Below, in pieces: positions 1 to 38,787 of a DNA stretch of 38,787 nucleotides. The stretch is from Bacteroidales bacterium (GTDB lineage Bacteria > Bacteroidota > Bacteroidia > Bacteroidales > UBA7960). Both the position numbers and the translations under genes were made by a program. Location of the stretch: assembly GCA_003567205.1 (NCBI GenBank), contig PXAA01000105.1, forward strand, positions 1 to 38,787. The letters run 5' to 3'. Position 1 is the first letter of the stretch; each line of letters begins with the position of its first letter. The notes below the pieces were generated by a model, which was not told where the DNA came from, searched no databases, and saw only the letters and a list, made by a program, of their open reading frames with translations.

Positions 1-463
1 CATAAAGCGGCAAAATCCCCGACAATACCTCTTCATCGTACACCTCGTCATAAGGGATCTCAGCATAGGTCAGGGCCAGAGTCACTGCATCATCCCAGGG
101 TAAACTGTTTGGTGGTGTATATACGGCAATGCGCGGAACCTTGTGCAGGCGGATTTCATCCATATTTATCTCCGGGTCGGAAATCTCACGAAGAATGCCC
201 GCTGCCTGTATGTCAGCGATCACCTGGTAGCTTACCCCGCGTATCATCATTTCCTGTTCAAACTCCGGATAATGGTCAAACATAAAACTGCCCCCGCGGT
301 AGTTCAGGAGCCAGCTTACTTCCACATCATAGGTCAGCACATAATAAGCGATGCCATAAGCCTTCAAATGATTGCGCTGGGCATCGTCCATAGGTATAAG
401 TATTTGCGCGGCAAATGCAGACAATGGCATCCATAACAACAAAAATGACAATAAATATTTCAT
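1..463 (-). CDS. Partial secreted conserved Bacteroidetes protein (family often labelled 'asparagine synthetase B'); C-terminus lies outside the window
   Basis: Reverse-strand reading from ATG at 463: MKYLLSFLLLWMPLSAFAAQILIPMDDAQRNHLKAYGIAYYVLTYDVEVSWLLNYRGGSFMFDHYPEFEQEMMIRGVSYQVI..., open to the window edge; signal peptide. Not in the supplied ORF track because it is truncated. Confidence 0.75.
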   Translation of the reverse strand, partial: MKYLLSFLLLWMPLSAFAAQILIPMDDAQRNHLKAYGIAYYVLTYDVEVSWLLNYRGGSFMFDHYPEFEQEMMIRGVSYQVIADIQAAGILREISDPEINMDEIRLHKVPRIAVYTPPNSLPWDDAVTLALTYAEIPYDEVYDEEVLSGILPLY

Positions 464-506
464 AGTTAAAAAACTTAGGCCGGCAGATGGCCTGAACACA
501 AATCCC

Positions 507-2039
507 TCAAAATGGTACTTCATCATCGTCCATATCATTCATTTTAGACGGGATGGTGAGGGTGTTGGGTTGGTCTTCAAAAGAATCCGAGGGTCTTATG
601 TCGGTTGACACGGCAAAATCGCCGGCTTCATAGTCTGTAAATTTTGCAAAGTTTTGAATAAAACGCAGATCAATGTCTTTTAGTGCGCCATTGCGGTGTT
701 TGGCAATAATTAGCTGCGCCAGCCCTTCGGTCGAGTTGCCCTGTTCGTCTTCGGTGATCTGGTAGTATTCAGGACGATAGATAAACAAGACCATATCTGC
801 ATCCTGTTCGATGGCACCGGATTCGCGCAAATCCGAGAGGATTGGCCGTTTGGACCCTCCCCTGGTTTCTACTGCACGGCTAAGCTGTGATACGGCAATA
901 ACCGGTATATTCAGCTCTTTGGCCAGGCTTTTCATGGATCGTGATATATTGCTGATCTCCTGTTCGCGGTTACCACGGTGATTGTCCGAGCCGGTAGTCA
1001 TTAACTGCAGGTAGTCAACGACAACCAGTTGCACATTGTGCTGGGCTTTTAGGCGCCTGCACTTGGCCCTCAGCTCAAAGATGGAAAGGGCCGGTGTATC
1101 ATCAATAAATAACGGGGCATCCGTTAATGCACTCAATCGTGCATTGAGTTGTTCCCACTCATATTGTTCCAATTGTCCACGCCTGAGCTTGTTGGAAGAA
1201 AGTTCTGTTTCACTGGAGATCAAACGGGTAACCAACTGAACACCAGACATCTCCAAAGAAAAGATGGCAATGGGTTTTTTAAAGTCCACGGCCATATTCC
1301 TAGCCATGGAAAGCATTAAGGCCGTTTTACCCATACCCGGACGGGCAGCCAGTACCACAAGGTCTGATTTCTGCCATCCGGCCGTCACCCTGTCCAGTTC
1401 CGCAAAACCACTGGGAATGCCGCTGATATGGCCATCCTGATCTTTGGCGCCTTCAATTTGTTTTACCGCCTCCTTAATCAAAGAGTGCATGTCATCGTAA
1501 TTGCGCCGGAGGTTGGTTTCACTAACGGCGAAAAGCTCCTTTTCCGCTCTGTCCAGAATATCAAAAACATCCTTACTGTCTTCGTAAGATTCTTTGATGA
1601 TCTCGGAGCTGATGCGTATCAACTCACGCTGCAGAAACTTTTGCAGGATAATGCGTGCATGGTATTCCACATTGGCAGAACTGGCCACCCTGTTGGTGAG
1701 CATGGAAATAGTATAGGCGCCGCCCACAATATCCAGTTCACCGTTTTTCTTCAGTGCTTCCGTAACGGTAAGAATGTCTACGGGCTGGCCGGCGGAAAAC
1801 AACTCATGTATTGTGGCAAATATCTTTTGATGTGTTTCTTTGTAAAATATTTCGGGCTTTAAAATATCAATGACATTGGTCAGGGCATTTTGCTCCAGCA
1901 TCATCGCCCCCAAAACGGCTTCTTCCAGGTCTATGGCCTGGGGTGGGACACGTCCGTGGTCGGAATAATCCAGCGGAAGGAAGAACTTTTTATTTTTCCG
2001 GCTGGTGGCTTCACGAATCCTTTGCTCTTTCTTTTCCAT
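507..2039 (-). CDS. dnaB: Replicative DNA helicase DnaB
   Basis: 510 aa; Walker A ARPGMGKTA, VVVDYLQLM, AVSQLSRAVE, DLRESGAIEQDADMVLFIYRPEYY, N-terminal DnaB domain. Confidence 0.97.
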   Translation of the reverse strand: MEKKEQRIREATSRKNKKFFLPLDYSDHGRVPPQAIDLEEAVLGAMMLEQNALTNVIDILKPEIFYKETHQKIFATIHELFSAGQPVDILTVTEALKKNGELDIVGGAYTISMLTNRVASSANVEYHARIILQKFLQRELIRISSEIIKESYEDSKDVFDILDRAEKELFAVSETNLRRNYDDMHSLIKEAVKQIEGAKDQDGHISGIPSGFAELDRVTAGWQKSDLVVLAARPGMGKTALMLSMARNMAVDFKKPIAIFSLEMSGVQLVTRLISSETELSSNKLRRGQLEQYEWEQLNARLSALTDAPLFIDDTPALSIFELRAKCRRLKAQHNVQLVVVDYLQLMTTGSDNHRGNREQEISNISRSMKSLAKELNIPVIAVSQLSRAVETRGGSKRPILSDLRESGAIEQDADMVLFIYRPEYYQITEDEQGNSTEGLAQLIIAKHRNGALKDIDLRFIQNFAKFTDYEAGDFAVSTDIRPSDSFEDQPNTLTIPSKMNDMDDDEVPF

Positions 2040-2138
2040 GCCTCAAAAATACGCAATCCATGATGGGTCCACAACTATTTCTGCATAAATAATTATTAAC
2101 AATGATCCCCGCACCCGGCATCCTCAAGTATAAGCGGA

Positions 2139-4103
2139 TTATTCCACATCCTGTTCCTTTTCTGTTCGCATCACCCTGAATTCTGTTCGCCTGTTATTGG
2201 CACGGCCCTCTTCTGTTTCGTTAGTGTCTATCGGGCGGGTATCAGCAAACCCCATATAACTGATCCTGTCCTTTGATATCCCCCGCCCCGTCAGATAATC
2301 ACGAACGCTCATGGCACGTTTTTCTGACAATACCATATTGTAATCAAAAGAACCTGTACTGTCTGTATGCCCGCTGATCTCGATATGAATACCTGGGTTT
2401 TCCTGCATAAAGCGCAATAGTTCAGCCAGTTCGGCACGCGATGATTCCCGGAGCCTGTGGCTGTCTGTTTCAAAGAAGATATTGCGCAGCACCACAGCCT
2501 GCCCTTCGGCAACCGGCTGCAGCGGGATGTTCCGCAGGTAAGGCTCGGCAATGGTTCGAAGGCCCGCATAGCTGAAGTGTTCGGAAAAAAACAAATAGCC
2601 TTCTTTTGACACATTCAATGCCAGATCCTGGCCCGCAGGCAGGGCCACCAGGAAGGATCCGTCAACGGGATCAGAGCTGGCCCCGGTAACCATCCGGTCG
2701 TCATTTACATTCACGATCGTAAAACGGGCAGACAGCGGGGTATTGGTCCGGGCATCGGTTACAATGCCCTTCATGTAAGTATGTGGCTCGGGCCGTGCAT
2801 CAGGATACAATTCAAAGGTATATAGATCGGAACCACCGTAACCGCCCTCCTTGTCGGAAGCAAACCAGGCCCACTGCCCGGAGGCTCCCACGATCAGGGA
2901 AAACTCATCGCCATGGGTGTTGATGGGGTACCCCATATTTACAGGCTCTGTCCACCGTCCCGAATCATCGCGCCGGCTATAAAAGATATCCAGGCCACCC
3001 ATACCGGGATGCCCGTCAGAAGCAAAATACAAGGTTTGGTTATCATGGTGGATAAAAGGGGACAATTCACTGCCAATGGTATTGATTAGCGGCCCCAGAT
3101 TTTCCGGTTTATTCCAGCTTCCATCCGCATTCTTTTTTGCCTTCCATATATCCATATGGCCTTTGCTCCCTTCCCTGCCACTGGCAAAGTATATGGTATT
3201 TCCGTCGGCCGATACCGAAGGTTGTGAATCCCATGCTGAAGAATTCAGGGGAGGTCCCGGATTTACCGGGACGCTCCATGTGTCCCCTTCACGCATTGCG
3301 TAATAGATGTCGCAACTTCCCAGGCCGTCGGGCCGGTTGCAGGCAGTAAAATACAAATGCCTGCCATCGGCGGTAATGGTCTGTGCACCTTCATTGCCCG
3401 AAGTGTTCAGAGGCGGCCCGAGATTTTCTGCTTTTGTCCACACACCGTCCTGAAAATAACTGATATAAAAATCTTCATAATAGGCCCCATAATCTGCCGG
3501 ATAGCCTTCACGGGGTTTTTTCCTGGTAAAAATAAGGGTCTTTTCATCGGCCGTAAGGGCCGGACTGTATTCTGCATGCTCAGAGTTAATTGCCCGACCT
3601 GGATTTTCAGGCTCAAAGGGTACCGGATTCTTTTTTGCATCAAGGGCAAATTGAGAACGCATGAGATAATCCCGGCCGCGATCCCGCAAGGCTTTGCTTG
3701 CGGATTCCATCCTGGTAAACCTTTCCATTACATCAATAGCCTTTTCGTAGTTACCCGTCCTGTACATGGCGATTCCCAGCGAGTATTTCGCAGGGGGATA
3801 AAACAAGGGATCCAGGCTGGCCACTTTCTGATAGGGGGCAATGCTTTCAGCGTAATTTTCTTCAGAAAAATAAATCTCAGCCATAAGCAAATGGGCCTCA
3901 ATAAAATCCGCATCCATGCCAATGGCACGCTTCAGTTGCCGGATGGCCTCCTGATGGTCAAAAGCCCGGTAAGCTTCCTCGGCCAGCAGATAAGTACGTG
4001 CGGCCCGGCGGCTTTCGGTTGTGAGCTCATCATGCGTCTGGCTCCAGGCGGTTCCGGCCAGCACAAACCAGGTACTAATGAAAATAAGGAAGGCTATTCG
4101 CAT
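2139..4103 (-). CDS. TPR - PD40/WD40-like propeller - carboxypeptidase-regulatory-like - OmpA C-terminal domain protein
   Basis: Signal peptide MRIAFLIFISTWFVLAGTAWSQ; TPR region; repeated SADGNTIYFAS / TADGRHLYFTA propeller blades; CRD MKGIVTDARTNTPLSARFTI; OmpA motif ISGHTDSTGSFDYNMVLSEKRAMSVRDYL. Start chosen at M17 of the listed ORF. Confidence 0.9.
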   Translation of the reverse strand: MRIAFLIFISTWFVLAGTAWSQTHDELTTESRRAARTYLLAEEAYRAFDHQEAIRQLKRAIGMDADFIEAHLLMAEIYFSEENYAESIAPYQKVASLDPLFYPPAKYSLGIAMYRTGNYEKAIDVMERFTRMESASKALRDRGRDYLMRSQFALDAKKNPVPFEPENPGRAINSEHAEYSPALTADEKTLIFTRKKPREGYPADYGAYYEDFYISYFQDGVWTKAENLGPPLNTSGNEGAQTITADGRHLYFTACNRPDGLGSCDIYYAMREGDTWSVPVNPGPPLNSSAWDSQPSVSADGNTIYFASGREGSKGHMDIWKAKKNADGSWNKPENLGPLINTIGSELSPFIHHDNQTLYFASDGHPGMGGLDIFYSRRDDSGRWTEPVNMGYPINTHGDEFSLIVGASGQWAWFASDKEGGYGGSDLYTFELYPDARPEPHTYMKGIVTDARTNTPLSARFTIVNVNDDRMVTGASSDPVDGSFLVALPAGQDLALNVSKEGYLFFSEHFSYAGLRTIAEPYLRNIPLQPVAEGQAVVLRNIFFETDSHRLRESSRAELAELLRFMQENPGIHIEISGHTDSTGSFDYNMVLSEKRAMSVRDYLTGRGISKDRISYMGFADTRPIDTNETEEGRANNRRTEFRVMRTEKEQDVE

Positions 4104-4173
4104 ATTGCCTGATATAATGGTTTGGGGGTTGGAGTTTGAACCACCCCCCAATCAACCGATTAATATTGTAAAG

Positions 4174-4830
4174 TTACGGGATATTCATGAATTTATGTGC
4201 CTGAAGCGACACCATCCACCTGGGATGCTTTTTAATATAATCCACAATCTGCGGTAGGATTTTCTGATATTGGCTCCATTCGGGCTGCAAAAACAAGCGG
4301 CATTTTTCCTTCACCCGGCCTGCGTTTTTTTCAGCCCAGGCAAAATCCGTTTTTTTCTGTATAATGACCTTCAGTTCGTCTGCCATATGCAGCATATCAG
4401 GCCTGGGCTTAAGGTTTTGTTTCGGAGAAAGGCATATCCAGTCGTATTGACCGCTCAATGGATAAGCGCCGCAGGTTTCCAGGTATATGCAGATCCCTTT
4501 TTGTGTTAAACCCGCACAAAGGGCATCCAGGTTATAGTTCAGGGGTTCGCCACCGGTTATGACCACAGCCCTGGCAGGAAATGCGCAAACATAGTCAATG
4601 ATATCACTGACCATGGTCAGGGGATGAATGGAAGCATCCCAGGATTCTTTCACGTCGCACCAGTGACAACCCACATCGCAGCCACCAATACGCACAAAAG
4701 CCGAGGCTTTCCCGGTATGGAAGCCTTCGCCTTGTATGGAGCAGAACATTTCCATAACCGGCAGCAAAAGCCCCTCTTCCATTTTTTTTTGTTCAGCGGG
4801 GCCCAGGTTTATCAGTTCACAATCGGCCAA
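4174..4830 (-). CDS. queE: 7-carboxy-7-deazaguanine synthase (radical SAM)
   Basis: MFCSIQGEGFHTGKASAFVRIGGCDVGCHWCDVKESW with Cx3Cx2C cluster; VVITGGEPL. Confidence 0.93.
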   Translation of the reverse strand: MADCELINLGPAEQKKMEEGLLLPVMEMFCSIQGEGFHTGKASAFVRIGGCDVGCHWCDVKESWDASIHPLTMVSDIIDYVCAFPARAVVITGGEPLNYNLDALCAGLTQKGICIYLETCGAYPLSGQYDWICLSPKQNLKPRPDMLHMADELKVIIQKKTDFAWAEKNAGRVKEKCRLFLQPEWSQYQKILPQIVDYIKKHPRWMVSLQAHKFMNIP

Positions 4831-4831
4831 A

Positions 4832-5713
4832 TTATCCGTATATTTCTTTTTTGAATGCTTTCAGGGTATTCATCAACAGGGAAACAATGGTCATTGGGCC
4901 AACGCCCCCGGGAACAGGCGTTATATGAGATGCCTTTTTTGAAACCTCGTCAAAACGAACATCCCCGATCAGCCGGAAGCCCGATTTGGTTTTGTCGGAA
5001 GGCACCCTGTGAATACCCACATCAATGACCACAGCGCCTTCTTTCACCATATCGGCAGTAACAAATTCCGGCTGACCAATGGCCACAATGAGAATATCGG
5101 CACGGGATGTTACCTCACTGAGGTTTTGTGTTTTGCTGTGACATACGGTTACCGTGGCATTGCCCGGTTCTTCATTACGGGCCATAAGCAGACTCATTGG
5201 TTTTCCGACAATATTGCTGCGTCCCAAAATCACACATTGCTTTCCCTTGGTTTCAATACGGCTGCGCATGATCAGCTCCATAATTCCATAAGGGGTTGCC
5301 GATACATAGGAGGGCAGCCCGATGGTCATGCGACCGACATTTACCGGGTGAAAGCCATCCACATCCTTTTCCGGAACAATGTGTTGTATTACCTTTTGGT
5401 TATCAATGTGCGCAGGCAGGGGCAACTGGACGATCAGCCCGTCAATTTCCGGGTCTTTGTTGATGAATTCAACCGCCTCAAGAAGCTCTTCTTCCGACAC
5501 ATCGGCAGGAAAACGATAGGTGGAAGAATCAAAACCAACCTGTTTACAGGCCCTGGCCTTACTGTTCACATATGTTTCACTGGCCGGGTCCTCACCGACC
5601 AGAATCGCCGCCAGATGAGGCACCTTACCATCCAGGTCCTTTATCCGCTGAACCTCCCCGGCAATTTCCTGTTTAATGGTTTCCGCAATCTGTTTTCCGT
5701 CAATCAACTGCAT
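4832..5713 (-). CDS. folD: Bifunctional methylenetetrahydrofolate dehydrogenase / methenyltetrahydrofolate cyclohydrolase
   Basis: [69 protein letters not shown]. Confidence 0.97.
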
Positions 5714-5754
5714 ATCTTACTAATCCCCATTTTTACTACCAAAAAGTAAAATAT

Positions 5755-5809
5755 TAAGACTAAATACTAAATACTAAATACTAAATACTAAATACTAATT
5801 ACTAATTAC
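5755..5809 (-). repeat. Intergenic heptamer tandem repeat (TAAATAC x5, TAATTAC x2; minus strand GTAATTA x2, GTATTTA x5)
   Basis: taagac-(taaatac)5-(taattac)2 read directly, between ffh and folD (both minus). Confidence 0.97.
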
Positions 5810-5859
5810 TTCTTAAAATCTGCCCACCCACCGTCCCTCCGTCCTTAGGTCTGTACGAC

Positions 5860-7200
5860 CTACCTCCGCGCACCCTGAAGGTTGCGCATCAAATTTGTCA
5901 TTTTTCCTTTGCCTCCCGATGATACCATGCGCATCATCTTCCTGGTATCCTCAAATTGCTTCACCAGTTTATTCACTTCCTGTATGTTCGTACCAGCGCC
6001 ACTGGAGATACGTTTTCGCCTGCTTCCGTTAAGGATGGCCGGATTTTCCCTTTCTGCAGGCGTCATGGAATAAATAATGGCCTCAATTCCTTTGAAAGCA
6101 TCATCTTCCAGGTCAATGTCCTTGATGGCCTTGCCCATACCCGGGATCATCTCCATGAGATCCTTTACATTACCCATTTTTTTAATTTGCTGCAATTGCG
6201 ACAGAAAATCATTAAAATTGAACTGATTCTTTGCCAGTTTTTTCTGAAGCTTTTTGGCTTCTTCTTCGTCATACTGCTCCTGGGCTTTTTCCACCAGGGA
6301 TACAATATCGCCCATTCCCAGGATCCTGTCGGCCATCCGGCGGGGGTGAAACACGTCAATGGCATCGACCTTTTCACCAATACCGACAAATTTTATGGGT
6401 TTATCCACCACCGAACGTATGGTCAGGGCGGCTCCACCCCTGGTATCACCATCCAGTTTGGTCAATACCACCCCTTCGTAATCAAGCCGGTCGTTAAAGG
6501 CTTTTGCTGTATTCACCGCATCCTGTCCAGTCATGGCATCCACCACAAAAAGGGTTTCCTGGGGATTCAGCGTTTTTTTAAGTGCGGCGATCTCATCCAT
6601 CATTTGCCGGTCGATGGCCAGGCGCCCGGCCGTATCGACCACTACTACCTGGTGCCCCATGGTTTTTGCATGCGCCACTGCCTTTTTAGCAATGCCCACA
6701 GGATCTTTGTCATCCTCCCCGGCAAATACCTCTACGTCAATCTGGCCACCCAGCACCTTCAGCTGTTCAATGGCCGCCGGACGGTAGACGTCACAAGCAA
6801 CCAGCAAAACCTTTTTCCCTTTCTTGGCTTTCAGGTAATTGGCCAGTTTGGCAGAAAAAGTAGTCTTTCCGCTTCCTTGCAAACCGGCAACAAGAATAAT
6901 GACAGGGCTTCCTTTCAGATCGAGTTCTTCATGGGTTGAACCCATCAGTTCGGTAAGCTCTTCGTGAACCACCTTTATCATTAATTGCCCGGGTGAAACA
7001 GCGGTCAGCACATCACGCCCCAGGGCTTTTTCTTTGACCTTCTCGGTAAAGGATTTTGCAATTTTAAAATTGACGTCCGCATCCACCAGGGCACGCCGGA
7101 CATCCTTCAGGGATTCAGCCACATTAACTTCAGTAACATGCCCCTGGCCCTTTAACACCTTAAACGCCTTTTCTAACTTATCATTAAGATTATCAAACAT
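5860..7200 (-). CDS. ffh: Signal recognition particle protein Ffh
   Basis: MFDNLNDKLEKAFKVLKGQGHVTEVNV..., GLQGSGKTTFSAKLANYL, DTAGRL, LTKLDGDTRGGAAL, C-terminal M domain. Start placed at MFDNL because a TAnnTTTG element sits at 7221-7228, after the longer ORF start. Confidence 0.97.
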   Translation of the reverse strand: MFDNLNDKLEKAFKVLKGQGHVTEVNVAESLKDVRRALVDADVNFKIAKSFTEKVKEKALGRDVLTAVSPGQLMIKVVHEELTELMGSTHEELDLKGSPVIILVAGLQGSGKTTFSAKLANYLKAKKGKKVLLVACDVYRPAAIEQLKVLGGQIDVEVFAGEDDKDPVGIAKKAVAHAKTMGHQVVVVDTAGRLAIDRQMMDEIAALKKTLNPQETLFVVDAMTGQDAVNTAKAFNDRLDYEGVVLTKLDGDTRGGAALTIRSVVDKPIKFVGIGEKVDAIDVFHPRRMADRILGMGDIVSLVEKAQEQYDEEEAKKLQKKLAKNQFNFNDFLSQLQQIKKMGNVKDLMEMIPGMGKAIKDIDLEDDAFKGIEAIIYSMTPAERENPAILNGSRRKRISSGAGTNIQEVNKLVKQFEDTRKMMRMVSSGGKGKMTNLMRNLQGARR

Positions 7201-7220
7201 ATCCCAAATAATATTTTTGG

Positions 7221-7228
7221 CAAAAATA
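7221..7228 (-). promoter_or_regulatory. Bacteroidetes-type -7 element (TATTTTTG) for ffh
   Basis: Plus-strand CAAAAATA about 20 bp upstream of the MFDNL start. Confidence 0.5.
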
Positions 7229-7310
7229 CCATTTATTCTGCTATTTTCACACAAAAAGTCCCTGGCAGACCAACAAGATTATTTGCATTGTACGGCTCTT
7301 TGTTTTTTGT

Positions 7311-7318
7311 TACCTTTG
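7311..7318 (+). promoter_or_regulatory. Bacteroidetes-type -7 element (TACCTTTG) for the TPR gene
   Basis: TACCTTTGC upstream of ATG 7345, with an upstream TTG about 20 bp away. Confidence 0.55.
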
Positions 7319-7344
7319 CGATGTCGTTTTTGAAGGTTGACAGG

Positions 7345-8739
7345 ATGAAAAATGAAATGAAAGACAACTTCAGTGTGCCCTGGCAGGTAGACAAGTATGA
7401 AGCACTCTCTCATCAAAAAGAGTCCATTTATTTTGACGTCGATGATTTTGAAGAGATCATCGACCACTACCTTGTTATGGGCTCGTACAAGCAATCATTG
7501 AACGCAGCAGAAATTGCCTGTGGTGTGCACCCCGCTTCCATCCCCCTGATGCTAAAAAAAGCCCAGTTGCTGGCCACCTTCAACAAGGAGGACCACGCCC
7601 TGGAACTTTTGGCCACATTGGAGAACCTTGACCCTTTCAATAACGATGTCGTATTGACAAGGGCAGCCATTTACTCGCAACTCAAGGATTATCAAAAAGC
7701 CATTGAAGAATACAATAAAGCCGTTTTTGGGGCAGACGAACCTGATTTTGTATATTGCAACATAGCCATTGAATACGAGAACCTGGGCAATTTTGACAAA
7801 ACCCTCGAATACCTTGATAAAGCCCTCAAGGTAAACCCCGATAACGACCTGGCCATTTACGAGGCAGCCTATTGTTTCGACTTATTGTCACTCACCGAGG
7901 AGGGCATCACCTTTTTCCAGCAGCTTATTGACAGAAACCCTTACAGTACGGAAGCGTGGTTTAACCTCGGGGTATCCTATATCAATGCGGGGCTTTACGA
8001 AAAGGCACTGGAAGCCCTGGAATATTCCCTGGCCATTGATCACCGGCACGAACATTCATGGTTTCACAAGGGATACACGCTCAGTTTGCTCAACCGGCAC
8101 CAGGAGGCCATCGTAGCATATAAGGAATCCATGGCCGAAGGCGACAGCGACCCCATGAAGCACTATTACATCGGGGAATGCCATGAAAAACTCGAAGATT
8201 ATCATAGCGCAAAAACATGCTATCTGAACAGTATACGCATTGACCCGGAGCTGGCAGACGCCTGGGTAGGCATTGGTATCTGCGATCTTGAAACCGGGAA
8301 CACTGCCGGGGCAATCAGGCATCTGGAGAAAGGACTCTCGCTCGACCCGGAAAACATCAACTACCTTTGCCTGCTTGCCAACACCTATTTCACGCTCGAT
8401 CAGCATGATGAAGCGCAAAGCACTTATGAAAAAGCCATTAAGGCCGATCCTGAAGACGAAGAAACCTGGCTGGAATATGCTGAAGCTTTGTCGAACCTGA
8501 GCCAATGGGATCAGGCACAGCAAGTGCTTACAAGGGGAATTGAAAGTCTGCCGGGTCGCAGCAACATCCTTTATTTCATGGCAGCCATCCTCTTCCTTTC
8601 CGGGAAAAAACAAGAAGCCGGTTTTTTCCTGGAAGAAGCGTACCATCACGATACAGAAGGCCTGAATACCATAAGAGTACGTTTCCCGAAACTCAAGGAA
8701 AACCTTGCTTTTCTGGAAGCCCTTGACAATCTTTCATAA
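7345..8739 (+). CDS. Tetratricopeptide repeat protein
   Basis: Multiple 34-residue TPR units (e.g. AWFNLGVSYINAGLYEKALEALEYSLAIDHRHEHSWFHKGYTLSLLNRHQEAIVAYKES). Start at MKNEMKDN chosen from promoter position. Confidence 0.92.
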   Translation: MKNEMKDNFSVPWQVDKYEALSHQKESIYFDVDDFEEIIDHYLVMGSYKQSLNAAEIACGVHPASIPLMLKKAQLLATFNKEDHALELLATLENLDPFNNDVVLTRAAIYSQLKDYQKAIEEYNKAVFGADEPDFVYCNIAIEYENLGNFDKTLEYLDKALKVNPDNDLAIYEAAYCFDLLSLTEEGITFFQQLIDRNPYSTEAWFNLGVSYINAGLYEKALEALEYSLAIDHRHEHSWFHKGYTLSLLNRHQEAIVAYKESMAEGDSDPMKHYYIGECHEKLEDYHSAKTCYLNSIRIDPELADAWVGIGICDLETGNTAGAIRHLEKGLSLDPENINYLCLLANTYFTLDQHDEAQSTYEKAIKADPEDEETWLEYAEALSNLSQWDQAQQVLTRGIESLPGRSNILYFMAAILFLSGKKQEAGFFLEEAYHHDTEGLNTIRVRFPKLKENLAFLEALDNLS

Positions 8740-8782
8740 CAATCCGATAATTCCACATCACATCCTTAAAAAAACAACTGAC

Positions 8783-9556
8783 ATGCTTGATTTGCTACCT
8801 GTAAGAGAATCCAAACCAAGAAGTTCAGGAGTTACCATGGTCATGGACAAAGGCATTGGTATTCGTCAGGCGCAAGACCTGGTAGAAACTGCCGGACATT
8901 TAATTGACTTTTTAAAACTTGGTTTCGGCACATCTTACGTAAGCCACCAGGTAAAGGAAAAAGTGAAGGCCTACCAGACACAGGACATTAAGGTATACGT
9001 GGGGGGAACCCTTTTGGAAGCATTCCTGGTACGTGGCCGCTTTGAGGATTATCTCCGTTATATAGATAAACTGGGTTGTGATGCGGCAGAGGTTTCAGAT
9101 GGCTGTATTAAGCTTCCGCAGGAAGAAAAATGCCGCATCATTGAGCGGCTAAAAGAACATTACACCGTAGTGTCGGAAATTGGTGCCAAAGAAGCCGGGA
9201 TCGTTATGGAAGCGGAAGCTTGGATTTCAGCCATGAAAAATGAACTGGATGCCGGAAGCAGTTTTGTTATCGGTGAAGCGCGCGAAAGCGGCACTGTGGG
9301 TATTTATGAAAAAAACGGAAGCGCCGATGTAGCACTGATTCAGCAAATCCTGAAGAACGTGCCGGCTAAAAAAATAATCTGGGAGGCCCCCCTGAAACAG
9401 CAACAAACATGGTTTATACGTTTACTGGGTGCAGGGGTGAACCTTGGGAATATCGCACCCGCTGAAATCTTAGCCCTGGAAACGCTCAGGCTGGGGCTGC
9501 GGGGAGATACCTTCTTTAACTTTCTTCCGGAAGATTTCAAAAAATTCAAACTCTAG
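8783..9556 (+). CDS. Phosphosulfolactate synthase (ComA) family protein
   Basis: MLDLLPVRESKPRSSGVTMVMDKGIGIRQAQDLVETAGHLIDFLKLGFGTSYV...VYVGGTLLEAFLVRGRFEDYL...GCDAAEVSDGCIKLP. Start at M27 of the listed ORF. Confidence 0.85.
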   Translation: MLDLLPVRESKPRSSGVTMVMDKGIGIRQAQDLVETAGHLIDFLKLGFGTSYVSHQVKEKVKAYQTQDIKVYVGGTLLEAFLVRGRFEDYLRYIDKLGCDAAEVSDGCIKLPQEEKCRIIERLKEHYTVVSEIGAKEAGIVMEAEAWISAMKNELDAGSSFVIGEARESGTVGIYEKNGSADVALIQQILKNVPAKKIIWEAPLKQQQTWFIRLLGAGVNLGNIAPAEILALETLRLGLRGDTFFNFLPEDFKKFKL

Positions 9557-9621
9557 TGTCGTGTCAATGCCATGGCACCAGATACCTGCAAAGGATGGCC
9601 CGGGAGGGGCGTAAAAGCATA

Positions 9622-9705
9622 CAAAAAGCCAAAAGCCAAAAACCAAAAGCCAAAAGCCAAAAGCCAACAGCCAACAGCCAAAAGCCAACAGCCAAAAGCC
9701 AAAAG
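9622..9705 (+). repeat. Heptamer tandem repeat CCAAAAG/CCAACAG, 12 units, ending 3 bp before the DUF368 start codon
   Basis: caaaaag ccaaaag ccaaaaa (ccaaaag)3 (ccaacag)2 ccaaaag ccaacag (ccaaaag)2 then ccaATG. Confidence 0.97.
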
Positions 9706-9708
9706 CCA

Positions 9709-10650
9709 ATGAAACAACGATCTGCCTGGGGGCACCTTTTGCTGGTTTTCAGGGGAATGGCCATGGGGGCTGTGGATGTTGTGCCCGGGGTTTCGGGCGG
9801 CACAATTGCACTGATCACAGGCATTTACGAAGAACTCATACTAAGTATAAAATCATTCAATGCCGGACTTCTTCAGACCCTTTACAAAGAGGGCATCGGG
9901 GCGGCATGGAAAAGGGTCAACGGGAATTTCCTCCTGGCTGTCATCACCGGGATACTGATCAGCATCTTTTCACTGGCCAGGGGTATTTCATGGCTTATCT
10001 ATCATCATCCCATGCTGGTATGGGCTTTCTTTTTCGGACTGATTCTTGGCAGTGTCATTTACCTGGGGAGAAAGATCCGACGATGGACCTATCTGTCTGT
10101 ATCCTTTCTTATTTTGGGCACCGCACTGGCATATTATATTACCATTGCCACCCCGGCAACCGGACCGGATACACTCTTGTTCATATTTATTTCCGGCAGT
10201 ATCGCCTTCTGTGCCCTCGTTTTGCCGGGGATATCCGGCGCCTTTATCCTGGTATTGCTCGGCAAATACGAATACATGCTGAATGCCGTCAGGGATCTGA
10301 ACATTTTGACAATTTTTATATTCGGAATAGGGGGTGTAGTGGGGGTAATTGCCTTTTCCAATGTGATCGGGTGGCTGCTAAAAAAACACCCCAATGCCAC
10401 CATGGCCTTGCTTACAGGCTTTATGATCGGGTCATTGAACAAGCTCTGGCCCTGGAAGGAGGTGCTTGAAACCCGCATTACCAGCGGCGGCGAAATAGTA
10501 CCCCTGCTGGAACATAGCATTTTTCCCTGGCAATACGCAGCCATCCATGGCGAAGACCCGCAGGTGCTGGCCATTGTATTTTGCACCCTGGCAGGCCTTG
10601 CACTCATCCTGTCATTTTCCTTTATCAAAAAAGCGAAGACGAAGCCCTGA
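9709..10650 (+). CDS. DUF368 membrane protein (family implicated in undecaprenyl-phosphate recycling)
   Basis: GMAMGAVDVVPGVSGGTIALITGIYEELI, LVLPGISGAFILVLLGKYEYML; polytopic. Start placed at MKQRSAWG just after the repeat. Confidence 0.9.
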   Translation: MKQRSAWGHLLLVFRGMAMGAVDVVPGVSGGTIALITGIYEELILSIKSFNAGLLQTLYKEGIGAAWKRVNGNFLLAVITGILISIFSLARGISWLIYHHPMLVWAFFFGLILGSVIYLGRKIRRWTYLSVSFLILGTALAYYITIATPATGPDTLLFIFISGSIAFCALVLPGISGAFILVLLGKYEYMLNAVRDLNILTIFIFGIGGVVGVIAFSNVIGWLLKKHPNATMALLTGFMIGSLNKLWPWKEVLETRITSGGEIVPLLEHSIFPWQYAAIHGEDPQVLAIVFCTLAGLALILSFSFIKKAKTKP

Positions 10651-10660
10651 AAGAAAAACC

Positions 10661-11176
10661 TCAGGATTCCAGACGCTGTTTCTTATCCCAACCAAACAAA
10701 AAAAGGGATGTAAAAAATACGCCAAAAAAGATGCCCACGTATGGGTTGACCCCCTCAACAGGTTCTCCGACAGCACGATAAATCCCAAAAAACAGTGCAC
10801 TCAGCCCTGCCATCAGCATAAACAGAAATAAAAACTGATCGAAGGCTTTTTCAAAACGTGATGGGGTATGTTTTTCTTCAGGCCTGTAATACCGGTAACC
10901 AGGACGTGTTGCACGGACATGGCCATTGGCAGTGGGGCCGGGCCGGTAATAGACCCTGCGGCCAAATGTACCCCGGGCCATGCGCACATCATACAACCGC
11001 CGTTTTTCCTCATTACTTAACACCTGATAAGCCTCATTCACCAGCTGAAAATCCCTTGTTGCCCGCGAAGTGCGATTCACATCGGGATGCAGGCGTTTTG
11101 CGCGGCAGCGAAAAGCCCGTTTGATGCATTCCGCATCAGCATTACCAGGTACGCCCAGAACATCGTAGTAGTTCAT
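10661..11176 (-). CDS. J-domain (DnaJ-like) protein with C-terminal transmembrane segments
   Basis: MNYYDVLGVPGNADAECIKRAFRCRAKRLHPDVNR...NEAYQVLSNEEKRRLYD; HPD present; hydrophobic C-terminus. Confidence 0.9.
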   Translation of the reverse strand: MNYYDVLGVPGNADAECIKRAFRCRAKRLHPDVNRTSRATRDFQLVNEAYQVLSNEEKRRLYDVRMARGTFGRRVYYRPGPTANGHVRATRPGYRYYRPEEKHTPSRFEKAFDQFLFLFMLMAGLSALFFGIYRAVGEPVEGVNPYVGIFFGVFFTSLFLFGWDKKQRLES

Positions 11177-11340
11177 TGATCAGCATGGATGATGATGAAC
11201 CGAAATTACACAATTCGCCATAATAAATCAAGTTGCGTATAAGATTTTTAAAAAACACTTGCCCGGAACAAAAAAAATACCGTACTTTGCACTCCTTAAA
11301 AAAACAGAGTGTATTTCTCAACAGCATAAACTATTAACCC

Positions 11341-11577
11341 ATGTCACGTATTTGCCAGATCACAGGGAAAAGACCGATAACAGGACATCGCGTGTCGCAT
11401 TCGAATATTAAAACCAACAGATGGTTTTACCCGAATATTCAAACCAAGAAATTTTTCGTCCCGGAAGAAAACCGCTGGATTACCCTTAAGGTTTCAGCAA
11501 AAGGGATCCGCACCATCAACAAGAAAGGCATATATGCCAGCCTTCAGGAAGCACGCAAAAAAGGATTTATCAAATAA
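11341..11577 (+). CDS. rpmB: 50S ribosomal protein L28
   Basis: [34 protein letters not shown]...[14 protein letters not shown]; 78 aa. Confidence 0.97.
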
Positions 11578-11599
11578 TAATTACTGGTTTTTGGTATAT

Positions 11600-11633
11600 A
11601 AGCTGTTGCATTTTATTGCAGCAGCTTTTTTTT
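11600..11633 (+). terminator. Rho-independent terminator after rpmB
   Basis: AGCTGTTGCA-TTTTAT-TGCAGCAGCT followed by a T run. Confidence 0.85.
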
Positions 11634-11751
11634 CGGCCATTGCCCGGCAAATTGCCAATGTTAAAGAAACATAAGAAGCGGCTTTCCGGTGGGGCTGATA
11701 TTTCCTTATGTCACTGATTCTTTTTACTTTTACGAACCAATAGTTGGGGCC

Positions 11752-12405
11752 ATGCGTGTGATATCCTATCGTTTATTATTTGTTTTTGCAGGCCTGTTTC
11801 TCGGACTGATGCTTTCAAATCATTCCAATGGACAGCGATCCCCGCGCCGGGTTATACAGTTTACCGGCCTGGTGCTTACCAGCGATAGCCTGAAACCCCT
11901 GCCCTACGCATCCATATGGGTAAAGCACACTCACAGGGGAACAACCACCGATTACTACGGGTTCTTTTCCATTCCGGTATATGAAAACGACACCCTGCGT
12001 TTTTCTTCAGTTGGATACCGCGAGGCTTATTATGTGGTTCCGGACACCCTGACCAGGCCCAGGTATTCAGCAGTGCAGATGATGACCAAAGATACCATCT
12101 ACCTGGCGGAAACCGTCGTGTACCCCTGGCCCACCCGCGAACAATTCCGTTACGCATTTATCCACACAGAAGTACCCTCCGACGACTACGACAGGGCCAT
12201 GCAGAACCTGGCCCGGGCTGAGATGCGCGAACGATTTGAAAATATGCCCATGGACGGAAGCATGAATTTCCGGCATTATGTACAACAACATTCAGACAGA
12301 CTGTACTATGCCGGACAAGCACCGCCCATCAGGCTGTTTGATCCCTTTGCCTGGGCTGAGTTCTTCAAGGCGTGGCGCGAAGGGCGATTTAGAAGAAGCG
12401 ATTAA
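11752..12405 (+). CDS. CarboxypepD_reg-like domain protein, secreted
   Basis: Signal peptide MRVISYRLLFVFAGLFLGLML; FTGLVLTSDSLKPLPYASIWVKHTHRGTTTDYYGFFSIPVYENDTLRFSSVGYRE. Confidence 0.8.
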   Translation: MRVISYRLLFVFAGLFLGLMLSNHSNGQRSPRRVIQFTGLVLTSDSLKPLPYASIWVKHTHRGTTTDYYGFFSIPVYENDTLRFSSVGYREAYYVVPDTLTRPRYSAVQMMTKDTIYLAETVVYPWPTREQFRYAFIHTEVPSDDYDRAMQNLARAEMRERFENMPMDGSMNFRHYVQQHSDRLYYAGQAPPIRLFDPFAWAEFFKAWREGRFRRSD

Positions 12406-12473
12406 TCCAATCCGGACAATATTTCCCCTGCGCTTTGGTTATAATCTATATATTCATTGCATCCGTGGTCCTG

Positions 12474-14945
12474 ATGATGCCAATAAAACGTAACAGCCAG
12501 CCGGGCATAGCCCGTTTTGTATTTATCGCTTTTTTTTCAGTCATTTCCCTGTGTTTGTCGGCGCAACAAGCTTTGGTGGAAGGCCATCTGAAAACAAGTG
12601 AAGGGCTTGCCCTCGAATACGTAAATCTTGCCCTGGAAGACACCTTTATCGGTACCATCACCGATGAAAACGGTTATTTCCGCCTGGAACTTCCGGCCAA
12701 TCAACCGCTTGTTCTGATTGTATCCCATCTTGGATTCAAACCCGAGCGCATCCCCCTGACGCTGGAAACCGGTGAAACACGTCAACTGGATATCACACTG
12801 GAACCCTTGGCCACACAGCTTCCTGACATTGAGGTACTTGATCGTCAGGTACTCAGGACGGATATCATCCGGCTCGACCCCCGCCTCAGCACGGCGCTGC
12901 CAGGCCCGGCTGCAAGTATTGAAAGACTCATACAGACATTGCCGGGGGTTTCAACAGCCTCTGAGCTATCTGCACAATATTCTGTAAGAGGGGGCAATTA
13001 CGATGAAAACCTGGTATACGTCAACGGCATCGAAATATATCGTCCCTTTCTTGTAAGGTCTGGACAGCAGGAGGGGCTCAGCTTCCTGAACCCCGAACTG
13101 GTAGCTTCCATCAATTTTTCAGCCGGTGGATTCAATGCCTTGTATGGCGACAAAATGGCCTCCGTTTTAGATATCACATATAAAGAACCCCTGGAATTTG
13201 CCGGTTCATTCTCGCTCAGCCTGCTTGAAGGTGCATTGCATCTTGAAGGCGCATCAGACAACGGGCAGTTCACCTATTTGGTAGGAGTACGGTATAAGTC
13301 GAACCAATACCTGCTTGGGACCCTGGATACCCAGGGCGATTATCGCCCCATATTTGGAGATATTCAAAGCCTGTTGCGTTATCAGATTTCTGATCAATGG
13401 TCACTGAGTTTTCTGGGCAATTACAATGACAACAGTTACCAATTCGAACCGGAGGTGCAGCGGACCCGTTTCGGTTCAATCACGGATGTAAGGGAATTCA
13501 CTGTATTTTTCGACGGACAGGAAGTAAACCGGTTTACTACCGCCACAGGGGCACTTTCATTGGAATACAGGCCGCACAGCAACCTCTCCCTGCAATTCAT
13601 TACCAGTGTTTTTCAATCGGACGAACGGGAACATTTCGACATACTGGGTCAGTATTGGCTGCACCGCGTAGGAACCGATATGGGGCAGGATGATTTCGGA
13701 CAGCCAACCGGGGAACCCCTGGGTGTGGGCACCTTTCTGAACCATGCCCGGAATTATCTCAATGCCATCGTTTGGAACACCGAAACCAAGGGAAAGTGGC
13801 AAAACGACAAACACGAGCTTCGCTGGGGACTTAAATTTCAGCACGAAGACATTTATGACATGCTGAATGAATGGACACTCATTGATTCGGCAGGTTATTC
13901 GCTGCCGCAATATCCCTCCGATGCTATTGTTTTGCAAGACACACTGAATACACGCATCAATGTCCGGTCAAGCCGTTTTTCAGGTTTTCTCCAAAACACC
14001 TGGGAGATGGAACGCCCGCACGGACGATACGCCTTTACAGCCGGCCTGCGCGCCAATTACTGGGATTTCAATAAGCAGTTCCTGTTGAGTCCGCGCACCA
14101 CTGTATTATACAAGCCCGGTTGGGCGGCACGATGGACATTCAGGGCTTCGGCAGGTTATTATCACCAGCCACCGTTTTACAGAGAGCTAAGGGACCTGGA
14201 GGGCCAGCTTAACAAAGACATCAGGGCACAGGAGTCCATACACCTGGTTTTGGGCTCTTCCTTCCATTTTACTGCCTGGGAAAGGCCTTTTCAGTATACC
14301 ACAGAAGTGTATTACAAATTCCTGAATGATTTGATACCCTATCAGATCGACAATGTGCGTATCCGGTATCTGGCCGATAACATCTCAAAAGGATACGCCA
14401 CAGGCCTTGACATGAAAATACACGGCGAGTTTGTCCCGGGTATTGATTCATGGGCAAGCCTTTCGATAATGCAGACCAGGGAAGAGATTACAGGCACTTA
14501 TGTGTTCAACCCGGATAGTGAGTTGGTACCTGCAGGATACATTCCCCGACCCACAGACCAGCGTTTTCATTTCAGCATGTTCTTCCAGGACTTTTTACCC
14601 CGCAATCCAAGCTACCAGGTTCAACTGGGCTTTTTCTTCGGTACCGGCCTGCCCTTCTGGCCACCCACACGCGACCAGAATGTAACCAGCGGACGCATGC
14701 CTTCTTACCAGCGGGTGGATATCGGTTTTTCAAAACAACTCATCGGTGAAAACTCAAGCTTTCAGGAATCCAGCCCTTTCCGGCATTTTGAATCCATGTG
14801 GTTAACGGCGGAAGTCTTTAACCTGTTGGAAATCAAGAATACCATCTCCTATTCCTGGATCAAGGATGTAGAAAACCAATTGTTTGCCATTCCCAACTAT
14901 CTTACATCGCGGCTGATCAACATTAAATTGATCGCCCGTTTTTAA
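12474..14945 (+). CDS. TonB-dependent receptor with N-terminal CarboxypepD_reg-like domain
   Basis: Signal peptide; VEGHLKTSEGLALEYVNLALEDTFIGTITDENGYFRLELP; plug TLPGVSTASELSAQYSVRGGNYDENLVYVNGIEIYRPF; beta-barrel ending in ...IARF. ORF opens at 12435; signal peptide favours 12474/12477. Confidence 0.9.
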   Translation: MMPIKRNSQPGIARFVFIAFFSVISLCLSAQQALVEGHLKTSEGLALEYVNLALEDTFIGTITDENGYFRLELPANQPLVLIVSHLGFKPERIPLTLETGETRQLDITLEPLATQLPDIEVLDRQVLRTDIIRLDPRLSTALPGPAASIERLIQTLPGVSTASELSAQYSVRGGNYDENLVYVNGIEIYRPFLVRSGQQEGLSFLNPELVASINFSAGGFNALYGDKMASVLDITYKEPLEFAGSFSLSLLEGALHLEGASDNGQFTYLVGVRYKSNQYLLGTLDTQGDYRPIFGDIQSLLRYQISDQWSLSFLGNYNDNSYQFEPEVQRTRFGSITDVREFTVFFDGQEVNRFTTATGALSLEYRPHSNLSLQFITSVFQSDEREHFDILGQYWLHRVGTDMGQDDFGQPTGEPLGVGTFLNHARNYLNAIVWNTETKGKWQNDKHELRWGLKFQHEDIYDMLNEWTLIDSAGYSLPQYPSDAIVLQDTLNTRINVRSSRFSGFLQNTWEMERPHGRYAFTAGLRANYWDFNKQFLLSPRTTVLYKPGWAARWTFRASAGYYHQPPFYRELRDLEGQLNKDIRAQESIHLVLGSSFHFTAWERPFQYTTEVYYKFLNDLIPYQIDNVRIRYLADNISKGYATGLDMKIHGEFVPGIDSWASLSIMQTREEITGTYVFNPDSELVPAGYIPRPTDQRFHFSMFFQDFLPRNPSYQVQLGFFFGTGLPFWPPTRDQNVTSGRMPSYQRVDIGFSKQLIGENSSFQESSPFRHFESMWLTAEVFNLLEIKNTISYSWIKDVENQLFAIPNYLTSRLINIKLIARF

Positions 14946-14959
14946 CAAGCCTGCCTTTT

Positions 14960-14975
14960 TGTCATTTTTATGACA
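14960..14975. promoter_or_regulatory. Perfect short inverted repeat TGTCAT-TTTT-ATGACA upstream of dnaK
   Basis: tgtcatttttatgaca, in the TonB receptor-dnaK intergenic gap. Confidence 0.5.
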
Positions 14976-15037
14976 GCCCTTTGGCCGGGTGGCGGAAATG
15001 ATGTGCCATATTTTCAAAAATCGGCGAAAATCAAGCA

Positions 15038-15053
15038 TTGGCACAATCATTGA
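15038..15053 (+). promoter_or_regulatory. Candidate sigma54-type -24/-12 promoter of dnaK
   Basis: TTGGCAC-AATCA-TTGA compared with consensus YTGGCACG-N4-TTGCW; correct spacing, but C of the -12 GC is A. Confidence 0.4.
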
Positions 15054-15103
15054 AACAGAAATTCTGAAATATGTTTTAAGGAATCAATAAAAACACATAG
15101 ACA

Positions 15104-17014
15104 ATGGGTAAAATAATTGGTATAGATTTAGGAACAACCAACTCATGCGTTGCGGTGATGGAAGGCAACGAACCCGTGGTGATCCCCAACAGTGAGGGAC
15201 GTCGCACCACCCCTTCCATTGTTGCTTTTACAGAGAATGGGGAAAGAAAAATCGGTGATCCTGCAAAAAGGCAGGCCATCATAAATCCGGTAAAAACCAT
15301 CTACTCTATAAAGCGTTTAATGGGCGAAACCTACGACGCCAGTACAAAAGAGCGCGACAGGGTGACCTATAAAATAGAAAAAGGCGACAACAACACCCCG
15401 CGCATCAAGATCGACGACCGCAAATACACACCACAGGAAATCTCTGCCATGGTGCTGCAGAAAATGAAGAAGACTGCAGAGGATTACCTGGGCAAAGAAG
15501 TTACTGATGCGGTAATTACCGTACCTGCTTATTTCAGCGATTCACAGCGTCAGGCCACCAAAGAAGCCGGTGAAATTGCCGGACTGAAAGTGCGTCGTAT
15601 CATCAACGAGCCGACAGCGGCTTCGCTTGCCTACGGCCTCGACAAAAAAGACAAAGACATCCGCATCGCCGTATTCGACCTTGGTGGAGGTACTTTCGAC
15701 ATCTCTATTCTGGAGCTTGGCGATGGTGTTTTTGAGGTCAAGTCGACCAATGGAAACACCCACCTCGGTGGCGACGACTTTGATGATGTGATCATCAACT
15801 GGCTGGCAGATGAATTCAAGAAAGATGAAAACATAGATCTGCGCAAAGACCCGATGGCCCTGCAGCGCCTGAAGGAAGCCGCAGAGAAAGCAAAAATCGA
15901 ACTGTCGAGTGCCACATCAACAGAAATCAACCTCCCATACATCATGCCCGTCGATGGCATTCCAAAGCACCTGGTTCGCACCCTGACGCGCAGCCATTTT
16001 GAAAAGCTGAGCGACAAATTGATCCAGGCCACCCTGGAACCGTGCAAAATCGCTCTGAAAGAAGCAGGCATGAAGCCATCCGATATCGATGAGGTAATTC
16101 TGGTGGGAGGGTCAACACGCGTACCCGCCATCCAGGAACTGGTGGAGAAATTCTTTGGCAGGAAGCCTTCGAAGGGAGTGAATCCCGACGAGGTGGTTGC
16201 CGTGGGAGCTGCCATTCAGGGCGGCGTGCTTACAGGTGAGGTCAAAGATGTATTGTTGCTCGATGTAACACCACTTTCTCTTGGCATCGAAACCCTGGGC
16301 GGCGTAATGACCAGATTGATCGAAGCCAACACCACCATCCCTACCAACAAAAAAGAAACCTTCTCCACAGCCGCTGACAACCAGACTTCTGTGGAAATTC
16401 ATATTTTGCAGGGTGAACGGCCCATGGCCAAAGACAATCGTACCATCGGTCGCTTCCATCTCGATGGCATCCCGCCAGCCCCGCGAGGCATGCCGCAAAT
16501 CGAGGTAACGTTCGACATCGACGCCAATGGTATATTAAACGTGTCGGCCAAGGACAAAGCTTCAGGAAAGTCGCAAAACATCCGCATCGAAGCTTCTTCC
16601 GGACTCAGCGAAGAAGAGATCAAGAAAATGAAGGTGGAAGCAGAAGCGCATGCCGAGAGCGACAAAAAGCAGAAAGAAGAAATCGACAAGCTCAATGCTG
16701 CCGACAGTTTGATTTTCCAGACAGAGAAACAACTCAAAGAGTTTGGGGAAAAGCTGCCTGCCGATAAAAAAGAGCCCATAGAAAAAGCCCTGGCAGAGCT
16801 GCAGGAAGCACATAAGAACAAAGACCTGGTTGCCATTGACACCGCCATGGGAACACTCAATGCCGCATGGCAGGCTGCCAGCGCCGAAATGTATCAGCAC
16901 GCACAGGGACAGGAACAACAAGCAGCTGGAGAACAGGACCAGCAAGCGTCATCTTCTGAAAAGAAAGACAATAACGACGATGTAACAGATGTGGATTTTG
17001 AGGAAGTGAAGTAG
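15104..17014 (+). CDS. dnaK: Molecular chaperone DnaK (Hsp70)
   Basis: [42 protein letters not shown]...; full length, 636 aa. Confidence 0.99.
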
Positions 17015-17042
17015 AGCATGTTTAGTTGTTGAGACACCGGAA

Positions 17043-17086
17043 AAAAAACGGATGGTTATAGGGTATTCCACAATCATCCGTTTTTT
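17043..17086 (+). terminator. Rho-independent terminator after dnaK
   Basis: AAAAAACGGATG ... CATCCGTTTTTT, 12-bp perfect stem with loop of about 20 nt. Confidence 0.85.
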
Positions 17087-17219
17087 CATTTAGGTATGGC
17101 AGACCGCCAAAAACCATCTATGTCAACTTTTTGGCAGCAGCCAAGGCCTTGTTTGCCGGGCACTTTCATCCGTATCCACACCTGGGGCGTAGGAAATAAA
17201 TCGTTTGCAAATTGTTTGA

Positions 17220-17762
17220 TTACTTTTTCCTGTCGAAGAAAGGGTTTTTTGATGTGGCACTCATGGGTATGCCGTAGATGATCTTGTAATCCTTGCCAAG
17301 AATGCCCATTTGCTTCGCTGCCACACCAATGGTATACATAATGCGGTTGTCTATACGTGCATCCATGGCCACGCTCACGGCCGAACCGATGGCAATACCC
17401 AGATCGCCCGTATTGAATACACAGGGAACATCAGGGGCTTTGTCTTTCGATGCGCAATCGGGGAAACCGCATAAACCACAGGTTTTCAATCCAAGGGATT
17501 CTATCCTGGTGCCCAGAACCACAACCACTTTAGCCGAATGGAGTACGTTACCGGCGTCCCGAGTGAATATCTGGTTGTTTTCTTTTTCGCCGATTTCGTG
17601 CATGGTCTTAGCAAGCGCCTGAACATCACTACCCGTAATTATTGACATGGCCAGGTTATTCATGCCACGGGCCTTGGGGGCTGTCCGGGCAGCCAATATC
17701 ATCTTTTTGGCAATATCCAGCAGGGCGTCCTGGCGCATTTCGTTTTCATTGATGATAGCCAT
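17220..17762 (-). CDS. DUF2148 / ferredoxin-like domain protein
   Basis: MAIINENEMRQDALLDIAKKMILAARTAPKARGMNNL...; Cys-rich CGLCGFPDCASKDKAPDVPCVFNTGDLGIAIGSA. Start at M14 of the listed ORF. Confidence 0.8.
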   Translation of the reverse strand: MAIINENEMRQDALLDIAKKMILAARTAPKARGMNNLAMSIITGSDVQALAKTMHEIGEKENNQIFTRDAGNVLHSAKVVVVLGTRIESLGLKTCGLCGFPDCASKDKAPDVPCVFNTGDLGIAIGSAVSVAMDARIDNRIMYTIGVAAKQMGILGKDYKIIYGIPMSATSKNPFFDRKK

Positions 17763-17784
17763 AACAAAGTGTTTAATTTTGTTC

Positions 17785-17818
17785 AAAAAAAAACCCGGCA
17801 AAACATGCCGGGCTTTTT
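17785..17818 (-). terminator. Rho-independent terminator downstream of the DnaB-like gene
   Basis: Minus strand AGCCCGGCATGTTTTGCCGGG followed by TTTTTTTTT. Confidence 0.8.
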
Positions 17819-17821
17819 ACA

Positions 17822-18718
17822 TTATGATAAATCCGTAAATTTTGCGATGCTCTCAATAAAACTCAGCGGGATCACAGTCTCCTGGCCGGGGACATCCCTC
17901 TGTGTGATCAGAAGTTCAACCGTATTTCCCTGTTTCACCGGTTTGCCCGCAGGATATACCTTACGATGCAATAGCATCAGCACATCCGGGCTGTTTTTCA
18001 CAAATTCCGGGAGGACATCCATTGAGGGACGCCTGTCGGACATAAACCCATTGCCATGGGTAACCGATTGTGAAAACAACAAGACCGGCACTTGTGTTTC
18101 CCGGGCAACGGAACGAATGCGCTCAACAATTCGTCTCAGCTGCGCAGGACGGTCTTCATTATCCGGAATACCGGCAGTAAGCAACTCCAGATAATCAATG
18201 ATGATCAGGTCCACATGCTGCATACGCTTCAGGTGCCTTATTTTTTCTGAAAGTACATCCACCAGTAAGGCAGGCGTGTCGTCAATATAAATCTTTGCTT
18301 TGGCTATATTTCCCAGAAGCGAAAGCATATGTTCTTTTTCGCTGTCTTTCAATTTGCCCGACTGCAGCTTATCCAGAGACATTCCCGTTTCACTTTCAAT
18401 CAAACGGTTGGTCATCTTAATATTGGACCTTTCTGAAGAGAATATGGCCACCGCATAATCGTCTTTTATGGCCATGTTGTTTGCCAGGGACAATAAAAAA
18501 GCGGTCTTGCCCATACCCGGCTTAACCGCAATCATGTATAATTGTCCCGCCTGAAAACCTCCCAGCGCCCTGTCAAGCTCCTTAAATCCGCTGGGTACAC
18601 CATCAGGTGTGAGGTTTTTTCCAAAATTTTGATTGAGGGTCCGGTTTACCAGATCACGGATGCTGGTAAACCGGTAGCCCTCTGGCTGCTCGGTGATTTC
18701 CAAAGTGTTTAGCTCCAT
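17822..18718 (-). CDS. DnaB-like ATPase (RecA-fold C-terminal domain only), DnaB paralog
   Basis: 298 aa; GVPSGFKELDRALGGFQAGQLYMIAVKPGMGKTAFLLSLANNMA, AIFSSERS, IDDTPALLVDVLSEKIRHLKRMQHVDLIIIDYLELL; aligns by eye to the DnaB C-terminal domain at 507-2039 but lacks the N-terminal domain. Confidence 0.87.
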   Translation of the reverse strand: MELNTLEITEQPEGYRFTSIRDLVNRTLNQNFGKNLTPDGVPSGFKELDRALGGFQAGQLYMIAVKPGMGKTAFLLSLANNMAIKDDYAVAIFSSERSNIKMTNRLIESETGMSLDKLQSGKLKDSEKEHMLSLLGNIAKAKIYIDDTPALLVDVLSEKIRHLKRMQHVDLIIIDYLELLTAGIPDNEDRPAQLRRIVERIRSVARETQVPVLLFSQSVTHGNGFMSDRRPSMDVLPEFVKNSPDVLMLLHRKVYPAGKPVKQGNTVELLITQRDVPGQETVIPLSFIESIAKFTDLS

Positions 18719-18918
18719 ACTTCGTCATTTTTATAGTGTGAAGAATCATTCATTAATACCATACGGAAATGCAACCATGTTTGTATGGCTTAAATAATCA
18801 AGTTCCCCAATATAAGCATTTTTTTGATTCATCAGACATGAACTTTTTGAGCGAATATATGTTTAACGAGTAAATCTGCCGGAAAGCACACTTATCCTGT
18901 GCTGTAAAAATTCAGGAA

Positions 18919-19800
18919 ATGATACGCTACTCCATTAACGACCTCGAAAAACTAAGCGGCATTAAAGCGCATACCTTACGCATGTGGGAGAAGCGATATA
19001 ATATTATATGTCCAAAACGCACAGACACCAATATCCGGTATTACCACGACTGTGACCTGAAAAAACTCCTGAACATCAGCACACTCAACAAGCACGGGTT
19101 CAAGATATCCAGCATAGCTCAGATGGATGAGGCCGATATCAATCAAAAGATCATTGAAATATCCGGCACCAATGGTGATTATGCAAGCATGATCAATAAC
19201 CTGGTGCTATCGATGATCGAAATAAATGAAGACACCTTTGAACATACATTAAACAATGCCATCCTGAAGCTGGGTTTTGAGAAATGCATGACCCATGTGT
19301 TGTACCCATTTCTTGAAAAAGTAGGCATCCTCTGGCTTACAGGCACAATAAATCCAGCCCAGGAACATTTTATCACTAACCTGATCCGCCAGAAACTCAT
19401 CATTGCCATCGACGGGCAGCCCCAACCCGCCTCTCCCGACGCAAAAACATTCTTGTTGTTTTTGCCCGAAAATGAATTGCATGAACTGGGTCTTTTGTTT
19501 TACAGTTTTTTAATCAGGAAAAATGGTTTCAAAGTCATTTACCTTGGACAGTCCGTACCTTTCGAAGACATCATTGAAGTCGTTAAAATCCGCAACACGG
19601 ATTATCTGTTTACTTATTTTGTGGCAGCACTCAACCGTAAAGAAATTCCTGCTTATCTTAAACGTCTTTCGCAAAGTCTCCCGGAAAAGAAGATCTTTAT
19701 AACAGGCATACAATTGCAGAACAATGAGCTTTCTGTTTCTGACAACGTAATCTCATTCTGCGATGCGGAATCCTTTAAAAAGCTCCTGACCACACTCTGA
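18919..19800 (+). CDS. MerR-family regulator with B12-binding (CarH/LitR-like) domain
   Basis: N-terminal MerR HTH IRYSINDLEKLSGIKAHTLRMWEKRYNIICPKRTDTNIRYY; W-LTGTINPAQ-EH (Wx9EH) and ELHELG (ExHxxG). Confidence 0.9.
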   Translation: MIRYSINDLEKLSGIKAHTLRMWEKRYNIICPKRTDTNIRYYHDCDLKKLLNISTLNKHGFKISSIAQMDEADINQKIIEISGTNGDYASMINNLVLSMIEINEDTFEHTLNNAILKLGFEKCMTHVLYPFLEKVGILWLTGTINPAQEHFITNLIRQKLIIAIDGQPQPASPDAKTFLLFLPENELHELGLLFYSFLIRKNGFKVIYLGQSVPFEDIIEVVKIRNTDYLFTYFVAALNRKEIPAYLKRLSQSLPEKKIFITGIQLQNNELSVSDNVISFCDAESFKKLLTTL

Positions 19801-20040
19801 CCATTTATTTTTCAAATAACCCGCCTCCATATCTTCATTATTTTACCGCCGGTTGACATGCTTCAGTGTTTAATGGGAAAAAAACACATCTGCATTTTTG
19901 GCTTTAAAAATTTAACAAAAATTAAACAGCTTTCTTTGTATTAATGCATTTTAATACCTAATTTTATACCGCAAACAATGCATTATGTTATACAGAACTC
20001 ACATATTACTCAACATATTTTGTTAAAAAATTTTAAAATG

Positions 20041-20071
20041 TTTGCATCTTATAATTTTTTGTTTAATTTTG
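20041..20071 (+). promoter_or_regulatory. Bacteroidetes sigma-A-type promoter for the ECF sigma gene (TTTG-N19-TAATTTTG)
   Basis: TTTG 20041-20044, 19-bp spacer, TAATTTTG 20064-20071. Confidence 0.7.
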
Positions 20072-20090
20072 CTATTAAATAATTAAACAA
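20059..20090. promoter_or_regulatory. Perfect 10-bp inverted repeat overlapping the ECF promoter; candidate MerR/B12 operator
   Basis: TTGTTTAATT (20059-20068) N12 AATTAAACAA (20081-20090). Confidence 0.55.
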
Positions 20091-20110
20091 TTCGTAAAAT
20101 TCATAACGTC

Positions 20111-20611
20111 ATGACAGCAGTAGAATTCAACTATAAATTACTGGGATTGCAGAAAAACCTGAAATACTTTGCCTACACCCTGACCTCGAATTACGAAGAC
20201 GCCCAGGACCTGGTACAGGAAACCTACCTGAAGGCATTGACCAACCGGGAAAAATTCACTGCAAACACCAACCTAAAGGCATGGACCTTTACCATTATGA
20301 AAAATACCTTCATCAACAACTATCGCCAGAATGTGCGCAACAACACCATTCTGGACAAAACCGATGACCTCTACTACCTGAACCTGCCAAAAGCGAGCAG
20401 CATTGGCCTGCCCGACGCTGACTATTCATTGAAAGAAATCAATAAAACCATAGGCAAGATCAGCCCTGAGCAACGTTTGCCGTTTGAGATGTACAATAAG
20501 GGTTATAAATACAAAGAAATCGCTGAAAAGCTTGACCTGAGTATCGGCACAGTGAAAAGCCGCATATTCTTTACCCGTAAAAAACTGAAGGAAGCCCTGA
20601 AGGACAATTAA
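20111..20611 (+). CDS. ECF-type RNA polymerase sigma factor
   Basis: 166 aa; sigma2 LVQETYLKALTNREKFTANTNLKAWTFTIMKNTFINNYR and sigma4 GYKYKEIAEKLDLSIGTVKSRIFFTRKKLKEAL. Confidence 0.95.
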   Translation: MTAVEFNYKLLGLQKNLKYFAYTLTSNYEDAQDLVQETYLKALTNREKFTANTNLKAWTFTIMKNTFINNYRQNVRNNTILDKTDDLYYLNLPKASSIGLPDADYSLKEINKTIGKISPEQRLPFEMYNKGYKYKEIAEKLDLSIGTVKSRIFFTRKKLKEALKDN

Positions 20612-20655
20612 CACCGGTAAATTCCCCTTATTATATATTTCCCTTTATTGTGATT

Positions 20656-20691
20656 GAAACCCCGCCGGTAATCCGGCCGGGGTTTCTTTTT
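20656..20691 (+). terminator. Rho-independent terminator after the ECF sigma gene
   Basis: GAAACCCCGCCGG-TAAT-CCGGCCGGGGTTTC-TTTTT. Confidence 0.85.
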
Positions 20692-20707
20692 CTCAACAAA
20701 TTTTCTC

Positions 20708-20715
20708 TACATTTG
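20708..20715 (+). promoter_or_regulatory. Bacteroidetes-type -7 element (TACATTTG) for aspartokinase
   Basis: TACATTTG about 40 bp upstream of ATG 20755. Confidence 0.45.
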
Positions 20716-20754
20716 TAAGGCATTACGATCATCCTTCATCAATATAATCAAGGT

Positions 20755-22050
20755 ATGCGCGTATTCAAGTTTGGTGGGGCCTCCGTTAAAGATCCCGCCT
20801 CTGTGCAAAACGTGGCCCGGATCATCAAAGACCAGCATGGTACAGAGCCACTGGTGGTGGTGCTGTCTGCCATGGACAAAACCACCAATGCCCTCGAAAA
20901 ACTTTGTGGATGCTTTATGGAGGGAGACAAACAGGGCATGCTGATGATGTTCGAAAAGATCAAGACCATGCATTTGCAGGTGGCCCGGGGTCTTTTCCCC
21001 GACCACACCCATCCTGTGTTCAGCGTACTGGAACAATCCTTTTATCAGCTCTTTTACTATATTAACGAACCGCCCGGCAACAACTACAACTATGAATACG
21101 ATCGCATTGTATCAACCGGCGAAATGGTGTCCAGCCAGATTATCAGTACCTACCTGAAAGAAACGGGGTTGCACAATCAACTCTTTGCCGCACAGAAACT
21201 GTTTATCACCGATGCCAACTTCAGGGATGCAACTGTCGACTGGATCTTGACATCGCAGACCATACAAGAGCAGCTTATTCCTTATCTACAAAAAAGCAAG
21301 GATGCGGATCGGCCCCCGCTGGTAACCACCCAGGGCTTTATCGGGGGAACCTCCCAGGGTTTTACCACCACCCTTGGCAGGGAAGGCTCTGATTTTAGTG
21401 CAGCCATTATCGCATACGCCCTCAATGCCTCAGAACTTGTTATCTGGAAAGATGTGCCCGGTTTATTGAATGCCGATCCGAAAATTCTTAAAGACACAGT
21501 ATTGCTCGAAAACATCAGTTACCAGGAAGCCATTGAATTATCCTATTACGGGGCCACAGTCATTCACCCAAACACCCTTAAACCACTGCTGAGCAAAAAC
21601 ATTCCTCTCCGGGTTAAATCATTTGCCCACCCGTCGCTTCCGGGTTCTCTCATCAACAACAACGAATCCAATGACAAACAGGTGCCGTCCTATATTTTCA
21701 AATTCAAGCAGGTTCTGGTATCCATTTTTTCGCTGGACTTCAGCTTTATTGCAGAACATAAGCTGTCAAGAATATTCGCCGATTTTGCCAGCCATGGCGT
21801 TAAGATGAACCTGATGCAAAATTCAGCCCTCAGCTTCTCGGCCTGTTTTGACCACGACAAGACCAAAACACCAGCCCTGCTGCGCGACCTGAAAAAGAAC
21901 TTTCATGTCAAATACAATGCAAACCTTGAGCTGATCACGGTACGGCACTACACCAGGGCATGCATAGACAAATTAATCAAAGGCAGGGAGGTAGTCCTGG
22001 AACAAAAAAGCAGAACAACACTACAGATGGTGGTCAGGAAGAAGACCTGA
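20755..22050 (+). CDS. lysC: Aspartate kinase
   Basis: MRVFKFGGASVKDPASVQNVARII, TTLGREGSDFSAAIIAYALNASELVIWKDVPGLLNADP, YYGATVIHPNTLKPL. Confidence 0.93.
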   Translation: MRVFKFGGASVKDPASVQNVARIIKDQHGTEPLVVVLSAMDKTTNALEKLCGCFMEGDKQGMLMMFEKIKTMHLQVARGLFPDHTHPVFSVLEQSFYQLFYYINEPPGNNYNYEYDRIVSTGEMVSSQIISTYLKETGLHNQLFAAQKLFITDANFRDATVDWILTSQTIQEQLIPYLQKSKDADRPPLVTTQGFIGGTSQGFTTTLGREGSDFSAAIIAYALNASELVIWKDVPGLLNADPKILKDTVLLENISYQEAIELSYYGATVIHPNTLKPLLSKNIPLRVKSFAHPSLPGSLINNNESNDKQVPSYIFKFKQVLVSIFSLDFSFIAEHKLSRIFADFASHGVKMNLMQNSALSFSACFDHDKTKTPALLRDLKKNFHVKYNANLELITVRHYTRACIDKLIKGREVVLEQKSRTTLQMVVRKKT

Positions 22051-23004
22051 TCAGTGGATGGGTAAATCGCTGATTTTCTTTGCCAGCACTGTGGATAATT
22101 TTACCTGTGATTCGTTGGTCCAGCCAGCTACGTGCGGCGTAAGGACCACATTGGGCAGTTCTGCCAATCGCCGGAACGACCCGGGCAGGGAGTCTGTGTC
22201 AAGGTGCTCAAACGACAAATGCTCATATTCCAGCACATCCAGGGCCGCCCCCAGGATCTGTCTCGACTCAAGGGCAGCCAGCAGGCCTTCAGTGTTAACC
22301 ACTTCGCCCCTGGATGTATTGATCAAATAGATCCTTTTTTTAAATTTTGAAAAATACTTTGCATCCGCCAGGTATCTTGTTTCTTCATTCAAAGGAATAT
22401 GCAAGCTAAGCACATCCGCACAGCGGAAAATCTCTTCCATATCCGCTTCCTTTGCCAGATGCGAACCAAAACCGCTTTTATATTTGTCATAGGCCAATAC
22501 CTTCATGCCAAAGCCACTGATGCATTGGGCAAAGGCACTGCCAGTGTTTCCATATCCAATAATGCCCAGTGTTTTTCCACTGAGCTCAATGCCCCGGTTC
22601 TGCTCCCGCTTCCATAGACCTTTCCGGACTTCCCCGTCGGCAACACATATCTTATTTACCAGGGCCAGCAACATACCTGCCGCATGCTCTCCCACCGCCT
22701 GCCGGTTGCCCTCGGGTGAATTCAAACAAACAATGCCCCTGCTTTTAGCATAAGCCACATCAATATTTTCCAGACCGCTGCCCACCCTGCCGATAAAACG
22801 AAGACGGACGGCATGCTGTAAAATGTTTTTGTCGATTTTGAATCGGCTTCGCACAATAATCCCGCTCAGCCCGGGCATCATCTGAATCAGGCCTTCAACG
22901 GATATATCCGGTTTAAAAAAGCATCGATAGCCGATTTTTGTTAACGCCTCTGCCAATGAGGGATGGGTGGAGTCAAGAAATAATACGTCACCAGCATTGT
23001 TCAT
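22051..23004 (-). CDS. D-2-hydroxyacid dehydrogenase, phosphoglycerate dehydrogenase-like
   Basis: GRVGSGLENIDVAYAKSRGIVCLNSPEGNRQAVGEHAAGMLLAL, GKTLGIIGYGNTGSAFA, LINTSRGEVVNTEGLLAAL, LTPHVAGWT. Start at M33 of the listed ORF. Confidence 0.9.
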   Translation of the reverse strand: MNNAGDVLFLDSTHPSLAEALTKIGYRCFFKPDISVEGLIQMMPGLSGIIVRSRFKIDKNILQHAVRLRFIGRVGSGLENIDVAYAKSRGIVCLNSPEGNRQAVGEHAAGMLLALVNKICVADGEVRKGLWKREQNRGIELSGKTLGIIGYGNTGSAFAQCISGFGMKVLAYDKYKSGFGSHLAKEADMEEIFRCADVLSLHIPLNEETRYLADAKYFSKFKKRIYLINTSRGEVVNTEGLLAALESRQILGAALDVLEYEHLSFEHLDTDSLPGSFRRLAELPNVVLTPHVAGWTNESQVKLSTVLAKKISDLPIH

Positions 23005-23008
23005 TGGG

Positions 23009-24310
23009 CTATTGCGATTGAATCGTTGCCTCAAAAGCTTCCAGGAATTCCCTGCCGGCATGCTCGCAGGTGCTACCCACCTTATCAGTGGTAAACTCAC
23101 TATAGTAATATGGGTTCATGTTGGCAAATCCCGAATATTTAACCGGGATCCGGAGTCTTTCTCCTGCAATCAGGCTGCCCTCCCTGCCAAACCGGCCCCT
23201 GTTGGGGGGATGGTTGATAATAAACCATGAACACACACCAAATTGGTTGTATATGAGCCCCCAGGTATCCCCCGTCCGGACTGTATAGGGAAAATCATCC
23301 GGCAAGGGGGGTGGCATTTCTTCAACTGCCTCTGCCACATCTTCCGGAACATCAGGAGACACCACCGGCTCAACGGCTTCAAAAGCCCTTGGTACGTCCA
23401 CGGTCGGATGCGGATCATAAATAAAGAGCTCATAAAACATATAAGCCACCAAAATAATACCCAGGACGGCAAGTACGCTTTTCAGGATCCTTGATCTTTT
23501 TGACGAATCGGATTTTACCGGCTTTTGCGCGGCCTGTTTCTTTCCTTCCGCCTGGTGGCCTTCCGGCCACGTCCTTACGGTATTTGTCAGGTTATAAAAA
23601 CAAAGCATCACAAAAGCCGCCGCCTGCTGCCCGCTTTTATCGCCTGCATATCTGAGCACCCTCGAAACCTTGGTCTGGGCAGGCATAGGGTCTTGAAGGA
23701 TTTTTTTTATTGTCCGGGTGTGTATGTACCGGCAAACCGAACCGGCCCCCAATAAAAGTTTGTCCCCGTCTACGGGCTCAAAAGCTTCCGGGGCCGTATC
23801 AGGATGAGCCAGCGGGCCCTGTCCCATATATACGCTATCATCCTCCCCTTCTGCCTCACCCGACTCTCCCCCTTCATAATGCTGTCCGGCGGCCTGTAAA
23901 AGCGGATAGATTCTTTTCTCGGTCGAAATAAGGAGGCACACATCACCAAGCCTGGAATAATAGATCTTTTCATCATGGAACAACACACACAGGCAACTCA
24001 GGCGAACGGGCCTTTGTTCAGGATCTTTCCTGGCCAGCTGATCAATATACCCACTGGTATATATCAATGCATTTTGGGTTACTTTGGCCACATCATCCTC
24101 CGTTTCATGTTCCAGATAATACCTGATGCGTTCAATGGCCAGTCCGGTAATTTGTGCCTGTCTTTCATCAACACCTTCATTGGCAGCCAAAATAACCACA
24201 TGACCATAAGGGGTCTCAAAACTTTCCTGACGATACAGACCCTCAGACCCGGAAGGCCCCATAACCACCTCACCGGCGTACTCAAATGTGTTAAACTTCT
24301 TTGTTGTCAT
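23009..24310 (-). CDS. Degenerate PP2C-like domain - transmembrane - LysM protein
   Basis: N-terminal PP2C-like layout (HVVILAANEGVDE, IYYSRLGDVCLLI, DKLLLGAGSVCRYI), TM SVLAVLGIILVAYMFYELFIY, C-terminal LysM YTVRTGDTWGLIYNQFGVCSWFIINHPPN...LIAGERLRIPV. Confidence 0.7.
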   Translation of the reverse strand: MTTKKFNTFEYAGEVVMGPSGSEGLYRQESFETPYGHVVILAANEGVDERQAQITGLAIERIRYYLEHETEDDVAKVTQNALIYTSGYIDQLARKDPEQRPVRLSCLCVLFHDEKIYYSRLGDVCLLISTEKRIYPLLQAAGQHYEGGESGEAEGEDDSVYMGQGPLAHPDTAPEAFEPVDGDKLLLGAGSVCRYIHTRTIKKILQDPMPAQTKVSRVLRYAGDKSGQQAAAFVMLCFYNLTNTVRTWPEGHQAEGKKQAAQKPVKSDSSKRSRILKSVLAVLGIILVAYMFYELFIYDPHPTVDVPRAFEAVEPVVSPDVPEDVAEAVEEMPPPLPDDFPYTVRTGDTWGLIYNQFGVCSWFIINHPPNRGRFGREGSLIAGERLRIPVKYSGFANMNPYYYSEFTTDKVGSTCEHAGREFLEAFEATIQSQ

Positions 24311-24375
24311 AAAAAGATGATTTGACCTGTTACCCGCAAAAATACTTTCTTTTGTCTAGAAAAAGAAATTACGCC

Positions 24376-25164
24376 TTATCCATTGTTTACCCTGATATTC
24401 CGGGCAATTTCAACAAAATCAATTACATCCAGGCGTTCAGGCCTTTCTTTCATAAGGCCGGCAGGCAGTTTGCCCCATTCGACCGGTAAGTTTTTCAGGC
24501 TGTTTTTCAAAGTTTTTCTGCGCTGGTTAAAAGCGGTTTTGACCACTGTAAAAAACATGGATTCATCACATTCCAGAATAAATGAATCTTTTCTTGTGAG
24601 CCGTATTACGGTCGATTGCACTTTGGGGGGTGGCACAAAAACATGTGGCTCCACATGGAACAAAACCTTCACATCGTAAAATGCCCGGGTTAAAACACTG
24701 AGAATGCCATAGACTTTACTTCCGGGTGGTGCCGCAATGCGCAAAGCAAGTTCCTTCTGAAACATACCCACCACCTCAGGGATATATTTTCGATGATTTA
24801 ATACCCTGAATATGATCTGGGAAGAAATATTATAAGGGAAGTTTCCGATAATGGCAAATGCCTCATTCCCAAAAAGGCCATGCAGGTCATGACGGAGAAA
24901 GTCTCCTTCTATAATCCGTTCATCCTCTGACTGATAGGTGTTTTTTAGGTAGGCGATGGCATCCTTGTCAACATCCAGTCCGACCCAGCAGTACTTTTCA
25001 TTGCCTATAAGGTGTTTGCTGAGCATGCCCGTACCCGGCCCAATTTCCAGAACGTGCTTATAATTGCCGTACCCGGTAAGGCTGGCAGCGATCTTGCGTG
25101 CAATATTGGGATCTAGCAAAAAATGCTGGCCCAATGATTTTTTTGGTGATATGTATTGTGACAC
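24376..25164 (-). CDS. rsmA: 16S rRNA (adenine1518-N6/adenine1519-N6)-dimethyltransferase
   Basis: PKKSLGQHFLLDPNIARKI, VLEIGPGTGMLSKHL, IIGNFPYNISSQIIF, FNQRRKTLKNSL. Confidence 0.97.
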   Translation of the reverse strand: MSQYISPKKSLGQHFLLDPNIARKIAASLTGYGNYKHVLEIGPGTGMLSKHLIGNEKYCWVGLDVDKDAIAYLKNTYQSEDERIIEGDFLRHDLHGLFGNEAFAIIGNFPYNISSQIIFRVLNHRKYIPEVVGMFQKELALRIAAPPGSKVYGILSVLTRAFYDVKVLFHVEPHVFVPPPKVQSTVIRLTRKDSFILECDESMFFTVVKTAFNQRRKTLKNSLKNLPVEWGKLPAGLMKERPERLDVIDFVEIARNIRVNNG

Positions 25165-25177
25165 GATGCGGATGTTT

Positions 25178-27028
25178 TCAGTTTACCATATCCCCGCGGA
25201 GTATCCTGAAACGGTTCCGTGCCGTAATCGTATGAATGCTTCCCGGGTAATCAAGCATCAGCTGCTGGTACAGGGTCATGGCTTTATTATGTTGATTGAA
25301 ATAATGATGATGCATATCCGCCCTCTGGAATAATGCTTCATCAGCCAACAGCCCATGCGGATATTTTTCCACAATCAGGGAAAGCAAGCTGTCGGCAGAT
25401 GTATAATCGCCCCTGTGGCGCATGATTTCGGCACGTGCATAAAGGACATCGTCATTGATCTGATGATTGGGAAAACGCACACTGATTGAATCGAGCGTCA
25501 GTGTAGCATTTGCATAGTTGTTCATAAACATGTGTTGCTCCGCCCTGGCAAACAGTTGCAAAGGCTCGGGGTCCCCACCCACACCAAGATTGTCCTGGAT
25601 CCTGAGCGACAACCTCATTGCATCGTTGGCAATGAGGCGGGAAGTACCGGCCTTGAGCACATCGAGTTGTACTTTTGCCCAGTCAAATTCCCCGATGAAA
25701 TAGGTTAAACGGGCATTCTTAAATTTGGCTTCATGTGCCAGGGGGTCATCCCTGAACATACGGTCTACCTGCGAATATAACAAGGTAGCATCCCATACCT
25801 CCCCGGTCAACACCAGAATATCGGCAAGCTCAATGCGGCATTCCCCCTTGACACGGTTTGAAATATTCGGGAGGTCAAGGGTGGCTTCCAGCAATTCAAT
25901 GGCTTCATCTGTATTATGAAGATAAAACGCCCGAAGTTTGGCCAGGTTACGCACCAGTTGTACCGTCCTGGCACCCACACCCAACTGCTCAATGGCCTGC
26001 TTGTATTCCTGCTCAATATCCAGCAGGTCTTCTTCGGTGTACTGATAATCATCAATGACAGATAAAAAACGGACATTCAGGTAGCCGACAAGGGCATCCA
26101 GATAATGTGGGCTGTTTTCACCCATTTCCAGCACATAGCGGTAGGCATCGGCAGCGATCCGGTAATTCCTGTTGCCGGTACTGAGGGAGGCCACTTCCAA
26201 TACCGGTTTGCCCTCCTGTTGCAGGCGGCGGTCAAGTGCCCTGGCCTGCATAAACGCCATTCTGAAATCCTGTTGCTGAACAGACAGCCACAACAACATT
26301 TCCGAATACATGATATTTTCAGGATCGCGCTGGGTATTTGCGAGCAATACCGCCCGCAAGGCATCATTGCGCTCAAAGCCGGGGTCGTTGGCAATCATAT
26401 CCTGCAGCATGCCCCTGACCCTTTCCATTTCTTCCCGGTGCTTGTTCAGGTAGTCCAGATATTCTTCCATCATGGACCTGTATTCGCCTTTCTTTTCATA
26501 GATGCCGGCAATACGCAGGTGCAGCGGATGCTGCTCACCAAGCAGACGCCGGCCATGCATATATGTTTCCAGCGCAAGATCGAGAAATCCGCGTGTTTCA
26601 AAAGCCATGGCAAGGTCAAACACATCCTGCCTGACGGCCTTAAGGTCACCGATCAGGGCGTCCATCTGCCGGCGCGCCCTGCGGTTATTGCCTGCACGGT
26701 GATGTACCCACCCCAGGTCAACCTGGTAACGAATATCACCCGGGTGATGATCTCCCTGACGCCGCACAATCCTTTCGGCACGCCGGAATTCTTCCAGGGC
26801 CAGGAGGCTTTGCAGGTAATGGTTATAGTTCGAATGCGACGGATTGTCCTCAAACAACTCCTCATACAACACAAGGGCCTGCTCAAACCGGCCTTCCCTG
26901 AAATACTGGGCAGCCAGGCGCTCATCCGCTGTATCCTGTGCAAAAACTATTGAGGCCGACGCCAAAAGAACCAACACAGACAATGCCTTCAAAAAACACC
27001 TGTTTATTATGAATACATGTATGCCCAT
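25178..27028 (-). CDS. Secreted/periplasmic TPR protein
   Basis: 616 aa; signal peptide ALSVLVLLASASIVFAQ; TPR-like helices, e.g. AAQYFREGRFEQALVLYEELFEDNPSHSNYNHYLQSL. Confidence 0.85.
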   Translation of the reverse strand: MGIHVFIINRCFLKALSVLVLLASASIVFAQDTADERLAAQYFREGRFEQALVLYEELFEDNPSHSNYNHYLQSLLALEEFRRAERIVRRQGDHHPGDIRYQVDLGWVHHRAGNNRRARRQMDALIGDLKAVRQDVFDLAMAFETRGFLDLALETYMHGRRLLGEQHPLHLRIAGIYEKKGEYRSMMEEYLDYLNKHREEMERVRGMLQDMIANDPGFERNDALRAVLLANTQRDPENIMYSEMLLWLSVQQQDFRMAFMQARALDRRLQQEGKPVLEVASLSTGNRNYRIAADAYRYVLEMGENSPHYLDALVGYLNVRFLSVIDDYQYTEEDLLDIEQEYKQAIEQLGVGARTVQLVRNLAKLRAFYLHNTDEAIELLEATLDLPNISNRVKGECRIELADILVLTGEVWDATLLYSQVDRMFRDDPLAHEAKFKNARLTYFIGEFDWAKVQLDVLKAGTSRLIANDAMRLSLRIQDNLGVGGDPEPLQLFARAEQHMFMNNYANATLTLDSISVRFPNHQINDDVLYARAEIMRHRGDYTSADSLLSLIVEKYPHGLLADEALFQRADMHHHYFNQHNKAMTLYQQLMLDYPGSIHTITARNRFRILRGDMVN

Positions 27029-27047
27029 CCCAATATAATGTTACAAA

Positions 27048-28319
27048 TCAACCAATCACCTCAAACCTGGTATAAGCGTGCAGCACCCGGGGAACACGAA
27101 CCCCTTCCGGGCCCTGGTTGTTTTCAAGCAATGCCGCCATAATGCGGGGCAAGGCCAGTGCGCTGCCATTGAGTGTGTGTGCCAGCAGGTTCTTGCCATC
27201 TTTTGAGCGGAACCGAAGTTTCATACGCTGCGACTGGTAGGTCTCAAAATTGGATATTGAGCTTACTTCCAACCAACGTTTTTGTGCAGCAGAAAAAACC
27301 TCTATATCATATGTCAGCGCAGATGCAAATCCAAGGTCGCCACCACACAAGCGTGATACACGAAAAGGAAGCTCCAGTTTCCGGAGCAATGAAGCCACAT
27401 AGTCTACCATTTCATCGAGGATGGCATAACTTTTTTCCGGATGGGTCACCTGAACGATTTCCACCTTATCGAACTGATGCAGGCGGTTGAGCCCGCGCAC
27501 TTCCTTGCCATAAGACCCCGCTTCCCTGCGGAAACATACCGAATGGGCCGTACACTTGAGCGGAAGGTCCTCTTCGCGCTGAATGGTATCCCTGAAAATA
27601 TTAGTAAGAGGCACTTCTGAGGTAGGAATGAGGTACAGTTTATCGGATGGTACCTGGTACATCTGTCCGTCCTTGTCGGGCAGTTGTCCTGTGCCAAAGG
27701 CCGAGTCTTCATTTACCAAAAGGGGTGGTTGATATTCTGTATAACCCTCCTTTGCAGCCTCATCGAGAAAGAAAGCTATCAGGGCCCTTTGTAAACGGAC
27801 GCCTTTGCCTTTGTACACAGGAAATCCCGCTCCAGTTACCTTGGTGCCCGCCTCAAAATCAATTATATCATATTTTTTTGCCAGGTCCCAGTGCGGTAGC
27901 GCATCAGGGCCCATTTGGGGCATATCCCCCTCTTCCCTGACAATTTCATTGTCCTTTTCCGAACGGCCTGCTGGAACCGAAGTATGGGGCAACATGGGCA
28001 ATTGCGTCATCAGGCCGTTCAATGCAAGCGAGAGCGCATCCAGTTGTTCCTGCAGATCTTTGGCCTGTTTTTTCAAGCGTACCGATTCATCCTTCAGGTG
28101 TTCGGCTTCATGGGCTTTGCCCGACTTGAATAATTCACCAATCTTTCGGGCCAGGGCATTGCCTGCAGCCAGGGTATCGTCCAGTTGCTTTTGTGTCTGG
28201 CGGCGCAGGGCATCTTTTTTCTGGATGTCCTCCACCAGGACAGCGGCCTCAAAATTCCTGACCTGATAACGCCGGATCACTTCCTGGCTGTTATCGCGTA
28301 TTTGCTGTATATCAATCAT
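27048..28319 (-). CDS. serS: Seryl-tRNA synthetase
   Basis: MIDIQQIRDNSQEVIRRYQVR coiled coil; LIPTSEVPLTNIFRD, CFRREAGSYGKEVRGLNRLHQFDKVEI, NGSALALPRIMAALLENNQ. Confidence 0.98.
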   Translation of the reverse strand: MIDIQQIRDNSQEVIRRYQVRNFEAAVLVEDIQKKDALRRQTQKQLDDTLAAGNALARKIGELFKSGKAHEAEHLKDESVRLKKQAKDLQEQLDALSLALNGLMTQLPMLPHTSVPAGRSEKDNEIVREEGDMPQMGPDALPHWDLAKKYDIIDFEAGTKVTGAGFPVYKGKGVRLQRALIAFFLDEAAKEGYTEYQPPLLVNEDSAFGTGQLPDKDGQMYQVPSDKLYLIPTSEVPLTNIFRDTIQREEDLPLKCTAHSVCFRREAGSYGKEVRGLNRLHQFDKVEIVQVTHPEKSYAILDEMVDYVASLLRKLELPFRVSRLCGGDLGFASALTYDIEVFSAAQKRWLEVSSISNFETYQSQRMKLRFRSKDGKNLLAHTLNGSALALPRIMAALLENNQGPEGVRVPRVLHAYTRFEVIG

Positions 28320-28348
28320 GAGATCAAATTTAAAAAGAAATACGGCAT

Positions 28349-28376
28349 AAAAAAATCCTGCCGCAGCAGGATTTTA
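28349..28376 (-). terminator. Rho-independent terminator of the rplU-rpmA unit
   Basis: AAAATCCTGC-CGCA-GCAGGATTTT perfect stem; minus-strand T run. Confidence 0.85.
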
Positions 28377-28425
28377 TAAGTGATTTATCTGTGTCCGGTC
28401 TTTCAGCCGGTGGGATTTTCAAATC

Positions 28426-29073
28426 TTATTCCTTGTCCTCTTTCTTTTTGGGTGCCGCTTTTTTTGCAGCACTTGATTTCTTTTCAGTGGACGCTTTTTT
28501 TGTGGTGCTTGCTTTTTTTGCCGTAGCTGTTTTTTTGGTTGTGGCCGGCTTTTTGGTTGCAGTCGGCTTTTTGGCTGTGGCCGGCTTTTTGGTTGCAGTC
28601 GGCTTTTTGGCTGTGGCCGGCTTTTTGGTTGCAGTCGGCTTTTTGGCTGTGGCCGGCTTTTCCGCCGGACTCTCTTTCTTGACAGCCACCTTTTTTTCTG
28701 CAGGGGCTTCCGCTTCCATTACAGCAACATCAGTTTCTGCAGCTGCTTTGGCAGGACTTTTAGCTTCTGCTGTATCTTTTACAGGCTTCTTTTTGGGGAG
28801 GACTTCCGGCATGGCTTCCATCACAGGTTTCACATTGACATAGGATTTGTTTCCGTATGTTTTCCTGAATACCACCTTGCCGTCAACCAGGGCATACAGT
28901 GTATGGTCTTTACCCATACCAACGTTCTGGCCCGGGTAATGCCTGGTTCCGCGTTGCCTTACAATAATATTGCCTGCAATGGCCATAGAACCACCGAATA
29001 TCTTAACACCGAGCCGCTTGCTGTGCGATTCGCGTCCGTTGCGTGAGCTGCCAACTCCTTTCTTGTGTGCCAT
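28426..29073 (-). CDS. rpmA: 50S ribosomal protein L27 with long Lys/Ala/Thr/Pro-rich C-terminal extension
   Basis: [69 protein letters not shown]... then ([12 protein letters not shown])n tail; 215 aa. Confidence 0.95.
28547..28654 (-). repeat. 36-bp in-frame tandem repeat (3 units) within the rpmA tail
   Basis: ggctttttggttgcagtcggctttttggctgtggcc x3, identical units. Confidence 0.95.
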
Positions 29074-29102
29074 AATATGCTATTTTTTTCGATTGCCAAT
29101 GT

Positions 29103-29414
29103 TTAAGCGGTAATGTCCTCGATCTGGATCTGTGTCATCGGCTGGCGATGACCATTCATCTTTTGATAGCCTTTTCTTCTTTTCTTTTTAAAGACCAATA
29201 TCTTATCGGCTTTTACATGATCCAAAACCTTTGCCTTGATTTTCGCGCCTTTTACCAGGGGTTTTCCAACCTTGATCTTATCGCCATCGGACAACAACAT
29301 GACCTTGTCAAACTCCAGTTCACTGCCCGCTTCGTTGTCCAGCAGGTTCACAAAAAGTCTCTGCTCCTTTTGTATTTTAAACTGCTGACCGCCTATTTCA
29401 ACAATTGCGTACAT
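29103..29414 (-). CDS. rplU: 50S ribosomal protein L21
   Basis: MYAIVEIGGQQFKIQKEQRLFVNLLDNEAGSELEFDKVMLL...KKRRKGYQKMNGHRQPMTQIQIEDI. Confidence 0.97.
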   Translation of the reverse strand: MYAIVEIGGQQFKIQKEQRLFVNLLDNEAGSELEFDKVMLLSDGDKIKVGKPLVKGAKIKAKVLDHVKADKILVFKKKRRKGYQKMNGHRQPMTQIQIEDITA

Positions 29415-29456
29415 TTCTTATTCTGAATTAAATGGGTTACCCAAATATTGGGGGTG

Positions 29457-29487
29457 CAAAGATAATATAATTTTATCAGGCTGCAAT
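29457..29487 (-). promoter_or_regulatory. rplU promoter (ATTG-N19-TATCTTTG on minus strand)
   Basis: Plus-strand CAAAGATA 29457-29464 and CAAT 29484-29487 with 19-bp spacer. Confidence 0.65.
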
Positions 29488-29505
29488 GCATCAAAAGAAA
29501 ATTTT

Positions 29506-30399
29506 TTATAAGCCCCGGGCTTTCCTGTTTGCAAGGTACACACCGGCCAGGATGAGCCCGATCCAGAGCAGATACAGGATAAGGAACGCCTCCCCGTCGG
29601 CAATCCCCCACATGATCGACACAATGGGCATCAAATACGTCACCGTGGAGGTAAACAGGGCAGATGTCTGCTTGATGAGCCAGTTGTGGATAATCATGGC
29701 CACAGCCGTACCCACCACAGCCAGGATGGCAATATAACCGAAACTTTCCCATCCGCGGGGGTCATTGGCAAGGATAGATATCATATTGCTTCCGGCAAAC
29801 AAATAAATCAGCGAGGGGATCCCGATGAACATAAACACAACGGAAGTAATGGTAAGGGCGCTAAAGCCGGACAGGTAGCGCTTGATCAGGTTCATATTGA
29901 TGGCATAGCAAACAGCAGCCGTCACAGCCAGCAATCCATACCATGCATTGTTCAGCTGGCCTCCGTTAGCTACCGACAACAGGCCAATGGCCCCACTAAG
30001 GCCAATCGCTACCCCCAATACATTGATCCACCGTGTGTGTATGCCAAAAAACAGGACTCCGATCAGCAGGGTAAACAAAGGAGTCAGGGAGTTCAACACA
30101 CCGGCCATATAACTGTCAATAACCGTTTGTGCCACAGCAAACAAAAAAGGAGGTAAGCCATTGCCAATAATACCCGCCATGATAAAATAGATCAATGCCC
30201 GCCGTGGAACCTTTTTCAGGTGCCAGATGAGCAGGGGCGACAACACAATAAAGGAAATGGCAATGCGCATTGCACCGACCTCCATACTGCTAAAAGCGAC
30301 CAACCCACGTTTGATCAGTATAAAAGAACTGCCCCATACCAATACCAGGATGGCCAGCGCCAACCAGTGAACGCCATGTGGTTTATTGTTGTGTTGCAT
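29506..30399 (-). CDS. EamA/DMT-family transporter
   Basis: VHWLALAILVLVWGSSFILIKRGLVAFSSMEVGAMRIAISF...; two EamA repeats. Start at M55 of the listed ORF. Confidence 0.9.
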   Translation of the reverse strand: MQHNNKPHGVHWLALAILVLVWGSSFILIKRGLVAFSSMEVGAMRIAISFIVLSPLLIWHLKKVPRRALIYFIMAGIIGNGLPPFLFAVAQTVIDSYMAGVLNSLTPLFTLLIGVLFFGIHTRWINVLGVAIGLSGAIGLLSVANGGQLNNAWYGLLAVTAAVCYAINMNLIKRYLSGFSALTITSVVFMFIGIPSLIYLFAGSNMISILANDPRGWESFGYIAILAVVGTAVAMIIHNWLIKQTSALFTSTVTYLMPIVSIMWGIADGEAFLILYLLWIGLILAGVYLANRKARGL

Positions 30400-30440
30400 G
30401 ATGATCCTCGTGGAATAATAACAAAAGCCTGTGGCGGCTG

Positions 30441-30448
30441 CAAAGTTA
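30441..30448 (-). promoter_or_regulatory. -7 element TAACTTTG (minus) for the EamA gene
   Basis: Plus-strand CAAAGTTA. Confidence 0.5.
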
Positions 30449-30470
30449 TGCAAATGCGTATGATTTTTTT

Positions 30471-30478
30471 TAACTTTG
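30471..30478 (+). promoter_or_regulatory. -7 element TAACTTTG (plus) for the macro-domain gene
   Basis: TAACTTTG upstream of ATG 30500. Confidence 0.5.
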
Positions 30479-30499
30479 GTGGAATTTAGGCTTACCGAT

Positions 30500-31027
30500 A
30501 TGAAAAAAAGCGGGCAAGAACACCGGATAAAAATAGAACTGGTCCGTGGCGATATCGCCAATCAGCCAGACATCAGTGCCATTGTAAATGCCGCCAATGC
30601 ACAGTTGCGCATCGGTGGCGGAGTAGCCGGCGCCATTCATCGCGCCGCCGGTCCGGGACTGGAAGAAGAGTGCCACCCAATGGGCCCCATTCGTCCCGGA
30701 CAGGCAGTAATTAGCGGGGGGCACAATCTTCCGAACGACTACGTAATCCATTGCCTTGGCCCTGTTTACGGGGTAGACAAGCCGGAAGACAAGCTACTGG
30801 CCGATTGTTACCGCAATGCCCTGAAGCTGGCAGATCAAAAACACATAGAATCCATAGCTTTCCCGGCCATTTCGGCAGGCGCTTTCGGTTACCCGATCAA
30901 TGAAGCAGCCGGTATCGCGCTGAAAACCATTAACAATACAATTCCCGAACTGCAGCACCTGAAACGGATCCGCATGGTGCTTTTTAGTGAGCAAGACCTG
31001 CAAGTGTTTAAAAGCCTCAATAAATAA
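30500..31027 (+). CDS. Macro-domain protein (ADP-ribose binding / hydrolase-like)
   Basis: VRGDIANQPDISAIVNAANAQLRIGGGVAGAIHRAAGPGLEEEC, FPAISAGAFGYPINEAAGIAL. Confidence 0.93.
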   Translation: MKKSGQEHRIKIELVRGDIANQPDISAIVNAANAQLRIGGGVAGAIHRAAGPGLEEECHPMGPIRPGQAVISGGHNLPNDYVIHCLGPVYGVDKPEDKLLADCYRNALKLADQKHIESIAFPAISAGAFGYPINEAAGIALKTINNTIPELQHLKRIRMVLFSEQDLQVFKSLNK

Positions 31028-31053
31028 TCGCTGAAACCAATCAGCATAAAAAC

Positions 31054-33480
31054 ATGAGGTCAATGAAAAACCAAAACAAACAAAACCTGATTATAGGTCT
31101 GGCGGTGACCCTGGCCATACTCTTTATCGTGTTTATTTCATTCCGCTTGAACACCCCGCCGGCGGTTATCCCATTCGATGCCCCCGTCAATGAGTTTTCA
31201 GCCGAACGTACTTTAACGGATCTTTCTTACATCGCTTCTATGAAGAACCCTATTGGCAGCCAGGCCAATGAAGTGGTGCGGCAGTATATCATTGACCGGC
31301 TGGAAGAACTGGATGTTAACCCCCGGATGCATCTGACCGGTTATTATGAGCCCAATATGCAACGGGCAGCCACACTAGGCAACATCCTGGCCCGCATTCC
31401 AGGCACAGGATGCGGCCAGGCCATTATGTTCATGGGCCATTACGACACCGTTATGGACGCATACGGAGCTTCCGACAACGGATCAGCAGTAGTGGCCATG
31501 CTTGAATTGATCCGCCTGCTTCAGTACCATCCCCCACTTAAGAACGACCTCATTTTTTTCTTCCCCGATGGCGAAGAAGTCGGGCTGCTTGGCGCCAGGG
31601 CTTTTTTGGATGACCACCCGTGGGCCGGAGATGTCCGCTTTGTGGTCAATCTGGAAGCCAGGGGAACGAGCGGTCAAAGTATTATGTTTGAAACCGGTTT
31701 TAACAACCTCAAAGCGATATCAGCATTCGCCAAAACGGTACCGCATCCCGCAGCCAATTCGCTGTCGTATGAAATTTACGCCCGCATGCCCAACGACACC
31801 GACTTCAGTCCCTTTAAAAACAGGGGATTCCAGGGACTCAACATGGCTTATATCAACCAGGCATTCGACTATCATACCGCAGGCGACAACCTGGAGAATA
31901 CCGACCTGCGCTCCATACAGCATCACGGATCATATATCACTGCCATAGCCCTGGAATTGGGCAATCAGCCCCTGGATTTTGAAGCGGACCAGAATGCCAT
32001 ATATTTCAACACCCCCGGTAACGGATTTTTATATTATCCATACAGTTGGGCCATTCCACTTGCCATTGCCGTATTCATTATTTTGTTACTGGTAATTACA
32101 CTGGGGATCATCAGAAAGGCCATGACCCCCCTGGGGGCAATATTTGGCATCGTGGCTTTCCTCTTGTACCTGCTCATACTTTTTACCCTGATTTACTCGA
32201 TCTATCACATTCTGGCCAGGTATTATCCCGGCAGCGACCACCTGCTACTCGAATACAGCCATCAGACTTTGATGCTCGGTTTTACCGGAATTTCTGCAGC
32301 CTTTTCCCTGATCTTTTACCGCATGATCGGCAGGGGGGTCAAAGCCTGGCAGTTATTCATTCTTCTGGCAGTGATCCTTGCCCTGATGATACTGGGCGGA
32401 CAGTTAAGTGCCTGGCGTATTTTTGCTGCTATTGCGGTAAGTCTTGTTTTGTTTCTGGTGTTCAAAAAACCCGCAGGGTTATGGGACCTTTCGGCAGGCG
32501 CCCTGATCAGCTGGGCCGTGCTCATGCTTTTTGTCACATTTTCAATGCCCGGGGGCAGCTTTTTGTTTATCTGGCCGCTGACATTCAGTCTGCTGGCTGC
32601 AGGAATTCTTATTTTTATGACACCCCACGGTCAAAAGCCGGTATTTCAGGCCATTATACTGGTACTCTTTGCCATTCCGGCATTAACATGGTTTCCGGTC
32701 ATCAGCCAACTTTTCTCTGTGGCCATGGGGCTCGAAATGATCGGGGTTGCCATGCTGCTCATTGGCCTGATGATGGGGCTGTTGATCCCCCATATGGATA
32801 TCATCACAAAATATAAGCCCTATATGATTCCCATATTGATCTTATTGGCCGGTCTGTTTTTCCTGCTGACAGGATCCATTGGCCTGGAGTATGATAAGCG
32901 GCACCGAAAACCCAACAACATCCTATACGTCTTTAATGGTGTAACCAACAAATCACTTTGGGTATCGACTGATAGCCGGCCCGATGCGTTTACCCGTCAG
33001 TTTCTTACAGATCATCCCAACAGGATTCAAATGACAGATTTTTTTCCACTCAACACCAGAGACCACCTGGCGTGGCCGGCTGATTCTGAAGCAATGCAGC
33101 CACCGGTGGCGCGTATTTTACAGGACACACTGGTAAACGGGGAACGAAGCCTGACATTAAATATCCGTTCGGAGCGGGGTGCCGCCTGGATTTCCACTTA
33201 TATCAGTGCCGGGATGGATGGGTTGGAAATACAGCTGGAAGACCATGCCAGGCATCCCTTGCGGCCCTATCGGGGTACCAGCTGGCATAGCCTGCGTTAT
33301 TTTGCCCCCCCGGAATCAGGCTTTGATCTGACCATATATTTTGAACCGGACGAAGCAATTGAACTCCGGATAACGGATCATGTGTTTGGTATTCCGGACT
33401 TCATTGATTACATAGCGCGGCCTTCACATATGATGCCAGCCATGGACCAGTCGCTGGCCACCCAGCGCTACATTTACTGA
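31054..33480 (+). CDS. M28-family metallopeptidase with multi-TM C-terminal half
   Basis: FMGHYDTVMDAYGASDNGSAVVAMLELI, FFFPDGEEVGLLGARAFL, FDYHTAGDNLENTD; about 9 hydrophobic segments after residue 325. Confidence 0.88.
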   Translation: MRSMKNQNKQNLIIGLAVTLAILFIVFISFRLNTPPAVIPFDAPVNEFSAERTLTDLSYIASMKNPIGSQANEVVRQYIIDRLEELDVNPRMHLTGYYEPNMQRAATLGNILARIPGTGCGQAIMFMGHYDTVMDAYGASDNGSAVVAMLELIRLLQYHPPLKNDLIFFFPDGEEVGLLGARAFLDDHPWAGDVRFVVNLEARGTSGQSIMFETGFNNLKAISAFAKTVPHPAANSLSYEIYARMPNDTDFSPFKNRGFQGLNMAYINQAFDYHTAGDNLENTDLRSIQHHGSYITAIALELGNQPLDFEADQNAIYFNTPGNGFLYYPYSWAIPLAIAVFIILLLVITLGIIRKAMTPLGAIFGIVAFLLYLLILFTLIYSIYHILARYYPGSDHLLLEYSHQTLMLGFTGISAAFSLIFYRMIGRGVKAWQLFILLAVILALMILGGQLSAWRIFAAIAVSLVLFLVFKKPAGLWDLSAGALISWAVLMLFVTFSMPGGSFLFIWPLTFSLLAAGILIFMTPHGQKPVFQAIILVLFAIPALTWFPVISQLFSVAMGLEMIGVAMLLIGLMMGLLIPHMDIITKYKPYMIPILILLAGLFFLLTGSIGLEYDKRHRKPNNILYVFNGVTNKSLWVSTDSRPDAFTRQFLTDHPNRIQMTDFFPLNTRDHLAWPADSEAMQPPVARILQDTLVNGERSLTLNIRSERGAAWISTYISAGMDGLEIQLEDHARHPLRPYRGTSWHSLRYFAPPESGFDLTIYFEPDEAIELRITDHVFGIPDFIDYIARPSHMMPAMDQSLATQRYIY

Positions 33481-33514
33481 ATTCCTGTTTCGACAGGCAT
33501 ATGGGTTACTTTCT

Positions 33515-35869
33515 ATGACGACAGAAATTATTCTTGTATTCAGCATTCTTGGCATAGCCCTCCTTTTGTTCTTTACAGGTTGGTTCCGGATGGATATTGT
33601 GGCCTTGCTGGTTCTGGCCAGCCTGGCCTTTACCGGTATTATTGCCCCCCACGAGGCCCTGGCCGGATTCAGTAATCCGGCCGTTGTTACGGTATGGGCG
33701 ATGTTCATATTAAGCGCTGCCTTGTATCAGACCGGGGTGGCCAGAATCATCGGCCGCCAGGTATTGTATTTGGCGGGCAGGGGTGAAGGCAGGCTTACAG
33801 CTCTGATCATGCTTTCTTCCGGAGTGATGTCTGCATTCATGAACAACGTAGGGGTGGTTGCCCTGATGCTTCCCGTAGTGATGGATATGGCCCGTGCCAA
33901 AAACATTTCCCCTTCCAGGTTGCTGCTGCCTCTGGCCTTCGGATCCATGTTGGGCGGACTGACCACTTTGATAGGAACACCACCCAACCTGCTGATAAGT
34001 TATGCGCTGGAAGATAGTGGCCACAGGCCTTTTATGCTCTTCGACTATACACCAATTGGTGTTGGGGCATTGCTGGCCGGCGTGGTATTTATGGCGTTGA
34101 TTGGCAGGCATTTTTTACCCCGCCACGATGCCATCAGTGAAACAAAAAAACTCACTGGCGTTATTCCTGCTGAATCATATGATTTACAAAAGCGCACCTT
34201 CCTCTTAAAAGTCAAACCAACTTCTTCACTGGCAGGAAAAACACTCAAAGAAAGCCGGCTAAGGGCAGGATTGGGCCTTAATGTAATGGCCATCATCAGA
34301 AGCAAAACCACCTTGCTCGACCCGGGTCCCAACACCATCATACAGAGTAATGACAAACTGCACGTCCAGGGAAACATAGATGCATTAAAGGCCATGCAGC
34401 ACTGGCAACTGATCATTCCATCTGAATTGAATATGGATATCCGCGCATTGCTGACCCAGGACCTGCAGATTTTCGAAGCCACTGTTGCAGGAAAATCCAC
34501 CCTGGCTGGCATAAGGCTGCAAGATACCGATTTCAGAAAGCGACTGGGATTAAACGTATTGGCCGTCAACAGGTCCGGCCAGATCATGCGCTCCGGATTG
34601 CAGGAAGTCATTCTGAACCATAATGATATTCTGCTTTTACAAGGGCCGCACGAACGACTCGATATATTGGAAAAAGAAGGGATGATCGACAATATAATAA
34701 AAACACCGCCTGACAAACTGATCAAAACCTACAAGCTCGACGAAGTGCTTTTCGTAATGGATGTGAGTGATGATGCCCGTCTTTTTGAAAGGGCTATTGC
34801 GGAAAGTCAGATCGGCAGTGCCTTTGGCCTGACAGCCATCGGCATTTTTCAACAGGACAATAAACTGATGCCCTATTCGCCGGGCACCACCATTGAGAAA
34901 AATGACCGCTTGCTTGTTAAAGGCAATATTGATGACCTGCCATTGCTGATCGGACTGCAGGAACTCGAACTGATGGATAAAACGGTTCCGGAAATACAAA
35001 GCCTTGAATCGGACGACATTCAAATGGCCGAGGTGGTTCTGGCTCCACGGTCTTTACTGGCCGGAAAAACCTTGCGCGAAATTAATTTCCGCCAAAAATA
35101 TGGCCTCACTGTTCTGGCCATATGGCGGGAAGGTCAAGTGCATCGGATAAATCTGCATAATATGCCGCTCAGGGTCGGGGAAGCCTTATTAATCTATGGT
35201 AAACGAGACAAGTTGGAACTCATCGATAGTGAACCCGATTTTATCCTTCTCACCGAAATGGCCCGGCAACCTACCCGTACCGGAAAGGCACTGACATCAG
35301 TCATTGTGATGATAGGCATTCTGATTCCTGTGTTGCTGGGGTTCGTTCCACTTGCCATTGCAGCGGTGGCCGGTATTGCCCTGATGGTACTCACCGGCTG
35401 TTTGAAAATGGAAGAAGCCTACCGGGCAATTGAGTGGCGCGCCGTCTTTTTGATCGCCGGCATGATCCCCCTGGGCACCGCCATGCAGCAGACCGGTGCA
35501 GCAAGCTTACTGGCTTCAGGCGTCGTGAATGTATTTGGCTATTTTGGCCCCTGGGGTGTTATTGCAGGACTTTACCTGCTGACCTCAATCTTCACTATTG
35601 CTATACATCCTGCCGCCCTGGTTGTCATTATGTCGCCCATCGCCCTGGAGGCCTCGGCCAGTTTCGGCATATCACCCCATACCGCAATGATGGCCATAGC
35701 CATAGCCGCCGCAGCCGTATTTATGAGTCCGGTGTCGCATGCCGCAAACCTGCTGGTAATGGGTCCGGGGGGGTATCGCTTCATTGATTACATTAAAATA
35801 GGTGTGCCTCTTACATTGGTGGTTATGGTCGTTGCCATGTTGCTGTTGCCGGTGTTTTGGCCACTGTAG
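33515..35869 (+). CDS. SLC13-family permease with internal RCK_C (TrkA-C) domains
   Basis: N-terminal TM half (LASLAFTGIIAPHEALAGFSNPAVVTVWAMFILSAAL), four TrkA-C-like segments, C-terminal TM half with VMSPIALEAS. Confidence 0.9.
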   Translation: MTTEIILVFSILGIALLLFFTGWFRMDIVALLVLASLAFTGIIAPHEALAGFSNPAVVTVWAMFILSAALYQTGVARIIGRQVLYLAGRGEGRLTALIMLSSGVMSAFMNNVGVVALMLPVVMDMARAKNISPSRLLLPLAFGSMLGGLTTLIGTPPNLLISYALEDSGHRPFMLFDYTPIGVGALLAGVVFMALIGRHFLPRHDAISETKKLTGVIPAESYDLQKRTFLLKVKPTSSLAGKTLKESRLRAGLGLNVMAIIRSKTTLLDPGPNTIIQSNDKLHVQGNIDALKAMQHWQLIIPSELNMDIRALLTQDLQIFEATVAGKSTLAGIRLQDTDFRKRLGLNVLAVNRSGQIMRSGLQEVILNHNDILLLQGPHERLDILEKEGMIDNIIKTPPDKLIKTYKLDEVLFVMDVSDDARLFERAIAESQIGSAFGLTAIGIFQQDNKLMPYSPGTTIEKNDRLLVKGNIDDLPLLIGLQELELMDKTVPEIQSLESDDIQMAEVVLAPRSLLAGKTLREINFRQKYGLTVLAIWREGQVHRINLHNMPLRVGEALLIYGKRDKLELIDSEPDFILLTEMARQPTRTGKALTSVIVMIGILIPVLLGFVPLAIAAVAGIALMVLTGCLKMEEAYRAIEWRAVFLIAGMIPLGTAMQQTGAASLLASGVVNVFGYFGPWGVIAGLYLLTSIFTIAIHPAALVVIMSPIALEASASFGISPHTAMMAIAIAAAAVFMSPVSHAANLLVMGPGGYRFIDYIKIGVPLTLVVMVVAMLLLPVFWPL

Positions 35870-35874
35870 AAGTA

Positions 35875-35914
35875 AGTAATTAGTAATTAGTATTTAGTAT
35901 TTAGCAATTAGTAT
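35875..35914 (+). repeat. Intergenic heptamer repeat GTAATTA x2, GTATTTA x2, GCAATTA, GTATT
   Basis: Read directly between the SLC13 stop and ATG 35922; same variant order as the minus-strand repeat at 5755-5809. Confidence 0.95.
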
Positions 35915-35921
35915 TATATAT

Positions 35922-36911
35922 ATGAGGGTTGGTGTGAATAAATTTATTTTGGGGTTTTTTCCGACACCTTTGCACGAATTGAAGAATTTTTCTGCGATGT
36001 ATCCGGATTACCGGGTGTTTATCAAACGCGATGACCACACGGGCCTGGCCACCGGTGGAAACAAGACGCGCAAACTGGAATATCTTATTGGCGATGCCCT
36101 GGCAAAGGGAGCCGACACGGTGATTACAGGCGGTGCACAACAATCAAACCATTGCCGGCAAACAGCAGCCGCCTGCAACATGGCCGGGCTGAAATGTCAT
36201 CTGCTCCTTGGGGGGGATAGCCCCGGTGAACATACCGGGAACCTGCTGCTTTCCACCATTTTTGGTGCTACGATCCACTACACAGGTGCACAACGCAAGG
36301 GTGAGGACATGGACTTGTTAGCCAAACAATTAAAAGAAAAGGGTTATAAGCCTTACATCATCCCTTATGGCGGTTCAAACATAACCGGCGCTATGGGTTA
36401 CCTGGAAGCTGCAGGCGAATTGAAAACACAACTCGACCGGGAAGGCCTCGACATCGATTACATCTTTTTTGCCTCCAGTTCGGGGGGAATGCAGGCAGGC
36501 CTTATGCTGGGCAAAGCAATCTGCGGACTGGGCGCTACACTCATGCCAATACGCATCGATAAACAGGAAACAGCAGGCCAATCGCTGGAAAATATCATCC
36601 GGAATCTTGTCAATGAAGGCATCCGGAACCTGGATATAAAAGACACTACCAGTCTTGATCAACTCCCCATGATCAGGGGATATGAGGAAGCAGGTTACGG
36701 CGTGGTCACCCACCAGGAAAAAGAAGCCATCGGCATACTGGCCCGCACCGAAGGCATTTTGCTTGACCCGGTATATACAGGACGTGCATTTTACGGAATG
36801 ATGCACCATATGCAAAAGGGGTTCCTGAGAACCGGGACCAATGTATTGTTCTGGCATACGGGGGGGATTCCGGCCAACTTCAATTATGCGGAAAAATTGA
36901 TTGACCCGTAA
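35922..36911 (+). CDS. D-cysteine desulfhydrase / ACC deaminase-like PLP enzyme
   Basis: FPTPLHELKNF, VFIKRDDHTGLATGGNKTRKLEYLIGDAL, ITGGAQQSNHCRQTAAA, FFASSSGGMQAGL. Confidence 0.88.
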   Translation: MRVGVNKFILGFFPTPLHELKNFSAMYPDYRVFIKRDDHTGLATGGNKTRKLEYLIGDALAKGADTVITGGAQQSNHCRQTAAACNMAGLKCHLLLGGDSPGEHTGNLLLSTIFGATIHYTGAQRKGEDMDLLAKQLKEKGYKPYIIPYGGSNITGAMGYLEAAGELKTQLDREGLDIDYIFFASSSGGMQAGLMLGKAICGLGATLMPIRIDKQETAGQSLENIIRNLVNEGIRNLDIKDTTSLDQLPMIRGYEEAGYGVVTHQEKEAIGILARTEGILLDPVYTGRAFYGMMHHMQKGFLRTGTNVLFWHTGGIPANFNYAEKLIDP

Positions 36912-36962
36912 AAACACCTCCATGATGTAAGCCCATTTGAATCATTCATAAACGTTTATTTT

Positions 36963-38561
36963 ATGTTTTACTTTTCATCAAAAGCAATCCGTCCTGCAGT
37001 ATTATTTGCCATCATCGCGGCATCTGTCGTTCTGCTGCCTGTCTCTGGCAGGGCGGCGGGGCCTGCTTCAACCAGCCTGGCCGGCCTGCCTGAATTTATG
37101 GAGCGCGGCATGGCCGATTGGGGCATCCCTGGCATGGCAGTGGCCGTGGTACAAAACGGTGAATTGGTCTATGGCCGGGGCTTCGGTGTGCGCAAGCTGG
37201 GTTCGGATGAGGCCGTCGACGAACACACCGTATTCGGGATGGCCTCCCTTACCAAGGCCATGACGGCCACAGCACTGGGTATGCTGGTTGACGAGGGCAA
37301 GCTACACTGGGACGACAGGGTGCGTAACCACTTACCGTGGTTCACCCTCTCAGACCCATGGGTCTCCGAGCAGATAAGCATACGCGATCTGTTGTCGCAC
37401 CAGGTAGGCATCGGACGGTTTACCGGAAACCGGCTCCGTTTTATGCCCAGCCGTGATCCGATAACCATCGCAGGTTTCATCCGCCACATGCCGTTTGAAC
37501 AGCCCTACCGGTCGGGTTATATTTACAGCAATATGATGTATATGGTGGCCGGCCTGGTGCTGGAAGCCGTTTCGGGCATGTCGTGGCATGAATTCATGGC
37601 CGAACGGATATTTGCCCCGCTCGACATGACCTCTGCCAACACGTCCATTACACAAATAAGCAACACCAACAATGCCGCATGGCCCCACCAGGAGATCTTC
37701 GGGGAAGTGCAGATTATCCCCCGGCGCAACTTCGACAACATCGGCCCCGCTGCATCAGTCAACGCCTCCGTATATGATATGGCCCGGTGGATGATTTTTC
37801 AGCTGGGCGAAGCCGGTGTATACCAAGGAAAACGCCTGATCAGCCGGGAAAATATCCTGGAAACACCCCAGCCGCAACAGGTGTTCAGGCTGGAAGACCC
37901 CATGACCGAGCCACTCCGTGGATACGGGCTGGGCTGGGGCTTACGCCAGTATGAAGGATACAGGGTATCGCAACACAGCGGTGCTACAGATGGCATGACC
38001 TCTTTCCTGGTACTGCTTCCTGAAAAAGACCTCGGAATACTGGTAGTTAGCAACCTGTTCTGTAATTTCCGGCCGGCGGTGATCAATTACATACTGGATG
38101 GTATGCTCGACATCGAAAGAGATAAAGACTGGCATGCGCATTTTTTTGACACCTACATAGAAGATAAGGCCAGGGCCATGGAACGCCGTGCAGCCATCGA
38201 AGGCCACCGGACAGAAAACACAAGCCCTTCAAGGCCATTGGAAGCCTATACCGGCGATTACCACCACATTGTGTATGACAATGCAAAGATCACCCTGGGC
38301 GAAGACGGCCGGCTGATCATGCAATTATGGGATGATGAGGAAATGATCGCAGACCTGGAACACTGGCATTACGATACCTTCAGGGCCCACTGGCGCAACC
38401 TCTCAATGCGCGAAAAATTCATCACATTCGATCTGGACCAGTATGGCGAGGTGAAACAACTGAACGTCAAGTTTACCCTGCGGCAGATCCTGATCTCTGT
38501 AGGCATCTACCCCACCGACTATTACCGCATCGTTGAATACCGGCGCCTGAACAAACAATAA
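36963..38561 (+). CDS. Serine hydrolase, beta-lactamase class C family, secreted
   Basis: Signal peptide; GMASLTKAMTATALGMLVDEGKL (SxxK), YIYSNMMYMVAG (YxN), HSGATDGMTSFLVLLPEKDLG. Confidence 0.92.
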   Translation: MFYFSSKAIRPAVLFAIIAASVVLLPVSGRAAGPASTSLAGLPEFMERGMADWGIPGMAVAVVQNGELVYGRGFGVRKLGSDEAVDEHTVFGMASLTKAMTATALGMLVDEGKLHWDDRVRNHLPWFTLSDPWVSEQISIRDLLSHQVGIGRFTGNRLRFMPSRDPITIAGFIRHMPFEQPYRSGYIYSNMMYMVAGLVLEAVSGMSWHEFMAERIFAPLDMTSANTSITQISNTNNAAWPHQEIFGEVQIIPRRNFDNIGPAASVNASVYDMARWMIFQLGEAGVYQGKRLISRENILETPQPQQVFRLEDPMTEPLRGYGLGWGLRQYEGYRVSQHSGATDGMTSFLVLLPEKDLGILVVSNLFCNFRPAVINYILDGMLDIERDKDWHAHFFDTYIEDKARAMERRAAIEGHRTENTSPSRPLEAYTGDYHHIVYDNAKITLGEDGRLIMQLWDDEEMIADLEHWHYDTFRAHWRNLSMREKFITFDLDQYGEVKQLNVKFTLRQILISVGIYPTDYYRIVEYRRLNKQ

Positions 38562-38568
38562 CCCCCCA

Positions 38569-38722
38569 GACCCTTAGACATTTAGACCTTTAGACATTTA
38601 GACCCTTAGACCTTTAGACATTTTCGACATTTAGACATTTTCGACATTTAGACATTTAGACATTTAGACATTTAGACATTTAGACCCTTCGACATTTCGA
38701 CATTTGTACATTTGTACATTTT
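38569..38722 (+). repeat. Octamer tandem repeat (GACATTTA consensus), 19 degenerate units
   Basis: gaccctta gacattta gaccttta ... (gacattta)5 gacccttc gacatttc gacatttg tacatttg tacatttt, with two single-base insertions. Confidence 0.95.
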
Positions 38723-38737
38723 CAATAATTTTTTTAT

Positions 38738-38745
38738 TACCTTTG
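38738..38745 (+). promoter_or_regulatory. Bacteroidetes-type -7 element (TACCTTTG) near the window end
   Basis: ttattacctttgcacctc, 12 bp before ATG 38757. Confidence 0.5.
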
Positions 38746-38756
38746 CACCTCGTTTT

Positions 38757-38787
38757 ATGAATAGCACAAATCAATCATTACAAACAA
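38757..38787 (+). CDS. Possible start of a truncated CDS (MNSTNQSLQT...)
   Basis: ATG downstream of a -7 element; open to the window edge, too short to identify. Confidence 0.3.
   Translation, partial: MNSTNQSLQT

Follow-up and report, generated by a model that had tools for sequence, protein, structure and literature searches.

In this work, we analyzed a gene for a MerR-type protein within a 38,787-nucleotide stretch of Bacteroidales DNA (the window), which raises the question of whether its product is a working light- and/or B12-responsive repressor and, if so, of which gene. The earlier note on this DNA had recognized in the protein both cofactor motifs of CarH-type photoreceptors, and had argued from their presence for a functional repressor rather than a degenerate one. 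The gene is:

18919..19800, + strand: CarH-like MerR/B12-binding protein, predicted repressor; 293 aa, ATG start (open reading frame, Pfam, PDB match, AlphaFold2/Foldseek and conservation).

The two motifs are indeed present residue for residue, namely W139-LTGTINPAQ-E149-H150 (Wx9EH) and E186-L-H188-E-L-G191 (ExHxxG). A helix-turn-helix domain (residues 4-70, with the recognition helix RMWEKRY) is followed by a four-helix bundle, which holds W139, E149 and H150, and by a Rossmann-like part, which holds H188. Pfam recognized MerR_1 (3.6e-16), B12-binding_2 (1.4e-9, residues 93-160) and, under its gathering score, B12-binding (PF02310, 3.5e-4); the top NCBIfam family was the CarH equivalog NF052513, which at 91.7 bits stayed far below the cut-off of 400. 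The nearest solved structures in a PDB sequence search were those of Thermus thermophilus CarH (TtCarH; E ~6e-18), and in the pairwise alignment that the earlier note had called for, W139, E149, H150 and H188 fall on W131, E141, H142 and H177 of TtCarH. The structure prediction, also proposed there, points in the same direction, as an AlphaFold2 model built from 30 homologues (pLDDT 86) was superposed by Foldseek on the TtCarH cobalamin domain with a TMt of ~0.86 and an rmsd of 2.5 Å. The rest of the classic B12 motif is less strictly kept, with T232-Y-F-V at SxT/V (T232 for S) and T262-G263 at GG, and the same holds for these two parts clade-wide. Of the signature of light-responsive cobalamin domains, GxxW, EH, GxxH and GxxxP (PMC11796333), the protein has GILW, EH and GQSVP, and its GxxH reads NELH; the position of this Asn (N185) is occupied by Gly in many relatives. 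The residue after W139, at the position of the upper-ligand His132 of CarH, is Leu140, and the R176-D201 dimer salt bridge of TtCarH is absent, with L187 and S212 as the aligned equivalents.

Among 110 aligned Bacteroidota homologues, W139, E149 and E186 are invariant, and so are R21, W23, E24 and R26 of the recognition helix RxWExRY. H150 is present in 108 of them, and so is H188; the remaining two proteins, from Saprospiraceae (L126 and L127), have neither His and also no neighboring ECF gene. That H150 and H188 are lost together is what would be expected of residues with a shared cofactor duty. Position 140 is occupied by Q in 73 homologues, by L in 32 and by others in 5 (Q, L, M, T, R and I were seen), and by His in none. 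The two Saprospiraceae proteins, which have E-N/S for EH and Q for the second His, are natural candidates for B12-independent, CarA-like regulators.

Of 59 related genomes, 45 contain matches to the protein at E values up to 1e-3, a count that includes weaker B12 or MerR matches, and a pattern-based selection in the public genome set yielded at least 592 relatives. The relatives are largely metagenome-assembled genomes (MAGs), and the isolate names presumably point to soda-lake sediments and mats. Full-text searches of the open-access literature found no paper describing CarH in Bacteroidota, though the gene pair described below is common there. We regard the protein as a member of a large, apparently undescribed CarH photoreceptor branch across Bacteroidota.

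The residue at position 140 bears on the light step. AdoCbl is inherently photolabile. In TtCarH, His132 is the upper ligand in the light state, and the H132A variant is photolysed yet mostly stays tetrameric in the light (PMC10442372). CtMerR, with Arg at this position, is photolysed and monomerised by light, and SasPcob, with Gln, is photolysed (PMC11796333). His132 is thus variable among proven photoreceptors and not strictly defining for CarH, and Gln, as in SasPcob, is the commonest residue at position 140 among the homologues. Since the His132 equivalent is absent, the light step must differ from that of Thermus CarH, and release by light would proceed without a bis-His photoproduct; since CtMerR and SasPcob are photolysed without that His, and CtMerR also monomerises, a light response would be possible by another route. 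The motifs alone are no proof of a light response, the aligned position 140 never being His in the clade.

The likely target of the predicted repressor, overlooked by the earlier note, is an ECF sigma factor gene rather than a crt operon:

20111..20611, + strand: ECF sigma factor, predicted target of the CarH-like repressor; 166 aa (Pfam Sigma70_r2 2.1e-15, Sigma70_r4_2 2.1e-13).

The gene after it encodes an aspartate kinase; no anti-sigma gene is evident adjacent to the ECF gene, nor a CarS-like antirepressor gene beside the carH-like gene. The ECF gene adjoins carH in most relatives whose contig extends far enough, and the pair is conserved in the genus, in sister genera and throughout Bacteroidota. 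The gene order in Cytophagia/Chitinophagia is carH-ECF-crtI-crtB, and crtI and/or crtB directly follow the pair in ~25 of 80 named loci, mostly from these two groups. Pontibacter carries just upstream of carH what we take, from reading the sequence, to be a crtZ-like gene.

Divergent from carH, at 17822-18718 on the - strand, lies a gene for a 298-aa protein with the DnaB C-terminal domain and without the N-terminal part, which is conserved beside carH genus-wide; in sister genera a SiaC-family (DUF1987) gene stands between it and carH, or replaces it. A normal-looking dnaB is also present in the window (507-2039). No RNA family was found in 18000-21000.

The carH-ECF intergenic alignment showed conserved blocks within otherwise poorly alignable DNA. 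We predict the following elements in this region:

20042..20071, + strand: sigma-A-type Bacteroidota promoter of the ECF gene, TTG-N19-TAnnTTTG, with its -7 element TAATTTTG at 20064-20071.
20060..20089, no strand assigned: predicted inverted-repeat operator TGTTTAA-N16-TTAAACA, overlapping the -7 element.
20021..20027, - strand: predicted upstream operator half-site TGTTAAA (footprint alignment), conserved at a fixed distance from the promoter.
19908..19929, + strand: two 11-bp direct repeats in tandem, AAATTTAACAA-AAATTAAACAG, each of which fits the CarH repeat nAnnTnnACAn.

The published CarH consensus repeat is nAnnTnnACAn, with TnnACA as the half-site (PMC8156234), and the half-site of the inverted repeat is this same TnnACA. 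At the sequence level, the TnnACA repeats overlap a promoter, as CarH operators do. Promoters of the TTG-N19-TAnnTTTG type (spacer 18-21) were found 23 times in the regions of 25 relatives (1.0 in shuffles), and tandem pairs 8 times in 25 regions (0.9 in shuffles), the TTTAACA part of the repeats at 19908-19929 being conserved in relatives. TTAAACA is present in all 82 CarH-ECF intergenics, with 220 copies as against ~24 in shuffles. Most often the copies form an inverted pair with a fixed offset of 24 bp, a geometry shared by 65 of the 82 CarH-ECF intergenics and by 21 of the 25 crt-linked loci, as against 9 among 326 other intergenics. The 1.72 Mb assembly (75% complete) contains a single site of this inverted pattern, and a backward-pattern control gave 0 there. 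The pattern is rare in isolate genomes too, with 2 to 5 sites per 4-8 Mb genome among named relatives; the two of Chryseolinea serpens are at the carH-ECF locus. In Marinilabiliales, where carH is without an ECF neighbor, a gene for a secreted protein stands before carH, and TTAAACA-type sites are clustered upstream of that gene (L085 ~6327, L103 ~3679).

A different kind of element precedes carH itself:

18840..18863, + strand: ECF-type promoter GAAC-N17-GTT (GAACTTTTTGAGCGAATATATGTT), likely read by the neighboring ECF sigma factor (feedback).

It was found in 26 of 30 carH upstream regions of the genus and family (0.4 in shuffles), and we infer that the neighboring ECF sigma factor reads it. 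The same two kinds of element reach further genes in relatives, the operator sites in genus mates having been found blind: (i) in one genus mate (G006) the operator fronts a lycopene cyclase-blh operon (crtY-blh), with the same geometry at crtY-blh of two others (G005 and G011) if one mismatch is allowed, (ii) an operator site fronts the rhodopsin gene of G007, (iii) GAAC-N17-GTT precedes that of G005 and, with an 18-bp spacer, that of G011, and (iv) operator sites front second ECF gene copies (paralogues) in G011 and G020. The closest matches to the rhodopsin of G005 are sodium-pumping ones (E ~1e-121), and the G007 rhodopsin is nearly identical to it in sequence. The ECF-type promoter is seen at the rhodopsin or thioredoxin genes of only a few genus mates, and several more operator-like sites in the genus front genes for which a role in light is not evident. 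An operator site in G005 also fronts what we take, again by reading, to be a SOUL-type haem protein gene. Rhodopsin and blh were not found in the source MAG, which is 75% complete. As an observation in its own right, KR2-type sodium-pumping rhodopsins are present in Bacteroidales genus mates (L245, L246 and L231, from G005, G011 and G007, respectively). In three genus mates (L195, L208, L210) GAAC-N17-GTT precedes a thioredoxin pair; it was not found there in the other genus mates examined, and thioredoxin as an ECF target in these three is a weak lead.

The crt genes of the source genome lie apart from the carH-ECF pair (C38, C145, C85), and crtI of the local crt cluster is preceded by no inverted operator and by no ECF promoter. 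ECF-type TGAACTTTT sites inside crtB (G000:C145, G013:C50, G014:C100) were rejected, as they are accounted for by coding-sequence conservation. Direct control of the genus crt cluster by ECF or CarH is likewise unsupported, most crtI promoters having no inverted operator and no non-coding GAAC-N17-GTT. The crtI promoters of the genus have instead a common element, TTGCAAkATATTCATTAwATTCACA, distinct from both (L153 10592-10634, with equivalents in L154, L156-L159 and L161). In the genus cluster, crtB-crtI is divergent from a second crtI, Caroten_synth, an acyltransferase and a glycosyltransferase; this second crtI is present in two copies in the assembly (L153 10634-11716 and L155 4098-5567), of which the one on C38 has the shorter reading frame (360 vs 489 aa), possibly by a frameshift or an assembly fault.

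As for cofactor supply, for which the earlier note had proposed a check of B12 uptake or synthesis, the assembly has one cobalamin riboswitch, before a TonB-dependent receptor gene, and an adenosyltransferase was not found in the 75% complete MAG. Of 7 good genus mates, 6 have a PduO-type adenosyltransferase.

Taken together, the purifying selection on the protein and the coupled loss of His150 and His188, the predicted CarH fold, the CarH-type operator and the carotenoid, retinal and rhodopsin genes that are neighbors or operator-bearing genes in relatives support the claim of a functional light-/B12-responsive repressor rather than a degenerate one, at the level of sequence and model. The gene very probably encodes a B12-based light sensor that keeps the adjoining sigma-factor gene off in the dark, and we are fairly confident in the fuller explanation that an AdoCbl-dependent CarH-type repressor would control the ECF gene and would be released by light. 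In the dark, the AdoCbl-loaded oligomer would bind the TnnACA half-sites at 20060-20089, together with those upstream (20021-20027 and 19908-19929), and would thus hide the -7 element of the ECF gene from the housekeeping RNA polymerase. Green or blue light would cleave the Co-C bond, the protein would leave its operator and the ECF sigma factor would be made, which in turn would transcribe its regulon from GAAC-N17-GTT promoters, among them carH, in a negative feedback, and the sodium-pumping rhodopsin of some sister species.

Such a protein would work like CarH and, by its architecture, like the LitR-LitS pair, and we call it CarH-like; its branch is divergent and lacks some features of the Thermus type. 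It shares with TtCarH (PDB 5C8D/5C8E) the domain order, the predicted fold, W131/E141/H142/H177, GxxxP, RxWExRY and TnnACA, but at ~22% identity it has no equivalents of His132 and of the R176-D201 pair, has N for G in GxxH, and has a predicted operator that is mainly an inverted repeat over a -7 element, with an ECF sigma gene as predicted target. Streptomyces coelicolor also couples a B12-based MerR light regulator, LitR, to an ECF sigma factor, LitS, whose transcription LitR controls (PMC12705666), a likeness that here consists of carH-ECF adjacency and the predicted operator, as read from sequence alone. However, that system is actinobacterial, LitR is described as a promoter of litS transcription in the light and LitS reads crtE (PMC12705666), whereas here repression is predicted, by way of an operator that overlaps a Bacteroidota promoter, and the crt genes of the source genome are unlinked. 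CtMerR of Chloracidobacterium thermophilum (PDB 8JBS/8JBT) has a CarH-like cobalamin domain without the upper-ligand His (PMC11796333), but differs in its Arg at that position, its ~18% identity (fold alignment) and its other DNA-binding domain. Myxococcus xanthus CarA and CarH combine a MerR with a cobalamin domain and bind TnnACA repeats overlapping a promoter; there, in contrast, CarA acts independently of B12 and has no Trp in the motif, crt genes are targeted, and a separate ECF (CarQ) pathway exists.

Other readings have to be weighed. The protein could be an AdoCbl sensor with no true light response, requiring AdoCbl for DNA binding and reporting coenzyme supply, with light barely altering its oligomeric state. 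The clade-wide lack of His at position 140, the tetramer that TtCarH H132A mostly retains after photolysis, the missing salt bridge and the sediment origin of many relatives would fit this, but we consider it unlikely given the carotenoid, retinal and rhodopsin genes around or under the operators of relatives, the photolysis of CtMerR and SasPcob (and the monomerisation of the former) without the His, and the photolability of AdoCbl itself.

It is quite improbable that the intergenic elements belong to some other regulator of the ECF gene and that the CarH-like protein acts elsewhere. The link to the operator does rest on sequence, and the main geometry is inverted, unlike that of described CarH operators, in which 11-bp repeats stand in tandem; yet the half-site is the TnnACA of CarH, perfect tandem 11-bp repeats lie just upstream, the elements go with the carH-ECF pair phylum-wide, and the RxWExRY recognition helix is conserved. 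The chances of a CarA-like, B12-independent repressor, with relic cofactor residues and release by another signal, appear smaller still. Myxococcus CarA has the B12 motif and EH and is nevertheless B12-independent (PMC9304148), and SxT/V and GG are not strictly kept in the 293-aa protein; against this, CarA is without the Trp of Wx9EH that is invariant in the 110 Bacteroidota homologues, H150 and H188 are lost only together, and no CarS-like antirepressor is evident adjacent.

Returning to the light-released, AdoCbl-dependent repressor, we tentatively extend it, with somewhat less than even confidence, to a phylum-wide CarH branch which would form no bis-His photoproduct and would relay light through a single ECF gene, and whose relay in related Bacteroidales would directly control crtY-blh and a sodium-pumping rhodopsin. 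If this is true, a CarH-ECF relay would link B12 photochemistry to light-driven Na+ transport. The many naturally occurring CarH-like proteins that have no His132 bear on the need for the bis-His state in the light response. Furthermore, a concrete predicted operator, promoter and target set make light/B12 control of carotenoids, retinal and rhodopsins directly testable in a major phylum, also in cultured strains, for instance Pontibacter populi and Chryseolinea serpens.
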